Both the position numbers and the translations under genes were made by a program. The notes under the pieces are model-generated. The model searched no databases and was not told the origin of the DNA. It saw only the letters and a list, made by a program, of their open reading frames with translations. Of a stretch of 64,000 nt of DNA, positions 1 through 64,000 are shown piece after piece (position 1 is the first letter of the stretch; each line of letters opens with the position of its first letter). Source of the stretch: an uncultured Bacteroidota bacterium (GTDB taxonomy: Bacteria > Bacteroidota > Bacteroidia > Flavobacteriales > Flavobacteriaceae); NCBI GenBank assembly GCA_902526165.1, contig CABZKA010000004.1, positions 1 to 64,000 of the forward strand, given 5' to 3'.

Positions 1-658
1 CAAAATTACCATCAGGAATACAATTTATTTTGATTACCTCAACATTTAAAGCCTCAAGTAGTTTTGGAATAATAATTCCCCCACTTGAATTTATACCATC
101 AACTACGATTTTGAACCTTTTTTTTCTAATTATATCAGAATTAACATGTTTTAAGTTTAAAATTTCATTAATGTGAAGGTCATATGATCCTTTAAAATCT
201 TCGATTATACCTTGATCATTTGTATTAATATTAGATTTGATATCACTGTTTTCAATTTTGAGAATTTTATTAACGTCTTTATGACTTAAAAACTCACCTT
301 TTTCATTAAAAAATTTCAATGCATTCCAGTTTTTTGGATTATGACTTGCAGTAAGCATAATACCACCTTGCAATTTCTTTTTAATTATAACTAACTGAGT
401 TGTTGGCGTAGTATTTAAGTCAATATTTACAACATTTATTCCGTTGGAAGAAAGAGTGTCATTTACAATTTTTATAAACATCTCCCCAGACTCTCTTCCA
501 TCCCTTCCAACTGCAATAGCTATATTTGTACTTCCATACTTCTCAATTAAAAAAAGTGAAAAGGCATAAACAAATCGTGATAAATTTGTCGGATTTAGAC
601 TGTTTTCATCATCCCCTAGTGTCCCCCTAATTCCTGAAATTGATTTGATGAGTACCAT
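1..658 (-). CDS. glmM: Phosphoglucosamine mutase, partial (C-terminus beyond window)
   Basis: The protein begins MVLIKSISGIRGTLG and carries the phosphohexomutase active-site loop TASHNPKNWNALK near residue 105, whose serine is phosphorylated during catalysis. An N-terminal SISGIRG stretch with this loop is typical of the Bacteroidota enzymes annotated as GlmM, which turns glucosamine-6-phosphate into glucosamine-1-phosphate for peptidoglycan and lipopolysaccharide. Only the first 219 or so residues are present; the sugar-binding and C-terminal domains lie outside. The ATG start has an exact TATATTTG box six bases upstream. A phosphomannomutase role cannot be excluded from this half alone. 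Confidence 0.85.
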   Translation of the reverse strand, partial: MVLIKSISGIRGTLGDDENSLNPTNLSRFVYAFSLFLIEKYGSTNIAIAVGRDGRESGEMFIKIVNDTLSSNGINVVNIDLNTTPTTQLVIIKKKLQGGIMLTASHNPKNWNALKFFNEKGEFLSHKDVNKILKIENSDIKSNINTNDQGIIEDFKGSYDLHINEILNLKHVNSDIIRKKRFKIVVDGINSSGGIIIPKLLEALNVEVIKINCIPDGNF

Positions 659-664
659 CAATAT

Positions 665-672
665 CAAATATA
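665..672 (-). promoter_or_regulatory. -7 promoter box (TATATTTG) for glmM
   Basis: Exact match to the Bacteroidota -7 consensus TAnnTTTG, six bases before the glmM ATG. A TTG about 22 bases further upstream could be the -33 element. Such spacing would place the transcript start at or next to the start codon. Motif match only. Confidence 0.5.
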
Positions 673-748
673 CTAATTCAATGGTTCATTTTTGACAATT
701 TTTTGAACAAGAAAAGTCTTTTTTATCATTATATTGAAAGATTATTTT

Positions 749-3574
749 ATGCAAGAATATATTTCAATTACAGGATGCAGAGTTCATAATTTAAAGAATA
801 TTGATTTAAGAATTCCACGGAACAAGCTTATAGTTGTTACAGGGGTTTCTGGAAGTGGAAAATCATCACTTGCATTCGATACAATTTATTCGGAGGCGCA
901 AAGAAGATACATTGAAACTTTTTCTGCATATGCTAGACAATACATTGGTGGTTTAAAGAAACCTGACGTTGATAAAATTGACGGTTTGTCGCCTGTAATA
1001 GCAATCGAACAAAAAACAACAACAAAAAATCCTAGGTCTACTGTCGGAACCACAACTGAGATTTATGATTTTTTGAGATTATTATATGCAAGGGTATCAG
1101 ATGCCTATAGTCCAAAAACAGGAAAAAAAATGGTTAATTTCTCAACAGAGCAAATTATTGAATTAATTTTTTCAAAATTTGAAAATAAAAAAATATCTAT
1201 TTATTCCCCTGTTGTAAAATCCAGAAAAGGACACTACAGAGATTTGTTTTTAAATATCAGAAAAAAAGGTTTTTCTAAAGTTCGAATAGATGATATAACT
1301 CAAAATATCACAGAAGGAATGGAATTAGATAGGTATAAAATTCATGATATAGATATTATGATTGATAAGTTATCAATAAATAACAATGATAATTGTTTGA
1401 AACGTTTGGAGGAATCAGTTTCATTAGCATTATCACAAGGCGAAAACTCTGTACTTGTAATCGATGAGAATAATAATAAATATTATTATAGTAAAAACCT
1501 AGTTTGTCCAGATACCGGAGTTTCATTTGAAAAACCTGAACCTAATTCTTTTTCTTTTAATTCACCCAAAGGGATGTGTAAAGCATGCTCTGGTCTTGGT
1601 GTTAAAAACGTAGTTGATATGGACTTATTAATACCTAATAAATCTAAATCGATCTATAATGGGGGAATTACAGCATTAGGTTCATTTCAAAATACTTGGA
1701 TTTTTAAACAATTAGAAAACATCGCTAATAAATATGAGTTTAATTTAAAAGATCCAATTAAAAATATTCCCAATGAAGCTATGGATATAATATTAAACGG
1801 TGGGAAAGAGAAATTTAAGGTAGTATCAAAATCACTTGGTTTAACTAGAACCTATGAAATTGATTTTGAGGGAATAATTAATTTTATTTTAAATCAATAC
1901 TCAAATGCTTACAGCAAAAAAATTAAAACTTGGACAAAAAAATTTATGCGAACTATTGTATGTGATAAATGTAATGGTACTCGATTAAAAGAAAACACAA
2001 AATACTTTAAAATCGATGAGAAATATGTTAGTCAAATAAGTCAAATGGATTTTGATGAGCTATATGATTGGATAAAAAGTTTAAATATGAAATTGTCCAA
2101 AAAAAAATATAAAATTTCAAAAGAAATTATCTCTGAAATTTTAAAAAGAGTTGAGTTTATCAGAGATGTTGGCTTAAATTACCTTTCAATTGGCAGAGAA
2201 ACTAGATCACTTTCTGGTGGAGAGTCTCAAAGAATAAGGCTTGCAACACAAATTGGATCGCAGTTACAAGATGTTCTATATATTTTAGACGAACCTTCAA
2301 TAGGTTTACACCAAAAAGATAATCTAAAACTAATTAAATCATTAAAAAAATTAAGAGATCTTGGAAACACAGTCATTGTGGTTGAGCATGATAGAGAAAT
2401 AATGTTACAATCAGATCATTTAATTGACTTAGGTCCTGGGGCAGGTGAAAAAGGTGGTGAAGTTGTTTTTAATGGAAAAATAAATGATATAAAAAAAATA
2501 AGATCTATTACATCGGATTATCTATTTGACAAAGAAGAAATATCAAGGTCTGGTTTTAATCAAAACAAAGCCAACAAGAAATTAGTTTTATCAGGTTGTT
2601 CTGGAAATAATCTAAAAAATGTAGATTTATCAATTCCATTGGGAAAAATTGTGGGAGTATGTGGCTTGTCAGGTAGCGGTAAATCTTCTTTGATCAACAA
2701 AACATTATATCCAATTTTAAGTAGATCATTTTATAATTCAACAATCGATAATTTACCATTCTCAAATATTAGTGGAATTAAAAATATTGATAAAGTTATA
2801 CAGATTAATCAATCTCCAATTGGTAGAACACCTAGAAGCAATCCTGCAACTTATACCGGTTTGTATGGACTTATCAGAGAAATGTTTGCAAAACTTCCCG
2901 AATCAAAGATAAGGGGTTATAAAGCTGGTAGGTTTAGCTTTAATGTTAAGGGTGGTAGATGTGAAGAATGTCAGGGTGCTGGTATGAAGAAAATTGAAAT
3001 GAATTTTTTACCTGATATTTATGTGGAATGTGAGGCTTGTAATGGAAAGAGATTTAATAAGGAAACACTCTCTGTGAAACTGAACAACTATTCTATTTCA
3101 GATATTTTGAATATGACTATTTCTGACGCTGCAGTTGTTTTTAAAAATTATCCCAAAATATTATCAAAACTAAAGGTTTTAATCAATGTTGGGCTTGGAT
3201 ACATTAGGCTTGGTCAACAATCTACTACACTTTCGGGTGGAGAAGCTCAAAGAATAAAATTAGCTACAGAATTATCAAAAAGAGATACTGGTAAAACCTT
3301 ATATATATTTGACGAGCCTACCACAGGTCTGCATTTTGCTGATATTGACCAACTAATGAAGATAATTATAAAATTATCTGAAAAGGGTAATACTATTATT
3401 ATAATTGAACATAACACGGATGTGTTAAAAATTGTAGATCATTTTATTGAACTAGGTCCTGGAGGAGGTAAAAATGGTGGGAAAATAATTTTTCAGGGAA
3501 ATTTAACTGAAATGTTGAAAAATGGGGACACACCAACATCAAACATATTTAAAAAGGAGTTAAATTTAACTTAA
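749..3574 (+). CDS. uvrA: Excinuclease ABC subunit UvrA
   Basis: Damage-sensing ATPase of nucleotide excision repair that loads UvrB on lesions. Both ABC modules are complete: Walker A GVSGSGKS near residue 33 and GLSGSGKS near 640, signatures LSGGESQR near 490 and LSGGEAQR near 828. The second zinc module is intact (CEEC then CEAC). The first is unusual: it reads CPDTG where many UvrA proteins have CPxCG, followed by a normal CKAC, so one expected zinc ligand is missing. I chose the ATG giving [17 protein letters not shown] because it matches the usual UvrA N-terminus; an in-frame TTG fifteen bases upstream would add five residues. It overlaps the next start by one base (TAATG), suggesting translational coupling. 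Confidence 0.97.
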
Positions 3575-4248
3575 TGAATAAAGAAAATTGGATAGAAAAA
3601 TCACATGACTCATGGTCAGTATTTAAAATTATGGGTGAACTCGTTGAAGGATATGAAAAATTATCTGAGCTAGGACCATGTGTGTCCATATTTGGATCAG
3701 CAAGGACTAATGAAAATGATATATACTATAAAAAAACAGTCAAAATTGCGGAGAAAATTGTTAACATGGGTTTGGGTGTAATAACTGGAGGCGGACCAGG
3801 AATTATGGAAGCTGCAAATAAAGGGGCTCAATTAGCAGGAGGAATTTCAGTTGGACTAAATATTGACTTACCATTTGAACAAACACACAATGAGTTTATT
3901 GATTCAGACAAACTAATTGACTTTGATTATTTTTTTGTGAGAAAGGTTATGTTTGTTAGATATGCTCAGGCATTTATAGTAATGCCAGGTGGATTTGGAA
4001 CTCTTGATGAATTATTTGAAGCAATAACTCTAATACAAACAAAAAAAATTCAAAAATTCCCTGTCATTTTAGTTGGTACAGAATTTTGGGCTGGATGTAT
4101 GGACTGGTTAAAAAATAAAGTCTGTAATGATTATAAAAATATTTCATCCAGTGAAATGTTTTTATTTGAATTAGTTGATTCCGAAGATGGAATTATAGAT
4201 ATTTTGAATAAGTTCTATAATAAAAAAAGTTTCTCACCAAATTTTTAA
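3574..4248 (+). CDS. LOG family protein (nucleoside 5'-monophosphate phosphoribohydrolase-like)
   Basis: A 224-residue Rossmann-fold protein of the TIGR00730/LOG family. It shows GGGPGIMEAANKGA near residue 71 and PGGFGTLDE near 140, the pair that forms the phosphoribose site in these enzymes. Characterised members release the base from nucleoside 5'-monophosphates such as AMP or cytokinin nucleotides; the substrate here is unknown. Older databases often call this family lysine decarboxylase, which the motifs do not support. It is coupled to uvrA and followed three bases later by the barrel protein gene, so the three genes are probably one transcript. Confidence 0.9.
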   Translation: MNKENWIEKSHDSWSVFKIMGELVEGYEKLSELGPCVSIFGSARTNENDIYYKKTVKIAEKIVNMGLGVITGGGPGIMEAANKGAQLAGGISVGLNIDLPFEQTHNEFIDSDKLIDFDYFFVRKVMFVRYAQAFIVMPGGFGTLDELFEAITLIQTKKIQKFPVILVGTEFWAGCMDWLKNKVCNDYKNISSSEMFLFELVDSEDGIIDILNKFYNKKSFSPNF

Positions 4249-4251
4249 GGT

Positions 4252-7005
4252 TTGCGTCTTATATTCCCGCTGTTTATACTTTATTCAACCAATTTTTTTG
4301 CACAAAATAGTTATAAAATTCAATCTTATTTTAATCCGAAGGAAAACTTTATGGATATTGAGCAAAAAATAATATTTCACAATAAATCAAAAAAAGCTAT
4401 TAATCATTTAATCATTTACGATTGGAATAATTCATATTCTGAGAGTAACACACCCTTATCAAAAAAACTTTATGAAGAATATAACTTGTCTTTGGTTAAA
4501 TCTGAAAAGAAAAAAAGAGGATTAACAAAAGTAAGTAAAATAAGTTCTGGTTCTTATCCTTTAAATTGGAATAGAATTCCAAAATCCCCCGATTTAATTA
4601 AAATATTTTTAAATGAGGAAATAAAATCAAATCAAAAAATTGAAATTGATATAAACTACACATTAGTTTTTCCAAAATCAAAAATGTATGATTATGGTTA
4701 TGGAAATAATGGAAGTTATACAATTAAAAATTTTTTACTCAGGGTTGCTCCACATATAAATAATACTCATATTAAGGAATCCAACTTAAATTTTGATGAT
4801 CAATTTAATACAGCAGATCACATATTAATGGATATTAAAATACCTTCAAACTATACTTTTCACAGTAATGTTAATCATTCAGAAACTGAAATAGACAGAC
4901 TAAAAAATATAAACATTGAAATTAATAAAATAAAAGACCTCACTTTTTTTATTTATATGAACAATGAATTTGAAGAATTAAATAATGAATTTTTAAATAT
5001 TGTAACAAATGAAAAGAAAATTTTATCAATCAAAAATGAAAGTTTCCGAAAAATTCATACTTTCCTCTCAAAAAATTTTAATAATTATTCAAAATCTAAA
5101 TTATTATTAACTAAAAAATACTTAAAAGAGTATTCACTTTATCCTATTTCGGATGTTCCCACATATTTAAAGATTTTTGACCAAAATGCGATAAATGAGA
5201 TTAATCTATTCAAATTAGTGTTAAGGGATTTTATAAGATCATCTATTAATTTTAGTGATAGAAAATATTTTTGGGTAAGATCTGGAATGGAGTTTTATTA
5301 CTTAGAAAAATACATTTCTGAATATAATTTAAATACTAAAATATTAGGTGATCTATCAAATAATTTTTTAATCAGAAATCATGAAATATCAAAACAAAGA
5401 ATTAATGATATTTTCAATATCTCTCAGCTTTATGTAAAAAGATTAAGACTTGATCAAAAAATTTCAGAACAATCTCAAAATTTAACTAGGATTAATTACA
5501 GATTAATAAATCCATCAAAATCATTAAATGCATTTAAATTATTAGATCTATATGAAAAAAATTTAGCTGATAAAACATTAAAAACTTTAATCAATGATGA
5601 AATAGTATTTGATAATATTGATGATCTACAAAAAATATTTGAATTGTACTCAAATAAGGATTTAAGTTGGTTTTTTAGTGCTTACATAAATCTAATAGAG
5701 CCTTTAGATTATAAAATTAGCTTAAAAGAAAAAAAAATATTAATATCTGAAAAATCAAAAAATGAAATAAATATTCCAATACCAATAAGAAAAGAATTTA
5801 ATAATAATATTACCAAAGATATTATTCATTTAAAAGAAACTAATGAAAGCGAACTCAATTATCAAAACAATATCAAGAAAATAACTATTGATCCTGAAAA
5901 CATATTCGTTGATATCAACTTAAAGAATAATCATTTAAACTTCAATTCATACAGAAAAAAAATAAAACCCCGCTTTTTCACTGATATTGAATCCAGAAAT
6001 GAAAAACATGTATATTATAGACCGCAGTTTGGGTACAATTTTTATGATGGTTTCTTACCAGGTTTTACGTTGACCAATAGATCTCCTATATCTAAACCGT
6101 TTACTTATTTTATTTCACCATACTATGGTTTGAAAAAAAATAAATTAGCTGGTATATTAAGCTTTAATTTCAGGGATTTTATCAAAAAAAATATTATTGT
6201 GAACTATTATTTGTCAGCATCTAGTTTTCACTACAATGAAAATTTTATGTATAAAAAACTTACCCCTTCTATCTCTTATGTCAAAAAGGATCCTGATTTA
6301 AAATCAAATAAATATACTAGCCTTAGATTTAAATATTATTTCATCGATAGACCTGACAATAATCAAAGTGAAAAAATTAATAATATATATAGCTTTAATT
6401 TAACAAAAGGCAATCCTGGAGGGAAAAAAACTAAATTTATAAATTATAATATTCAGTACAACAGTGATTTTATCAAAAACTCGATTACATTTTATTATAG
6501 AAATTATTTTTCTGATTACAGGCAGTTCAGTTTAAGAGTTTTTGGGGGTAAATTTCTGAAAAACAATACTACAGGAAATCAAATTAGTTTTAATATCCAC
6601 AATTCATCAGATTTTCTTTTGAATAATTCTCTTTTAGGAAGGACTGAGACAGAGGGTTTTTTGTCACAACAATACATACGCCAAGATGGGGCATTTAAAT
6701 CAAGAATAAATCCTACATACGTTAATGATTTTATTCTTGTTTTCAACACTGGCCTGACAATTTGGAAATGGGTCGAGTTCTATGGGGATTTCGGTCTTTT
6801 CAAAAATAAAAATGTGAATATGCAAAACGGATATGACTTGGGAATAAGATTAAATTTTATTGAGGATTATTTAGAACTTTATTTTCCAATTCAATCATCA
6901 AATGGATTTCATCCTACTCAATCAAATTATTTAAATAATATGAGGTTTGTTTTGACACTTGATAGCCAAAATTTATCCAGATTATTTACGCGTAGATGGT
7001 TTTAA
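4252..7005 (+). CDS. M1-peptidase-like protein with predicted outer-membrane barrel, active site lost
   Basis: A 917-residue exported protein. The TTG start is the only usable one after the upstream stop that keeps the signal peptide (MRLIFPLFILYSTNFFAQ). Residues about 20-480 resemble M1 (gluzincin) aminopeptidases, including the tail pattern FELYSNKDLSWFF near 463. Where M1 enzymes have HExxH and the later WxNEG glutamate, this protein has LRDFIRSS near 324 and WVRSG near 341, so the zinc ligands appear absent. From about residue 570 on, alternating aromatic and polar segments and the final RRWF suggest a beta-barrel in the outer membrane. Function unknown; a scaffold or binding role is inference. 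A uvrA-LOG-aminopeptidase order is, from memory, common in flavobacteria. Confidence 0.6.
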   Translation: MRLIFPLFILYSTNFFAQNSYKIQSYFNPKENFMDIEQKIIFHNKSKKAINHLIIYDWNNSYSESNTPLSKKLYEEYNLSLVKSEKKKRGLTKVSKISSGSYPLNWNRIPKSPDLIKIFLNEEIKSNQKIEIDINYTLVFPKSKMYDYGYGNNGSYTIKNFLLRVAPHINNTHIKESNLNFDDQFNTADHILMDIKIPSNYTFHSNVNHSETEIDRLKNINIEINKIKDLTFFIYMNNEFEELNNEFLNIVTNEKKILSIKNESFRKIHTFLSKNFNNYSKSKLLLTKKYLKEYSLYPISDVPTYLKIFDQNAINEINLFKLVLRDFIRSSINFSDRKYFWVRSGMEFYYLEKYISEYNLNTKILGDLSNNFLIRNHEISKQRINDIFNISQLYVKRLRLDQKISEQSQNLTRINYRLINPSKSLNAFKLLDLYEKNLADKTLKTLINDEIVFDNIDDLQKIFELYSNKDLSWFFSAYINLIEPLDYKISLKEKKILISEKSKNEINIPIPIRKEFNNNITKDIIHLKETNESELNYQNNIKKITIDPENIFVDINLKNNHLNFNSYRKKIKPRFFTDIESRNEKHVYYRPQFGYNFYDGFLPGFTLTNRSPISKPFTYFISPYYGLKKNKLAGILSFNFRDFIKKNIIVNYYLSASSFHYNENFMYKKLTPSISYVKKDPDLKSNKYTSLRFKYYFIDRPDNNQSEKINNIYSFNLTKGNPGGKKTKFINYNIQYNSDFIKNSITFYYRNYFSDYRQFSLRVFGGKFLKNNTTGNQISFNIHNSSDFLLNNSLLGRTETEGFLSQQYIRQDGAFKSRINPTYVNDFILVFNTGLTIWKWVEFYGDFGLFKNKNVNMQNGYDLGIRLNFIEDYLELYFPIQSSNGFHPTQSNYLNNMRFVLTLDSQNLSRLFTRRWF

Positions 7006-7032
7006 AATTCACTAATTTAGAAGAATTATTTT

Positions 7033-9435
7033 ATGAAGCATAAATCTCTGACAAAATCAATTACTTATACTGATTTCAAAAAAGAAATTTTAAATGATTA
7101 CAAGACAATTGTAATAAGTCGTGATACAAGTCTTCTTGGTAGAAAAGAAGTATTAGGTGGAAAAGCAAAATTTGGAATATTTGGAGATGGTAAAGAGTTA
7201 CCTCAGATTGCAATGGCTAAGGCTTTTAAAAAAGGTGATCATAGATCTGGATATTACAGGGACCAAACTTTTATGTTGGCTATAAATGAAATTACAGTTC
7301 AACAAATTTTTTCTGCACTTTATGCAAATACTAATCTGAACAAAGAGCCCATGTCAGGAGGAAGACAAATGGGATCTCATTTTATGACAAATTATCTTGA
7401 TAATAAAGGTAATTTCATTGATTCAACAAACAAATACAATTCTTCAGCGGACATTTCTCCCACGTCAGGTCAAATGCCTAGGTTACTTGGTTTGTCCATG
7501 GCATCTAAATTATATCGTGAGGGAACCTTTGCTTCTAAAAATTTTTCAAATAACGGAAACGAAGTTGCATGGGGAACTATTGGTAACGCAAGCACAAGTG
7601 AAGGTCCATTTTTTGAAGTTTTTAATGCAGCTGGAGTCCATCAAGTTCCTATGATTATAAGCGTTTGGGATGATGAATATGGAATTTCAGTGGATAATTC
7701 CTATCAAACTACAAAATCAAGTATTTCCAAAGCTTTACAAGGCTTTAAAAGTGACAAAATGAACAAAGGTTTTGAAATTTTCACTGTAGATGGATGGGAT
7801 TATCAATCTCTGATTCAAATTTACGAACATAGCAGTAACTTTTGTAGAGAGAATCATATCCCTGTACTTATACATGTTAAAAATTTAACCCAACCAATTG
7901 GTCACTCAACATCTGGATCACACGAAAGATATAAAAATAAATCAAGGTTAAAATGGGAGTTTGAGTATGATTGTAACAGAAAAATGAGGGAATGGATTCT
8001 TGATAATAATCTTACAGATTTGAAAAATATTGAAAAAATTGAAAAAGAATCTATTGAATTTGTAAGATCTGAAAAAAGAATTGCTTGGGATGATTTTCAA
8101 AAGGATATGATTGATGAAAGAGATTCTTTTATTAAACTGGTAAAATCAGTATTAAAAGATCATAAGTCTAAGGGCTTAGCAGAAATTGCTAATTCACTAC
8201 TCAGAATTAAAGATTTGGGGCGAAAAGATATTTTGAGTTCAGCAAGAAAAGCTCTTAGATTAGAAAAAAGTATTGATTTTTTTGAAAAAATTAATAATTG
8301 GGTTTCTGATTACAAAAAAAATAGTCAACCTTTTTACAGCTCACATCTTTATAATGAACATGAAAATAATTACAAAAGTGTTAGCCCAGTGGCAGCTAAA
8401 TATGACAATGATTCTAAACTTGTTGATGGGAGATTAATACTAAGAAATAATTTTGATTATCTACTTTCTAAAAATCCTAATTTAATCTTTTTTGGAGAAG
8501 ATTCAGGCAAAATTGGAGATGTAAATCAAGGACTTGAGGGATTGCAAAAAAAATGGAGTAAAAACAGAGTTGATGACAGAGGGATCAGAGAAGCATCCAT
8601 TGTGGGAGAAGGAATAGGATTGGCAATGAGAGGTTTTCGTCCAATTGCGGAAATACAATATTTGGACTATTTGATTTTTGCACTTCAAATAATATCAGAT
8701 GACTTAGCTACTATAACTTTCAGAACGCTTGGAAGACAGATCTCCCCTCTAATTATTAGAACTAGAGGGCATAGACTAGAAGGTATTTGGCACTCTGGTT
8801 CACCGATGGGAATGTTATTAAACTCAATCAAAGGTGTTCGAATATTAGTTCCTAGAAATATGACACAGGCAGCAGGTATGTACAACACTTTACTTGAATG
8901 TAATGAACCAAGTTTAATTATTGAGCCATTAAATTCTTATAGATTGAAAGAAAAAATGCCTAGTAATATTGGTAAATTTAAAGTTCCACTAGGTGTAATT
9001 AATTACATTCAAAGAGGTGATGATATTACTGTTATTTCATATGGATCTACATTAAAAATTGTTGAAAAAGCTTGTCTTGAATTGAAAAAACATGGAATTT
9101 CAATTGATTTAATTGACATACAAACACTATTACCTTTTGATGTTGATAGTCAAATTATATCAAGCTTAAAAAATACTAATAAACTTGTTATTATTGATGA
9201 GGACTATGGTGGAGGTGCATCTGCATTCATACTAAAGAGAATTATTGAAGATCAAAATGGATACGAATTCTTAGACTCTAAACCAATAACAATAACAGCA
9301 AAAGATCACCGTCCACCTTACGGATCAGATGGTGATTATTTTTCTAAACCTTCTGTAGATGATATTTTTGAAGGAATTTACAATGTAATGAACGAATATG
9401 ATCCTAAGAAATATCCACTAAATTTTAAGTCTTGA
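7033..9435 (+). CDS. Fused alpha/beta E1 of 2-oxoacid (branched-chain type) dehydrogenase
   Basis: An 800-residue thiamine-diphosphate dehydrogenase in which the alpha subunit (about 1-420) and beta subunit (about 455-800) form one chain, a form common in Bacteroidota. It decarboxylates a 2-oxoacid and passes the acyl group to a lipoyl E2. The alpha half has the ThDP region GNASTSEG near 183 followed by SVWDDEYGISV near 213; the textbook E1 pattern is GDG...ENN, so the metal-site Asp and Asn look exchanged. The beta half has FGEDSG and an RxxGHRLEG stretch typical of E1-beta. Substrate (branched-chain or pyruvate) cannot be set from sequence. The gene for E3, lpd, lies at 48-49 kb; no E2 gene is in the window. 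The 3' end overlaps holA by 11 bases. Confidence 0.9.
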   Translation: MKHKSLTKSITYTDFKKEILNDYKTIVISRDTSLLGRKEVLGGKAKFGIFGDGKELPQIAMAKAFKKGDHRSGYYRDQTFMLAINEITVQQIFSALYANTNLNKEPMSGGRQMGSHFMTNYLDNKGNFIDSTNKYNSSADISPTSGQMPRLLGLSMASKLYREGTFASKNFSNNGNEVAWGTIGNASTSEGPFFEVFNAAGVHQVPMIISVWDDEYGISVDNSYQTTKSSISKALQGFKSDKMNKGFEIFTVDGWDYQSLIQIYEHSSNFCRENHIPVLIHVKNLTQPIGHSTSGSHERYKNKSRLKWEFEYDCNRKMREWILDNNLTDLKNIEKIEKESIEFVRSEKRIAWDDFQKDMIDERDSFIKLVKSVLKDHKSKGLAEIANSLLRIKDLGRKDILSSARKALRLEKSIDFFEKINNWVSDYKKNSQPFYSSHLYNEHENNYKSVSPVAAKYDNDSKLVDGRLILRNNFDYLLSKNPNLIFFGEDSGKIGDVNQGLEGLQKKWSKNRVDDRGIREASIVGEGIGLAMRGFRPIAEIQYLDYLIFALQIISDDLATITFRTLGRQISPLIIRTRGHRLEGIWHSGSPMGMLLNSIKGVRILVPRNMTQAAGMYNTLLECNEPSLIIEPLNSYRLKEKMPSNIGKFKVPLGVINYIQRGDDITVISYGSTLKIVEKACLELKKHGISIDLIDIQTLLPFDVDSQIISSLKNTNKLVIIDEDYGGGASAFILKRIIEDQNGYEFLDSKPITITAKDHRPPYGSDGDYFSKPSVDDIFEGIYNVMNEYDPKKYPLNFKS

Positions 9436-10426
9436 TCTCTGAAATAAATTGTAAAAGTTCAGAGTCATAATACTTGTCTTTTTTGAGTCCCTTTGACTTT
9501 GCGTCGTAAGCTTTTATAACACCGAGAATATTAACGATTTCCCTGAGGGAATAATTATTTGAAATCTTTCTGAAATCATCTAAAATAAATTGTTGATATA
9601 TTCCAGTTAGATTCGATATTTCAGTATAATTAAGTTTTATGTTAGATTTAATTTGAAATAGATTTAGGAAATAATTATGTAGGGATGCAAAAATTAATTG
9701 TGGTGGGTATTTTTTACTGTTTTCGGAAAAATATTTGGAAATTCTGAAAGCATTAATATAGTTCTTATTTCCCAACTCTTTTTGCAGCTCAAAAATATTG
9801 TATTCATTATTGATTCCAAAATATTTATAAATAAGCTCTTTCTCAGAAACCCCATGATGGTTCATAAGTGAAATTTTTTTTATTTCATTAGAAACTTTAC
9901 TAAGATTATTTCCTGTTCGTTCTTTAATGATCTCTACAATTTCATAATTAAAATTCAAATTATTTTCTTTTCCAATATGAACAATCCAATCTGAAAGTTG
10001 ATTGTTGTAAATCTTTTGGACTTCTATTAATCTTGCTGAACTAAAGACTGTTTTTTTTCTCTTATCAATTTTTTTACCGTTTAGACATAATAGAATTGCA
10101 CAATGATTGGATGATTTTTCTATAAATTTTTGAAATAATTCAAACTTATTAATCATTTTGTCAGCTGTTCTTACAATAATTATTTGTAAATCACCAGCTA
10201 GCGGATAATTATTTGCAACAGATAAAATATCTTCTACTTTAGAGTCATGATCATAAAAAACAAATTGATTAAATGATTTTAATTCAATTGGTATCATTGA
10301 TTTAAATTTTTCTACAAATTGATCAATAATATAAGATTGTTCACAGTTGACTATGTACAATGGATTTAAATTATTCTTGTCAATATTTTTTAAAACTTGA
10401 ATAAAATCCTTTGTACTTTTAATCAT
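9425..10426 (-). CDS. holA: DNA polymerase III subunit delta
   Basis: A 333-residue clamp-loader delta subunit, which opens the beta clamp (dnaN, in this window) during replication. The N-terminal region (PLYIVNCEQSYIIDQ) matches the HolA pattern of a degenerate AAA+ fold lacking Walker A, and the helical collar region around FELQKELGNKN and IKAYDAKSKG is typical of the Bacteroidota protein. Its ATG is two bases from the divergent ATG of the HsdR_N-domain gene, so both promoters must lie inside the opposite genes. Its end overlaps the E1 gene tail-to-tail. Confidence 0.9.
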   Translation of the reverse strand: MIKSTKDFIQVLKNIDKNNLNPLYIVNCEQSYIIDQFVEKFKSMIPIELKSFNQFVFYDHDSKVEDILSVANNYPLAGDLQIIIVRTADKMINKFELFQKFIEKSSNHCAILLCLNGKKIDKRKKTVFSSARLIEVQKIYNNQLSDWIVHIGKENNLNFNYEIVEIIKERTGNNLSKVSNEIKKISLMNHHGVSEKELIYKYFGINNEYNIFELQKELGNKNYINAFRISKYFSENSKKYPPQLIFASLHNYFLNLFQIKSNIKLNYTEISNLTGIYQQFILDDFRKISNNYSLREIVNILGVIKAYDAKSKGLKKDKYYDSELLQFISEIKT

Positions 10427-10428
10427 TA

Positions 10429-10866
10429 ATGGGTGATAATAAATTTAATTTTAAGATAACTACAAAAAAAGATAAAAAATATATTTATGATATTATAAGA
10501 AAAAAATATATTCTATTAACGGACGAAGAGAAGGTGAGGCAATTGACTATCAGATTTTTAATTGATGAACTTGAAATACCAAAATCACAAATATCAACTG
10601 AAAAAGAATTTAAAATTGAAAGTGGACTTAAAAAAAGATTTGATATAATTGTCTTTAATAGGAATGGAAAAGTTGCTATCCTTATTGAATGTAAATCTTC
10701 AAAAATTAAAATTAACACTAAAGTGATTGATCAAATTTTAATATATAATAAAAAGTTAAAAGCTAAATATTTAATGGTCACAAATGGTATAAAAACGGTA
10801 GCATTATATTGTGATCCTCAAAATATAAAACAGATAAATAACTTACCTAAATATTTGTCACTATGA
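10429..10866 (+). CDS. Orphan HsdR N-terminal-domain protein (PD-(D/E)XK nuclease fold)
   Basis: A 145-residue protein resembling only the N-terminal nuclease domain of type I restriction HsdR subunits. It keeps the core FDIIVFNRNGK...ILIECKSS, which gives the D...ExK catalytic set of the PD-(D/E)XK fold, with the Asp near residue 69 and ECK near 85. There is no helicase part, and no hsdM or hsdS gene nearby, so this is not a restriction system. It is translated divergently from holA with a two-base gap and overlaps the glycosyltransferase start by four bases (ATGA). As I recall, this small gene often sits beside holA in flavobacteria, suggesting a conserved role in DNA metabolism; that role is unknown. 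Confidence 0.8.
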   Translation: MGDNKFNFKITTKKDKKYIYDIIRKKYILLTDEEKVRQLTIRFLIDELEIPKSQISTEKEFKIESGLKKRFDIIVFNRNGKVAILIECKSSKIKINTKVIDQILIYNKKLKAKYLMVTNGIKTVALYCDPQNIKQINNLPKYLSL

Positions 10867-11861
10867 CTCGTGCTGTAGCGATTTTAAATTATAACGGACT
10901 AAATTTGTTAAAACTTTTTTTAAAAGACAACATAAAGAACACCCCTAATGCGAATACGTACCTCATTGATAATAACTCAAGTGATGATTCAGTTAAGTTT
11001 GTAAGAAAAAATTTTCCGGATGTTAAAATAATTCAATTAAATAAAAACTTTGGATATGCTGGGGGATACAATGAATCTATAAAGCATATCAATGAGGATT
11101 TAATTTTTTTTCTCAACAATGATGCAGTTTTTTTAGATAACAAATCATTTCTGGATATAATAGAAGTCTTTGAAAAGAATAAAAAAATTAGTGTTGCCCA
11201 ACCCAGTATTTTAGATTTTAATAATAGGGCGAAATATGAATATGCCGGTGCATCAGGGGGGTTTATTGATTTTTTTGGTTATCCATTTTGCCGTGGGAGG
11301 ATTGTGAAAAATATTGAAAATTCGGATATTTATAACACTACAAGAGAAGTGTTTTGGGCGTCTGGTTGTTGCTTTGTAGTCAGAAATAGAGTATTCAGAG
11401 AGTTAAGCGGTTTTGATGCTGATTTCTTTTCTCATATGGAGGAGATTGATTTTTGCTGGAGATTAAAGAACAATTATCACAATAATAAAATAATTAGTGT
11501 TGGAAAATCAAAAGTTTATCACGTTGGTGCTGGTACTTTAAATTATAATTCTCCAAAAAAATATTATTTGAATTTTAGAAATTCACTTTTTATGTTAATT
11601 AAAAACATACCATCAAAATACTTAGTATTTGTTATTATTTCAAGAATATTCTTTGACCTAGGTATTTCAATAGTTTTATTTTTGAAGTTAAAGCCTAACC
11701 TCTCCTACTCTATTTTAAAAGCATACTCTTATTTGTTCTTCAATTTATCTTCTATTATTAAAAAGAGATCTAAGTCAAAAAAAATTGATAATTATTACTA
11801 TAGTTTTTCATTACTTATAAATTATTATATAAGAAATCGGAAAAAATTTTCTTCATTTTAA
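10863..11861 (+). CDS. Glycosyltransferase family 2
   Basis: A 332-residue GT-A-fold transferase. The N-terminus AILNYNGLNLLKLFLKD, the nucleotide-binding LIDNNSSDDS near residue 35, the DxD-equivalent FLNNDAVF near 83 and the acceptor-side FFSHMEEIDFCWR near 190 are those of rhamnosyltransferase-like GT2 enzymes. Hydrophobic stretches near residues 258-285 suggest membrane association. It probably adds a sugar to a surface glycan precursor; donor and acceptor are unknown. Its start overlaps the nuclease stop by four bases, so the two are likely co-translated. Confidence 0.88.
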   Translation: MTRAVAILNYNGLNLLKLFLKDNIKNTPNANTYLIDNNSSDDSVKFVRKNFPDVKIIQLNKNFGYAGGYNESIKHINEDLIFFLNNDAVFLDNKSFLDIIEVFEKNKKISVAQPSILDFNNRAKYEYAGASGGFIDFFGYPFCRGRIVKNIENSDIYNTTREVFWASGCCFVVRNRVFRELSGFDADFFSHMEEIDFCWRLKNNYHNNKIISVGKSKVYHVGAGTLNYNSPKKYYLNFRNSLFMLIKNIPSKYLVFVIISRIFFDLGISIVLFLKLKPNLSYSILKAYSYLFFNLSSIIKKRSKSKKIDNYYYSFSLLINYYIRNRKKFSSF

Positions 11862-11927
11862 TAATTATTTAAATCATTCTAGCTTCATCATGGAATAATT
11901 TTTGTTAATTTTAAAATAAAAGAAGTT

Positions 11928-12782
11928 ATGTATTATAAATATTTTTACCTTATTATTTTTGTTCTCTTATCATCATGTGTTTCTCAGAAGAAATATGCAG
12001 AGTTAGAGTCTAAAAATCAAAACAACTTAAACCTATTAAATGCTGCAACTGTTAAATTAAATACATGTCTAGATGAAAAAGCAACAGCAGAAGCAAATGA
12101 AAAAGCTTTGCAAGAACAGGTTGTTTTTCTAAAAGCAAATAATCAAGATTTAATCAACAATATGGGTAATTTAACAACCCTATCACAAAAAGGAGCAGAA
12201 AATTTAGAAAAATCTCTAGAAAGTCTTCAAGAAAAAGATTTAGTTATTAGAACTATGCAAGATGCAGTTACAAGAAGAGATTCTGTAACCTTAGCTCTTG
12301 TAACCAGCTTAAAAGGTGCATTCATTGATATTAACGACAGTGATATTGAGGTTAATGTTGAGAAAGGTGTCGTATTTATCTCAATTTCTGATAAGCTTCT
12401 TTTCAATAGTGGAAGTGCTTTTGTTTCTGATCGAGCTCGTGGTGTCTTAGAAAAAGTCTCTCAAGTAGTCTTAGACAAACCAGAAATTGAATTTATGGTT
12501 GAAGGTCATACTGATGATGTCCCAATCCAGAATGAGGTTTTATTAGATAATTGGGATTTAAGTGTCAAAAGAGCAACATCAATTGTCAGAATATTACAAA
12601 ATGATTTTGGAGTTCCGCCTGAAAGAATGACAGCTGCAGGAAGAAGTTTTTATGTGCCTATTGCAGATAATGATACCAGTGAAGGCCGTGCAAAAAATAG
12701 AAGAACGAGGATTGTTGTATTACCAAAATTAGATCAGTTTTATGATTTAATCGAGCAAGGCATGAAATCAGCTGCCAATTAA
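11928..12782 (+). CDS. OmpA-family lipoprotein (peptidoglycan-binding C-terminus)
   Basis: A 284-residue envelope protein. The N-terminus YLIIFVLLSSCVSQKKY has a lipobox with Cys 17, so it should be lipidated. Residues about 20-115 are polar and likely coiled coil (KNQNNLNLLN, EKALQEQVVFLK). The C-terminal OmpA domain (about 140-265) shows LLFNSGSA, VEGHTDDVPI and the closing AKNRRTRIVV, which bind diaminopimelate of peptidoglycan. It should tether the outer membrane to the wall. It is followed by a terminator shared with the converging uvrD gene. Confidence 0.92.
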   Translation: MYYKYFYLIIFVLLSSCVSQKKYAELESKNQNNLNLLNAATVKLNTCLDEKATAEANEKALQEQVVFLKANNQDLINNMGNLTTLSQKGAENLEKSLESLQEKDLVIRTMQDAVTRRDSVTLALVTSLKGAFIDINDSDIEVNVEKGVVFISISDKLLFNSGSAFVSDRARGVLEKVSQVVLDKPEIEFMVEGHTDDVPIQNEVLLDNWDLSVKRATSIVRILQNDFGVPPERMTAAGRSFYVPIADNDTSEGRAKNRRTRIVVLPKLDQFYDLIEQGMKSAAN

Positions 12783-12801
12783 ACTTAGGTATTAGCCATA
12801 T

Positions 12802-12830
12802 AAAAGGGGACTCAAAAGGTTCCCTTTTTT
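12802..12830. terminator. Intrinsic terminator between ompA-like gene and uvrD
   Basis: Stem AAAAGGGGAC pairs with GTTCCCTTTT (one G-T pair) around a seven-base loop, followed by a T run on the plus strand and preceded by an A-rich run that serves the minus strand. The uvrD TGA (12812-12814) lies in the loop and its last codons form one arm. Confidence 0.75.
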
Positions 12831-15055
12831 ATTTTAAGCTTTGCAAATTTTAATAATATTGTTTTCGTACCTCCTATTTTGAAGTTTATGGTTGCCTTTT
12901 TATTTTGTTCATCACCCTCCACTTTCTCAACTGTACCTATACCAAATCTTTGATGCTCAACAACATCATTAGTGACTATATTAATTACTGATGTATTGAT
13001 TGTGTTATTTTTATTAACATTAATAAATCCTTTTTTTCTGAGCTTTCTAATCCTTGAAATATTATTTTCTATTGTCGGCTTAAAATCCTCTTTAAAATTA
13101 TTTTTTTCTAAGAACTCTGTGTTAATTTCATCAAGAAAACGACTTGGTTCACATTCAACTATATTTCCCCATTTAAATCTAAAATCACAATGGCTTAAAA
13201 CTAACTTATGCTTAGCCCGAGTCATCGCAACATAAAATAATCTTCTTTCCTCCTCTAGATCCTCATTGGTATTTAGACTTAATACTGAGGGAAATAAATT
13301 TTCTTCAATTCCAACAACATAAACTACCTTAAATTCAAGACCCTTCGCCATGTGAATTGTCATTAATGATACTCTGTCTGAACTGAGATCTTTATCTGTC
13401 TCTGAATAGAGTGATATATCTTGCAGGTATCTAGAAATGGAAGTGTCTCCATCAGCCAATTCTTTTTGTTCTAAAATAAAATCATTAATTCCACTTCTAA
13501 GCTCTTCAATATTTTCAATTCTATTTATGGACTCAACTGACCCCTCATTCCTGTAAAAATCAATGATTCCACTTCTATTTATAACATTTGTTAAAATATA
13601 ATCCGCATCTTTTTTTTGTGATTCAATTTTTAAACTTTCAATCAGGTTTCTAAAATCATTAATTCTAGCTATCAAACCTTTGTTAAAAAGCTTAGGATAT
13701 TTATTTATTAATGCAGTAACAGCATACATACTTACTTTTTCTTTTTCCGAAATAAGTAGTAGCTTTTCTACAGTTTTTAATCCTATTCCTCTTGGTGGAA
13801 AATTGATAACTCTTCTCAAACTTTCTTCATCACTATTATTAACAACTAATCTCAAGTAAGCAGTTACGTCTTTAATCTCTTTTCGCTGATAAAAGGACAA
13901 TCCACCAAAAACCTGATAGTCAATGTTTATTTTTCTTAATGCATCTTCAATAGATCTGGATTGCGCATTTGTTCTGTATAAAATTGCAAATGAGCCATTA
14001 TCTAATTGATTGTTATTTTTTTCCTCAAATATATTAGAGGCAATAAATCTTCCTTCATCAGAGTCATTTTGTGATTTATTTAAAATAATTTTAGAACCAT
14101 ACTCATTTAATGTCCAGATATTTTTATCAATTTTATATTTGTTTTGTTTAATGAGTGAATTTGCAGCTTCAACAATATTTTTTGATGATCTATAATTTTG
14201 TTCAAGTTTATAAGTTGTACAATCTGGATAATTCTTCTTAAAATTTAAGATATTGTCAATATTAGCTCCTCTAAAACTGTAAATACTTTGAGAATCATCT
14301 CCAACAACACATAAGTTTTGATATCTGTCTGCTAGTGACTTAATTATTAAGTACTGTGAATAATTAGTGTCTTGATATTCGTCTACTAAAATATATTTAA
14401 ATATTTTTTGATATTTAATTAGCGTTTCAGGACTAGAGTTAAGTAATTGATTAGTTTTTAATAGTAAGTCATCAAAATCCATAACTGCTGACTTAAAGCA
14501 CCTGCTGACATAATTTCTATAAATTTCACCAAATTGAATCCTATTTGCAAGTTTATCAGATTCTACAAGCTCAGGTTGATTAAAATAATTTTTAGGAGTA
14601 ATGAAACTGTTTTTTAAAGATGAGATTCTGTTTTTTATACTTTTTGTTTTATAAAAATCTTTATTTAGATTCATTTCTTTTACAATATTTGAAATTAACT
14701 TTTCAGAATCATAAGTATCATAAATTGTAAAGTTTGATGGAAAACCAATTAATTCTGATTCTGATCTCAAAATCCTTGCAAATATTGAATGAAATGTTCC
14801 CATCCAAATTGATTTTCCCTGTGTTTCTGATGTTATTTTTGAAATTCTTTCCTTCATCTCCTTTGCCGCTTTATTTGTAAATGTTAAAGCAAGGATATTG
14901 AAAGGGCTGATTCCTAAATTTAATAAATGAACAATTTTATAGGTTAATACTCTTGTCTTCCCTGATCCAGCACCAGCAATTACCATAAGTGGACCTTTAG
15001 TATGAAGTACCGGTTTTCGTTGTTCTTCGTTGAGTTTTTCTAAGTAATTATTCAA
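12812..15055 (-). CDS. uvrD: UvrD/PcrA-type ATP-dependent DNA helicase
   Basis: A 747-residue superfamily 1A 3'-5' helicase acting in excision and mismatch repair and in clearing stalled forks. The N-terminus MNNYLEKLNEEQ is followed by Walker A AGAGSGKTR near residue 29, Walker B VDEYQDTN, GDDSQSIYSFRGA (motif III), QNYRS (motif IV), MTIHMAKGLEFKVVYVVG (motif V) and RRLFYVAMTRAK (motif VI). The C-terminal part ends in a Tudor-like segment (VEHQRFGIGTVEKVEG), as in PcrA. The start codon is TTG; the sequence after it matches the family N-terminus closely. Confidence 0.95.
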   Translation of the reverse strand: MNNYLEKLNEEQRKPVLHTKGPLMVIAGAGSGKTRVLTYKIVHLLNLGISPFNILALTFTNKAAKEMKERISKITSETQGKSIWMGTFHSIFARILRSESELIGFPSNFTIYDTYDSEKLISNIVKEMNLNKDFYKTKSIKNRISSLKNSFITPKNYFNQPELVESDKLANRIQFGEIYRNYVSRCFKSAVMDFDDLLLKTNQLLNSSPETLIKYQKIFKYILVDEYQDTNYSQYLIIKSLADRYQNLCVVGDDSQSIYSFRGANIDNILNFKKNYPDCTTYKLEQNYRSSKNIVEAANSLIKQNKYKIDKNIWTLNEYGSKIILNKSQNDSDEGRFIASNIFEEKNNNQLDNGSFAILYRTNAQSRSIEDALRKINIDYQVFGGLSFYQRKEIKDVTAYLRLVVNNSDEESLRRVINFPPRGIGLKTVEKLLLISEKEKVSMYAVTALINKYPKLFNKGLIARINDFRNLIESLKIESQKKDADYILTNVINRSGIIDFYRNEGSVESINRIENIEELRSGINDFILEQKELADGDTSISRYLQDISLYSETDKDLSSDRVSLMTIHMAKGLEFKVVYVVGIEENLFPSVLSLNTNEDLEEERRLFYVAMTRAKHKLVLSHCDFRFKWGNIVECEPSRFLDEINTEFLEKNNFKEDFKPTIENNISRIRKLRKKGFINVNKNNTINTSVINIVTNDVVEHQRFGIGTVEKVEGDEQNKKATINFKIGGTKTILLKFAKLKIKKGTF

Positions 15056-15095
15056 ATATTTATAATCAAGAAATCTACTATTAAAGTTAATAAAT

Positions 15096-15103
15096 TAAAT
15101 TTG
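15096..15103 (+). promoter_or_regulatory. -7 promoter box (TAAATTTG) for recG
   Basis: Exact TAnnTTTG, four bases before the GTG used here as recG start. The same four-base gap is seen before pheT and smpB, which is part of the reason for preferring the GTG. Motif match only. Confidence 0.45.
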
Positions 15104-15107
15104 AGGA

Positions 15108-17207
15108 GTGAAAGAAATTAACATGCACACATCCCTACAATATATTAAAGGTATTGGTAAAAATCGTGCGAAAATATTAAGCGATGAATTCGGGTTGAAA
15201 AATTGCTATGATATTATTAATTTTTATCCATTTAGATATATTGATAGGAGAAAGTTTTATAAAGTTCAAGATTTAGTCGAAAGCAACTCATATGTTCAAA
15301 TAATCGGTTTTTTTAAGTCTATAAAATATATTGAAAGTAATAAAAAGTTCCGCTTAGAGGGTTTATTTTTTGATGGTGAAAAAGAAATTAAAGTACTTTG
15401 GTTTAAGGGTTTAAAATGGGTTGAAAAGTCGATAAACAATAAACAAAAAGTTGTGTTATTTGGAAAAGTTAATTGGTTCAAAAATACCCCATCAATGATT
15501 CACCCTGAAATTGAACAATTAAATGATTTTAGTAGAAAGAAAAGAATTAGAATAAAGCCTATTTATAAAAGTTCTGAAAAAACTGTAAACTCTGGAATGT
15601 CAAATAATTTCTTTATTAAATTAATTGATAGAATTTTGAAAGATTTAGAACAAAATATTAGGGAAAGCCTTAACACAGATATAAACAAAAGGAATGATTT
15701 GATGTCCAAATACTCCACTTATCTAAATGTACATTTTCCATTAGATTTTAATCTTCAAAAAAAAGCAATATTCAGGTTAAAATTTGAGGAAATTTTTTTT
15801 AACCAATTAATCTTTCATTTAAAAAAGAATAAAATTAAATCAAAAAAAAGTTTTTACTTCCCAAAGATTGATTTAAAATTTAATTCATTTTATGAAAACA
15901 ATCTAAACTTTGCATTAACATCCTCCCAAAAAAATGTTTTAAAAGAGATAAGGAATGACTTTAGAAGTGGTAATCAAATGACAAGGTTACTTCAGGGTGA
16001 TGTCGGATCAGGAAAAACTATTGTTTCTTTAATGGCTATGTTAATTGCAATTGATAATGGGTATCAATGTTGTTTGGTTGCTCCCACAGAAATTCTAGCG
16101 AATCAACATTTTGAAAATTTTAATAAATATTTAAATAACCTCAATCTAAATATTGAGATCCTTACAGGGTCTACAAAAAAATCAAAAAGAGTGACTCTTT
16201 TTGATGATTTAAAAAAAGGAGTTTTAGATATTTTAATTGGAACTCATGCAATTTTTGAAGAAAATGTGTTATTCAAAAATTTAGGTTTTGCAGTTATTGA
16301 TGAACAACATCGCTTCGGGGTTAAACAAAGGGCTGAGATTTGGAAAAAAAATAACCCATCTCCTCATATTTTAATAATGACCGCAACCCCAATTCCCAGA
16401 ACTCTTACTATGAGTATATATGGTGATCTTGATGTTTCAATTATTAATGAATTACCACCTGGAAGAAAAAAAATAAATACCCTTACACTTAAAGATTCTA
16501 AAAGGCTTAGAGTTTTTAAGTTTATAGAAGATCAGATAAAGACTGGAAGACAAGTTTACATTGTTTACCCACTCATTGAAGACTCTAAAAAGATGGATTT
16601 AAAAAACCTTGAAGATGGATTTGAGAGTGTTTGTAGATATTTTGATAATGAGAACTATGCAGTCGGGGTACTTCATGGAAAAATGAAATCTGAAAATAAA
16701 GATTTTGAAATGAATAGATTTGTGAATGGTGAAACAAATATTTTAGTATCTACAACTGTAATTGAGGTAGGTGTTAATGTTCCAAATGCATCGGTGATGG
16801 TTATAGAAAATGCTGAAAGATTTGGATTGTCTCAACTTCATCAATTAAGAGGAAGAGTTGGAAGAGGAGAGTATGATAGTTATTGTATTTTAATGACAAA
16901 AGATAAAATGAGTCCTGATGCTGAAACCAGAATAAATGCAATGGTAACCACAAATGATGGGTTTAAGATCTCAGAAATTGATTTAAAACTAAGAGGACCT
17001 GGTGATATACTTGGGACACAACAGAGTGGTGTTGTTGATTTTAAAATAGCAGATTTAACAAATGATTTGAAAATTTTTGATTTAGCTAAAAAAGAGGTTA
17101 AAAAACTAATTAGCAATGATCCAAAGTTGAAAAATCCTAACAACATAACAATTAGACAAGAGTTGCTAGAATTTTATAATAATAAATCTTGGAGTAGTAT
17201 TGGTTAA
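15108..17207 (+). CDS. recG: ATP-dependent DNA helicase RecG
   Basis: A 699-residue fork-regression helicase that rescues stalled replication forks. The N-terminal wedge domain opens with QYIKGIGKNRAKIL and YPFRYIDRR. The helicase core has Walker A GDVGSGKT near residue 300, DEQHRFG near 396, TATPIPRT, STTVIEVGVNVP and QLRGRVGRGEYDSYC, all diagnostic of RecG. Start is uncertain: the GTG used here lies four bases after a -7 box, while an in-frame ATG at 15123 would give 694 residues beginning MHTSLQYIKG. GAGGAG overlaps the GTG and is too close to act as its ribosome site. Confidence 0.95.
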   Translation: MKEINMHTSLQYIKGIGKNRAKILSDEFGLKNCYDIINFYPFRYIDRRKFYKVQDLVESNSYVQIIGFFKSIKYIESNKKFRLEGLFFDGEKEIKVLWFKGLKWVEKSINNKQKVVLFGKVNWFKNTPSMIHPEIEQLNDFSRKKRIRIKPIYKSSEKTVNSGMSNNFFIKLIDRILKDLEQNIRESLNTDINKRNDLMSKYSTYLNVHFPLDFNLQKKAIFRLKFEEIFFNQLIFHLKKNKIKSKKSFYFPKIDLKFNSFYENNLNFALTSSQKNVLKEIRNDFRSGNQMTRLLQGDVGSGKTIVSLMAMLIAIDNGYQCCLVAPTEILANQHFENFNKYLNNLNLNIEILTGSTKKSKRVTLFDDLKKGVLDILIGTHAIFEENVLFKNLGFAVIDEQHRFGVKQRAEIWKKNNPSPHILIMTATPIPRTLTMSIYGDLDVSIINELPPGRKKINTLTLKDSKRLRVFKFIEDQIKTGRQVYIVYPLIEDSKKMDLKNLEDGFESVCRYFDNENYAVGVLHGKMKSENKDFEMNRFVNGETNILVSTTVIEVGVNVPNASVMVIENAERFGLSQLHQLRGRVGRGEYDSYCILMTKDKMSPDAETRINAMVTTNDGFKISEIDLKLRGPGDILGTQQSGVVDFKIADLTNDLKIFDLAKKEVKKLISNDPKLKNPNNITIRQELLEFYNNKSWSSIG

Positions 17208-17226
17208 TAAATTTACTTGTTAATTG

Positions 17227-17234
17227 TATATTTG
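17227..17234 (+). promoter_or_regulatory. -7 promoter box (TATATTTG) for pheT
   Basis: Exact TAnnTTTG, four bases before the pheT ATG at 17239, which would make the transcript leaderless or nearly so. A TTG 24 bases upstream is a weak -33 candidate. Confidence 0.45.
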
Positions 17235-17238
17235 AGTG

Positions 17239-19632
17239 ATGAAAATTTCTTTTAACTGGATAAAAGAACTTCTAAATCAAAAACTATCCGTCGATGAAAC
17301 ATCAGATTTATTGACGGATATAGGTCTTGAGGTAGAAAAAATTCATGAATATAATTCACAACCAAACACAGACTTAACGCAACTTATTGTTGGAAAAATT
17401 ATTAAGTTTGAAAAACATCCGAATGCCGATAAATTAAAGTTAACTTCAGTTGATATTGGCAGTAAAGAATTAAAGATAATTTGTGGTGCACCAAACGTAG
17501 ATATAAATCAAAATGTTGTTGTTGCACCTGTTGGATCCACTTTATTCACATATCAAAATGAAAAAATTAAAATCAAAAAAGCAAAGATTAGGGGTATTGA
17601 AAGTGAGGGCATGATTGTTTCTGAGTCAGAGATTGGTCTTAGTAACAAACATAAAGGTATCATAGTCTTAAATGGTAATCCAAAAATTGGCAGTGATTAT
17701 TCAAAAAAAATTAAAACATACAAGGATACAGTTTTTGAAATTGGCATTACACCAAATAGGTCAGATGCATTAAGTCATTTCGGTGTGGCAAGAGATTTAA
17801 GAGCTGCTATTTCACACAGAAATAAAAGAAAAATTGACTTAATTACACCGTCCATTTCAAATTACACTACACAAGGTGTAAATACAAATTTAACCATTAA
17901 CATAGTTGATTCATTTGCATGTAAAAGGTTTTGTGGATTAATAATTAAGAATATAAATATTACAAATTCTCACCCTGATATTTACAATAAGTTAACTGCT
18001 TTAGGTATTAAACCCATTAATAATATTGTTGATGTTACTAACTATGTAATGCATGAGTTAGGTCAACCCTTGCATGCCTACGATTTAGAGAAAATTAAAA
18101 CAACAAAAATTGAAATAAAGAAAATAAAGGATAAATCAAAGTTTACAACTCTTGATGAAGAAACAAAACATTATTCCAATAATGATCTATTTATTTGTGA
18201 TTCAGACGAACCAATTTGTTTGGCAGGAATTATGGGAGGACTACATCATTCTATCTCTGACGAAACAACTTCAATTTTTCTAGAATCTGCTTATTTTGAC
18301 CCTGTTGGAATAAGAAAATCTTCAAAAAAATCTGGAATATCATCAGATTCATCATATAGGTTTGAAAGAGGAGCAGATATTAATATGACGGACTATGCTC
18401 TAAAAAGAGCAGGTTCATTGTTGAAGGAATATTATAATGTTGAAATTATTTCTAATATAATTGATGATTATCCTAACAAAATTGAAGAAAAAAATATTTA
18501 TATAAATTTTGAAAATTTTAATAAAATTATCGGAGTTGATATTGACAAGGTTGAAATAAAATCAATTTTAAATTTACTAGACTTTAAAATAAATTCCATA
18601 AATGATACCAGTGCAGGAATTACTATCCCTAATTATAGACATGATGTCACAAGGGAATGTGATGTAATTGAGGAAGTTTTAAGAATATTCGGGTATAATA
18701 ACATTAAAACCTCTACTAAACTCAATATTTCCGTAATCAAAAATCAAAAAAAAGAATTGTATTATAATAATTTAATAGCAAGTTTTCTTTGCGATATTGG
18801 CTTTAATGAGGTAATGAATAATTCTTTAGTTAAAGAAAATAACATAAATAATAATATGTCAATAAATGTAATTAATTCAATTAGCCAAGATATTTCAGTT
18901 ATGAGAACAGAATTAGTTAGTGGTATTCTTAAAACAATCGAGTATAACATAAATAGAAAATCTACAAAAAACAATTTCTTTGAATTTGGTTCAACTTATC
19001 ACAACGATAAAGGAAATTATGAACAAAATAATAAATTGTCGATCGTGATGTGTGGAGATTTAATCAACAGCAATTGGTTACATCAAGAATTGAAATCAAA
19101 CTTTTTTTATCTAAAAAATATTGTATTAAATATTTTTGAAAAATTTAATTTAAGTTTCGATGAAGAAGTTATTGATGACGGAATTATTTTTAAAAAAGGC
19201 AATAAAGAGATATCATCAATTATAAGTTTAGACAAATCGTTAATGAATAAAGTATCAATAACAAAAGATATTTTCTGTGCTACTATTGATACAACGCAAC
19301 TTTTTAAAAATATTAGTAATAACTATTTTAATGTTAGTAAAGTATCAAAATTCCCAATAGTTAAAAGAGATTTCTCTTTTATTCTGGATAATGAAGTAAG
19401 TTATAAGAGTATTAAAGACTGTGTTTTATCAATAAATGATAACTTAATTAAAGAAGTGAAATTATTTGATGTTTTTAAAGACGGTAAAATTGAAAAATCA
19501 AAAAAATCAATCTCTATTTCGGTATTGTTAAGTTCAGAGCAAAAGACGTTGAATGAAAAAAACATTGAAAAAATCTCCAAAAAAATAGTGACTAGTATGG
19601 AAAAAAAATTTAATACTACTTTACGTGATTAA
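17239..19632 (+). CDS. pheT: Phenylalanine-tRNA ligase beta subunit
   Basis: A 797-residue PheT. It has the N-terminal MKISFNWIKELLN, the EMAP-type tRNA-binding domain (VGKIIKFEKHPNADKLKLTSVDIG and ICGAPNV, about 50-95), the B3/B4 editing domain with NNIVDVTNYVMHELGQPLHAYD near 270, the B5 domain (RGADINMTDYALKRA region) and a C-terminal ferredoxin-like anticodon domain (KFPIVKRDFSFILD). The partner pheS is not here, as in many Bacteroidota. I start at the ATG; a GTG three bases upstream would only add Met. The 3' end overlaps the converging ABC-F gene by four bases. Confidence 0.97.
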   Translation: MKISFNWIKELLNQKLSVDETSDLLTDIGLEVEKIHEYNSQPNTDLTQLIVGKIIKFEKHPNADKLKLTSVDIGSKELKIICGAPNVDINQNVVVAPVGSTLFTYQNEKIKIKKAKIRGIESEGMIVSESEIGLSNKHKGIIVLNGNPKIGSDYSKKIKTYKDTVFEIGITPNRSDALSHFGVARDLRAAISHRNKRKIDLITPSISNYTTQGVNTNLTINIVDSFACKRFCGLIIKNINITNSHPDIYNKLTALGIKPINNIVDVTNYVMHELGQPLHAYDLEKIKTTKIEIKKIKDKSKFTTLDEETKHYSNNDLFICDSDEPICLAGIMGGLHHSISDETTSIFLESAYFDPVGIRKSSKKSGISSDSSYRFERGADINMTDYALKRAGSLLKEYYNVEIISNIIDDYPNKIEEKNIYINFENFNKIIGVDIDKVEIKSILNLLDFKINSINDTSAGITIPNYRHDVTRECDVIEEVLRIFGYNNIKTSTKLNISVIKNQKKELYYNNLIASFLCDIGFNEVMNNSLVKENNINNNMSINVINSISQDISVMRTELVSGILKTIEYNINRKSTKNNFFEFGSTYHNDKGNYEQNNKLSIVMCGDLINSNWLHQELKSNFFYLKNIVLNIFEKFNLSFDEEVIDDGIIFKKGNKEISSIISLDKSLMNKVSITKDIFCATIDTTQLFKNISNNYFNVSKVSKFPIVKRDFSFILDNEVSYKSIKDCVLSINDNLIKEVKLFDVFKDGKIEKSKKSISISVLLSSEQKTLNEKNIEKISKKIVTSMEKKFNTTLRD

Positions 19633-21221
19633 TATATTTTTTCTCTGAGAATTTTTACTTTCTGATCATTTAAATATTCTTCAAAGGTCATTAGCTTGTC
19701 AATATAACCTTTAGTACCAATTTCGATCACTCTATTCCCCACAGAATTCGCAAATTGAAAATCTTGCGTAGTTAGGAAAATATTTCCTTTAAAGTTAATG
19801 AGAGAATTATTTAAGGCTGTAATACTCTCTAAATCCAAATGGTTAGTTGGTTCATTTAATATTAAAAAATTTGATTTCTCCATCATCATTTTTGATAGCA
19901 TGCATCTCACTTTCTCCCCTCCTGAGAGCACTGTGCATGATTTTAAAGCTTCCTCCCCGCTAAACAGCATTTTACCCAGAAAGCCTCTAATATAAACTTC
20001 TTCCCTTTCCTCATCATTTTTTGACCACTGCCTTAACCATTCAACTAAACTTAAATTTTTTTCAAAAAAACTATCATAATTTTCAGGGATATAAGATTTA
20101 GAAACTGTTGTACCCCATTTAACTTTTTCATTGCTTAATAGAATTTCACTGTAGAAGGAGTCAATGATTTTTGGATTTTTTGAGTAAAAAATAACTTTGT
20201 TACCATTATTAATAATGGTATTAAAATTACTAATTAGTGAAGTATTCATTGATTCAATATTAAGTATCTGATCACCTAAACTTCTTTCAATTTCAAAAAT
20301 TATCCCCGGGTATCTTCTTGATGATGGTTTAATATCTTCAATATTTAATTTTTCTATCATCTTTTTCCTTGATGTAGCTTGTTTTGATTTCGCGACGTTA
20401 GCACTAAATCTTGCGATAAATTCTTCTAATTCTTTCTTCTTTTCTTCAGCCTTTTTATTTTGCTGCGCTCTTTGTTTGAGAGCTAATTGACTTGATTCAT
20501 ACCAAAAAGTATAATTCCCAGAGTAATGTGATATTTTGCCATAGTCAATATCAGAAATATGAGTACAAACTGAGTCTAAAAAATACCTATCATGTGAAAC
20601 TACTATAACAGTATTTTCATAATTTGACAAGAAATGTTGAAGCCATTTTATGGTTTCAAAATCCAAATTATTTGTAGGTTCATCCATTATAAGAATATCT
20701 GGGTTACCAAAAAGGGATTGAGCTAATAAAACCCTTACTTTCAATTTTAAATCTATTTCTGAAAGTTTTGTACTATGAAGGCTTTCCTCGACACCTAACT
20801 GAGAAAGTAGAGATGCAGCTTCACTATCTGCATTCCATCCATCCATCTCCTCATACTTATTCTGAAGATCTCCAACCTTAATTCCATCCTCATCAGTAAA
20901 GTTCTCCTTAGAATAGAGAAAGTCCATTTCTTTTTTAATTTCATGCAACGATGAATTACCCATAATTGTAGTGTTCAAAACAGTATGATCATCATAAGCA
21001 TTTTGATTTTGCTCAAGAATTGACAATCTATTTCCTGGTTCAATATTAACAGAACCACTATTTGGCTGAATATCACCAGAAAGAACCTTCAAAAAAGTGG
21101 ATTTTCCTGCACCGTTTGCACCAATTATACCATAACAATTACCTTTTTTGAAGGTTACATTAACTTCATCAAATAAAATTCTTTTTCCAAATTGGATTGA
21201 TAAGTTGCTCGTGCTGATCAT
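19629..21221 (-). CDS. ABC-F protein (YbiT-like) with degenerate second ATPase domain
   Basis: A 530-residue soluble tandem ATPase, the same length as E. coli YbiT, of the ribosome-associated ABC-F class. The first domain is intact: GANGAGKST near residue 34, ILIMDEPTNNLD and VSHDRYF. The linker carries FSANVAKSKQATSRKK as in YbiT. The second domain lacks a P-loop; the equivalent stretch reads INNGNKVIFYSKNPKI. Its Walker B has Asn 456 (LILNEPTNH) in place of Asp and its switch has Gln 486 (TTQDFQF) in place of His, although LSGGEKVRC is kept. So only one site should hydrolyse ATP. A changed P-loop here may be usual in Bacteroidota; the other two changes look additional. It is last in a reverse operon with fsa and the SDR gene. 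Confidence 0.88.
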   Translation of the reverse strand: MISTSNLSIQFGKRILFDEVNVTFKKGNCYGIIGANGAGKSTFLKVLSGDIQPNSGSVNIEPGNRLSILEQNQNAYDDHTVLNTTIMGNSSLHEIKKEMDFLYSKENFTDEDGIKVGDLQNKYEEMDGWNADSEAASLLSQLGVEESLHSTKLSEIDLKLKVRVLLAQSLFGNPDILIMDEPTNNLDFETIKWLQHFLSNYENTVIVVSHDRYFLDSVCTHISDIDYGKISHYSGNYTFWYESSQLALKQRAQQNKKAEEKKKELEEFIARFSANVAKSKQATSRKKMIEKLNIEDIKPSSRRYPGIIFEIERSLGDQILNIESMNTSLISNFNTIINNGNKVIFYSKNPKIIDSFYSEILLSNEKVKWGTTVSKSYIPENYDSFFEKNLSLVEWLRQWSKNDEEREEVYIRGFLGKMLFSGEEALKSCTVLSGGEKVRCMLSKMMMEKSNFLILNEPTNHLDLESITALNNSLINFKGNIFLTTQDFQFANSVGNRVIEIGTKGYIDKLMTFEEYLNDQKVKILREKIY

Positions 21222-21224
21222 AAA

Positions 21225-21884
21225 TTATTTTTTGTTTAGGGTAAAGTGGTCATCTAAAAATTTCTTTAATCCAATGTCTGTTAGGGGATGTTCAAATAAT
21301 TTCAGAATTGAATTTAAAGGAGATGTAATTACATCTGAACCAATTTTTGCACAATTAATTATATGAATTGGAGATCTTATGGAGGCTGCTAAAATTTGAG
21401 TATTTATATTATAATTATCGTAAATTTTTCTTATGTCAGAAATAATATTCAAACCCTCAGTTGATATATCATCCAATCTACCAACAAATGGAGAAACATA
21501 TGTTGCACCCGCCTTAGCAGCAATTAGAGCCTGACCAGGTGAAAATATTAGAGTACAATTGGTTTTAATATTTTTAGATGAAAAATATTTGATAGCCTTT
21601 ATTCCATTCTTTATCATAGGAACTTTTACGACAATTTTTTTATCCAATTGACTAAGTTTTTCCCCTTCACATATAATTCCATCAAGGTCAGTTGATATTA
21701 CCTCTGCTGATACATCACCATCTACCAAAGAACATATTTTTTTGTAATGTTCTGTAATATTTTTTTCCCCTTTTATTTTTTCTTTTGCCATTAGGGACGG
21801 ATTTGTTGTTACACCATCTAAAATCCCATAATTTTGAGCTTCTTTAATTTCATTTATATTAGCAGTATCTATAAAAAATTTCAT
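21225..21884 (-). CDS. fsa: Transaldolase-like fructose-6-phosphate aldolase
   Basis: A 219-residue member of the small transaldolase (TalC/FSA) family. It starts MKFFIDTANINEIKEA and has the Schiff-base lysine in KVPMIKNG near residue 87, plus NCTLIFSPGQALIAAKAGATYVSPFVGR. These enzymes either transfer dihydroxyacetone in the pentose-phosphate pathway or cleave fructose-6-phosphate; sequence alone does not separate the two. Its ATG directly abuts the SDR stop and its stop is three bases before the ABC-F start, so the three genes form one operon. Confidence 0.9.
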   Translation of the reverse strand: MKFFIDTANINEIKEAQNYGILDGVTTNPSLMAKEKIKGEKNITEHYKKICSLVDGDVSAEVISTDLDGIICEGEKLSQLDKKIVVKVPMIKNGIKAIKYFSSKNIKTNCTLIFSPGQALIAAKAGATYVSPFVGRLDDISTEGLNIISDIRKIYDNYNINTQILAASIRSPIHIINCAKIGSDVITSPLNSILKLFEHPLTDIGLKKFLDDHFTLNKK

Positions 21885-22691
21885 TTACAATTTGTTAAAC
21901 TTGTTCAAGATTTTTTCGAAAACTAAGTCTGGTAATACTTTCTTCAAAATTATTGAAAATTTTTGCAATGGTTTACCAACCACGTAATGAATTTTAGGGT
22001 TATTTTTATTTATTATTTTAAGAATTAATTTTGAAACTTTTAAAGGATCTATTCCTCCTACATCAACATCTTCATTCATGCTTTTCCATGTTTTGAAATA
22101 TTTTTTAAAATAGACAGAGTTTTTATCATTAAATGAATCTATTCTTCTTGAAACCACATCTGTTTTAACATCTCCAGGAGCAACATTTACAACTTTTATT
22201 CCATAATCTTTTATTTCTGACCTTAATGATTCTGTTAATATCTCTAACGCACTTTTGGATGCGCAAAAAATACCTCTGAATGGTAAACCTATATATCCAG
22301 CAATTGATGTTATATTAATAATTAATCCACTATTATTTTTTCTCATTATAGGTAATGTGTTTTTTATCATTTCGATTGGTCCAAAAAAATTTGTACTAAA
22401 TAGTGATTCTATATCCTCAATTCTAGACTCTTCAACAGGTCCTGTATAACCAATACCAGCATTGTTAATTAGAACATCTATTTTACCTTCATTGGTTGTA
22501 ACATAATTCACTAAATCTAGGGTATCACTTTTTTTATTAATATCAGATTTGACTAGTGTAAACTCTGACTTAGGATATTTTTCTGGTTTTCTACTAGTAC
22601 CATAAACAATGTGCCCCTTTTCTGTTAAGTAGTTTCCTATTGATTTCCCTATTCCTGATGAGGCCCCTGTGATGATGATTACTTTTTTCAT
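21885..22691 (-). CDS. Short-chain dehydrogenase/reductase family protein, catalytic Tyr replaced by Phe
   Basis: A 268-residue classical SDR with the NAD(P)-binding TGASSGIGKS at 8-17, LINNAG near 75 and the structural INITS at 125-129. Ser 129 and Lys 146 are present. The motif that should read YxxSK is FCASK: residue 142 is Phe (codon TTT, 22266-22268), thirteen residues after Ser 129 as for the normal Tyr. Loss of this Tyr normally abolishes oxidoreductase activity, so this is either a non-catalytic or atypical SDR or a sequence error. The start lies seven bases after the ffs 3' end. Confidence 0.85.
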   Translation of the reverse strand: MKKVIIITGASSGIGKSIGNYLTEKGHIVYGTSRKPEKYPKSEFTLVKSDINKKSDTLDLVNYVTTNEGKIDVLINNAGIGYTGPVEESRIEDIESLFSTNFFGPIEMIKNTLPIMRKNNSGLIINITSIAGYIGLPFRGIFCASKSALEILTESLRSEIKDYGIKVVNVAPGDVKTDVVSRRIDSFNDKNSVYFKKYFKTWKSMNEDVDVGGIDPLKVSKLILKIINKNNPKIHYVVGKPLQKFSIILKKVLPDLVFEKILNKFNKL

Positions 22692-22698
22692 TAAAAAA

Positions 22699-22795
22699 GG
22701 GCAAGTAACTTATATCACACCGCTACGACCATCTACCCTTGCTGTGTTCCCACCCTGGGGGATTAAATAGGAGCTGGTTGCATAAGGCCTGCCCA
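22699..22795 (-). ncRNA. ffs: Signal recognition particle RNA (small bacterial type)
   Basis: Read on the minus strand, about 97 nt. The ends pair as GGGCA with TGCCC. The apical domain reads CCAGG, then GTG-GGAA-CAC, then AGCAAGGG: a GGAA tetraloop followed by the asymmetric AGCA strand, which is the Ffh-binding domain IV of SRP RNA. The RNA pairs with Ffh to target membrane proteins. A T run follows directly (22693-22698 on this strand), and a TATATTTG box precedes the 5' end. The ends are set from the closing stem and may be off by a few bases. Confidence 0.85.
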
Positions 22796-22798
22796 AAA

Positions 22799-22806
22799 CA
22801 AATATA
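22799..22806 (-). promoter_or_regulatory. -7 promoter box (TATATTTG) for ffs
   Basis: Exact TAnnTTTG three bases before the predicted 5' end of the SRP RNA, about where a -7 element should sit relative to a transcript start. It acts as an internal control for the boxes seen next to start codons elsewhere in the window. Confidence 0.5.
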
Positions 22807-22852
22807 AGTATGTTTTAATAAATGTTTAATAATATTTAATTTTAATGATTAA

Positions 22853-23875
22853 ATGATGAAACATATTTTATTCATATTAGTTTTTATTTTTTCATGTAAT
22901 CAATCATCTAAAGATATCCTAACATTAAGTATAAGCTCTAGTGATGTAATTTATACTAAAAACACTCAACTATCCCTCTCTTGTGAATTAAATGAGATTA
23001 ATATTGATAATGCCAACATTAAATACTTCTTCAATGACAAGGAGATAACCGAAAACATTTTATTATCCAATTCAAAGCTTGGAACTAATACAATCAAAGC
23101 CCAATTAAAGGTTGACGATTTAACATTAACAACAAAAAAAAATATTGACATATATAGTGATACTAAGCCAGTCATCTATAAATATGAAATACTTAATGAA
23201 TATCCCCATGACATATCATCCTATACCCAAGGCTTGGAATTCTATAAAGAATTTTTGTTTGAAAGTACTGGTTTAAATGGTTATTCGGCTATTAAAAAAA
23301 TAGATCTCTTTAATAATAAAGTTGTTGTGGAAAAATATTTAGATGATAAATATTTTGGTGAAGGCTTAACTGTTATTAATGACAATGTTCTTCAGTTAAC
23401 TTGGAAAAATAAAATTGGTTTCATTTATGATCCAAATAGTTTAGATCTTATTAATTCATTTAATTATGATAAAAATAATGAAGGATGGGGATTAGCTAAT
23501 GATAGTGAGTTTCTATATCTCTCTGATGGCTCATCTAAAATAAGAATCATTGATCCTGAAACCTTTCTTGAAATTGACTCTATTGAAATTGTTACAGAAA
23601 CAAAAAAAATCAAGAACATTAATGAATTAGAGGTTGTTGATAATTTAATTTACGCAAATACGTACCAATCGAATAAAGACGTTGTTTTGGTGATTGACAA
23701 GAATACGGGTAAAGTAATAGGTTTAGTAAACTTTGATGGTTTACGAAATAAAGTAAAAAAACACCCTGAATTGGATGTACTAAATGGAATTGCGTATAAT
23801 AAAAAGAGAAATAGTTTTTTTGTTACTGGAAAAAAATGGGATAAAATATTTGAGGTTAAAATACTTAAGGAATAA
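22853..23875 (+). CDS. Glutaminyl-peptide cyclotransferase family lipoprotein
   Basis: A 340-residue exported protein. The N-terminus [17 protein letters not shown] has a lipobox with Cys 15. Residues about 115-340 form the glutamine cyclotransferase beta-propeller (PF05096 type), shown by [65 protein letters not shown] and [20 protein letters not shown]. The family converts N-terminal Gln to pyroglutamate. About 90 residues ahead of the propeller ([17 protein letters not shown]) look like an Ig-like domain, common in flavobacterial members. Its end overlaps glyA by 11 bases. Confidence 0.88.
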
Positions 23876-25139
23876 ATAGTGGTCTATCTTTCATCATCTT
23901 ATTTACATCCTTCTTTACCTCAGCTAATATTTTTTTGTTGGTATAGTTTGTTATTACCTTATCAATCATATCAACAACATTAATTATATCAAAATTATTT
24001 AGGCCTCTTGTTGTTATTGCTGCTGTACCAAATCTAATTCCTGAAGTAATGAATGGTGATTTGTCATCAAATGGAACCATATTCTTATTTGCTGTAATAT
24101 CAGCTTTGACAAGAGCGCTTTCAGCATCTTTACCAGTAATATTTTTATTTCTTAAATCTATTAACATAAGATGATTATCAGTCCCATTAGATACGACATC
24201 ATATCCTCTTGTCATAAACTCGTTGCACATAGCTAGAGAGTTATTTTTAACCCTTTCTATGTAGTTGTAAAAACTTACATCTAATGCTTCACCAAAACCC
24301 ACTGCTTTTGCAGCAATAACATGTTCGAGTGGACCTCCTTGATTTCCAGGAAATACTGCTAAGTCAACTAATTTTGACATCATTTTTAAATTTCCATTTT
24401 TAAATTTTAATCCGAAAGGGTTTTCATAATCCTTTCCAATCAATATCAACCCCCCTCGAGCTCCTCTCAGTGTTTTGTGTGTAGTGGTAGTAACAGCATG
24501 GCAATATGGAATTGGATCGCTAAGAAATTTTTTGGCAATTAAACCAGAGGGATGTGATATATCTGCGAGAAGAAATGCACCTACTTCATCAGCAATTTCA
24601 CGAAATTTTTTAAAATCAATATCTCTTGAATAAGCTGATGCTCCAGCAATAATCATATTAGGTTTTTCTTCTTTTGCAATTTTTAATATATTCTCATAGT
24701 TGAGAAGTCCACTATCTCTCTCAACACCATAAAATGATGATTTATAAATCTTTCCAGAGAAATTAACACTTGATCCATGAGTTAAATGACCACCATGAGA
24801 TAAATCAAAACCCAATAACTTGTCTCCAGGACTGAGAAACGCATGAAATACAGATGCATTAGCTTGACTACCAGAATGTGGTTGTACATTAGCATATTCA
24901 GCTCCAAAAAGCATTTTTGCTCTTTCTATTGCCAATGTTTCAATTTCATCAACTACCTCACAACCACCGTAATATCTTCTTTCAGGGTATCCCTCCGCGT
25001 ATTTGTTTGTTAAAACTGACCCACATGCATCCATTACGTTTTTGCTAACAAAATTTTCGGATGCAATGAGCTCAATTCCTATGGTTTGTCTATTTTGTTC
25101 TTTATTGATTAAATCAAAGATTTGATTGTCCTTAAACAT
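23865..25139 (-). CDS. glyA: Serine hydroxymethyltransferase
   Basis: A 424-residue PLP enzyme interconverting serine and glycine and charging tetrahydrofolate with one-carbon units. It shows [16 protein letters not shown] near residue 20, [16 protein letters not shown] near 47, the PLP-lysine motif [17 protein letters not shown] near 222-235, and [15 protein letters not shown] near 260. Length and ends are normal for the family. It converges on the cyclotransferase gene; upstream lies the divergent smpB with a 43-base gap. Confidence 0.97.
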
Positions 25140-25170
25140 AGATGTTCTATTAGATTATAAAGATACTTAT

Positions 25171-25178
25171 TAACTTTG
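25171..25178 (+). promoter_or_regulatory. -7 promoter box (TAACTTTG) for smpB
   Basis: Exact TAnnTTTG, four bases before the smpB GTG. It is one of several boxes set so close to a start codon that a leader of only a few bases is possible. No clear -33 element. Confidence 0.45.
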
Positions 25179-25182
25179 CCTA

Positions 25183-25620
25183 GTGCAAGAGAAAATTAAC
25201 ATAGTAAATAAAAAAGCAAAGTTCAAATATTTTTTAAAAAAAAAGTATGTTGCAGGGCTTGTTTTGACAGGATTACAAATTAAAACCATCAGATCAAAGA
25301 AAGTGATAATAGAAAATTCATATTGTAATTTTATTGATGATGAGTTGTTTGTCTTCAATATTATTTTTGGTAATGCTCCATCAGAAAAAAAATCATCTTC
25401 CAAAATAAAACTATTGCTTAATAAGATTGAGTTAAAAAAAATTCGTTCTGAAATCAATGAATCAGGATCAACCTTAATTCCCTCTAAAATATTTTTAAAC
25501 GACAAGGGAATGGCAAAAATTGAAGTTTCAGTAGCTAAAGGTAAGAAGCTACATGACAAGAGAAATACAATAAAGGATAGAGAAAGTAAAATCAATTTAA
25601 AAAGAAAATTTAAATCTTAA
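25183..25620 (+). CDS. smpB: SsrA-binding protein SmpB
   Basis: A 145-residue partner of tmRNA in ribosome rescue. The aligned landmarks are NKKAKFKYF at the N-terminus, AGLVLTGLQIKTIRSKK near residue 24, NSYCNFIDDELFVFN, KLLLNKIELKKI, TLIPSKIFLNDKGMAKIEVSVAKGKKLHDKR and a basic tail. Position 32 is Gln where the family usually has Glu (T-E-I-K-S-I-R type motif), and the N-terminal half is more diverged than most. The start is GTG, with no ATG available that keeps the N-terminal motif. The end overlaps pcm by four bases. Confidence 0.88.
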   Translation: MQEKINIVNKKAKFKYFLKKKYVAGLVLTGLQIKTIRSKKVIIENSYCNFIDDELFVFNIIFGNAPSEKKSSSKIKLLLNKIELKKIRSEINESGSTLIPSKIFLNDKGMAKIEVSVAKGKKLHDKRNTIKDRESKINLKRKFKS

Positions 25621-26261
25621 ATTTTATCTTTTAACATTGGAACAAAAAGAAAATTACCAAGCTCAATTTTTTTTATTTTATTTTTAGATATCCTTGTAAT
25701 TAAGTTCATGATCTGTTTTTTTTTATTCCCAATTGGTAAAATCATTTTCCCACCAATTTTAAGTTGTCTTAATAATTTTATTGGTATTTCATTGCATGCA
25801 GCTGCTATTAAAATTTTATCAAACGGTGCCTCTTCAGCTAAGCCATGGTAGCCATCCCCCCAAATAGTTTTTTTTGGCATTAGATTTATTGATGAAAGAA
25901 TTTTTTTTGAACTTTTAAAAAGATTATATATTCTTTCAATTGAATATACATCAGCGTTAAGTGAAACTAAAATAGATGTTTGATAGCCAGAACCACTACC
26001 AATTTCAAGAATTTTATCTCCTGATTTAATTTCAAGTTTTTCTGTTTGGAAAGCTACTGTGTACGGTTGTGATATTGTTTGATCCTCACCAATTGGAAAT
26101 GGCTGGTCTGTATATGCAAAATTTTCAAAATCCTTATGCAAAAATAAATGCCTGGGGATTAAATTAATTGCATTTAAAACTTTTTCGTTACGAATACCTT
26201 TCTTGAATAATTCTAATACTAATTTTTTCCTTAATCCTTTTTGTTTGTAAGAATCTTTCAT
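25617..26261 (-). CDS. pcm: Protein-L-isoaspartate O-methyltransferase
   Basis: A 214-residue SAM-dependent repair enzyme that methylates isoaspartyl residues in aged proteins. It has the family start RHLFLHKDFENFAYTDQPFPIG near residue 37, DQTISQPYTVAF near 60, the SAM-binding ILEIGSGSGYQTSIL near 85 and GDGYHGLAEEAPFDKILIAAA near 138. Length is normal. An exact TAACTTTG promoter box lies 24 bases upstream, divergent from that of the Gfo/Idh gene. Confidence 0.95.
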   Translation of the reverse strand: MKDSYKQKGLRKKLVLELFKKGIRNEKVLNAINLIPRHLFLHKDFENFAYTDQPFPIGEDQTISQPYTVAFQTEKLEIKSGDKILEIGSGSGYQTSILVSLNADVYSIERIYNLFKSSKKILSSINLMPKKTIWGDGYHGLAEEAPFDKILIAAACNEIPIKLLRQLKIGGKMILPIGNKKKQIMNLITRISKNKIKKIELGNFLFVPMLKDKI

Positions 26262-26285
26262 AAAATTAATTGATCAATTTATATA

Positions 26286-26293
26286 CAAAGTTA
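26286..26293 (-). promoter_or_regulatory. -7 promoter box (TAACTTTG) for pcm
   Basis: Exact TAnnTTTG on the minus strand, 24 bases before the pcm ATG, so this transcript would carry a leader of roughly 20 bases. It sits ten bases from the oppositely directed box for the Gfo/Idh gene. Confidence 0.45.
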
Positions 26294-26303
26294 ATATAGA
26301 TTG

Positions 26304-26311
26304 TAAATTTG
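26304..26311 (+). promoter_or_regulatory. -7 promoter box (TAAATTTG) for the Gfo/Idh gene
   Basis: Exact TAnnTTTG, five bases before the ATG of the oxidoreductase gene that heads a four-gene run (Gfo/Idh, YggS-type, exonuclease, miaA). Confidence 0.45.
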
Positions 26312-26316
26312 AAATA

Positions 26317-27279
26317 ATGATTAAAATAGGCGTTGTTGGTTGTGGTCACCTTGGTGAATTTCATATTAAACTTCTTATAAGCTCAAAAAAATTTGATCTC
26401 AAAGGTTTCATAGATGCTGATGATGTTAAATCTCATGAAATAGAAAAAAAATATAATTTGACAAGATTTTATGATTTAGATAATTTTAGCAACGAAATTG
26501 AAGCTGTAATAATTGCTACACCAACCTCATTTCATTTTAAATTTGCTAAATTTTTTATAGAACAAAAGAAACATGTCTTTGTTGAGAAACCGATAACCTC
26601 CACAACAAAAGAGGCCAAGGAATTGATTTTATTGGTAAATAAATTTGGATTAGTTGGTCAGGTTGGTCATGTTGAAAGGTTTAATTCAGCCTATCTGAAT
26701 GTAAAAAATCTATTAAATCCAATGTTTATAGAAGCACACAGGTTATCACATTATCCTGAAAGAGGTACTGATGTTTCGGTGGTTTTGGATCTTATGATAC
26801 ATGATATTGATATCGTTATGTCAATCGTAAAATCTAATATAAAAAGTATTAATGCAAATGGTACTAAAGTAATTAGCAATAGCCCCGACATAGTTAATGC
26901 TAGAATTGAATTTCAAAATGGATGTGTTGCGAACCTAACAGCAAGTAGAATATCATTGAAAAAAATGAGGAAGATGAGACTTTTTCAACCTGATTCATAT
27001 ATTTCTATAGATTTTGATTCGGGTAATTCTGAGCAAGTAAAAATAGTAGATTATGATTATACTAACGAATATGCTCTTACCTTAAAAAACTTTGATGGAG
27101 ATGAAAAAGAAATTAAAATTTTAAATTATGAAAGTAAAAATATCAACTCTATTGAAGAAGAGCATAATAATTTTTATGAATCAATAATTGAGAACAGAAA
27201 ACCTGAAGTTAGTTTTGATGAGGGGGCTAGAGCATTGGAGATAGCTTTTTTAATTTTAAATAAGATTGGAAATGATTGA
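26317..27279 (+). CDS. Gfo/Idh/MocA family oxidoreductase
   Basis: A 320-residue NAD(P)-dependent oxidoreductase. The Rossmann start IGVVGCGHLGEFH, the EKP motif VFVEKPITST near residue 90 and the catalytic-region DLMIHDIDIV near 158 (the conserved His) are all present. The substrate, often a sugar or a biliverdin-like compound in this superfamily, cannot be told. It opens a tight run with the PLP-binding protein, whose start overlaps its end by eight bases. Confidence 0.9.
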   Translation: MIKIGVVGCGHLGEFHIKLLISSKKFDLKGFIDADDVKSHEIEKKYNLTRFYDLDNFSNEIEAVIIATPTSFHFKFAKFFIEQKKHVFVEKPITSTTKEAKELILLVNKFGLVGQVGHVERFNSAYLNVKNLLNPMFIEAHRLSHYPERGTDVSVVLDLMIHDIDIVMSIVKSNIKSINANGTKVISNSPDIVNARIEFQNGCVANLTASRISLKKMRKMRLFQPDSYISIDFDSGNSEQVKIVDYDYTNEYALTLKNFDGDEKEIKILNYESKNINSIEEEHNNFYESIIENRKPEVSFDEGARALEIAFLILNKIGND

Positions 27280-27907
27280 TAATTTCAAAAATTTAAAAAA
27301 TAAAAATGGAGATGATGTTGAAACTGTGGCAGTTTCAAAACGAAGCACAACTAATGAAATAATGAAAGTTTATGATCAAAATCATAAAAATTTTGGAGAG
27401 AATAGAGTTAAAGATCTTGTTATAAAATACAATAAACTTCCAAAGGATATTCGTTGGCACATGATCGGTCATCTTCAAAGAAATAAGGTCAAAGATATAA
27501 TTGAATTCATATATTTAATTCATTCAGTAGATTCATTCAGATTAATTGATCACATCAATAAGTTGTCAATTGATAAAAATATTTTTACAAATATTTTAAT
27601 TCAAGTAAAAATTTCAAATGATGAGAGTAAATATGGGTTTTTACCTAACGAAGTTGATATTATTTTTAGTAATTATATGTCGAAAAATTATAAAAATATT
27701 AAGATATTGGGATTAATGGGTATGGCTACATTTTCAAGCGATACTAGTCTAATAGAATCAGAGTTTTCACTATTATCAAAACTATATGATAAGTACTCAA
27801 AGGTTACACCATTAAAATATTTGTCAATGGGAATGACTGGTGATTACTTATTGGCTCTAAAATATAATTCAAATATGATAAGAGTAGGTTCGGGAATATT
27901 TAATTAA
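27272..27907 (+). CDS. YggS/PLPBP-family pyridoxal phosphate homeostasis protein
   Basis: A 211-residue single-domain PLP protein, related to alanine racemase N-domains, that buffers PLP in the cell. It shows TVAVSKRST with the PLP lysine near residue 23, FGENRVKDLVIKYN near 45, IRWHMIGHLQRNKVK near 63 and LSMGMTGDYLLALKYNSNMIRVGSGIF at the end. The ATG at 27272 is preferred over an in-frame TTG six bases upstream. It abuts the exonuclease gene. Confidence 0.94.
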   Translation: MIDNFKNLKNKNGDDVETVAVSKRSTTNEIMKVYDQNHKNFGENRVKDLVIKYNKLPKDIRWHMIGHLQRNKVKDIIEFIYLIHSVDSFRLIDHINKLSIDKNIFTNILIQVKISNDESKYGFLPNEVDIIFSNYMSKNYKNIKILGLMGMATFSSDTSLIESEFSLLSKLYDKYSKVTPLKYLSMGMTGDYLLALKYNSNMIRVGSGIFN

Positions 27908-28411
27908 ATGTTTGCAATAATTGACACAGAGACATCGGGGGGGAAATATAATGAAGAAAGTATCATTGAGTTAGGGATATTAATTTTTGATGGTAAAGGA
28001 GTAATTAAGACTTTCCAGTCACTTATCAATCCTAAAAAAAAAGTTGATTATTTTGTTCAAAGACTTACAGGAATAACAGAAAAAGATCTGAAGAATTGCA
28101 AAAGTTTTAGTGATTATTCATTAGAAATAAAAAAATTACTAAGTAATAAGATAATTGTTGGACATAATGTAAGTTATGATTATCGAGTTCTTAAAAATGA
28201 ATTTAAGAAAATTGGTCTAGATTTCGAAGCTGATACATTATGTACAATTGAATTATCAAAGAAAAATTTTCCTAATCTTAAATCCTATAAATTGAAAAAG
28301 ATATGCGATCACTTTAGTATTGAACTCAATAATCATCACAGAGCATTTGATGATGCGAAAGCAACACTTGAATTATTTAAAATTAATAGGAAATTTGAAA
28401 AAAATAATTAG
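27908..28411 (+). CDS. DnaQ-like 3'-5' exonuclease
   Basis: A 167-residue DEDDh exonuclease of the polymerase III epsilon superfamily. Exo I is FAIIDTETSGG (Asp 6, Glu 8), exo II lies in IIVGHNVSYDYRVL with its Asp near residue 90, and exo III is HHRAFDDAKAT with His and Asp near 141-146. It lacks extra domains such as GIY-YIG or a polymerase-binding tail, so it may be a proofreading partner or a general trimming nuclease. It abuts the YggS-type gene and its end overlaps miaA by 17 bases. Confidence 0.9.
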   Translation: MFAIIDTETSGGKYNEESIIELGILIFDGKGVIKTFQSLINPKKKVDYFVQRLTGITEKDLKNCKSFSDYSLEIKKLLSNKIIVGHNVSYDYRVLKNEFKKIGLDFEADTLCTIELSKKNFPNLKSYKLKKICDHFSIELNNHHRAFDDAKATLELFKINRKFEKNN

Positions 28412-29279
28412 TATATCAGGGCCAACAGCAGTTGGTAAAACTAAAAAAGCAATTGAATTAGCAATATTTTTAAATACTGAAATAATTTCTTTTGATTCAA
28501 GGCAGTTCTATAAAGAAATGAAAATTGGGACTGCCCCACCCTCAAAAATTGAACTTTCAACTGTAAAACATCATTTTATTCACAATAAGTCAATATTTGA
28601 TAATTATACTGTTTATGATTATTCCAAAGATGCTAAAAACCTAATTGATATTTTATTTGAAAAGTATGATAATATAATTTTGGTTGGAGGATCATTTTTA
28701 TTTTTAAACTCAATTTTCAAAGAATTAGATGAAATGCCAAAAATATCCAAAGATTTAAGAGATCAGCTTAATCAAGATTTTGAAAAAAAAGGAAAAGAAT
28801 ATATACTATCATTATTAAAAAAAATAGATCCAAAATATCTTGAAATGGTAGATAAGAATAATCATAGAAGAATAATTAGAGCCCTAGAAGTATCCATTCA
28901 ATCCCAAAAACCTTATTCTTCATTTCTTGGGAAAAAACCACATTCAAAATATAATCATATTTCAATAGCACTAAATAATGAGAGAAAGGTAATACATGAT
29001 AGCATAAATAAACGGGTCGATATAATGGTGAGAAATGGTTTACTTGAAGAAGTGCAGAGTTTGTATAAATACTCCAAATTAAACCCTTTAAATACCGTTG
29101 GCTATAAAGAGCTTTTTAATTATTTTGATGGTAAGTCTAGTAAAATAGAATCAATTGATCAAATTAAAATAAATACAAGGAGGTTTGCTAAAAAACAAAT
29201 TACATGGCTAAATAACAATGGCAAACATTTTTGGTTTAGCCCAGAAAATAATATTGAAAAAATTATAAAAGTTTTATAA
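28395..29279 (+). CDS. miaA: tRNA dimethylallyltransferase
   Basis: A 294-residue enzyme that isopentenylates A37 of tRNAs reading UNN codons. It has the P-loop ISGPTAVGKT near residue 7, FDSRQFYKEMKIGTAPP near 37, DNYTVYDYSKDA near 77, ILVGGSFLFLNSI near 98 and NTVGYKELFNYFDG near 233. I start at the TTG giving MKKIISISGPTAVGKT, the usual MiaA N-terminus. A longer in-frame ATG at 28320 would add 25 residues that do not fit the family and would overlap the exonuclease by 92 bases. Its end overlaps purC by six bases. Confidence 0.93.
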   Translation: MKKIISISGPTAVGKTKKAIELAIFLNTEIISFDSRQFYKEMKIGTAPPSKIELSTVKHHFIHNKSIFDNYTVYDYSKDAKNLIDILFEKYDNIILVGGSFLFLNSIFKELDEMPKISKDLRDQLNQDFEKKGKEYILSLLKKIDPKYLEMVDKNNHRRIIRALEVSIQSQKPYSSFLGKKPHSKYNHISIALNNERKVIHDSINKRVDIMVRNGLLEEVQSLYKYSKLNPLNTVGYKELFNYFDGKSSKIESIDQIKINTRRFAKKQITWLNNNGKHFWFSPENNIEKIIKVL

Positions 29280-30218
29280 AAAATTTGACATATTCTCTCT
29301 TATTCTTTTGTTAATATCAATCTGAGAGTCTTTTAAAAATCTTTTATTCATTAATTTTTCATAAAGCTCTATATACCTGTTTGAAATTAAAAAAACGGTT
29401 TCATTAGATATGTGGGGTATTTTCTGCCCATCTTTACCTTGAAAATTATTCTCCATCAGCCACTCACGAAAGAATTCTTTGGATAATTGTTTTTGCTTAA
29501 GTTTATTATTTTGGAGATAATTGTAAGAATCTAAATAAAAATACCTAGATGAATCAGGCGTGTGTATTTCATCAATTAAAACAATATTATTTTCTGAATC
29601 AAGACCAAACTCGTATTTAGTATCAACTAATATTAAACCAGATTTTTCAGCAATTTCAGTTCCTCTTTTAAAGAGCTCTAGTGAAATATAATGTAATTTT
29701 TCATACATTTTTTTATCCAATATTTTATTTGAAATAATCTCACTAGGAGTAATATCTTCATCATGATTCCCAATTTCAGCTTTAGTAGTTGGAGTTACAA
29801 TTGGTTTTTTAAATTGATCGTTTTCAATCATATTTTCCGGGATAATATTTCCACAAATATTTCTTAAACCTGATCTGTAAAGCCTGTATGAGTGGCCAGA
29901 CAAATATCCTCTAACAACCATTTCAATTTTTAAAGGCTTACATCTTATACCGTAAGAAATATTTGGATCAGGCGAAGAAATCAACCAATTGTTAACTATG
30001 TCTTTTGTTTTGTTTAGCATTTCTACAGAGATCTGATTTAATATTTGGCCTTTATAGTTTATTCCTTTTGGCATTATTACATCAAAAGCTGAAATTCTAT
30101 CTGTTGCAATTACGATCATAGAATTGTTACTTAAAGTATATACATCTCTTACTTTACCCTCATATTTTGATTGTAATCCTCTGAAGTTAAAATCTGTTTT
30201 GGTAATTACTGATTGCAT
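29274..30218 (-). CDS. purC: Phosphoribosylaminoimidazole-succinocarboxamide synthase
   Basis: A 314-residue SAICAR synthetase of purine biosynthesis, joining aspartate to CAIR. It shows YEGKVRDVYTL near residue 19, VIATDRISAFDVIMP near 33, VVRGYLSGHSYRLYRSG near 105 and LILVDTKYEFGLDSENNIVLIDEIHTPDSSRYF (in two parts, near 195-225). The length fits the longer class of PurC without a PurE fusion. It abuts the phoH stop, so the two are one transcription unit. Confidence 0.96.
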   Translation of the reverse strand: MQSVITKTDFNFRGLQSKYEGKVRDVYTLSNNSMIVIATDRISAFDVIMPKGINYKGQILNQISVEMLNKTKDIVNNWLISSPDPNISYGIRCKPLKIEMVVRGYLSGHSYRLYRSGLRNICGNIIPENMIENDQFKKPIVTPTTKAEIGNHDEDITPSEIISNKILDKKMYEKLHYISLELFKRGTEIAEKSGLILVDTKYEFGLDSENNIVLIDEIHTPDSSRYFYLDSYNYLQNNKLKQKQLSKEFFREWLMENNFQGKDGQKIPHISNETVFLISNRYIELYEKLMNKRFLKDSQIDINKRIRENMSNFL

Positions 30219-31157
30219 TTATTTACTCAAGTTATAAGCGTCAATTATATTTCTAACTAATTTATGACGTATAACATCACTACCGTCTAAGTATACTATT
30301 TCAATACCCTCAATTTTTTGAAGCAAAATATTTGCCTGCTTTAACCCAGACAAAGAGCTCTTGGGCAAGTCAATTTGGCCTGGGTCTCCAGTAATCATAA
30401 ATTTTGCTTTTTTCCCCATCCTTGTTAAAAACATTTTCATTTGATTTTCTGTTGTATTTTGAGCCTCATCAAGTATTACAAATGCATTATCCAAAGTTCT
30501 CCCTCTCATATAGGCAAGAGGTGCTATTTCAATAATTTCTCTTTTAATATAGTCATCAAGCTTTTCGACTTGAATCATGTCTTTTAATGCATCATAAAGT
30601 GGTTGCATATATGGGTCAAGTTTATCTTTTAAATCACCGGGAAGAAATCCTAAATTTTCACCCGCTTCGACTGCAGGTCTAGTAAGGATAATTCTTTTTA
30701 CATCTTTACTTTTAAGAGCCTTAACAGCTAAGGCTACACCAGTATATGTTTTTCCTGTACCGGCAGGTCCAATAGCAAATACCATATCATTATTTTCAAA
30801 AGCTTCGAGTATTTTTATTTGGTTAAGTGTGTGTGCCTTTATTTTCTTTCTATTTGTTCCATATAAAATAACCCTCCCAGACTCAGGACTCAAAAGCTTA
30901 TCCCCTTTTCCTGAGATAATTTGAAGTAAATTAGATTCATTTAAATCCTCATTTTGTTTTAAAAAATAAATTAATGAATCTAGAACAACACAAAGTTTTA
31001 GTATATCATTATTTTTACCTTCAAGCAAAAGCTTATCTCCTCTTGGTGTAATCTTTATGTTGTTATAAACTTCCTTTAGTGATTTGAGGATGTCAATATC
31101 AGAGTTAAAAAAATCTGATGGATGAAGATCCTTAATATAGTACTCAAATTTTTCCAA
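30219..31157 (-). CDS. phoH: PhoH-family ATPase
   Basis: A 312-residue PhoH-like protein. It has the P-loop AIGPAGTGKTYTGVALAVKAL near residue 130, RPAVEAGENLGFLPGDLKDKLDPY near 160, FVILDEAQNTT near 227 and MGKKAKFMITGDPGQIDLP near 247, the helicase-like core of the family. An RNA-related ATPase role is generally proposed but unproven. The start is TTG: an in-frame stop lies 21 bases upstream with no ATG between, and MEKFEYYIKDLHPSDFF fits the family N-terminus. Confidence 0.93.
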   Translation of the reverse strand: MEKFEYYIKDLHPSDFFNSDIDILKSLKEVYNNIKITPRGDKLLLEGKNNDILKLCVVLDSLIYFLKQNEDLNESNLLQIISGKGDKLLSPESGRVILYGTNRKKIKAHTLNQIKILEAFENNDMVFAIGPAGTGKTYTGVALAVKALKSKDVKRIILTRPAVEAGENLGFLPGDLKDKLDPYMQPLYDALKDMIQVEKLDDYIKREIIEIAPLAYMRGRTLDNAFVILDEAQNTTENQMKMFLTRMGKKAKFMITGDPGQIDLPKSSLSGLKQANILLQKIEGIEIVYLDGSDVIRHKLVRNIIDAYNLSK

Positions 31158-31219
31158 AAAATTTTTAATAAATTCTTATTGAGTAAATTTATAAAAAAGA
31201 ATATTATCTTAATATTATA

Positions 31220-32047
31220 ATGTCTATAATTACTCTTTTATCGGACTATGGCAATAAGGGTTCTAAAGTCTCAAAAGCAAAAGCATTACTACTAAGTGAG
31301 ATTTCTACAATAAACATAGTTGATGTTAGTCACGAAATTTCACCATTTAATATTGTTGAGGCAGCATATATAACAAAAAGATCATATGTAAATTACCCGC
31401 GTGGCACTATACATATTATTGATGTAGATGCTCAATATAACCCAGAAAAATCTCTAATTATTTCTTATTATGATAATCACTATTTTATAACTGCAGATAA
31501 TGGCTTCATTTCTTTACTTTCAGATCACATAAAGCCTGAAAAAAATATTGAAATTACATTTAGTAAACATGAAAATTCTTCGTCAATAAGAACATTTGTT
31601 AAAGCTGCTGCCCACTTAATTAGAGGTGGCAATATTAATTTACTTGGAAATGAAATGGTTAATCTAAAAACTTTTACACGTTTGAATGTCAAAACTCAGT
31701 CTGACGACACAATAATAGGGCATGTCATATACGTTGATAATTATGGAAATGTTGTCTCAAATATCAGCAAGGGTCTTTTTAATAAATTCATTAATGATAG
31801 ATCATACGAAATAAATGCAAGAAATATAAAATTTAATAAGGTTTATGATTCATTCAATCATGCAATTAATTACAGTATTAGAAAAGAATACAGAGAGGAG
31901 GATGGGAAAAAAATTGCTTTATTTAATTCTTCTGGAAATTTAACGTTATGTATATACAAAAGCAACCCTAAAGTTAGTGGTGGAGCAGGAAGTTTGTTTG
32001 GACTATCTTATGGAGATAGCATTTCAATAAAGTTTATAAGTTCCTAG
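31220..32047 (+). CDS. SAM hydrolase / DUF62-family protein with altered N-terminal motif
   Basis: A 275-residue member of the S-adenosylmethionine hydroxide adenosyltransferase (DUF62) family, which splits SAM to adenosine and methionine. Recognisable parts are ITLLSDYG, VDVSHEISPFNIVEAAYI near residue 32, GTIHIIDVDAQYN near 60, YFITADNGFISLL near 86 and VIYVDNYGNVVSNI near 170. The family motif TDFGxxD reads SDYGNKG, so the second Asp, expected at residue 14, is Gly. Activity is therefore uncertain. It diverges from phoH across 62 bases and precedes dnaN. Confidence 0.85.
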   Translation: MSIITLLSDYGNKGSKVSKAKALLLSEISTINIVDVSHEISPFNIVEAAYITKRSYVNYPRGTIHIIDVDAQYNPEKSLIISYYDNHYFITADNGFISLLSDHIKPEKNIEITFSKHENSSSIRTFVKAAAHLIRGGNINLLGNEMVNLKTFTRLNVKTQSDDTIIGHVIYVDNYGNVVSNISKGLFNKFINDRSYEINARNIKFNKVYDSFNHAINYSIRKEYREEDGKKIALFNSSGNLTLCIYKSNPKVSGGAGSLFGLSYGDSISIKFISS

Positions 32048-32105
32048 AATTTTATCGAATTTAATTTTATTATAAGTTCCATTTACGATATATTTAATTT
32101 ACTAT

Positions 32106-33221
32106 ATGAAATTTATAATTTCTTCCGAAAATTTACTAAAAAATTTACAAGTTTTAGGATCAATATTAAATAATAATAATACCCTGCCTATTCTTGATTG
32201 TTTTTTATTTGAAATTATCAATAATAACTTACATGTAACAGCATCAGACATGGAAACATCGTTAACGTCAAACATTTCCATAGAATCATCAATTCAATCT
32301 AACATTGCTATTCCTGCTAAACTTTTGATTGATATAGTTAGGTCACTGCCTGATCAACCACTAACCTTTTCAGTTTTGGAAAATAATATTCTAGAAATAA
32401 ATTCAAGTAACGGTCAATATTCCTTATCGTACTATGATGGTTCTGATTTTCCAAAGCCATTGGCAGTTGAAGAGGCATCAGTCATAAATTTTAAATCATC
32501 AATTTTATTAAAAATTATAAATTCAACAATATTTGCGTCTGGTAATGATGATTTAAGGCCTGTTATGTCTGGTGTATTTTTTCAAATTAATTCAGATTCA
32601 TCATGTTTTGTAGCAACAGATGCTCATAAATTAGTGAAATATGAAAGAAAAGATGTTAAGTCAGATGCATCAATAGAATTTATTGTACCTAACAAGCCAC
32701 TAAATATTTTAAAAAATATTCTTCAAGATCATGATTCCGACACAAATGTTTTGTACAACAAAACCAATGCAATTTTTAACTTTTCAAATTTTAAATTGGT
32801 TTGTAGATTAATTGATGGTAAATACCCAAATTATGATGCTGTAATTCCAAAAGAGAACCCAAATGTTCTTGAAATTGATAGATTACAATTTTTGCAAGCT
32901 GCAAAAAGATCATCTATTTTTTCAAGTAAATCTACAAATCAAGTCAAACTTGATATCAAAGGCAATAAACTTGTGATAAAAGCTGAAGATATAGATTTTA
33001 ATAACAAATCTGAGGAAGTATTAGATTGTAACTATAATGGGTCTGACATTTCCATAGGTTTTAATTCTAAGTTTATTGTAGAAATGTTATCAAACCTTGA
33101 TTCGGAACTAATAAAGTTAGAGCTTTCATCCCCAAGCAGAGCAGGAATAATTTCACCAGGTATTATTGATAATGATAGCGAAAGCATTATTATGTTAGTG
33201 ATGCCAATAATGCTAAATTAA
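32106..33221 (+). CDS. dnaN: DNA polymerase III beta sliding clamp
   Basis: A 371-residue clamp made of three similar domains. It starts MKFIISSENLLKNLQVLGSI and shows NNTLPILDCFLFEI near residue 24, ASGNDDLRPVMSGVFFQI near 142, FVATDAHKLVKYE near 168 and CRLIDGKYPNYDAVIP near 234. The C-terminus ending VMPIMLN fits the conserved M-P-hydrophobic end. The surrounding genes are not dnaA or recF, so the clamp is not at a classical origin cluster. Only six bases separate its stop from that of the converging gapN. Confidence 0.97.
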   Translation: MKFIISSENLLKNLQVLGSILNNNNTLPILDCFLFEIINNNLHVTASDMETSLTSNISIESSIQSNIAIPAKLLIDIVRSLPDQPLTFSVLENNILEINSSNGQYSLSYYDGSDFPKPLAVEEASVINFKSSILLKIINSTIFASGNDDLRPVMSGVFFQINSDSSCFVATDAHKLVKYERKDVKSDASIEFIVPNKPLNILKNILQDHDSDTNVLYNKTNAIFNFSNFKLVCRLIDGKYPNYDAVIPKENPNVLEIDRLQFLQAAKRSSIFSSKSTNQVKLDIKGNKLVIKAEDIDFNNKSEEVLDCNYNGSDISIGFNSKFIVEMLSNLDSELIKLELSSPSRAGIISPGIIDNDSESIIMLVMPIMLN

Positions 33222-33227
33222 ATTATA

Positions 33228-34811
33228 CTACAAATAATAATCTGTTCTAATAAAATTTGATTCTTTATTATCAATTAATTTTCTAAGAATTTCTTTGTTG
33301 GTTTCATTGTCCTTAGATGCCACAAAAGTTCTGATTGAGAATGATCTTAGTGCATCATGAACACTCAGAGTTGCAACAGCTGAGTCCTTTCTTCCGGTAA
33401 AAGGATATACATCAGGACCTCGTTGACAAGAAGAGTTAAGATTAACTCTACAAACTAAATTGACTAATGAATCTATTAAAGGGCCTAATTTTTTTTCAGA
33501 TTTTCCAAATAAGCTTACTTGTTGACCATAATTTGATTCCGCCATAAATGAGATAGGAATATCTATATCATCAAAGGAAATAACAGGAATTACTGGACCA
33601 AATTGCTCCTCTTTATATACTCTCATTTGTTCATTTGCCGGATATAAAACTGCTGGAAATATATAATTATTACTTATTTCACCTCCTCTTTTATTTAAAA
33701 CCCTTGCCCCTTTCTCTTTGGCATCTTTAATTAAATCATTAATATATTTGGGTTTATGCGGTTCTGGAAGTGGGGTTAGAAGTGTATTTTCCCATGGAAG
33801 TCCTAATTTTAAATCATCTACTTTTTCACAAAATTGTTTGAGAAATTTATCTTTAATTTTTTCATGAACATAAATAATCTTCAGGGCGGTACATCTTTGT
33901 CCGTTAAATGATAGTGAACCATTAATACATTCATTTACAGCCAAATCTAAGTCAGCATCATCTAAGATAATAGCAGGATTTTTTGCTTCTAAGCCAAGAA
34001 CCAGTCTTAATCTATTTTTTTGTGGATGTAAATCTTGCAGGGAAATTGCAGAACTACTATGCCCAATAAGAGCAAGTACATTTACTTTTCCTGTTTTCAT
34101 GATTGGTGATGCCATCTCTCTTCCCCTACCAAAAATTATATTAACTACACCTGGTGGAAATGACTCTTTAAAAGCATTTAACAGCGGTGCAATTAATAAA
34201 ACACCATGTTTAGCTGGTTTAAATATAGCTGTATTTCCCATGATAATTGCAGGGATTAATAACGCAAATGTTTCATTTAATGGATAATTATATGGGCCAA
34301 GACAGAGTACAACACCTAAAGGGCCCCTTCTTATTAAAGCTCTCACGCCAGAATTATTTTGAAAAGTAGCTCCATCACGATCTATTTTCTTATACTCTTT
34401 GATTGTTTCATTAATATAGTCTACTGTTCTATCAAACTCTTTCCTGGAATCATTTAAGTTTTTACCAATTTCCCACATCAAAAGCTTGACAACCTCATCT
34501 CTTTTTCCTTTCATTAAGTCAACGAATTTCTGCATACAATTGATTCTTTCATATACTTTCATTGTAGGCCATTTACCGGTTCCATTGTTGTAAGCTTTAT
34601 TAGCAGCTTCCAACGCTTTTAAAGCATGTTTTTCGTTCATTTTTGGTGAATATCCAATCAGTTTGTAAGGAATATTTTTTTTTGAGGATAGTATCGTAGA
34701 TTTTACTTCACTGTATTCACCTTTCCAGCTAGCAATTTTACCATTAATCAAGAATGTTTTGTGTTTAATTGGTTCTTTTATGTCGAACTCGTGAGGAACT
34801 GGGTGTAACAT
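33228..34811 (-). CDS. gapN: NADP-dependent non-phosphorylating glyceraldehyde-3-phosphate dehydrogenase
   Basis: A 527-residue aldehyde dehydrogenase-fold enzyme oxidising glyceraldehyde-3-phosphate directly to 3-phosphoglycerate, yielding NADPH and no ATP. Typical of GapN are [11 protein letters not shown] near residue 170, the glutamate motif [11 protein letters not shown] near 275, the catalytic cysteine in [10 protein letters not shown] near 305 and [17 protein letters not shown] near 460. The first 40 residues form an extra N-terminal segment. It stands alone, 61 bases downstream of the ilv operon on the same strand. Confidence 0.9.
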
Positions 34812-34872
34812 ATTAGTTGTTTATAATTTTGGATCAAGAATAATGCCAGTCATATGATACATTTAATGAGTC

Positions 34873-36336
34873 TTAAATTAACTTTTTCATATTTTTCATA
34901 TTATTTCTGAGCGTTTCACCAATATGTTCAATTGGATGGGAATAAGTTTTTTTATCATATGATGATAATTCATTCTTATCAAATTCAATCGAACAAACTG
35001 ATCCAATTTGATGTTTTTTAATTTTATGCATGAAATTTTCCAGCAACGGTATACAAGAATTATTAAACAAATAACAACCATATTCAGCAGTGTCAGAAAT
35101 AATTCTATTCATCTCGTATAGCTTTTTTCTAGCAACTAGATTAGCAATTAATGGTAATTCGTGAAGTGATTCATAATAAGCTGACTCATCAATAATTCCA
35201 TTATTCACCATAGTTTCGAAAGCGAGTTCAACACCAGATTTTACAAATGAAACCATTAAAATCCCCTTATCGAAGTATTCCTGATTTTTGATTTTCATTG
35301 ATCCTGCACTATTTAATTCAAATTTGCTTTTTCCTGTATCCTCCCTCCAGCTCAAAAGTTTATGGTCATTATTTATCCAGTCTTTCATCATATCATTAGA
35401 AAATGTTCCATCTAAAATATCAGACATGTGTTTATCAAATAATGGTGTCATTATTTTTTTTAATTCATCAGAAAGTTTATGCGCAACATATCTTGATGAA
35501 TCATCTAACCTATTCATCATTCCTTTAATACCATTGTGTTTAAGTTCCTCAGTTATTGTTTCCCATCCGTTTTGAATTAATTTTATACTGAAATCTGATT
35601 CATATCCTAGCTCAATCATTTTCTTATAAATCAAAAGTGATCCTGATTGTAGTATGCCACATAAAATTGTTTGTTCTCCCATCAAATCAGATTTAACCTC
35701 AGCAACAAATGAGGATTCTAAAACACCTGCTTTGTGGCCTCCAGTAGCAACTGCATATGCTTTGGCAATATCTAGGCCTAATCCAAAAGGGTCATTTTCT
35801 GGGTGAACAGCAATTAAAGTTGGAACACCAAAACCTCTCAAAAACTCTTCTCTAACTTCAGTGCCTGGACATTTTGGAGCAACCATTATTACAGTTATAT
35901 CTTCTCTAACTGAAATTCCCTCTTCAACTATATTAAATCCGTGTGAATATGAAAGAACTGAATTTAATTTCATTAAAGGCATTGCTTTTTTAACTACTTG
36001 AGAATGATTTTTGTCAGGTGTCAAATTTATTACAACGTCTGCATCAGGAATCAATTTTTCATAGCTATCAACAATAAAATTGTTTTTAATCGCATTCTTA
36101 AATGATTGTGATTTATTATCGATTGATGATTTTCTTAGAGCATAGGAAATATTTAGACCAGAATCTCTCATGTTAAGACCTTGATTTAACCCTTGTGCAC
36201 CACAACCAATTATAACAATTTTTTTATATAACAAAGCATTTACACCATCTGAGAATTCTTTCTCATTCATAAATCTACATTTTGCCAATTGTTCTTTTTT
36301 TTCTAACTCTGTTAAATTATTATAATAATTACTCAT
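34873..36336 (-). CDS. ilvC: Ketol-acid reductoisomerase, class II long form
   Basis: A 487-residue reductoisomerase converting acetolactate and acetohydroxybutyrate to dihydroxy-acids with NADPH. The length (versus about 330 for class I) and two KARI knotted domains mark the long class II form, as in E. coli. Visible are [19 protein letters not shown] near residue 44, [15 protein letters not shown] near 150, [17 protein letters not shown] near 210 and [10 protein letters not shown] near 430. Last gene of ilvDBNC, two bases after ilvN. Confidence 0.97.
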
Positions 36337-36338
36337 TC

Positions 36339-36857
36339 TTATTTATTATTTAAAATCTTACTTATCTCCATTGATTTTTTTGTTACTGAAATTCTTCCAG
36401 ATCTTACAAATTGTAACAAACCATAAGGTTTTAATTTTTCGTATAAATCTTCAGTTTCGGATCTCCAACCAGTTTTTTCAATAACAAAAAATGCTGGCTT
36501 TACTGTTACAATATTTGCTCTACTATCTTTAATGATGTTTTGAATTTGCTTTTCTTCAAACAATGAACTGGATTTAACTTTGTATAAGGCAGTTTCTAAA
36601 AATATAGTTTGCTTATCCGTGTGGTAAAAAACTGAAATAACTTCTATTTGTTTCTCAATTTGCTTAACAAGTTTTGCAACTTGTTCTTTACTAACATTAA
36701 CTACAATTACAAACCTAAAAATATCAGGTATTTCAGACTCTGATGATGTAATGCTTACTATATTAATGTGTCTTTTTAAAAATATTTGGGAAACTCTGTT
36801 GAGTAAACCAACATTATTCTCAGTATATATAGAGATTGTATAAGTTGTTTTTTTCAT
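36339..36857 (-). CDS. ilvN: Acetolactate synthase regulatory (small) subunit
   Basis: A 172-residue ACT-domain subunit that gives the large subunit feedback control by branched-chain amino acids. The ACT core [23 protein letters not shown] (two parts) is at residues 6-30, and a C-terminal regulatory domain with [22 protein letters not shown] follows near 120. Its start abuts the ilvB stop, as expected for subunits made in step. Confidence 0.95.
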
Positions 36858-38549
36858 TTACTCTAGCCTTATATCAGATACTGAAGATCCAGAGGGTATC
36901 ATCGGGAAGACATTATCCTCTTTCTCAACACAGACCTCCAGCAAATAAGGTCCGTCATGTGATAACATTTGTTTAATTGATGAATTAAGATCTTTTCTTT
37001 TAGACACACGTTTTGAATCAATAAAATAACCTTTAGATATCGTAACAAAATCAGGATTAGTCATTTCTGTGGATGCATACCTTTTGTCAAAAAATAATTG
37101 CTGCCATTGTCTCACCATGCCTAAATATTCATTGTTTAAAATAACAATTTTTACTGCTGAAGAGGTTTGAAAAATAGTTCCAAGTTCTTGAATGGTCATT
37201 TGAAATCCTCCGTCACCAATAACAGCTATAACCTCTCTTTCTGGATCTCCAATTTTAGCCCCAAGTGCTGCAGGAAGTGCAAAACCCATGGTACCAAGTC
37301 CGCCTGAGGTTATATTAGATTTAGATTTATTAAAATTCATATATCTGCATGCAACCATTTGGTGCTGACCAACATCAGTCACAAGAATCGAATTACCATC
37401 AGTATTTTCATTTATGGACTTGATTACCTCGGCCATACTTAATCCACCATGTTGTTTATTGTATTCTTGATCAATAACCTTATCAAACTCAATTTTGTTT
37501 AATTCTCTAAAGTTATTTACCCAGGATACATGCTTTCTTTTCTTTACATGTGGAAGTATTTCTTTTAGAGTCTGCTTTACATCTCCGATAACAGCTAATT
37601 CAACTTTAACATTTTTATCAACTTCCGCTGGATCAATTTCAAAATGAATAATTTTAGCTTGTTTTGCATATGATTTTAGATCCCCTGTAACTCTATCATC
37701 AAATCTCATTCCGATTGCAATCAATAAATCACATTGGTTAGTAAGTACATTTGGTCCATAATTACCATGCATACCAACCATGCCAACATTAAGTTCGTGA
37801 TTAGTTGAAATTGCTGAAACACCCAAAATCGTCCAGGCTGCGGGAATTCCAGATTTTTCAACAAAATCTTTGAATTCAGGCTCAGCATTTCCTAAAATAA
37901 CACCTTGTCCCCAAACAATAAGAGGCTTTTTTGATTTATTTATTAATTTTACAGCATCCAAAATCACAGATTTATCAAACTTAGGTGTAGGAGTATAACT
38001 TCGAATATTTATACATTTTTTATACTCAAAACCCTCAATCATATCAAATTGAGCATCTTTAGTAATATCTATTAGAACAGGTCCAGGTCTTCCAGATTTA
38101 GCTATATAGAAAGCTTTAGAAATAACCTCACTTATTTCTGATGCTTTTGTGATTTGATAATTCCATTTTGTAACAGGTGTAGATATACCTATAATATCAG
38201 TTTCTTGAAATGCATCAGAGCCAAGTAAATAAGATGCGACTTGTCCAGTTATACACACCATTGGTGTTGAATCAATTTGAGCATCTGCAATGCCAGTAAC
38301 CAGATTTGTTGCACCAGGACCTGATGTTGCAATGGCAACACCCACTTTTCCAGAGGATCTTGCATATCCCTGCGCTGCATGAGTTGCACCTTGCTCGTGT
38401 CTCACAAGAACATGATTTAGCTCTTTCTGAAATTTGTAAAGCTCGTCATACACAGGCATTATTGCACCACCTGGATACCCGAATAAAACGTCTACATCCT
38501 CAGAAATTAAACATCTTATAATAGCTTCTGCTCCTGAAATTTTTTTCAT
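36858..38549 (-). CDS. ilvB: Acetolactate synthase catalytic (large) subunit
   Basis: A 563-residue thiamine-diphosphate enzyme condensing pyruvate with pyruvate or 2-oxobutyrate. It shows DVLFGYPGGAIMPVYDEL near residue 20 with the catalytic glutamate in HEQGATHAAQGYAR near 51, FQETDIIGIS near 117, and the ThDP motif VIGDGGFQMTIQEL...NNEYLGMVRQWQ near 440-475. Located between ilvD and ilvN with no spare bases. Confidence 0.97.
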   Translation of the reverse strand: MKKISGAEAIIRCLISEDVDVLFGYPGGAIMPVYDELYKFQKELNHVLVRHEQGATHAAQGYARSSGKVGVAIATSGPGATNLVTGIADAQIDSTPMVCITGQVASYLLGSDAFQETDIIGISTPVTKWNYQITKASEISEVISKAFYIAKSGRPGPVLIDITKDAQFDMIEGFEYKKCINIRSYTPTPKFDKSVILDAVKLINKSKKPLIVWGQGVILGNAEPEFKDFVEKSGIPAAWTILGVSAISTNHELNVGMVGMHGNYGPNVLTNQCDLLIAIGMRFDDRVTGDLKSYAKQAKIIHFEIDPAEVDKNVKVELAVIGDVKQTLKEILPHVKKRKHVSWVNNFRELNKIEFDKVIDQEYNKQHGGLSMAEVIKSINENTDGNSILVTDVGQHQMVACRYMNFNKSKSNITSGGLGTMGFALPAALGAKIGDPEREVIAVIGDGGFQMTIQELGTIFQTSSAVKIVILNNEYLGMVRQWQQLFFDKRYASTEMTNPDFVTISKGYFIDSKRVSKRKDLNSSIKQMLSHDGPYLLEVCVEKEDNVFPMIPSGSSVSDIRLE

Positions 38550-38550
38550 A

Positions 38551-40221
38551 TTAATCTGTTATACAACCTTTTGATGCACTTGATACAAGTTTAGAATATT
38601 TGTACAAAATACCGGATTTATATTTTAAACCAGGTTTTATCCATGCTTTTTTTCTTAATTCAATCTCTTTTTGATCCAATTTCAAATTAATTTCATTTTT
38701 TTCTGCATCGATAATAATAGTGTCACCGTTCTTAATTAATGCTATCATACCTCCCTCAGCAGCCTCTGGTGAAATATGACCAACAACAAATCCATGCGTA
38801 CCACCAGAAAATCTTCCATCTGTAATTAATGCAACATCATTTCCAAGACCAGCACCCATGATTGCAGATGTTGGCTTTAACATTTCGGGCATTCCAGGTC
38901 CGCCTTTTGGTCCCTCAAATCTTATAACAATAACGTCACCTTTCTTAATTTTTCCATCTGAAATTGCTTCATTTGCATCATCTTCACAATCGAAAACTCT
39001 GGCAACTCCTTTAAAAACCAAACCTTCTTTTCCAGTAATTTTTGCCACTGATCCTGCAGAAGCAATATTTCCATAGAGAATCCTAATATGCCCAGATTTT
39101 TTAATCGGTTTATCTAATGGCATTATGATATCTTGATTAGAATCCAATTTTGGTGTCTTTTCAAGATTTTGACCAATTGTTTTACCAGTCACAGTTAAAC
39201 AATCTGTATTTAGCATACCCTCATCCATCATGAACCTTAAAACACAAGGGATACCACCAATGTTGTGTAAATCTTCCATGAGAAATTTTCCACTTGGTTT
39301 TAAATTTCCAAGGAATGGAGTTTCATTTGATATTTTTTGAAAATCATCTATGTTGAAATCAATATTAGCTGTTTTACAAATAGCTAGAATATGTAATACA
39401 GCGTTTGTAGAGCCTCCCAATATGGTAATTAACCTCACTGCATTTTCTATGGACTTTCTAGTAATTATATCACTAGGTTTTATATCATTTCGGATTAAAT
39501 TTAGAATTGAACTGGCAATTTTCTTCTTTTCATTTAATTTATGATCACTTACAGCTGGATTGGATGAATTATAAGGAAGTGACATTCCCATTGCCTCAAT
39601 TGCAGAAGACATGGTATTTGCAGTGTACATACCTCCACAAGCACCAGGACCTGGGCATGCGTTGCTTATTATATTTTCATAATCAATATCAGTAATTTTT
39701 CCTGAAACTTTTTCACCCCAAGCTTCAAAAGCTGATACTACATCAAGTTTTTTACCCTTGTAACAACCTGGAGATATTGTACCGCCATATACTAAAATTG
39801 ATGGTCTATTTAATCTAATCATAGCCATTAATGCTCCAGGCATATTTTTATCACAACCAACAACTGTAATTAAAGAATCATATGACATGCCATTGACAAC
39901 AGATTCAATCGAATCTGCAATTATTTCTCTTGAGGGAAGCGAATACTTCATTCCTTTCGTACCCATAGAAATTCCGTCACTAATTCCAATCGTATTGAAG
40001 ATTAGTGGGACAGCCTTTTTTTTGTCTATTTGATTTTTTATTTGAAAAGACAAGTCATTTAGATGCATATTACATGGATTACCCTCATATCCTGTACTGG
40101 CAATACCTATGAATGGTTTCTCAAAATCTTCTTTTGTTAATCCGATTGCATGAAGCATTGCTTGTGCAGCAGGTTGTGAACCTTTTTTAGTGATTACTTT
40201 ACTGTACTTATTTAGTTCCAT
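38551..40221 (-). CDS. ilvD: Dihydroxy-acid dehydratase
   Basis: A 556-residue iron-sulfur dehydratase forming the 2-oxoacid precursors of valine and isoleucine. The cluster cysteines appear in GNPCNMH near residue 49, [13 protein letters not shown] near 120 and [18 protein letters not shown] near 190. The C-terminal [34 protein letters not shown] (in parts) is characteristic. First gene of ilvDBNC. Its ATG stands only five bases after the U run of a terminator-like hairpin and overlaps the end of a small leader reading frame. Confidence 0.97.
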
Positions 40222-40277
40222 TTTCTAAAAAAAAACTCCATATAAATGGAGTATCTAGTAAATATAGTATTTATCAT
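40212..40277 (-). other. Possible ilv leader peptide reading frame (21 codons)
   Basis: A short frame starting MINTIFTRYSIY runs through the hairpin ahead of ilvD and stops two codons inside ilvD in another frame. Three of its first eleven codons are Ile (ATA, ATA, ATT), an amino acid made by the operon. A near-match promoter box (TACTTTTA, 40280-40287) lies two bases before its ATG. Ile is common in such AT-rich sequence, so this is a candidate only. Confidence 0.3.
40227..40252 (-). terminator. Terminator-like hairpin in the ilvD leader (candidate attenuator)
   Basis: On the minus strand a perfect seven-base stem, ACTCCAT with ATGGAGT, closes a four-base loop and is followed at once by eight more T residues, then five bases to the ilvD ATG. 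On the plus strand no T run follows, so the element acts only in the ilvD direction. Position and polarity suggest premature termination control of the operon. Confidence 0.55.
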
Positions 40278-40322
40278 AATAAAAGTAGAAATTATCTTAT
40301 TATATTGATTGATTAATTTTAA

Positions 40323-41723
40323 ATGATGACTAAAATTAAGTTTTGTCAAAATATTTTGAAAAATCAAAAAGAATTTTTTGATTCAAAAAAAACAATTAAT
40401 CCAAAAATAAGAATTGAATCTCTTAAAAAATTAAAAAAAACTATTATAAGATATGAGGATGAAATAGTTAATGCTTTAAAAATGGATTTAGGTAAAAGTT
40501 ATGCAGAAGCTTACATGTCTGAAATTGCAATTATTTATAATGAATTAAATTTTTTTATCAAAAACATAAAAAAATGGACAAATAGAAAAAGAGTATCATC
40601 TTCATTACTTAACTTTTTTTCGTCTGACTACATTGTACCTTGTCCTTATGGTGTTACTTTAAATATTTCTCCTTGGAACTATCCATTTCAACTTTCGATT
40701 TCGCCAATTATTGGGGCTGTGTCTGCTGGAAATACTGTGGTTTTAAAGCCTTCGGAACATTCCTCATACACATCAATGGTTTTAGAAAAAATAATAAACG
40801 ACTCATTTGAACGAGGACATGTCGACATTGTAAGCGGTGGACCAAAAATTGGAAAATATTTATTGAGTCTGAAATGGGATTATATTTTCTTTACGGGAAG
40901 TACCAGTATAGGAAAAATAGTTGCCAAAGAGGCAGCAAAAACATTAACACCCACAACCCTTGAACTAGGTGGGAAAAATCCATGTATTATTGATAAAAAT
41001 GTTTCAATAGAAACAGCATCAAAGAGAATAGTTTTTGGGAAATTCTTAAACTGTGGTCAAACATGTATTGCTCCAAATTTCTTAGCTATTCATAAGGAAG
41101 TGAAAGAATCATTAGTGAATTCAATTATAAAAAATATTAAATCAATTTACAGCAATAATCCAAAAAATAGTCCTTTTTACTCAACTATTATTAATGAGAA
41201 TCATGTAATAAGACTTTCCAAACTCCTTGAAAATAGTAACATTATTTATGGTGGTAGGTTCGAAAAAAAGTTAAAATATTTTGAGCCAACTATTATTGAG
41301 ATCTCCTCCCCTAAAGATAAAATTTTAGATGATGAAATATTCGGACCAATTCTTCCCATAATAACATATAATTCTGATAATGAGCTAAATAAAATATTAG
41401 AAGGTTGTAAAAACCCCCTTGCATTTTATGTATTTACAAACAACATAAAGTATGCAAAAAAATTAATCAATAGCTATTCATTTGGAGGTGGTGCTATTAA
41501 TGATACAATTGGGCAAATTGTAAATAAAAACCTTCCTTTTGGTGGAATTGGTAACTCAGGAATGGGAAAATATCATGGACACGAATCTTTCAAAACTTTT
41601 AGTCATTACAAACCTTATATAATAAAGTCTAATATTTTTGATTTAAATTTTAAATATAAGCTTAGCAAGGATTCAATTATTTTTAAATTGACTAAAAAAC
41701 TAATTAAATATATTTCTGTTTAA
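40323..41723 (+). CDS. Aldehyde dehydrogenase family protein (class 3-like)
   Basis: A 466-residue NAD(P)-dependent aldehyde dehydrogenase. It shows LNISPWNYPFQLSISPIIGAV near residue 117, FFTGSTSIGKIVAKEAAKTLTPTTLELGGKNP (in parts, near 195-222) with the catalytic glutamate, and the nucleophile in NCGQTCIAPN near 247. The length and the LPFGGIGNSGMGKYHGHESFKTFSH ending (in parts) fit the class 3/fatty or coniferyl aldehyde group. The last 25 residues are hydrophobic and basic, so loose membrane binding is possible. Its stop overlaps the nitroreductase start by one base. Substrate unknown. Confidence 0.88.
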   Translation: MMTKIKFCQNILKNQKEFFDSKKTINPKIRIESLKKLKKTIIRYEDEIVNALKMDLGKSYAEAYMSEIAIIYNELNFFIKNIKKWTNRKRVSSSLLNFFSSDYIVPCPYGVTLNISPWNYPFQLSISPIIGAVSAGNTVVLKPSEHSSYTSMVLEKIINDSFERGHVDIVSGGPKIGKYLLSLKWDYIFFTGSTSIGKIVAKEAAKTLTPTTLELGGKNPCIIDKNVSIETASKRIVFGKFLNCGQTCIAPNFLAIHKEVKESLVNSIIKNIKSIYSNNPKNSPFYSTIINENHVIRLSKLLENSNIIYGGRFEKKLKYFEPTIIEISSPKDKILDDEIFGPILPIITYNSDNELNKILEGCKNPLAFYVFTNNIKYAKKLINSYSFGGGAINDTIGQIVNKNLPFGGIGNSGMGKYHGHESFKTFSHYKPYIIKSNIFDLNFKYKLSKDSIIFKLTKKLIKYISV

Positions 41724-42445
41724 TGAAAAAAGAATTTGATAAAATTGTCAGAACTAGAAGATCTGTAAGAAAGTTCAAAAATGTTGACTTAAGTGATGAT
41801 AAGGTTAAGAACTCTATATTACATGCTTCATTAGCCCCAAACAGTAGTAATTTACAGTTATGGGAGTTTTATCATATAACTTCAAAAAAATTAATGACAA
41901 AAATTTCCTCAGCTTGCTTTGATCAACCTGCTGCTCGAACTGCTAGTCAATTTGTTGTAGTAGTTACCAGAAAAGACTTGTGGAATAAAAGAAGGTTATT
42001 TAATTTAAAAAAAATAAAAACGAGAAATTTAAAGCCAAATGATAAACATCTTAAAAACAAAAATATTGCAATTAAATATTACAAGTATTTAATCCCGACA
42101 GTTTACAAAGAGTTCTATGGGATTTTAGGTCTTTTCAGGTATTTAAATGCCATGATAATTGGTTTGTTTCGACCCATTTACAGACAGGTAACAAGATCTG
42201 ACATGAGAGTTGTTGCTCATAAAAGTAGTGCATTAGCTGCCCAAAATTTTATGTTAAGTATGACATCAAATGGATATGACACTTGTCCAATGGAGGGTTT
42301 TGATTCACTTAGAGTTAAGAAAGCTCTATCGCTTCCCAGATCCTCTGAAATTAATATGATAATCAGTTGTGGTATTAGAGATGAAAAGGGAATCTATGGT
42401 GATCAAATCAGAGTGCCATTTGAGGAAATATACTTTAAAAAATAA
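41723..42445 (+). CDS. Nitroreductase family protein
   Basis: A 240-residue flavoprotein of the nitroreductase superfamily. The FMN-binding start RTRRSVRKFKN at residues 11-21, NSSNLQLWEFYHI near 38, SALAAQNFMLSMTSNGYDTCPMEGFD (in parts, near 170-195) and ISCGIRDEKGIYG near 215 are visible. Such proteins reduce nitro groups, quinones or related acceptors with NAD(P)H; the substrate is not clear. The insertion around residues 85-150 (basic, then hydrophobic) is longer than in the smallest members. Coupled to the ALDH gene. Confidence 0.85.
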   Translation: MKKEFDKIVRTRRSVRKFKNVDLSDDKVKNSILHASLAPNSSNLQLWEFYHITSKKLMTKISSACFDQPAARTASQFVVVVTRKDLWNKRRLFNLKKIKTRNLKPNDKHLKNKNIAIKYYKYLIPTVYKEFYGILGLFRYLNAMIIGLFRPIYRQVTRSDMRVVAHKSSALAAQNFMLSMTSNGYDTCPMEGFDSLRVKKALSLPRSSEINMIISCGIRDEKGIYGDQIRVPFEEIYFKK

Positions 42446-42452
42446 GCTTTAA

Positions 42453-44387
42453 TTAATTATTATTTTTAAAATTTTCAAAACCTTCCTTGAGCCAATCTCT
42501 ATATGTTTGAGTATCGGTATATTGAATAGGTGAATTTAAAATATCTAATGAAGGTGATACTAAAACATAATATGGTTGAGAATTAATATTAAAATTTAAA
42601 GTTTGGAAAGCTGACCATTTTTCACCTTCATTTTCTATTAATTTAACATTTCCATTTTTGTCTGTGAGATTTATATTCTCATTATTTAACAATTTTGATC
42701 TGTCATCAACATAAAGGGAAATCAAAATAAACTCTTCATTAATCATGTTGTAAATATCGCTTTTTGACCACGTATTTTCTTCCACCCTTCTGCAATTAGC
42801 ACAAGCCCACCCAGTAAAATCAATGAGCATTGGCTTGTTTGTGTATCTTGATTCCAATAAACCTTTTTCAAAATCTTTAAAACAATTTAAACCAAGTGGA
42901 CATCCGTTGTTGTTTTCATAAATTGTATAGAATGTAGGTGGAAGAAGACCGCTCAACAAGCCTAGCTTATAATTACTTTTTTCCTTAACACCCAAAGATA
43001 AATTAATGGTTGAATAACTAAAAAATCCAATTAGTAGGTATAAAATTATAGATCGCTTAAATCTTAATGAATTGATTAAATAAATTAAGCATGAGACAGA
43101 AATTAAAATCCAAACAATGATAAAGATTTCTCTTTTAAGAAGACCAAGCTCAAGAATTAAATCAGCATTTGATAAAAACTTAAATGCTAATGCTAGCTCA
43201 ACAAAACCTAGAATTACTTTAACTCTACTTAACCATATACCTGATTTAGGTAAAACTTTTAATGAATTCGGTGAAATTGCCAGAAAAGTGAAAGGTAATG
43301 CGAGAGAAACTCCGAAGCCAAGCATTCCGAATGTTAAATCCAAAGCACCAGATTGTGATGTAATACTTCCAACTAAAAGCGAACCCAAGATAGGTCCAGT
43401 ACAAGAAAATGAAACCAAACATAATGTTAATGCCATAAAAAACGTGGAAATTATGCCGGTTGAAACATTTGAAGCGCTATCTATTTTATTTGTCCATGAG
43501 CTTGGTAATGTTATTTCAAACAAACCAAATAGTGAAAGTGCAAATAATATGAAAATTAGAAAGAATATGAAATTCAATAAAGGACTTGTTGAGATCTGAT
43601 TAAAAATTTGAGGGTTAATATTTTCAATAAAGTAGAATGGTAAACTTAAACTTAAATAAATAAAAACAATGAACAAACCATAAATAATGCTAAGAAATTT
43701 TCCTGAACTTCCCTTGGATGAGAAAAAAGAAACAGTTAATGGAATCATAGGGAATACGCAGGGAGTTAAAAGAGCCAAAACTCCACCTAAAAACCCAAGA
43801 ATAAATAAGTTCAGGTAATTATTAGAAATATAACTTGTAGAAATATCTTGACCTGATGAAATTAGTTCCTTATTGTTGAAATTAACAACTAGTTCACTTT
43901 TAACTGAATTATAATCAAAAACTGTTTTGTTCAAATTAGAAACCCCACTGAGGTTAAACATTAAGTCTTGTTCCTGAAAAATACAGACCCGATCATCACA
44001 AACTTGATAGTAAACGGTTTGATTTACCAAATCCTGCTCTTTAGTAGACAACACAATTCTTTGATTAAAGGTAACTTCATCAACGAAGTATGATTGATCT
44101 AAATTAAAGACTGGATCAAACTTTGTAATGGGTTCAGGTTCAATAACTTCAGAATAATTTTTTAAAATCAAAGAATCAGAAAAAATAAACTCAGTTAAAA
44201 TTGCCCCACCCTCTTCATTATACTGAGAATAAAGTCTCCAATTATTTTCAATTTTTGCAGTAGTAATTAAATTATAGGTACTATCATTTATTTTTTCAGA
44301 ATTTGTTATCCATTCAATAGGATTTTGAGCTGAAATTAAATTGAAAAATAAAATAAAAAATATACTTAGATCGAAATTTTTAGACAT
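42453..44387 (-). CDS. DsbD-like thiol:disulfide interchange membrane protein
   Basis: A 644-residue inner-membrane protein passing reducing power to the periplasm. After a signal peptide (MSKNFDLSIFFILFFNLISAQ) comes an N-terminal DsbD-alpha-type domain with the pair CDDRVC near residue 130, then about eight membrane segments from 190 to 460 including FLGGVLALLTPCVFPMIPL and SFSCTGPILGSL, each with a redox Cys. It ends in a thioredoxin-like domain with WACANCRRVEENTW near 530. All three cysteine pairs are present, so it should work. It overlaps tilS by 22 bases. Confidence 0.92.
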   Translation of the reverse strand: MSKNFDLSIFFILFFNLISAQNPIEWITNSEKINDSTYNLITTAKIENNWRLYSQYNEEGGAILTEFIFSDSLILKNYSEVIEPEPITKFDPVFNLDQSYFVDEVTFNQRIVLSTKEQDLVNQTVYYQVCDDRVCIFQEQDLMFNLSGVSNLNKTVFDYNSVKSELVVNFNNKELISSGQDISTSYISNNYLNLFILGFLGGVLALLTPCVFPMIPLTVSFFSSKGSSGKFLSIIYGLFIVFIYLSLSLPFYFIENINPQIFNQISTSPLLNFIFFLIFILFALSLFGLFEITLPSSWTNKIDSASNVSTGIISTFFMALTLCLVSFSCTGPILGSLLVGSITSQSGALDLTFGMLGFGVSLALPFTFLAISPNSLKVLPKSGIWLSRVKVILGFVELALAFKFLSNADLILELGLLKREIFIIVWILISVSCLIYLINSLRFKRSIILYLLIGFFSYSTINLSLGVKEKSNYKLGLLSGLLPPTFYTIYENNNGCPLGLNCFKDFEKGLLESRYTNKPMLIDFTGWACANCRRVEENTWSKSDIYNMINEEFILISLYVDDRSKLLNNENINLTDKNGNVKLIENEGEKWSAFQTLNFNINSQPYYVLVSPSLDILNSPIQYTDTQTYRDWLKEGFENFKNNN

Positions 44388-45622
44388 TTACCTTTTGTTT
44401 TAATAAACCTGTTGTCTGCTCTTTGCCCAATTATCCACAAAATATTATCTCCTTTCAATAGCACCCACTGATTTTTTTTGGCAAAAATCGACATTTTTTT
44501 GTCTTTAAAAAATTTAGATAGCTTCTTTTTCCCCTTCATACCGTATGGATAGAAGGCATCTCCTATCTTCGGTCTTCTTATGGTTAATGGAAGTTTAATA
44601 TCATCATACAAACATACTTCTCTGGAATTCGGTTTTTTTGCTTCATCTGACCTTTCTAATTTTATAACAAATGGGTTTTGATTGATACCCATTTCTAATT
44701 CATATTCATTTGAGTCAAGAATTTCATTTTTCTTAATTAAAAAAAACTCTCTGTTTGAGAGAATTGTGTGGGTATTTGATACAATTTTCTTTCCAGTTTT
44801 TGCAAGTAAAAAATTTAATATTTCCTTCTTGTTATAAAAATTAAAATTTTTCAAATTTTCAATAAAGTATTTCAATGATTTTTCATTTTGTAGGTCCTGC
44901 TTATTAACCTTTTTGTGATCTAATTCATCAATGAATAAATTATCGATTACAAAATTGTTTTTTACAGAGCTTATTGATTCAATAATATCAGAAACTTTTT
45001 CTGTAAAATTTTTATCAATTTTTTCAATTTCAGGAATTAAAATATTTCTTATTCGATTTCTCAGATAATAGTCTTCAGAATTACTAGAGTCAAAACTAAA
45101 TTCAATTTTATTGACTCTTGCGTATGTAATTATATGATCCCTTTTTTCGTTTAAAATAGGTCTTAATATATTTTTATTCAATTCAGGAATGAGTGTTAAA
45201 TTATTTTTTGATGGATTTCTAAACAATCCTATTAGAATATTTTCAACATTATCATCCAAATGGTGAGCTGTAGTAATTAAGTCGTAATTGTATTCAATTA
45301 AAACTTTTTTAAACCAATCGTATCTAATTTTTCTAGCCTCTACTTGTATAGATTTATTTAATTCACCTTTTTGAATTTTTTTAAGGTGCAATTTTAATTT
45401 ATTTGATTTACAGAACTTTCTTACAAATTTTTCATTTTTCAAACTTTCATTTCCTCTCAGAGAATAGTTAACATGGGCAACAGAAATTTTAAAATTATTC
45501 TTCAATAACAAATGAGCAAGTACAGTGCTATCCAAACCACCACTCATGGAAACAAGAATTTTTTTTTCCTTGAACTTTTTTAGTTTTTTTAAAACATTGT
45601 TTTCAAATAAAAAGTGACTCAT
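44366..45622 (-). CDS. tilS: tRNA(Ile)-lysidine synthase
   Basis: A 418-residue N-type ATP-PPi synthetase that modifies C34 of the tRNA reading AUA, converting it from Met to Ile decoding. The PP-loop SMSGGLDSTVLAHLLL is near residue 25 and the following TTAHHLDDNVENILI near 116 and RNRIRNILIPEIEKI near 187 are typical. The C-terminal TilS domain (GDAFYPYGMKGKKKLSKFFKDKK in parts) is present. It overlaps pabB by four bases (ATGA) and dsbD by 22. Confidence 0.94.
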   Translation of the reverse strand: MSHFLFENNVLKKLKKFKEKKILVSMSGGLDSTVLAHLLLKNNFKISVAHVNYSLRGNESLKNEKFVRKFCKSNKLKLHLKKIQKGELNKSIQVEARKIRYDWFKKVLIEYNYDLITTAHHLDDNVENILIGLFRNPSKNNLTLIPELNKNILRPILNEKRDHIITYARVNKIEFSFDSSNSEDYYLRNRIRNILIPEIEKIDKNFTEKVSDIIESISSVKNNFVIDNLFIDELDHKKVNKQDLQNEKSLKYFIENLKNFNFYNKKEILNFLLAKTGKKIVSNTHTILSNREFFLIKKNEILDSNEYELEMGINQNPFVIKLERSDEAKKPNSREVCLYDDIKLPLTIRRPKIGDAFYPYGMKGKKKLSKFFKDKKMSIFAKKNQWVLLKGDNILWIIGQRADNRFIKTKGKCLKISI

Positions 45623-46896
45623 GACAATGATTTTTTTAATGCATCAATTTTTGTTAAACATTCTTCATACTCATCTTTTGGATCAGATTTGAATGTTATT
45701 CCACTCCCTACATTAACTGATATTTTTGAAAGTTTATCATCATAGATAATTGTCCTAATTACGACATTAAAATCAAAATTTTTATTAGGGTCGATGTAGC
45801 CAATTGCACCACTATAAATCCCTCTCGATGTTTCTTCTAATTCATCAATAATTTTCATCGTTCTTATTTTTGGGGCTCCAGTCATACTTCCCATAGGAAA
45901 GGTACTTTTTAAAATTGTTGAAAAAAACATGTCATTTTCAATTTGAGCCTCAATTGTTGAAACCATTTGGTGAATATTTTTGTAGGTGTTAATTTTTGAA
46001 AGTTCTGTTACTTTAACTGATCCCTTTTTGGCAATTCTAGAAAAATCATTTCTAACTAAATCAACTATCATATGGTTTTCGGATTTTTCTTTGATACTAT
46101 TCTTCAATGAGTTAATCAGAAAAACATCTTCGTCGATATTTTTACCTCTTTTTTTAGTTCCTTTAATTGGTTGAGATATAATAGTTTTTTTATTTCTTTT
46201 TATAAATCTTTCTGGGGAAGAAGATAGCACATGAAGATGATGGTCTTTATAGTACACACTCATTGGAGACTCGGTAAGTTTATTAAGTTTTTTAAAAGTA
46301 TTTTCAGGATTAATCTTTGTGTTGTCATTAAAAAAATCAAAACAAAAATTTAGCTCATAGGTATCTCCCATTTTAATTCTTTTTTTAATGTTTTTTATTT
46401 TTTTAATATATTCTTCTTTTGACAACCTGCCCTTTAACTCTACGTTTGGATTACTTTCAATACTATCACAACTTATATGAATTTTATTAATCTCATTCCA
46501 AACATCAAATAATTCTTTTTCATCAAAGTATAATGCTTTAAGTTCAAATCCATCAAAAACCCAAATTATTGATGGTTGAAAAAAAGATAAATTAGGTACA
46601 TCAAAATATTTTAAATTATTTGAGTTAAAACCCTCAATTTCCTCCTTTAAATCATACGAAATAAATCCAAAAATCCAATCATCTACCTGTTTAATATAAT
46701 TATCAAGCTTATCTAATGAATTGTCAAAACTTTTTAACTCACTAATTTTTCCGTAAGAAAAGATAAATTCATAATCATTTTTTTTGCTGTTGGAATCAAG
46801 AAGAATAACATTTTCTTTTGATTTTGAGAAAAACAAAAGTTTATCCTTAAAATCATTAATATTTTCAACTTTAAAAACTTTTTCTTTTCTGTTCAT
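45619..46896 (-). CDS. pabB: Aminodeoxychorismate synthase component I
   Basis: A 425-residue chorismate-utilising enzyme. The active-site motif reads SQPIKGTKKRG with Lys near residue 245; PIKGT is the aminodeoxychorismate synthase signature, whereas anthranilate synthase has PIAGT. Further marks are NHMIVDLVRNDFSRIA near 275 and FPMGSMTGAPKIRTMKIIDELE near 335. So it should form 4-amino-4-deoxychorismate for folate, with a glutaminase subunit encoded elsewhere. The N-terminal domain is short and diverged. Head of the pabB-tilS-dsbD overlap operon. Confidence 0.88.
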   Translation of the reverse strand: MNRKEKVFKVENINDFKDKLLFFSKSKENVILLDSNSKKNDYEFIFSYGKISELKSFDNSLDKLDNYIKQVDDWIFGFISYDLKEEIEGFNSNNLKYFDVPNLSFFQPSIIWVFDGFELKALYFDEKELFDVWNEINKIHISCDSIESNPNVELKGRLSKEEYIKKIKNIKKRIKMGDTYELNFCFDFFNDNTKINPENTFKKLNKLTESPMSVYYKDHHLHVLSSSPERFIKRNKKTIISQPIKGTKKRGKNIDEDVFLINSLKNSIKEKSENHMIVDLVRNDFSRIAKKGSVKVTELSKINTYKNIHQMVSTIEAQIENDMFFSTILKSTFPMGSMTGAPKIRTMKIIDELEETSRGIYSGAIGYIDPNKNFDFNVVIRTIIYDDKLSKISVNVGSGITFKSDPKDEYEECLTKIDALKKSLS

Positions 46897-46934
46897 TATT
46901 GCAATATAAAATTAACATAAAATGAAGATATTGG

Positions 46935-46942
46935 TATATTTG
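46935..46942 (+). promoter_or_regulatory. -7 promoter box (TATATTTG) for argE
   Basis: Exact TAnnTTTG, ten bases before the argE ATG, giving a predicted leader of about five bases. Confidence 0.45.
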
Positions 46943-46952
46943 AAATATCAAA

Positions 46953-48017
46953 ATGAATGTGGAGTCACTTTATCTAGAGTCTGTTGAATTATTAAAAGAA
47001 CTAATATCAACAAAATCATTTTCTTTCCATGAAGAAAAGACTGCTAAATTGTTAGAAAATTGGCTCAATAAAAATTCAATACCTTTTAAAAGACATGTTA
47101 ATAATATCTATTGCTACAATAAATATTACAATAAAGAAAAACCTAATATACTTTTAAATTCGCACCATGATACAGTTGAACCAAACGATTCTTACACTAA
47201 TGATCCTTATGAGCCAATTGTCGATAATGGAAAGGTTTATGGTCTTGGAAGTAATGATGCAGGTGCATCATTAGTTTCTCTTCTTTCTACATTTAAATAT
47301 TTTTATGATTGTGAGAATTTAAATTATAACCTGATTTTTTTAGCTTCAGCAGAGGAAGAAAAATCTGGAAAAAATGGAATAAAAAGCGTTATACCAAAAC
47401 TACCAAAAATTGATTTTGCTATTATAGGAGAGCCAACAAAGATGGAAATTGCCATTGCTGAAAAAGGATTAATTGTATTCGACTTGATAATTGAGGGAAC
47501 ATCTAGCCATGCAGCTCATCCTAATGCAAATAATCCAATTCAAAAAATCAATAAAATAATTGATCAAATTAACGCATTAGATTTTAATAAAGTTTCCAAA
47601 ACTCTAGGAAAAGTTAAAGTAACAATCACTCAAATAAGTGCTGGTAAACAACATAATGTAGTTCCATCTAATGTTAAAATTGTCGTTGATGTAAGGGTTA
47701 ATGATTTATATTCGAATCAAGATGTTTTAAAGATATTTAATGATAATGTAGACTGTAAAATTTTACCCAGAAATCTTGAACTAAATAGTAAATCAATTCA
47801 CAGTCATCATCAAATTAATTATGTTGCTAAAAAGCTAAATATAAATACCTACGGGTCACCAACTCTTTCTGACCAATCAAAGATCAAATGTGACTCTGTT
47901 AAAATCGGACCAGGTGATTCAAAAAGATCACATACCGCTAATGAATTTGTTTTTTTAGATGAAATAAAAAAAGCTATCCCTAAGTATATAAAAATATTAG
48001 AAACTCTAAAAATCTAA
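46953..48017 (+). CDS. argE: M20-family N-acyl-ornithine/N-acyl-citrulline deacylase
   Basis: A 354-residue zinc hydrolase closely like the flavobacterial ArgE proteins. Metal and catalytic motifs are LLNSHHDTVEPN near residue 68, YGLGSNDAGASLVSLL near 95, ASAEEEKSGKNG near 128, IGEPTKMEIAIAEKGL near 154, SSHAAHPNANNP and GPGDSKRSHTANEF near 320. In Bacteroidota, arginine synthesis runs through N-acylated citrulline, so citrulline derivatives are the likelier substrate; this is family knowledge rather than something the sequence proves. Its 3' end overlaps lpd by four bases. Confidence 0.85.
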   Translation: MNVESLYLESVELLKELISTKSFSFHEEKTAKLLENWLNKNSIPFKRHVNNIYCYNKYYNKEKPNILLNSHHDTVEPNDSYTNDPYEPIVDNGKVYGLGSNDAGASLVSLLSTFKYFYDCENLNYNLIFLASAEEEKSGKNGIKSVIPKLPKIDFAIIGEPTKMEIAIAEKGLIVFDLIIEGTSSHAAHPNANNPIQKINKIIDQINALDFNKVSKTLGKVKVTITQISAGKQHNVVPSNVKIVVDVRVNDLYSNQDVLKIFNDNVDCKILPRNLELNSKSIHSHHQINYVAKKLNINTYGSPTLSDQSKIKCDSVKIGPGDSKRSHTANEFVFLDEIKKAIPKYIKILETLKI

Positions 48018-49414
48018 ATATGAAGAGGCCTGTTCTCTAATGCAGCAAGAGCAGCTTCTTTTAGGGCTTCAGAGTATGTAGGATGTGGATGACTCATCAT
48101 GGCAATATCTTCACAAGAAGCTTTGAATTCCATCGCGGTAACAGCCTCTGTGATTAGGTCAGCTGCTCTTGCACCAATTATATGTACACCAAGTATCTCA
48201 TCAGTTTTCTTATCTGCTAAGATCTTTACAAAACCACTTAAGTCATTACTTGCCCTTGACCTTCCAAGAGCTCTCATAGGAAAACTTCCTTTTTTATAAT
48301 TAATTTTTTCTTCTACAAGCTGTTGCTCGGTCTTACCAACACTAGAAACCTCGGGCCAGGTATAGATTACATTCGGAATTAAATTATAATCAATATGGGG
48401 TTTTTGATTTTTTAAAATTTCAGCAACAGCTATCCCCTCCTCCTCTGCTTTGTGTGCTAACATAGGTCCACTAACAACATCTCCAATAGCAAAAATATCT
48501 TTATTGGATGTTTTAAACTGACGATCAATAATAATTCTTCCCAATTTATCAGTATCAATACCAACAGAATCCAAACCTAAATTTTCGGTGTAGGGTTTTC
48601 TTCCAACTGAGACTAGACAATAATCTGATATAAACTCTAAAATTTCTCCAGATTTATTTTCAGCTTTAACAATCACATTACTATCGTTTGACTTTACATC
48701 AAAAACTTTTGATGATAAATAAAAGTTGATCTTTTCCTTTTTGAATATTTTAAGTAATTCTTTAGAAACATCATCATCCATAAAAGGTGTGACCTTTTCT
48801 GAATATTCGATAACATTAACCTCCGAACCAAGTCTATTGTAAACTTGACCAAGCTCCAGGCCTATGACACCGGCTCCTATAATAGTTAGGGATTTAGGAA
48901 TTTCACCAAGAGATAATGCCTCTGTGGATGTTATTATTCTATCCTTATCAATATTTATAAATGGCAAAGTGGCGGGCTTAGAGCCAGTAGCAATAACACA
49001 TTTATCAAATTTTATATTTTCATTTACATCTCTATTAATATTTATTGTATTGTCATCAACAAAACTTGCAAAACCATTGTATACGTCAATGTTATTTTTA
49101 TTCATCAGAAAGTCAATTCCCTTAACGGTTTGAGAAACAACATTATTTTTCCTATCAATCATTTTTTTAAAATCTAAAGAAATTGCCCCCTCGACGTTTA
49201 TTCCATGACTTGAAATATTATTTATCACATCGTGGTAATGGTGAGAGGAATCCAATAATGCCTTTGACGGAATACAACCAACATTTAAGCATGTTCCACC
49301 AAGGGATGAATATTTTTCAATAATAGCTGTTTTAATTCCCAACTGAGACGCACGAATCGCACAGACATAACCACCGGGGCCTGAGCCTATAACTACTAAA
49401 TCGTAATTTTTCAC
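48014..49414 (-). CDS. lpdA: Dihydrolipoyl dehydrogenase
   Basis: A 466-residue flavoprotein, the E3 that reoxidises lipoamide in 2-oxoacid dehydrogenase complexes and the glycine cleavage system. It shows the FAD motif VIGSGPGGYVCAIRASQLG near residue 7, the redox pair GGTCLNVGCIPSKALL near 39, the NAD motif IGAGVIGLELGQVYNRLG near 180, FAIGDVVSGPMLAHKAEEEG near 305 and the HPHPTYSEALKEA ending with the catalytic His and Glu. The start is GTG, five bases after a TATTTTTG box. Confidence 0.96.
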   Translation of the reverse strand: MKNYDLVVIGSGPGGYVCAIRASQLGIKTAIIEKYSSLGGTCLNVGCIPSKALLDSSHHYHDVINNISSHGINVEGAISLDFKKMIDRKNNVVSQTVKGIDFLMNKNNIDVYNGFASFVDDNTININRDVNENIKFDKCVIATGSKPATLPFINIDKDRIITSTEALSLGEIPKSLTIIGAGVIGLELGQVYNRLGSEVNVIEYSEKVTPFMDDDVSKELLKIFKKEKINFYLSSKVFDVKSNDSNVIVKAENKSGEILEFISDYCLVSVGRKPYTENLGLDSVGIDTDKLGRIIIDRQFKTSNKDIFAIGDVVSGPMLAHKAEEEGIAVAEILKNQKPHIDYNLIPNVIYTWPEVSSVGKTEQQLVEEKINYKKGSFPMRALGRSRASNDLSGFVKILADKKTDEILGVHIIGARAADLITEAVTAMEFKASCEDIAMMSHPHPTYSEALKEAALAALENRPLHI

Positions 49415-49419
49415 AACTA

Positions 49420-49427
49420 CAAAAATA
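49420..49427 (-). promoter_or_regulatory. -7 promoter box (TATTTTTG) for lpd
   Basis: Exact TAnnTTTG, five bases before the lpd GTG. Another case in which the predicted transcript start falls on or beside the start codon. Confidence 0.45.
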
Positions 49428-49511
49428 CTAAATGTTATCTAGATATTTATTCGTTTATATCTTTAAATTCCCGTAATTAATGTCGCTTTTTATGAATATA
49501 TTAGCTGAATA

Positions 49512-50960
49512 ATGGAAAAGGGTAAGAATACGGCTAACATTATACCAAAAATAAGTCTGATCGACTCTCTCATACCAATATTTTTTCTAATCATCCTTCT
49601 CTTTGTAAATGTAAAAATTTATGGTGATTCAGCACTTGAAGGTTCAAATCAGTTCATATTGCTAACCGGTGCATTTCTAGCAATTTTAATAGGTATCAAA
49701 AATAAAATAAGTATTGATTCTATTTTTAATTCCATCTCCAAAAACATTAAATCTATCACTACACCAATTCTGATCTTACTTTTAGTTGGATCTCTTGCTG
49801 GATCATGGTTACTCAGTGGGATTATTCCTTCAATGATTTATTATGGATTTAAAATAATTAATGCCTCATTTTTTCTGCCAGCTTGTATTATAATATGCGC
49901 ACTAACCTCATTTGCAACAGGAAGTAGCTGGTCAACTAGTGCAACAGTAGGAATTGCATTAATAGGAATTGGAAAAGTGCTAGGTTTTGAAACAGGAATT
50001 GTTGCTGGGGCTGTTATTTCTGGAGCATATTTTGGAGACAAAATGTCTCCTCTCAGTGACACAACAAATCTTGCTGCCGCTGTTACAGAATCAAACCTGT
50101 TTGATCATATTAAGTATATGATGATAACCACATTTCCAACAATAGTTATCACATTCATATTTTTTTTATTATTTAACATTTTTAATCTACCAAATGAGGG
50201 TATCACGAATGAGAATTATGTTGAACTAATTCCAGACTTTTTCAATACAAGTCCTGTCCTTTTTTTGGTTCCCTTATTTGTTATTATTTTAATTATTAAA
50301 AAAGTAAATCCTGTTATTGCACTTTTTCTGGGAACTGTACTTGCGGCTATTTTTTCTTTACTTTTTCAAAATGATATAATAGTGGGAATTATTAAAAATA
50401 ATCCAGAGCAAGATCTCAATGAATACATGGTAGTAATGAACTCAATTATTGGTGAAACCAACATTGATACTAATATTAGTTTTTTAGATGAACTTTTATC
50501 ATCTAATGGGATGGCAGGTATGCTAGATACTGTCTGGTTAGTGATTTGTGCCATGGTTTTTGGAGGTGTTATGGATGGGATTGGTGCACTAAAAAAGATT
50601 AGTTTAACACTACTGAGCTTTGCAAAATCAACCCTTAGTTTATTTGCAAACACTGTATTCAGTTGCCTTACAGTAAACGTAACTGCATCTGACCAATACT
50701 TATCAATTGTAATTCCCGGGAAAATGTATTCTGAAGCCTATAAGGAAAGAGGTTTAGCTTCAATTAACTTAAGCAGAACTATAGAGGATTCAGGAACTGT
50801 TACATCTGTTCTAATTCCTTGGAATACATGTGGAGCATATCAGTCTGAAGTTTTAAATGTCAGTGTATGGGATTATTTCATTTATGCAATTTTTAATTGG
50901 CTCAGTCCAATAACAACTTTAATTATAGCATACTTAAAATTTAAAATAAAGAAGACTTAA
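49512..50960 (+). CDS. nhaC: NhaC-family Na+/H+ antiporter
   Basis: A 482-residue integral membrane protein with roughly eleven to twelve hydrophobic segments. Family marks are LLLVGSLAGSWLLSGIIPSMIYYG (in parts, near 94), SSWSTSATVGIALIGIG near 138, ISGAYFGDKMSPLSDTTNLA near 170 and the late SFAKSTLSLFANTVFSCLTVNVTASDQYLSIVIPGKMY (in parts, near 368-400) with EDSGTVTSVLIPWNTCGAYQ. It exports sodium, fitting a marine cell. It ends one base into ftsK (TAATG), an unusual but tight coupling. Confidence 0.92.
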   Translation: MEKGKNTANIIPKISLIDSLIPIFFLIILLFVNVKIYGDSALEGSNQFILLTGAFLAILIGIKNKISIDSIFNSISKNIKSITTPILILLLVGSLAGSWLLSGIIPSMIYYGFKIINASFFLPACIIICALTSFATGSSWSTSATVGIALIGIGKVLGFETGIVAGAVISGAYFGDKMSPLSDTTNLAAAVTESNLFDHIKYMMITTFPTIVITFIFFLLFNIFNLPNEGITNENYVELIPDFFNTSPVLFLVPLFVIILIIKKVNPVIALFLGTVLAAIFSLLFQNDIIVGIIKNNPEQDLNEYMVVMNSIIGETNIDTNISFLDELLSSNGMAGMLDTVWLVICAMVFGGVMDGIGALKKISLTLLSFAKSTLSLFANTVFSCLTVNVTASDQYLSIVIPGKMYSEAYKERGLASINLSRTIEDSGTVTSVLIPWNTCGAYQSEVLNVSVWDYFIYAIFNWLSPITTLIIAYLKFKIKKT

Positions 50961-53209
50961 TGGCAGAATTGAAAAGCAATTACAAGAGTATTTTTGGGAT
51001 TTTTCTAATCTTCTTCTCAATCCTAACATTAATTTCAATGTTATCCTTTCTGTTTACTTGGCAGATTGATCAGTCTGAGTTGGATATTATCACAAAATCC
51101 AATCAAAATATTCAGAATTATGGTAAAAAAATTGGATTGATTATATCAAATTTTTTAATATTCAAGGGATTTGGACTTGGATCGTTTGTTTTTCCTATTC
51201 TCTTTGGAATATATGGATTATCACTTTTGTTTAATATTATTTCAAAAAAATTAATTGATATTTCAATAAATGCACTAGTAATTTGCATTTGGACGTCATT
51301 GACAATAAGTTATGTAATTGAAAACAAAATATATGGTGGTGTTTTTGGATATGAAATCCATATTTTTCTAATTGAATATATTGGAAATATAGGTCTTATT
51401 CTATTACTAGCATTCATTTTGTTGTGTTTTCTTATTTTGAATTTTAATGTTAATATCACAAATATTCAGAAAATTTCATTTAAATCTGAATCCAACAGTG
51501 AGGCTGAAATTGATCAAAACAAAGAAAAAAATTTTTCCAGTGATAGCTTTAATAAAAATATAAACGTAGAGGAGGAAATCAAACCAACAATTTCAAATTT
51601 TTCAAAACTTGAAGATAATGAAGATATAAAAGATGATAAAGAAGAAAAAAAGCTTGAAATTGAAATTGAGGATACCACGGAGGAGGAAATTGCTGATTTA
51701 AATAATTTACCTGATTATGATCAGAAATTAGATCTAGGATCATTTATAAAACCCAAAATTGATCTTCTAATTGAACACGACAATACAGGTGCAATTAAAA
51801 TTGATGAAAATGAATTAACAAAAAATAAAAATAAAATTGAGGAAACGCTTTTAAATTATAAAATTGAAATAAAAAGTATTAAAGCTACAATTGGACCAAC
51901 AGTTACACTATACGAAATTATACCAGAAGCTGGTGTAAGAATATCCAAAATAAAAAATCTTGAAGATGATATAGCCCTGTCACTATCTGCTTTAGGGATT
52001 AGAATAATAGCTCCCATGCCAGGGAAAGGAACAATCGGGATTGAAGTTCCAAATGAATCAGCAAAAATTGTATCAATTAAATCCTTACTGTCATCCAAAA
52101 AATTTCAAGATGCTGAAATGGAAATTCCTCTTGCTTTAGGCAAAACAATTAGTAATGAGACTTTCGTTGTTGATTTAACAAAGATGCCTCACCTGCTTGT
52201 TGCTGGTGCAACTGGTCAAGGAAAATCAGTCGGAATAAATTCAATCTTAACATCCATTATTTATAAAAAACATCCAGCTGATGTAAAATTTATACTTGTA
52301 GATCCAAAAAAAGTTGAATTAACATTATTTAATAAAATTGATAAACATTATTTAGCGAAACTTCCTGAGGTTAATGATTCAATAATAACTGATAGTAAGA
52401 TTGCGGTTAAAACATTGAAATCGCTCTGTAAAGAAATGGATAAGAGATATGATATGTTAAAAAATGCAAAATGTCGAAACATTAAAGAATATAATAATAA
52501 GTTTAAGAAAAGAGTTTTAAATCCGAAAGAAGGCCATAAATATATTCCTTATTTAATACTTATAATCGATGAATTTGCAGACTTGATCATGACAACAGGA
52601 AAAGAAGTTGAAACTAATATTGCAAGACTTGCTCAAATGGCTAGGGCAGTTGGAATACATCTAATATTAGCAACTCAAAGACCTTCAGTAAATGTTATAA
52701 CTGGACTTATAAAAGCAAATATTCCTGCAAGAATTGCTTTCAGGGTAACAAGTAAAATTGATTCGCGTACTATTTTAGATTCCTCAGGAGCTGAACAATT
52801 AATTGGAAGAGGTGATATGTTATTTTCACAGGGTAGTGATTTAACAAGATTGCAGTGTGGATTTGTTGATACCCCAGAGATTGAAAAAATGGTTTCATTT
52901 GTTGGAAATCAAGTGGGATACTCAACTCCTTATGTTTTACCTGAAATCATTGATCAAGAGACAAATATTGGTTCTGAAAATAATATTTCAGAAAGGGACC
53001 CCCTATTTCGAGAGGCAGCAGAAATAATTGTAAATGCACAACAGGGCTCTGCATCATTATTACAAAGAAAAATGAAATTAGGATACAACAGGGCAGGACG
53101 AATTATTGATCAACTAGAAGCAGCTGGGATAGTTGGACCTTTTGAGGGAAGTAAAGCTAGGTCAGTAAATGTAAAAGATCTTCTTGATTTAGATGAATTT
53201 TTAAGATAA
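50960..53209 (+). CDS. ftsK: DNA translocase FtsK/SpoIIIE
   Basis: A 749-residue septal DNA pump that clears the chromosome terminus at division. Four to five membrane segments lie in residues 10-165, followed by an acidic, low-complexity linker to about 260 (EEIKPTISNF, DDTTEEEIADLN type). The motor has Walker A GATGQGKSVGIN near 415, ILIIDEFADLIM near 533, and LATQRPSVNVITG near 570. The C-terminal winged-helix gamma domain, which reads KOPS sites, is kept (SLLQRKMKLGYNRAGRIIDQLEAAGIVGP, in parts). Two bases before the LolA-like gene. Confidence 0.96.
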   Translation: MAELKSNYKSIFGIFLIFFSILTLISMLSFLFTWQIDQSELDIITKSNQNIQNYGKKIGLIISNFLIFKGFGLGSFVFPILFGIYGLSLLFNIISKKLIDISINALVICIWTSLTISYVIENKIYGGVFGYEIHIFLIEYIGNIGLILLLAFILLCFLILNFNVNITNIQKISFKSESNSEAEIDQNKEKNFSSDSFNKNINVEEEIKPTISNFSKLEDNEDIKDDKEEKKLEIEIEDTTEEEIADLNNLPDYDQKLDLGSFIKPKIDLLIEHDNTGAIKIDENELTKNKNKIEETLLNYKIEIKSIKATIGPTVTLYEIIPEAGVRISKIKNLEDDIALSLSALGIRIIAPMPGKGTIGIEVPNESAKIVSIKSLLSSKKFQDAEMEIPLALGKTISNETFVVDLTKMPHLLVAGATGQGKSVGINSILTSIIYKKHPADVKFILVDPKKVELTLFNKIDKHYLAKLPEVNDSIITDSKIAVKTLKSLCKEMDKRYDMLKNAKCRNIKEYNNKFKKRVLNPKEGHKYIPYLILIIDEFADLIMTTGKEVETNIARLAQMARAVGIHLILATQRPSVNVITGLIKANIPARIAFRVTSKIDSRTILDSSGAEQLIGRGDMLFSQGSDLTRLQCGFVDTPEIEKMVSFVGNQVGYSTPYVLPEIIDQETNIGSENNISERDPLFREAAEIIVNAQQGSASLLQRKMKLGYNRAGRIIDQLEAAGIVGPFEGSKARSVNVKDLLDLDEFLR

Positions 53210-53210
53210 A

Positions 53211-53807
53211 ATGAATAAATATTATACTTTATTTTTTTCTCTATTTTTTTTGTCTATTTATTCACAAAATGACCTAGAAAAAATTAAAGATAAGTATCAA
53301 TCAATTAATTCATATAACCTTAATTATAACTTAGTAGTATCAACATTAAAAGAAAATAATAGTGTGAATTTAATTGAAGAATCCGGCATAATGTATGGAA
53401 ATAATTCTTCATTTATGATAAAACATAAAAATATGGATATAATAAGTGATGGAAAGAAAATTTACAATGTGATCCATAATATCAGAGAAATTAATATCAC
53501 TGAATATTCAAACAATAACCTGTGGAATCCCATTAATATTTTTAAAAATCTACTCGATAGATTAAACTCAAGTATAATTTCCTACGATAAAGATTATATT
53601 CTTGTCGAGTTTTTAATTTTTGATTTGAATAAAGTATATAAATTTTTTTTAGACAAAAATTATGATGTTTTTAAATTGGAATTAATAACAACTGGATCTA
53701 AATCAAAAACAACTGTATTTTTAAAAGACCTTGTTTTCACAAATAAGACTTATAATATTTTTTTTGATCATTCCAATTACGAAAATTATTATTTAAATAA
53801 ACTATGA
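53211..53807 (+). CDS. LolA-like outer-membrane lipoprotein carrier protein
   Basis: A 198-residue periplasmic protein with signal peptide MNKYYTLFFSLFFLSIYSQ. The fold pattern, YQSINSYNLNYNLVVS then SGIMYGNNSSFMIKHKNMDIISDGKKIYNVI (in parts), matches LolA-type half-barrel carriers that shuttle lipoproteins across the periplasm. Sequence conservation is low, so the call relies on this pattern and on its place between ftsK and the Lpt-type permease, an order I recall from flavobacteria. It overlaps the permease by four bases (ATGA). Confidence 0.75.
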   Translation: MNKYYTLFFSLFFLSIYSQNDLEKIKDKYQSINSYNLNYNLVVSTLKENNSVNLIEESGIMYGNNSSFMIKHKNMDIISDGKKIYNVIHNIREINITEYSNNNLWNPINIFKNLLDRLNSSIISYDKDYILVEFLIFDLNKVYKFFLDKNYDVFKLELITTGSKSKTTVFLKDLVFTNKTYNIFFDHSNYENYYLNKL

Positions 53808-55243
53808 AAGTTCTTGACAGATATATCCTAATATCCTATTTAACAAAATTTATCAGTTTTTTTATCATAATAATGATTGTTTTTATTTTTCAAACAATAT
53901 GGATGTTTATTGATGATTTAGCGGGTAAAGAATTGGATGCAGAAATCCTATTTAAATTTATTATTTATTATTGCCCAAAGCTTATCCCACTGGTTTTACC
54001 ATTAACTGTTCTTTTAGCATCAATTATGACATATGGTGACCTTGCTGAAAATTATGAATTTGCTGCAATCAAATCCTCTGGAATCTCACTGTTGAGATCT
54101 ATGAAAAGCTTACTGATTTTTAACACTTTGCTATGTTTTTGTGTTTTTTTTATTTCAAATAACCTTATACCCTACTCTGAATTTAAATCTTATAATCTGA
54201 GGAAAAACCTAGCAAAAGTAAAACCTACTCTAGCAATTAGCGAAGGGATATTCAATACTATGGGTAATATGAACATAAAAGTTGAAGACAAATATGGTGT
54301 TGATAATAATAATTTAAGTAATGTTATAATTCACAAAACAAATAAATACAATGATAACCTTACAGTTATAAAGTCAGAAACGGGTCAGCTTGTATTCGAT
54401 GAGTCATTAAATGTTTTAAATATTGTATTAAATGATGGCTATAGATACGAAGAAATTTTAACAGAAGGAACGAACAACAAAGAATTTAAGCCACACACTA
54501 CTATCAAGTTTAAAAAACATACTATCGTTTTTGATTTAAAAACATTTTATGAAGTTGATTTTAGTCAGGAGAAGTATAATAATACATTTCGAATGCAAAA
54601 CATAAAACAACTTAAATTTAGTGTTGATTCACTTGAAATTAAACTGGCACAACAGTACAATAATTTTAGTGAAAGTTTTTATAAAAGAACTGGATTGTAT
54701 AGCTTCCAAACTAACTATAAAGGATCAGGAAATATTGATAAAATTAATATTGAGAATCACAAAACTATATTGAATGATTTTGAAGAAAGATATAGAAAAC
54801 CCATTCTCAAATCAATTCAGAGGACTATTGAAAATCAAAGAGTTACATTATCAACTCAAAAAACAAATTTTTTTGTAAGAAATAAATTAATCAATCTTCA
54901 CAAATTAAGTTTTTATGAAAAGTTTGCAATTTCTTTATCCCCGTTGATCCTTTTTATTCTAGGATCTTCATTAGGAGCTATAATAAGAAAAGGTGGATTT
55001 GGATATCCAGTAGTTTTTGCCTTGATGATATTTTTAATTTATCATTTCATTGGAACTTTTTCTAAAAATGCCGCAGAGGATGGCACAATAAGTGCAACAT
55101 TTGGTAGTATAATTTCAACATTGATAATTCTTCCTTTGTCAATTTATTTATTTAAGAGAGCAAGTATGGATAAAGAAATCTTTAGTATTGAATATTTCAG
55201 TTCAAAATTCTTCAATTTTTTTAAAATTAAAAATGAAAATTAA
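53804..55243 (+). CDS. LptF/LptG-family lipopolysaccharide export permease
   Basis: A 479-residue permease of the YjgP/YjgQ family, which with LptB extracts lipopolysaccharide from the inner membrane. Three membrane segments lie in residues 10-115 (LISYLTKFISFFIIIMIVF and others), a periplasmic domain with KVEDKYGVDNNNL and VFDESLNVLNIVLNDG covers 120-370, and three segments close the protein (ISLSPLILFILGSSLGAII, VFALMIFLIYHFIGTF, ISTLIILPLSIYLF). The periplasmic part is longer than in E. coli (whole protein about 360 residues), with a helical insertion near 270-350. It overlaps ribB by 11 bases. Confidence 0.9.
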   Translation: MKVLDRYILISYLTKFISFFIIIMIVFIFQTIWMFIDDLAGKELDAEILFKFIIYYCPKLIPLVLPLTVLLASIMTYGDLAENYEFAAIKSSGISLLRSMKSLLIFNTLLCFCVFFISNNLIPYSEFKSYNLRKNLAKVKPTLAISEGIFNTMGNMNIKVEDKYGVDNNNLSNVIIHKTNKYNDNLTVIKSETGQLVFDESLNVLNIVLNDGYRYEEILTEGTNNKEFKPHTTIKFKKHTIVFDLKTFYEVDFSQEKYNNTFRMQNIKQLKFSVDSLEIKLAQQYNNFSESFYKRTGLYSFQTNYKGSGNIDKINIENHKTILNDFEERYRKPILKSIQRTIENQRVTLSTQKTNFFVRNKLINLHKLSFYEKFAISLSPLILFILGSSLGAIIRKGGFGYPVVFALMIFLIYHFIGTFSKNAAEDGTISATFGSIISTLIILPLSIYLFKRASMDKEIFSIEYFSSKFFNFFKIKNEN

Positions 55244-56360
55244 ATTAAATAAAATTTCTGAAGCATTAATGGATTTCAAAAATGGAAAAGTATTAATTGT
55301 TGTTGATGATGAAAACAGAGAAAATGAAGGTGATTTTGTTTTTCCAGCTCAAATTATTAATAAAGAAGTTGTCAATTTTATGATAAAAAATGGTAGAGGC
55401 TTAGTTTGTGTTCCAATGACATCAAAGAGATGTAAAAAATTATTATTACAACCCATGGTAACAAAAAACACAGAGGTTATGGATACAGCATTTACCGTAT
55501 CAGTTGATTTGAAAGGAAATGGGGTCACATCCGGAATATCTGCAAGTGACAGATCCAAAACAATCAAAGCATTAGTAGATTTAAAAACAAAGCCAGATCA
55601 ATTGACTAGACCGGGTCATGTTTTTCCATTAGTTGCAAAAGATGGAGGGGTATTAAGAAGGTCCGGACACACAGAGGCAGCAGTAGATTTAGCCAGGTTA
55701 GCTGGCTTCTTACCTGCCGGTGTAATTTGTGAAATTATGAATGAGGACGGCTCAATGGCAAGATTGCCTGAATTAGTATTGGTTGCCAAAAAATTTAATT
55801 TAAAAATTATTTCAATTGAAGACTTAATAGCATACAGAATGAAGCATGATACATTAATTCAAAAAATCGATGAAACTACACTAAATGTTATGAATTCGAA
55901 TTTTAAATTACATGTTTTTAGTCAAGTTAACTCCGATAAAATACATTTTGCCATTACACACGGTTTTTGGAAAAAAAATAATCCTGTTTTGACCAGAATG
56001 ATCTCAACAAAATCAATCAACAAATCAGTAAATAGTATTCATAATCAAAGTGATCCAGAATTAAATAAGTGTGTATACTCAATAATTAACGAAAAAAGTG
56101 GTTCTATTATTTTTGTAAATCAAAGTAATGAAAGTTCTATTGTTCTTGAAAATCTAAGCAAAATTGGTGATACTGAAATTAAAAAACCTCTTTCGTCAAC
56201 AAAAAACAATAAGATGGACTCAAAAGATTTCGGTATAGGAGCTCAAATTTTAGAAAGTCTTGACATAACCAAAATTAAACTTTTAACAAACAGCAATAAA
56301 GTTAAAAGGATTGGTTTAAGTGGATATGGTCTTGAAATTGTTGAAAGAGTCAAATATTAA
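55233..56360 (+). CDS. ribB: 3,4-dihydroxy-2-butanone-4-phosphate synthase with degenerate GTP cyclohydrolase II domain
   Basis: A 375-residue two-domain protein. The N-terminal RibB half is intact: VVDDENRENEGDFVFPA near residue 22, TAFTVSVDLKG near 85, SASDRSKTIKAL near 96, RPGHVFPLVAKDGG near 121 and GHTEAAVDLARLAG. It makes the four-carbon unit of riboflavin. The C-terminal half has the RibA outline but only one Cys and none of the zinc and GTP-site motifs, so it should not be a cyclohydrolase. From memory this decay is usual in flavobacteria. I start at the ATG giving MKIKLNKISEALMDFKNG rather than a TTG 45 bases upstream. It overlaps the exporter gene by four bases. Confidence 0.92.
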   Translation: MKIKLNKISEALMDFKNGKVLIVVDDENRENEGDFVFPAQIINKEVVNFMIKNGRGLVCVPMTSKRCKKLLLQPMVTKNTEVMDTAFTVSVDLKGNGVTSGISASDRSKTIKALVDLKTKPDQLTRPGHVFPLVAKDGGVLRRSGHTEAAVDLARLAGFLPAGVICEIMNEDGSMARLPELVLVAKKFNLKIISIEDLIAYRMKHDTLIQKIDETTLNVMNSNFKLHVFSQVNSDKIHFAITHGFWKKNNPVLTRMISTKSINKSVNSIHNQSDPELNKCVYSIINEKSGSIIFVNQSNESSIVLENLSKIGDTEIKKPLSSTKNNKMDSKDFGIGAQILESLDITKIKLLTNSNKVKRIGLSGYGLEIVERVKY

Positions 56361-57121
56361 AAAAACCACAATCTAACTGAAAGTAAAAAAACAGAAATCA
56401 ATAAGAAAACCTTAATTATTCCTTCACCCCTCACTACGCTATATCGACTTGACCACCAAGCTCCAAAAAGAGTTCCAAAACCTAAAGAAAAACCATAACC
56501 AAAATTTACAAGATCATTGAACAAAAAAGTCATAAATGCACCAATGGTGTAAATCAGGATTACAACACTTTTTGTTGCATTTACTCTAATCAAATTCATT
56601 TTATTATAAAGATTTAGAAAAAGCATTATTATGAATCCAATTCCTGCATTAACAAACCCCCCATATATTCCGATGAGAAAAAAAACAAAACATGATACAA
56701 CTAAATTTTTTCCACTCAATCTTTCACTCAAGCCTCCTATTGATGTTTGTGGACCAGCTAATGTTAATAATATTACAATTATCATTATTACAGAAAGTAT
56801 TCTATTGAAAAGTTTGTCGTTTATATCAACTGCGATATATGCTCCAATCAAAGAACCAATTAAAGCAAATAAACCAATGTAGATACTAAATGGATAGGTT
56901 GAAACTCCTTTACTTTTATATCCCATATTTGCTGAAAAAGCAGTCATTATAAGACCTATTCTGTTAGTTCCATTTGCAACATTTGACGGTAATCCTAAAA
57001 AAATTAAAACTGGTAATGTGATCAATGAGCCACCACCTGCTAAAGTGTTGATTACACCTACTATACAACCAACTACAACTAAAACTGGATAATGCCAAAA
57101 ATTGTCAACGAACAATTCCAT
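56357..57121 (-). CDS. TauE/SafE-family sulfite/organosulfonate exporter
   Basis: A 254-residue membrane protein with about seven to eight hydrophobic segments in two similar halves. The family repeats are VVGCIVGVINTLAGGGSLITLPVLIFLGLP (in parts, near residue 17) and FLIGIYGGFVNAGIGFIIMLFLNLYNKM (in parts, near 150), each with the expected glycine-rich turn and N-A-T/V-K following. The substrate, a sulfur-containing anion in known cases, is not predictable. It stands alone, converging on ribB, with 77 bases to the tRNA-Ser gene. Confidence 0.9.
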   Translation of the reverse strand: MELFVDNFWHYPVLVVVGCIVGVINTLAGGGSLITLPVLIFLGLPSNVANGTNRIGLIMTAFSANMGYKSKGVSTYPFSIYIGLFALIGSLIGAYIAVDINDKLFNRILSVIMIIVILLTLAGPQTSIGGLSERLSGKNLVVSCFVFFLIGIYGGFVNAGIGFIIMLFLNLYNKMNLIRVNATKSVVILIYTIGAFMTFLFNDLVNFGYGFSLGFGTLFGAWWSSRYSVVRGEGIIKVFLLISVFLLSVRLWFF

Positions 57122-57181
57122 AAGTAATTTCGTATTTTATTAATAAAGTCTTTTTTCTTTAAATTTCAAAGATTTGTTAAT

Positions 57182-57189
57182 TATATTTG
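57182..57189 (+). promoter_or_regulatory. -7 promoter box (TATATTTG) for tRNA-Ser
   Basis: Exact TAnnTTTG nine bases before the mature tRNA 5' end, a normal distance for a short 5' leader removed by RNase P. Confidence 0.5.
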
Positions 57190-57198
57190 TCACCCATT

Positions 57199-57283
57199 GG
57201 AGAGATGGCAGAGTGGTCGAATGCGGTGGTCTTGAAAACCATTGAGGGTCACACCTCCGGGGGTTCGAATCCCTCTCTCTCCG
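57199..57283 (+). tRNA. tRNA-Ser (anticodon TGA)
   Basis: An 85-nt cloverleaf with a long variable arm, as type II tRNA-Ser requires. Acceptor strands GGAGAGA and TCTCTCC pair fully, with G as discriminator. The anticodon stem GTGGT/ACCAT closes the loop CTTGAAA with anticodon TGA at 57233-57235. The T arm is GGGGG-TTCGAAT-CCCTC. CCA is not encoded. It reads UCN codons, mainly UCA, frequent in this AT-rich genome. Confidence 0.97.
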
Positions 57284-57287
57284 CATT

Positions 57288-57319
57288 AAACCTTCTGAAG
57301 TCTTTCATGAGGTTTTTTT
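57288..57319 (+). terminator. Probable terminator after tRNA-Ser
   Basis: AAACCT(TC) pairs with (GA)AGGTTT across a loop of about fifteen bases, followed by a run of T. It sits five bases after the tRNA and well before rocD, so tRNA and rocD are likely separate transcripts. Confidence 0.55.
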
Positions 57320-57377
57320 GTTAATTACTTGCTAACTAAAAATTTAGATAAAATAGGGTAATTTTTTATTTTAGTAT

Positions 57378-58628
57378 GTGCTTTCAACAAAAGAAAATTT
57401 CTACATAAACAAAGAGGAAAAATTTTGTTCTAATACATACCACCCCCTCCCAGTTGTACTATCAAGAGGAAAAGGTGTTTATGTATGGGATGTTCATGGA
57501 AAAAAATATTTTGATTTTCTATCCTCCTACTCTGCTGTAAACCAAGGTCATTGCAATCGAAAAATTTTAAATGCTTTTCTGAAACAATCAAAAAAACTAA
57601 CCCTCACATCCAGAGCTTTCTATAATAACGAACTAGGAAATTCCCTAGAATATATAACATCTATTTTTGGATATGATAAGATGCTTCCAATGAATTCTGG
57701 TGCCGAAGCTGTTGAAGCTGCTTTAAAAATCTGTAGAAAATGGGGTTATGAAGTAAAAAAAGTTGAAAAAAATAAAGCAAAAATTATTGTTTGTGATGGA
57801 AATTTCCATGGAAGAACCACAACAGTAATTTCATTTTCATCATGTGATGAAAGCAAAAAAAATTTTGGTCCACTAACTCTTGGGTTTGAAATAATACAAT
57901 ACAATAATGTGAGAGATTTGGAGGAAGCCTTAAAAAAAGATAAAAATATCGTAGGGTTTTTAGTTGAGCCAATTCAGGGCGAAGGCGGTGTTGTAGTACC
58001 TGATGATGGATATTTAAAAAATTCCAAAAAATTATGCGAGAAATACGATGTATTATTCATCGCAGATGAAATCCAAACAGGCATCTGTAGAACAGGTAAA
58101 ATGTTAGCATGTGACCATGAGGAAATAAAACCGGACATAGTTATTTTAGGTAAAGCCCTCTCTGGTGGTTTTTACCCAGTGTCAGGTGTTCTTGCTGATG
58201 AGGAAATAATGAATGTACTCAAAGTTGGACAACATGGCTCAACATTTGGTGGAAACCCTCTAGGTTCTGTAGTAGCAAAAGAATCTATAAAGTTTGCAGT
58301 TGATAAAGATTTATCAAATAATTCGAGAATGATGGGAGATTTATTTAGATATAATTTAGAAAAACTAAAAGACAAGTATAAATTAATAAAACAAGTTAGA
58401 GGAAAGGGCTTATTAAACGCCATTGTACTTGATTGTGAGGAAAGCTCTGACATACCTTGGCAGTTATCAATTAAAATGCGTAATAATGGAGTTTTGGCAA
58501 AACCAACTCAAGGGAACAAAATAAGATTTGCACCCCCTCTAATTATAACTAAAAAACAAATATTGAAGGCAATTCAATTGATTGATACAAGTTTTTCAGA
58601 GCTTAAATATGAATATTCTAGTAACTAG
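57378..58628 (+). CDS. rocD: Ornithine aminotransferase
   Basis: A 416-residue class III PLP aminotransferase turning ornithine into glutamate semialdehyde. The sequence NTYHPLPVVLSRGKGVYVWDVHGKKYFDFLSSYSAVNQGHCN (in parts, near residue 20-55) is the family N-terminus. Later marks are MNSGAEAVEAALKICRKWGY near 108, FHGRTTTVISFSS near 144, IADEIQTGICRTGK near 233 and the PLP lysine in ILGKALSGGFYPVS near 258. The start is GTG; an overlapping ATG two bases upstream is out of frame and soon stops. It overlaps the amidinotransferase-fold gene by 20 bases. Confidence 0.93.
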   Translation: MLSTKENFYINKEEKFCSNTYHPLPVVLSRGKGVYVWDVHGKKYFDFLSSYSAVNQGHCNRKILNAFLKQSKKLTLTSRAFYNNELGNSLEYITSIFGYDKMLPMNSGAEAVEAALKICRKWGYEVKKVEKNKAKIIVCDGNFHGRTTTVISFSSCDESKKNFGPLTLGFEIIQYNNVRDLEEALKKDKNIVGFLVEPIQGEGGVVVPDDGYLKNSKKLCEKYDVLFIADEIQTGICRTGKMLACDHEEIKPDIVILGKALSGGFYPVSGVLADEEIMNVLKVGQHGSTFGGNPLGSVVAKESIKFAVDKDLSNNSRMMGDLFRYNLEKLKDKYKLIKQVRGKGLLNAIVLDCEESSDIPWQLSIKMRNNGVLAKPTQGNKIRFAPPLIITKKQILKAIQLIDTSFSELKYEYSSN

Positions 58629-59523
58629 TGAAACATCACAACTCAAGGAAGTCCTGATTGGTAATTCATATAATTTTAAATCACCAATAAATTTTAGAGA
58701 CTTATATGATCCAACTTCATTGATGAACCATTTAAAAGGAAAGTATCCTATTAAGTTTAGACTTCAAAATCAACTTTCAAAACTTAAAAAAACATTAATC
58801 AAATATGGCATCAAAGTTCATGATCTTGATATTGTTGAAACAAATCAGATTTTTTCTAGAGATCTTGGTTTTGTTATTGATGATCAGTTCTTTTTGTCAT
58901 CAATTATTCCAGACAGAGAACTAGAACTGAAAGGATTAAAATCCATACTGAAAAAAATCAATAAAATAGTTAGACTTCCAAAAAGTGCGCATATAGAAGG
59001 TGGTGATGTTGTGGTTGATAGGGAATATGTTTTTATTGGTTATTATGGTAAAAATGACTATAAAAATCAAGTTACTGCTAGAACCAATAAAAAAGCAATA
59101 AAGATTCTAAGAGATAAATTAATAAACAAAGAAATATTTCCTATTGAATTAATAAAGTCATCCGTTAGACCTTCATTAAATGCACTTCACCTTGATTGTT
59201 GTTTTCAGCCTGTTTCCAAAAATAAAGCTGTGATATGTAAGGAAGCTTTTGCAAATAAAATTGAACTTAATTTTTTAATCTCATATTTTGGAGAAAAAAA
59301 TATTTTTGAAATCACACTCAGTGAAATGTCAAGGCTTTATTGTAATTTCTTTTCAATTAATGAAAATACCGTAGTCACTGATAAGAGGTTTATAAGATTA
59401 ATTAGATGGTTTAAAGAAATAGGTATGAATGTGGAAAAAGTAGACTTCTCAGAAATATCCAAATTAGGTGGTCTATTTAGGTGTTGTACATTACCCCTGA
59501 TAAGAGAAAAAAATAAAAAATAG
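58609..59523 (+). CDS. Amidinotransferase-fold hydrolase (arginine deiminase/DDAH-like)
   Basis: A 304-residue protein of the guanidino-group-modifying superfamily. Visible are IFSRDLGFVIDDQFF near residue 78, HIEGGDVVVD near 127 (Glu/Asp substrate site), LHLDCCFQPV near 194 (catalytic His) and the nucleophile in GGLFRCCTLPLIRE near 288. It probably hydrolyses arginine or a relative, which would feed rocD if ornithine or citrulline results. The precise reaction (deiminase, dihydrolase or methylarginine hydrolase) is not resolved. I start at the ATG giving MNILVTSETSQLKEVLIGN; an upstream frame adds nine residues inside rocD. Confidence 0.82.
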   Translation: MNILVTSETSQLKEVLIGNSYNFKSPINFRDLYDPTSLMNHLKGKYPIKFRLQNQLSKLKKTLIKYGIKVHDLDIVETNQIFSRDLGFVIDDQFFLSSIIPDRELELKGLKSILKKINKIVRLPKSAHIEGGDVVVDREYVFIGYYGKNDYKNQVTARTNKKAIKILRDKLINKEIFPIELIKSSVRPSLNALHLDCCFQPVSKNKAVICKEAFANKIELNFLISYFGEKNIFEITLSEMSRLYCNFFSINENTVVTDKRFIRLIRWFKEIGMNVEKVDFSEISKLGGLFRCCTLPLIREKNKK

Positions 59524-59555
59524 AAGTTTGGCTTGTTTATTGATGATTTTTTAGT

Positions 59556-60227
59556 GTGAAAAATTTTTTGTTGGCATTTTTAATCCCATTGTTATCACAC
59601 GCACAAGCTAGTGATAATACGTTAATTTCAACCAACATTGGTCTTGATTTAGCCTACATCAAAAGAGAACTTTCTATGCCGTACAAATCAAATCGTGTAA
59701 ATATTGATGGAAACAAATATTTTTTCAAAAATGCATCAAATGCAACATTAGTTTTAAGCGAAGAAGAAACACCTGTAAATGTTATAACAAACTATAATTT
59801 ATTGGAACAAACTTTTGATGTATTTGATGGTGATGAAACTTTAAAGTTATTACCAGATAAAATTCAAAAAGTTGTATTTCCTGATAAACAGTTTGTGTCA
59901 ATTGATAATAAGTTTTACGAAGCTATAGAAATCAATGAAAATTTTTCTCTACTTGCTGATACATATTTAGAAATTTATTTTCCCGATTATACACCTGGTA
60001 TCCAGGACAAACCAGATCCAAAATATAGAAAAAAGAATTCTGTTTTTTTGTACTACAAAGACAGATTCAACTATGTAGAGAGAAGAAAGAGTTTTTTAAT
60101 ATCAATGTTCAACAAAAATATGGCTAAAGAAATCAATACATTTATGAAAAAGAACAAATTATCCCCGAGAGATAATGATGAATTAAAATCACTATTCAAC
60201 GAATTTCACTCTTTCTTAAACAGATAG
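59556..60227 (+). CDS. Uncharacterised exported protein
   Basis: A 223-residue protein I do not recognise. The GTG start gives a clear signal peptide (MKNFLLAFLIPLLSHAQA), so it should be periplasmic or surface-bound. The middle alternates short beta-like strands (VNIDGNKYFFKN, ATLVLSEEETPVNVITNYNLLEQTFDVF) and the last 60 residues are basic and helical with KNSVFLYYKDRFNYVERRKSF. The pattern of a value given, stored and compared resembles other small flavobacterial secreted proteins of unknown role. It follows the hydrolase gene by 32 bases and overlaps eda tail-to-tail by 12. Confidence 0.7.
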   Translation: MKNFLLAFLIPLLSHAQASDNTLISTNIGLDLAYIKRELSMPYKSNRVNIDGNKYFFKNASNATLVLSEEETPVNVITNYNLLEQTFDVFDGDETLKLLPDKIQKVVFPDKQFVSIDNKFYEAIEINENFSLLADTYLEIYFPDYTPGIQDKPDPKYRKKNSVFLYYKDRFNYVERRKSFLISMFNKNMAKEINTFMKKNKLSPRDNDELKSLFNEFHSFLNR

Positions 60228-60830
60228 TTCTAAGAAGACTTTAGCTCTTCGAGATATCTCCTTCCAATCATTATTATCAATTAACCGCTTTTCTGCAATC
60301 CAAGACCCCCCAATCGCAAAAATATTATCAGATTCAGCATATTTCATGAAATTATCAAGGTTTATGCCGCCAAGAACAACGTATTTCAAACCTAAATGTT
60401 TAAATGGACCATTTATTCTATTTAAATAATCAATTCCTCCCAAATTTTCAGCAGGAAAAAACTTAAGTTTATTAATTCCGTATCTGATAACATTTGAAAT
60501 ATCAGTGGGTGTTGAAATTCCTGGTATAAAATCAAAATTTAAATCAATTGACTTTTCAATAATTTGAGTATCCGTTGAGGGTGACAATCCAAAATTTGCT
60601 CCTACATCTTTGGCAAAAATAAGATCATCAAGTGATAGAATTGTTCCTATTCCTATATTCAATGGAATTTCTGAATTAACTATTTTTTCAATAGATTTTT
60701 TTGATGCATTAGTTCTTAGTGCAATTTCTATATTTCTAATTCCAGAATCATATAAACATTTGGCTAAATCAATTGCTTTTTTTTGATCGTGAATTACTAA
60801 AACTGGTAGTATTTTATTATCAATAAACAT
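60216..60830 (-). CDS. eda: KDPG (2-keto-3-deoxy-6-phosphogluconate) aldolase
   Basis: A 204-residue class I aldolase cleaving KDPG to pyruvate and glyceraldehyde-3-phosphate. It has the catalytic glutamate in IRNIEIALRTNAS near residue 36, NIGIGTILSLDDL near 59, GANFGLSPSTDTQI near 78 and the Schiff-base lysine in KLKFFPAENLGG near 123. Its start overlaps the kdgK end by 11 bases, forming the last step of the module. Confidence 0.94.
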   Translation of the reverse strand: MFIDNKILPVLVIHDQKKAIDLAKCLYDSGIRNIEIALRTNASKKSIEKIVNSEIPLNIGIGTILSLDDLIFAKDVGANFGLSPSTDTQIIEKSIDLNFDFIPGISTPTDISNVIRYGINKLKFFPAENLGGIDYLNRINGPFKHLGLKYVVLGGINLDNFMKYAESDNIFAIGGSWIAEKRLIDNNDWKEISRRAKVFLELSV

Positions 60831-61788
60831 TCTTATTTCTGAAGTTCTTTATTTCTAAGTCGTTAAATTTATTAATATCTCCTTTAAATGTATGCGCAAT
60901 AGCAAATGAAGATGCAGCAAATGATATAATTTTTTTAATATCCCACCCTGAGATAACACCATGCATGGTGGCTCCAAGAAATGAATCACCAGCTCCAACT
61001 CTGTCAATTTGATTAACATCATATATTTCACTTCTATAATTGTGAGATTCATAGCTTATAAGTGAAGCTAAATAATTTTCTTTACGTATTGTCATAGCAA
61101 TGAGAGGAATGTTATAAATTTTTAAAATTTCACTTACAGTTTTCTCTGTTTCATCAAAAATAGTATCACTATTAGAATTAATATCTAATTTTAAAATTTC
61201 TCTTATCGTGCTTGAACTGGTAAATAAAAAATCAATGCTATTTAGTATTTTTCGAGTAAATACTCTACATTCACTCATAGACCATAAATTTTTTCTAAAA
61301 TTTACATCATAAATAATTTTAATATTATTACTTTTTGCGATTTCTATCATGTTCAATATATTATCCTGACATTGGGGTGATAAAGCTGGTGTAACACCCG
61401 AGATCAAAAGGTATTTTGTTTCCCCAAAAAAACTCAAAAGATGGTCTTTTGAAATTGTGTAAAGGGAAAAACTACTATTTGCCCGGTCATATGAAATTTT
61501 AGTGGGGTTGTTATTTTTTCCAGGTATTGTGTAATAAACACCCAATCTATTTTTATCAAAATTAAGGCAACAATCTATATTGAATGATTTTAGAAATGAC
61601 TCTACATCTTTGCCTATAAAGTTATCTGGAAAAGACGATAAAAATTTACAATTATGTCCTCTTTGTCCTAGAAATGCAAGAGCATTAGCCTCACACCCAC
61701 CATATCCAATGGAATATGTATTTTCTATAGATTCACTATCGGACGAAATTCTTAACATTATTTCGCCATAGGCAAGAATTTTATCCAT
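60820..61788 (-). CDS. kdgK: 2-keto-3-deoxygluconate kinase (PfkB family)
   Basis: A 322-residue ribokinase-fold kinase. It begins ILAYGEIMLRISSDSE, has YGGCEANALAFLGQRG near residue 29 and the PfkB signature RVGAGDSFLGATMHG near 262, with the catalytic Asp. LGVYYTIPGKNN near 83 and VGAGD-flanking residues resemble bacterial KDG kinases. The assignment to KDG is strengthened by the eda gene overlapping it. It joins the RhaT-like gene by a one-base overlap. Confidence 0.88.
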   Translation of the reverse strand: MDKILAYGEIMLRISSDSESIENTYSIGYGGCEANALAFLGQRGHNCKFLSSFPDNFIGKDVESFLKSFNIDCCLNFDKNRLGVYYTIPGKNNNPTKISYDRANSSFSLYTISKDHLLSFFGETKYLLISGVTPALSPQCQDNILNMIEIAKSNNIKIIYDVNFRKNLWSMSECRVFTRKILNSIDFLFTSSSTIREILKLDINSNSDTIFDETEKTVSEILKIYNIPLIAMTIRKENYLASLISYESHNYRSEIYDVNQIDRVGAGDSFLGATMHGVISGWDIKKIISFAASSFAIAHTFKGDINKFNDLEIKNFRNKNVY

Positions 61789-62789
61789 TATACAGAATTT
61801 CCTAGGCCAAGAACTATTGCAGATATTATCAAAACAACAAGCCCAGCAAGAAGCTTATTGAATGGTCCTTTAGCATTTTTCCATTCTCCAGCCCTATATG
61901 CCCAAAAATTGCTAATTATTAAAGATAAACCTAGAAGAATTGGCCAGCCAATAACTGGTCCAATTTCACCCAATAGAGCTGCTCCTTGTCCATAAACACC
62001 AAGTGCCGCAAACCAACAAAAACCTGCTATAATTGCCCACTTGTATGAATTTAATGATTTATCTATAATGAAAGTCTTCCAAGAATTATTTCTAAAGAGT
62101 AAAAAGACAGAGTATCCAAAATTCATTAAAAAAGCCCCCCAAAGCACCACAACCCACGCTGCTAAGCTAGAATTTCTTGGAATCACTCCAAATTCAATTG
62201 CAGTTTGTGCTACAGGTGTTGCATTTGCAAACCCGACATTGAGTAAGGATGACAACAAACCACATATTACCGCAATTAAAATTCCTTTAGTTATATTTTT
62301 AGACTTATTTGAAGTTTCAATCAATTTATCTCTATCTATTCCTGCTTTTGCTGTTATGGCAACTCCGACTAATGAGATGAATAAACCGGCTATTATATAA
62401 GGAAATGATGGCTGAGATGTAGCATTTTCAATTTGAAATAATGGAATAAGACTACCTGCTGATCCAGCTAGGCCCATAACAATACCCATGGTTAATGATA
62501 AACCTATATAAGGAACACTAACCCCAAACATAATACCACCTACTCCCCAAGCAAATCCTAATGCCATCGCCCAAAAAATTGCATCTGATGGAGAACTCGA
62601 TATTATTTCAAATAGGTCAGGAATTGCAAAGTATGCCCATATCATTGGAAACAATATCATTGCAACTAAAACATGAATGACCCACCAAGATTCCCATGAC
62701 ATTGGATTCATGTATTTCATTCCTAAACCAAAAGTTCCCTGAAAGAAACTGGCAAAAATTAGAAGTAAAAAAGGTAAAAATAATTCCAT
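61788..62789 (-). CDS. RhaT-family (L-rhamnose/H+ symporter-like) sugar transporter
   Basis: A 333-residue protein with about ten membrane segments. It matches RhaT in FQGTFGLGMKYMNPMSWESWW (in parts, near residue 18), ALGFAWGVGGIMFGVSVPYIGLSLTMGIVMGLAGSAGSL (in parts, near 75-112) and the late WFAALGVYGQGAALLGEIGPVIGWPILLGLSLIISNFW (in parts, near 255-290) followed by GEWK. Known RhaT carries rhamnose, but the operon has uronate-type enzymes and no rhamnose isomerase or kinase, so the substrate here may differ. Confidence 0.85.
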   Translation of the reverse strand: MELFLPFLLLIFASFFQGTFGLGMKYMNPMSWESWWVIHVLVAMILFPMIWAYFAIPDLFEIISSSPSDAIFWAMALGFAWGVGGIMFGVSVPYIGLSLTMGIVMGLAGSAGSLIPLFQIENATSQPSFPYIIAGLFISLVGVAITAKAGIDRDKLIETSNKSKNITKGILIAVICGLLSSLLNVGFANATPVAQTAIEFGVIPRNSSLAAWVVVLWGAFLMNFGYSVFLLFRNNSWKTFIIDKSLNSYKWAIIAGFCWFAALGVYGQGAALLGEIGPVIGWPILLGLSLIISNFWAYRAGEWKNAKGPFNKLLAGLVVLIISAIVLGLGNSV

Positions 62790-62791
62790 AA

Positions 62792-64000
62792 TTATTGTTT
62801 TGCTATAGTTATACGTTTTTTAATTAAGTAATCATCAAGTGCAAGCTCAGAGCAATCATGACCAACTCCACTTTCCTTAATTCCACCATGTGGAAGATAA
62901 ATATCATACTTAATACCATTTATTTGAACTTCACCAAAATCAAGCTCATTAATGAAGCGATTTATTCTTTCTTTATTTTTTGTAAATAAGTAGGATGCTA
63001 AACCATATTTAGTATTGTTCGCAGATTTAATAACATCATCTTCTGTTTTAAAAGAGATTAGTGAAGCAACAGGACCAAAAATCTCTTCTTGAAAAATGTT
63101 CATTTTTTCTGTTACCCCGCTAATTATTGTAGGTTGAATCCAATTACCAGAACTTAAGTTTTCGGGAGATTTTCCACCGAACTGAAGTTTTCCACCGTCT
63201 TCAATTGTCTTTTTAATTAACTCTAAAACTCTTTCTCTGGACTTATTTGTGATCATAGGCCCAATTTCATAATCCAGTTGTTTATTGAAACCTATTTTCA
63301 ATTGCTTCGCTTTTGAAATCATTTTGTCCATAAACTGATCGAAAATTTTCTCATGAATAAAAAATCGATTGGCTGCAACACATATTTGGCCACAATTTCC
63401 AAATTTTATAGCTGCACCAATATTTGATGCAAGTTCAAGATCTGCATCATCAAAAACAATAAATGGAGCATTTCCACCCAACTCCATGCTATATTTTTTT
63501 ATCGATGTAGATGAGTCTGAAATAACTTTTTTAGCGGTTTCTGTTGACCCTATCATTGTTATTAATTTTGGCAGTGTACTTTTAGATAATGTTGTAGCAA
63601 CCTCACTGGGTTCTCCGCACAAAATATTCACAACCCCTTTTGGAAAGTTAATTTCGTGAAGTATTTCGCCAATAATATATAATGAGACTGGAGAAAGCTC
63701 AGATGGCTTTAAAATAATACTACATCCTGATGCAAGAGCAGGACCTAGTTTAAACCCAGCGTTAAGCAATGGAAAATTCCAAGCCAAATATGCAACTACA
63801 ACACCAATTGGCTTTGAAACTAAATGATGGCTGTGAGTTCCATCAGGATCAATAATTTCTTTATCCTTTTGATAATCTTCGATAATATCTGAGTAGTATT
63901 TTAAGCTATTAGTGATTGATTCTACATCCTCTGCAGTTGCATTGTATGGTTTCCCCATTTCATAGGAAATTGATTTTCTTAAAATCTCTTCTTTTTCTAA
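62792..64000 (-). CDS. Aldehyde dehydrogenase family protein, partial (N-terminus beyond window)
   Basis: The reading frame stays open to the window edge, so the Met in EMGKPYN is internal: the family motif here is usually ...xxEMGKPxxEA. About 403 residues are visible. Motifs are LAWNFPLLNAGFKLGPALASGCS (in parts), MELGGNAPFIVFDDADL with the catalytic Glu, and FGNCGQICVAANRFF with the nucleophile. It resembles succinate-semialdehyde/lactaldehyde/2-oxoglutarate-semialdehyde dehydrogenases. Place in the operon, two bases before the RhaT-like gene, suggests oxidation of a sugar-derived aldehyde. Confidence 0.88.
   Translation of the reverse strand, partial: LEKEEILRKSISYEMGKPYNATAEDVESITNSLKYYSDIIEDYQKDKEIIDPDGTHSHHLVSKPIGVVVAYLAWNFPLLNAGFKLGPALASGCSIILKPSELSPVSLYIIGEILHEINFPKGVVNILCGEPSEVATTLSKSTLPKLITMIGSTETAKKVISDSSTSIKKYSMELGGNAPFIVFDDADLELASNIGAAIKFGNCGQICVAANRFFIHEKIFDQFMDKMISKAKQLKIGFNKQLDYEIGPMITNKSRERVLELIKKTIEDGGKLQFGGKSPENLSSGNWIQPTIISGVTEKMNIFQEEIFGPVASLISFKTEDDVIKSANNTKYGLASYLFTKNKERINRFINELDFGEVQINGIKYDIYLPHGGIKESGVGHDCSELALDDYLIKKRITIAKQ

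Follow-up and report, generated by a model that had tools for sequence, protein, structure and literature searches.

Textbook accounts assign two ATPs to each ABC-F ribosome cycle, and the locus described here raises the question of whether an ABC-F protein can run on a single ATP site. The locus lies in a window of 64,000 nucleotides (the whole stretch of DNA that was analysed) from an uncultured member of the Flavobacteriaceae. An initial annotation had placed an ABC-F gene at 19629-21221; this open reading frame was confirmed on the minus strand, and the plus-strand reading of the same positions contains many stops. The annotation had also described a second domain (NBD2) without a P-loop, with Asn456 in Walker B and Gln486 at the switch position, and with its LSGGE signature kept, all of which was borne out by alignment to YbiT of E. 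coli K-12 (L180), the reference for our motif columns. This inventory was correct in the losses that it listed, but it missed the degenerate signature of NBD1, Glu380 at the NBD2 Q-loop position, and the deletion of the residues aligned with the A-loop region of E. coli NBD2, a stretch that we read as the A-loop region of NBD2. These three belong to the same composite site as the other losses, and the degenerate NBD1 signature makes the asymmetry coherent. Motifs in the following list were assigned by alignment.

19629..21221, minus strand: ABC-F (YbiT/YkpA-type) gene, 530 aa, ATG start
20571..21221, minus strand: NBD1, residues 1-217 (border approximate; best Pfam PF00005 stretch 18-184)
21096..21122, minus strand: NBD1 P-loop GANGAGKST, residues 34-42, intact
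20742..20756, minus strand: degenerate NBD1 signature IDLKL, residues 156-160, where LSGGQ is expected
20679..20696, minus strand: NBD1 Walker B and catalytic Glu (D180, E181), intact
20592..20594, minus strand: NBD1 switch His210, intact
20313..20552, minus strand: ribosome-facing linker (PF12848, P-site tRNA interaction motif; profile match), residues 224-303
19632..20285, minus strand: NBD2, residues 313-530 (border approximate)
20157..20183, minus strand: dead NBD2 P-loop SKNPKIIDS, residues 347-355, aligned with GTNGVGKST of E. coli YbiT
20082..20084, minus strand: NBD2 Q-loop position, Glu380 in place of Gln
19914..19928, minus strand: NBD2 signature LSGGE, residues 432-436, intact
19851..19868, minus strand: NBD2 Walker B FLILNE, Asn456 for Asp, Glu457 kept
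19764..19766, minus strand: NBD2 switch position, Gln486 for His, codon CAA

The protein has a single Walker A match, GANGAGKS at residue 34, and the pattern GK[ST] occurs once, at residue 39.

On sequence grounds, the protein is an ABC-F of the YbiT/YkpA type. It has the layout of a tandem-ABC-domain ABC-F, with PF00005 in two stretches and a PF12848 linker match of 71 bits (cut-off 25.9), and E. coli YbiT is both its best PDB match by sequence and its best fold match. The AlphaFold model was of modest quality (mean pLDDT 75.8, pTM 0.46), too modest to reveal closure or a filled pocket, and was used for within-domain fold only; the best Foldseek match had a low TM-score of 0.45. The best NCBIfam model, NF011646 ('ABC-F family ATPase'), scored 575.9 bits, short of its curated cut-off of 762 bits, which was passed by none of the 148 genomes drawn from the phylum. 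We take NF011646 to be the YbiT model, while its record itself reads ABC-F family ATPase. A tree of 103 rows (100 of the 178 YbiT rows described below and three other ABC-Fs), built by a quick method without the P-loop, 456, 457 and 486 columns and containing several long branches, set the YbiT rows apart from the other three with a support of 100, with long branches meeting near that root. The ABC-F wording in an excerpt of PMC11282234 includes consensus Walker A and B motifs in each ABC domain and two bound ATP, and NBD2 of the window protein has neither Walker A nor the Walker B Asp. As just 11 of the 178 YbiT rows keep the NBD2 P-loop Lys, the fault seems to lie with an overly narrow wording and not with the placement of the protein.

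The motif counts were made on 178 distinct rows, the window and 177 loci, which remain from 190 loci after leaving out L001 (the window), L002-L006 (five other ABC ATPase matches of the window's own genome), L177-L179 (three other ABC-Fs) and four duplicates. Eighty of the loci are the 80 of 581 that resemble the window most; alignment A1 holds 51 of those 80. By locus number, 104 of the 178 rows were grouped as Flavobacteriaceae outside the window's genus, the titles of L036-L115 being mostly flavobacterial, with one Sphingobacterium and some that read only Bacteroidetes or Bacteroidia. The rows are thus mostly flavobacterial and chosen for likeness to the window, and the counts do not represent bacteria evenly. 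L191-L196 stand outside the 178-row count and appear only in a motif comparison of 26 representatives.

One composite site is essentially invariant in this sample. The NBD1 P-loop Lys is present in all 176 rows that cover it (2 of the 178 do not), the Q-loop Gln in 177 (the remaining row has a gap), and the NBD1 Walker B Asp and Glu, the NBD1 switch His and the NBD2 signature SGGE in all 178. At the other site, the NBD2 P-loop Lys is found in 11 rows and the third P-loop Gly in 5, the NBD2 Q-loop Gln in 5, the NBD1 signature Ser in 13 and its second Gly in 5, while the NBD2 Walker B Asp, catalytic Glu and switch His are kept in 161, 155 and 145 rows, respectively. Non-canonical motifs are confined to this one site in the 178 rows and in the 26 representatives. 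The comparison of NBD2 motifs proposed in the initial annotation thus lends good support to its claim that only the site made of the first P-loop and the second signature should work. The NBD2 P-loop is degraded in the sampled Bacillota and Fusobacteriota and in nearly all Bacteroidota rows, and it is kept in the three sampled gammaproteobacteria. Its Lys survives in 3/9 Bacillota and 2/2 Fusobacteriota of the 26-representative comparison, and also in L116-L119; the NBD1 signature of the decaying site survives as LSGGE in Peptoclostridium, and its Ser in Bacteroides, Parabacteroides, Persicobacter and L116.

The asymmetry had been presented as a trait of this one protein, which holds only in part. 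Decay of the P-loop is older and much wider (Bacteroidota, Bacillota and Fusobacteriota), whereas in this lineage Asp-to-Asn and His-to-Gln are recent changes of local extent; similar changes arose in other lineages too. The fewest changes on the tree were 4 for K, 8 for D, 10 for E and 8 for H, counts that give no direction, and the triple loss also occurs at three other places in it. Among 19 sequences of the window's genus, four have D+H, eight D+Q and seven N+Q, and the predicted order in the genus is His-to-Gln first and Asp-to-Asn next, together with a shrinking of the dead lobe, which has 51 residues in the window's clade versus 60. By this comparison, the window protein stands at the extreme of a long-standing trend in which related proteins of several bacterial phyla take part. 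No significant coupling was seen between the losses of Asp and His over seven independent pairs, in which His went the same way 2.3 times and the opposite way 1.3 times on average, and independent pairs likewise gave no significance for Glu and His. A tie between the triple loss and genome streamlining was rejected, as the genome of one triple-loss case, L138, measures 5.2 Mb (G122).

In our view, this gene probably encodes an ABC-F translation factor of the YbiT/YkpA branch that still functions, is preserved by selection and has a single working ATP site. Codons 456 (AAT, Asn, 19854-19856) and 486 are each one base from a canonical codon, and the losses might be put down to sequence error there, or to a P-loop masked by misalignment or frameshift; we give this almost no credence. 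Asn456, Gln486 and the absent P-loop are common to the six nearest relatives, which come from other genomes (L007-L012, 90-98% identical), and their agreement excludes sequencing error for practical purposes. No P-loop was found by alignment, and a six-frame translation of 20050-20330 yielded none either, so that no frameshift conceals one; on both sides of the lost loop stand columns that are invariant in a 52-row alignment (e.g. K342, Y357, W369 and G370). The initial annotation had named errors at the two codons and an overlooked P-loop as what would count against it, and these results refute both, as they do a frameshift. It is also very improbable that the gene is decaying toward loss in a streamlined genome, with its ATPase function gone, as might be supposed from the small assemblies of the genus (0.9-1.5 Mb, 55-87% complete) and from a dead lobe that is shrinking and evolving fastest. 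In pairwise Nei-Gojobori comparisons of the six closest sequences (non-independent pairs, with a mean dS above 1 beyond the closest group), dN/dS was 0.159 in this lobe and far below 1 everywhere, at 0.064 in NBD2, 0.029 in NBD1, 0.009 in the NBD2 signature-Walker B stretch and 0.003 in the linker, the lowest of the regions compared. Purifying selection is strong, and it is greatest on the ribosome-facing linker. The catalytic motifs of NBD1 are all intact, no match from the genus assemblies has an internal stop, and although these assemblies are incomplete, PF12848 has one match in each of 19 of the 23 genus genomes (zero in the other 4). Beyond this gene, the window's genome has weak matches only, and the protein is the sole ABC-F found in the genus. 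Given this selection and the presence of the gene across the genus, we reject a decaying pseudogene.

A further reading is that the second site is degenerate yet binds ATP, and that this unhydrolysed ATP glues the dimer, as proposed for asymmetric ABC exporters. According to an excerpt of PMC7756269, indirect evidence suggests that ATP in the degenerate site of type I exporters acts as a durable glue, and Pdr5 has all four motifs of one site altered, with canonical versions abolishing activity. The survival of the NBD2 Asp and His in most of our 178 rows also fits such a role. However, the glycines of the phosphate-binding loop have been replaced as well as its Lys, and the window's clade has in addition a deleted A-loop region and a shortened lobe, and we consider an ATP glue here to be unlikely, though worth weighing.

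If one site works, the ribosome cycle of the window protein probably runs on one ATP. The working site would consist of the NBD1 P-loop, Q-loop, Asp180-Glu181 and His210 together with the LSGGE of NBD2, and the mirror site (NBD2 P-loop, Q-loop, Asp and switch His with the NBD1 signature) would have lost the usual ATP binding, NBD2 serving as a structural half or scaffold and as signature donor. One ATP would close both NBDs, the closed protein would occupy the ribosomal E site with its linker near the peptidyl-transferase centre, and a single hydrolysis event would lead to release from the ribosome. The motif pattern, its phylogeny and the selection on it were observed directly, and from studied ABC-Fs we infer by analogy nucleotide binding, ribosome binding and release, and a function on stalled ribosomes. 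In some lineages the second site may hold nucleotide weakly, given that Glu457 is still present and that the NBD2 Asp and His persist in most relatives. It is a doubtful but more specific idea that the YkpA-type YbiT branch (Bacillota, Bacteroidota and Fusobacteriota) has a one-ATP cycle in which a protein lock replaces the lost ATP, with a Lys351-Asp157 pair keeping one half of the dimer pre-closed while the single site opens and shuts. The dead loop of Flavobacteriaceae is a conserved motif, S-[KR]-D-S-[RK]-A-T-T-A-F-Y, with an invariant basic residue (Lys351 in the window), and an acidic residue stands in place of the NBD1 signature Ser (Asp157 in the window). Both are present in 126 of the 178 rows, the basic residue only in 4, the acidic only in 18 and neither in 30; for this pairing, the median p over independent pairs was 1, and in mutual information with the P-loop column the NBD1 column came 55th out of 311.

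Among known systems, E. coli YbiT (NP_415341) has the domain order, linker and length of the window protein and a likewise degenerate NBD1 signature (VAPGW), but it differs in its full NBD2 P-loop, Q-loop Gln, Asp-Glu and switch His; its structures on the ribosome (9njf and others) are of the EQ2 mutant. YkpA/YbiT of Bacillus subtilis belongs to the same subfamily (PMC6723617, excerpt), and loss of ykpA in this species is reported to cause mild stalling on charged stretches (PMC11381351, excerpt). A YbiT-type protein of Bacillus velezensis (L187) has GRNELAVTT in NBD2, lacking the P-loop Lys and two glycines like the window protein, but unlike it keeps the NBD2 Asp-Glu and His. In asymmetric ABC exporters (Pdr5, ABCB2/B3 and ABCC7), the non-canonical motifs of both domains likewise gather at one composite site; however, these are membrane transporters, and the P-loop changes named for such transporters in an excerpt of PMC7756269 affect one residue each (Lys to Cys in Pdr5, Lys to Arg in ABCG5/G8), while the window protein has lost the whole loop. 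EttA of M. tuberculosis is a two-NBD E-site factor, as the window protein is predicted to be, but has conserved motifs and nucleotide at both sites, which are reported from cryo-EM to engage in a staggered fashion ahead of hydrolysis (PMC8782954, excerpt). The asymmetric degenerate-site pattern is already known in ABC proteins. We found no report of a YbiT with one dead site in an open-licence paper library; the main text of PMC11381351 contains neither 'Walker' nor 'degenerate', and that of PMC6723617 lacks 'degenerate' and has 'Walker' a single time, within the title of a reference.

If the YkpA-type branch has one working site, an E-site cycle would proceed without the need for two ATPs, the staggered engagement of the M. 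tuberculosis EttA sites (PMC8782954, excerpt) would not be general, and a single Glu-to-Gln change should suffice to trap YkpA-type proteins. Across the relatives there is a gradation, from a complete P-loop through a loop that lacks its Lys to proteins in which Asp and His are lost. It extends over genera such as Bacillus and Flavobacterium, and the role of the second site is therefore open to direct testing. The genus of the window serves well as the end of this series, because the protein is the only ABC-F found there.

Viral carriage of the gene was considered and set aside, as a scan of viral contigs gave no confirmed relative. In the window, a short-chain dehydrogenase gene, a transaldolase-family gene and ybiT stand in a row, with pheT convergent, and the stop ends of the ybiT-type gene and pheT share 4 bases. 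We read this neighbourhood as incidental; the order is not kept at L040, and at L036 there are open reading frames of the same or nearly the same length in the same order.

The window protein is encoded by the following gene:

19629-21221, minus strand, ABC-F gene of 530 codons

A domain search found two ABC domains (NBD1 and NBD2) and a PF12848 linker in this protein, which identifies it as an ABC-F. Its nearest solved relative, in both sequence and fold searches, is E. coli YbiT. Among NCBIfam models, NF011646 (“ABC-F family ATPase”) matches best, with 576 bits, short of the cut-off of 762. The initial annotation had claimed that NBD2 has no P-loop, carries Asn456 in place of the Walker B Asp and Gln486 in place of the switch His, and still keeps its LSGGE signature, and all of this was borne out: the sole GK[ST] of the protein lies at residue 39, a codon check returned both substitutions, and the signature is present. 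No P-loop appeared in any of the six frames around the NBD2 site, and SKNPKIIDS (residues 347-355) is the aligned counterpart of E. coli GTNGVGKST. Sequencing error was ruled out, as all seven genomes compared, that of the window and those of its six nearest relatives, carry the three NBD2 changes. Beyond what had been annotated, the NBD1 signature is degenerate too (IDLKL), Glu380 occupies the NBD2 Q-loop position, and a deletion has removed the residues corresponding to the NBD2 A-loop region of E. coli; the catalytic Glu457 of NBD2 is still present. Each site of an ABC dimer is described (PMC7756269) as pairing one domain's Walker motifs, A-loop, Q-loop, and H-loop with the partner domain's signature, so the decayed motifs all fall within one composite site and the intact ones within the other, with Glu457 as the exception. 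An AlphaFold model from 52 input sequences (mean pLDDT 75.8, pTM 0.46) had unreliable domain placement and an unreadable pocket; the strand (342-346) and helix (350-362) on either side of the P-loop place are still modelled in NBD2.

This one-sided decay extends well beyond the window. Among 178 distinct YbiT proteins, a sample strongly weighted to flavobacteria, the site built from the NBD1 Walker motifs and the NBD2 signature keeps its P-loop Lys in all 176 rows covering it, its Q-loop Gln in 177 (the other row is gapped), and its Asp, Glu, switch His, and SGGE in all 178. At the mirror site, the P-loop Lys is found in 11 of 178, the third P-loop Gly in 5, the Q-loop Gln in 5, and the Ser and second Gly of the NBD1 signature in 13 and 5; Walker B Asp (161), Glu (155), and switch His (145) are the more frequent survivors. 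In a second, broader comparison of 26 YbiT sequences, only E. coli, Pseudoalteromonas, Vibrio, and one genome of the window's phylum (G137) have a full NBD2 P-loop. The loop is degraded in the other 22, namely nine Bacillota, two Fusobacteriota, Bacteroides, Parabacteroides, Persicobacter, three named flavobacteria, G173 of the same phylum, and four members of the window's genus, including the window itself. However, the decay is not uniform: the P-loop Lys is present in Paenibacillus (GPNGLAKTV), Cytobacillus, and Pusillibacter, three of the nine Bacillota, as well as in the two Fusobacteriota and in G173 with its kin (loci L116-L119, with GPNDLAKTT and similar loops). Peptoclostridium still has LSGGE as its NBD1 signature, and the Ser of that signature persists in Bacteroides, Parabacteroides, Persicobacter, and G173. 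These relatives look like halfway states. Loci L123 and L124 (from G137 and G190 of the window's phylum) have the full NBD2 P-loop GNNGVGKTT and sit on a long branch away from the phylum's other rows, and their NBD1 signature region differs (LPTDL in L123); they are perhaps a second YbiT type that was acquired separately. Bacteroides (L181) and Parabacteroides (L183) naturally have Thr in place of the NBD2 catalytic Glu, and several relatives (L132, L142, L144, L185, and L192-L194) have Gln, a counterpart in nature, at one site, of the EQ change made in the laboratory.

In a 103-row tree that left out the P-loop, 456, 457, and 486 columns, the minimum number of changes was 4 for the P-loop Lys, 8 for the NBD2 Asp, 10 for the Glu, and 8 for the switch His. 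A combined loss of Lys, Asp, and His is seen in 11 rows of the 178, spread over four tree positions: the window's clade (7 rows), L067 with L074, L138, and L168. The 19 sequences of the genus read Asp-Glu-His (4), Asp-Asp-Gln (8), or Asn-Glu-Gln (7) at 456/457/486, and most simply the His-to-Gln change would have come before Asp-to-Asn. Over the same series, the lobe between residue 320 and residue 370 becomes shorter: it has 56 and 55 residues in the first two groups and 51 in the window's group, against a median of 60 in other flavobacteria and likewise 60 in three Bacillota and E. coli.

The protein is maintained by selection, the linker above all, and constraint is looser at the former ATP place. 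Averaged over the window and its five closest relatives, dN/dS was 0.029 for NBD1, 0.003 for the linker, and 0.064 for NBD2; within NBD2, the stretch around the signature and Walker B gave 0.009 and the dead P-loop lobe 0.159. Across the 104 rows treated as Flavobacteriaceae of other genera, the dead loop shows conservation of its own (Ser 103, Lys/Arg 103, Ser 99, Arg/Lys 104, Ala 103, Phe 102, Tyr 103), which suggests a role other than ATP binding.

We take the window protein to be a one-site ABC-F. The dimer would close on an ATP that NBD1 holds and the NBD2 signature caps, and would open on hydrolysis at Glu181, with NBD2 serving as scaffold and as donor of the signature. Binding to the ribosome and release from it would follow what is described for other ABC-Fs (PMC11282234, PMC8782954). 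B. subtilis YkpA, of the same subfamily, is reported to aid ribosomes across charged stretches (PMC11381351), and the P-loop Lys is already gone from the YbiT-type protein of B. velezensis (L187); together these indicate that a YbiT can probably function despite damage to its second P-loop, the sequence being that of B. velezensis rather than B. subtilis. A bolder reading is that a basic dead-loop residue might, together with an acidic one in the former signature, form a lock that replaces ATP.

Membrane exporters are similar in that their non-canonical motifs also cluster at a single composite site, with Pdr5 described as among the most deviant (PMC7756269). PMC11282234 presents ABC-Fs as proteins with two ATPs and with consensus Walker motifs in both domains. 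The word “degenerate” is absent from the main text of PMC6723617 and of PMC11381351, and searches of an open-licence paper library brought up no apparent report of a degenerate ABC-F site. Of 148 genomes sampled from the phylum, none passed the NF011646 cut-off, so this model seems tuned to another YbiT type; since records of relatives of the window protein's type also give only a general name, the trend may have been overlooked. In the same 148 genomes, 44 had a YbiT-level match (551 bits or more), and the others had either weaker matches only, of at most 447 bits, or no match at E 1e-120.

YbiT is the only ABC-F we found in the 23 genomes of the genus: PF12848 matched once per genome in 19, each time within the YbiT gene, and not in the other four, which are 55-69% complete. 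Other matches to the window protein in its own genome were weak (24-39 bits). At E 1e-60, each of the 14 family genomes outside the genus had two or three matches; the additional matches, at 28-33% identity, were taken for other ABC-Fs. This family is probably Flavobacteriaceae, since one of its genomes, G023, encodes a protein with exactly the sequence of the one from Zobellia uliginosa (L026 and L045). The convergent genes ybiT and pheT share four bases at their stop ends (window 19629-19632), and the related locus L036 has ORFs of 530 and 798 codons with the same overlap. Upstream of ybiT are short-chain dehydrogenase and transaldolase-family genes, followed by a glutamine cyclotransferase-family protein (PF05096, window 22853-23875).
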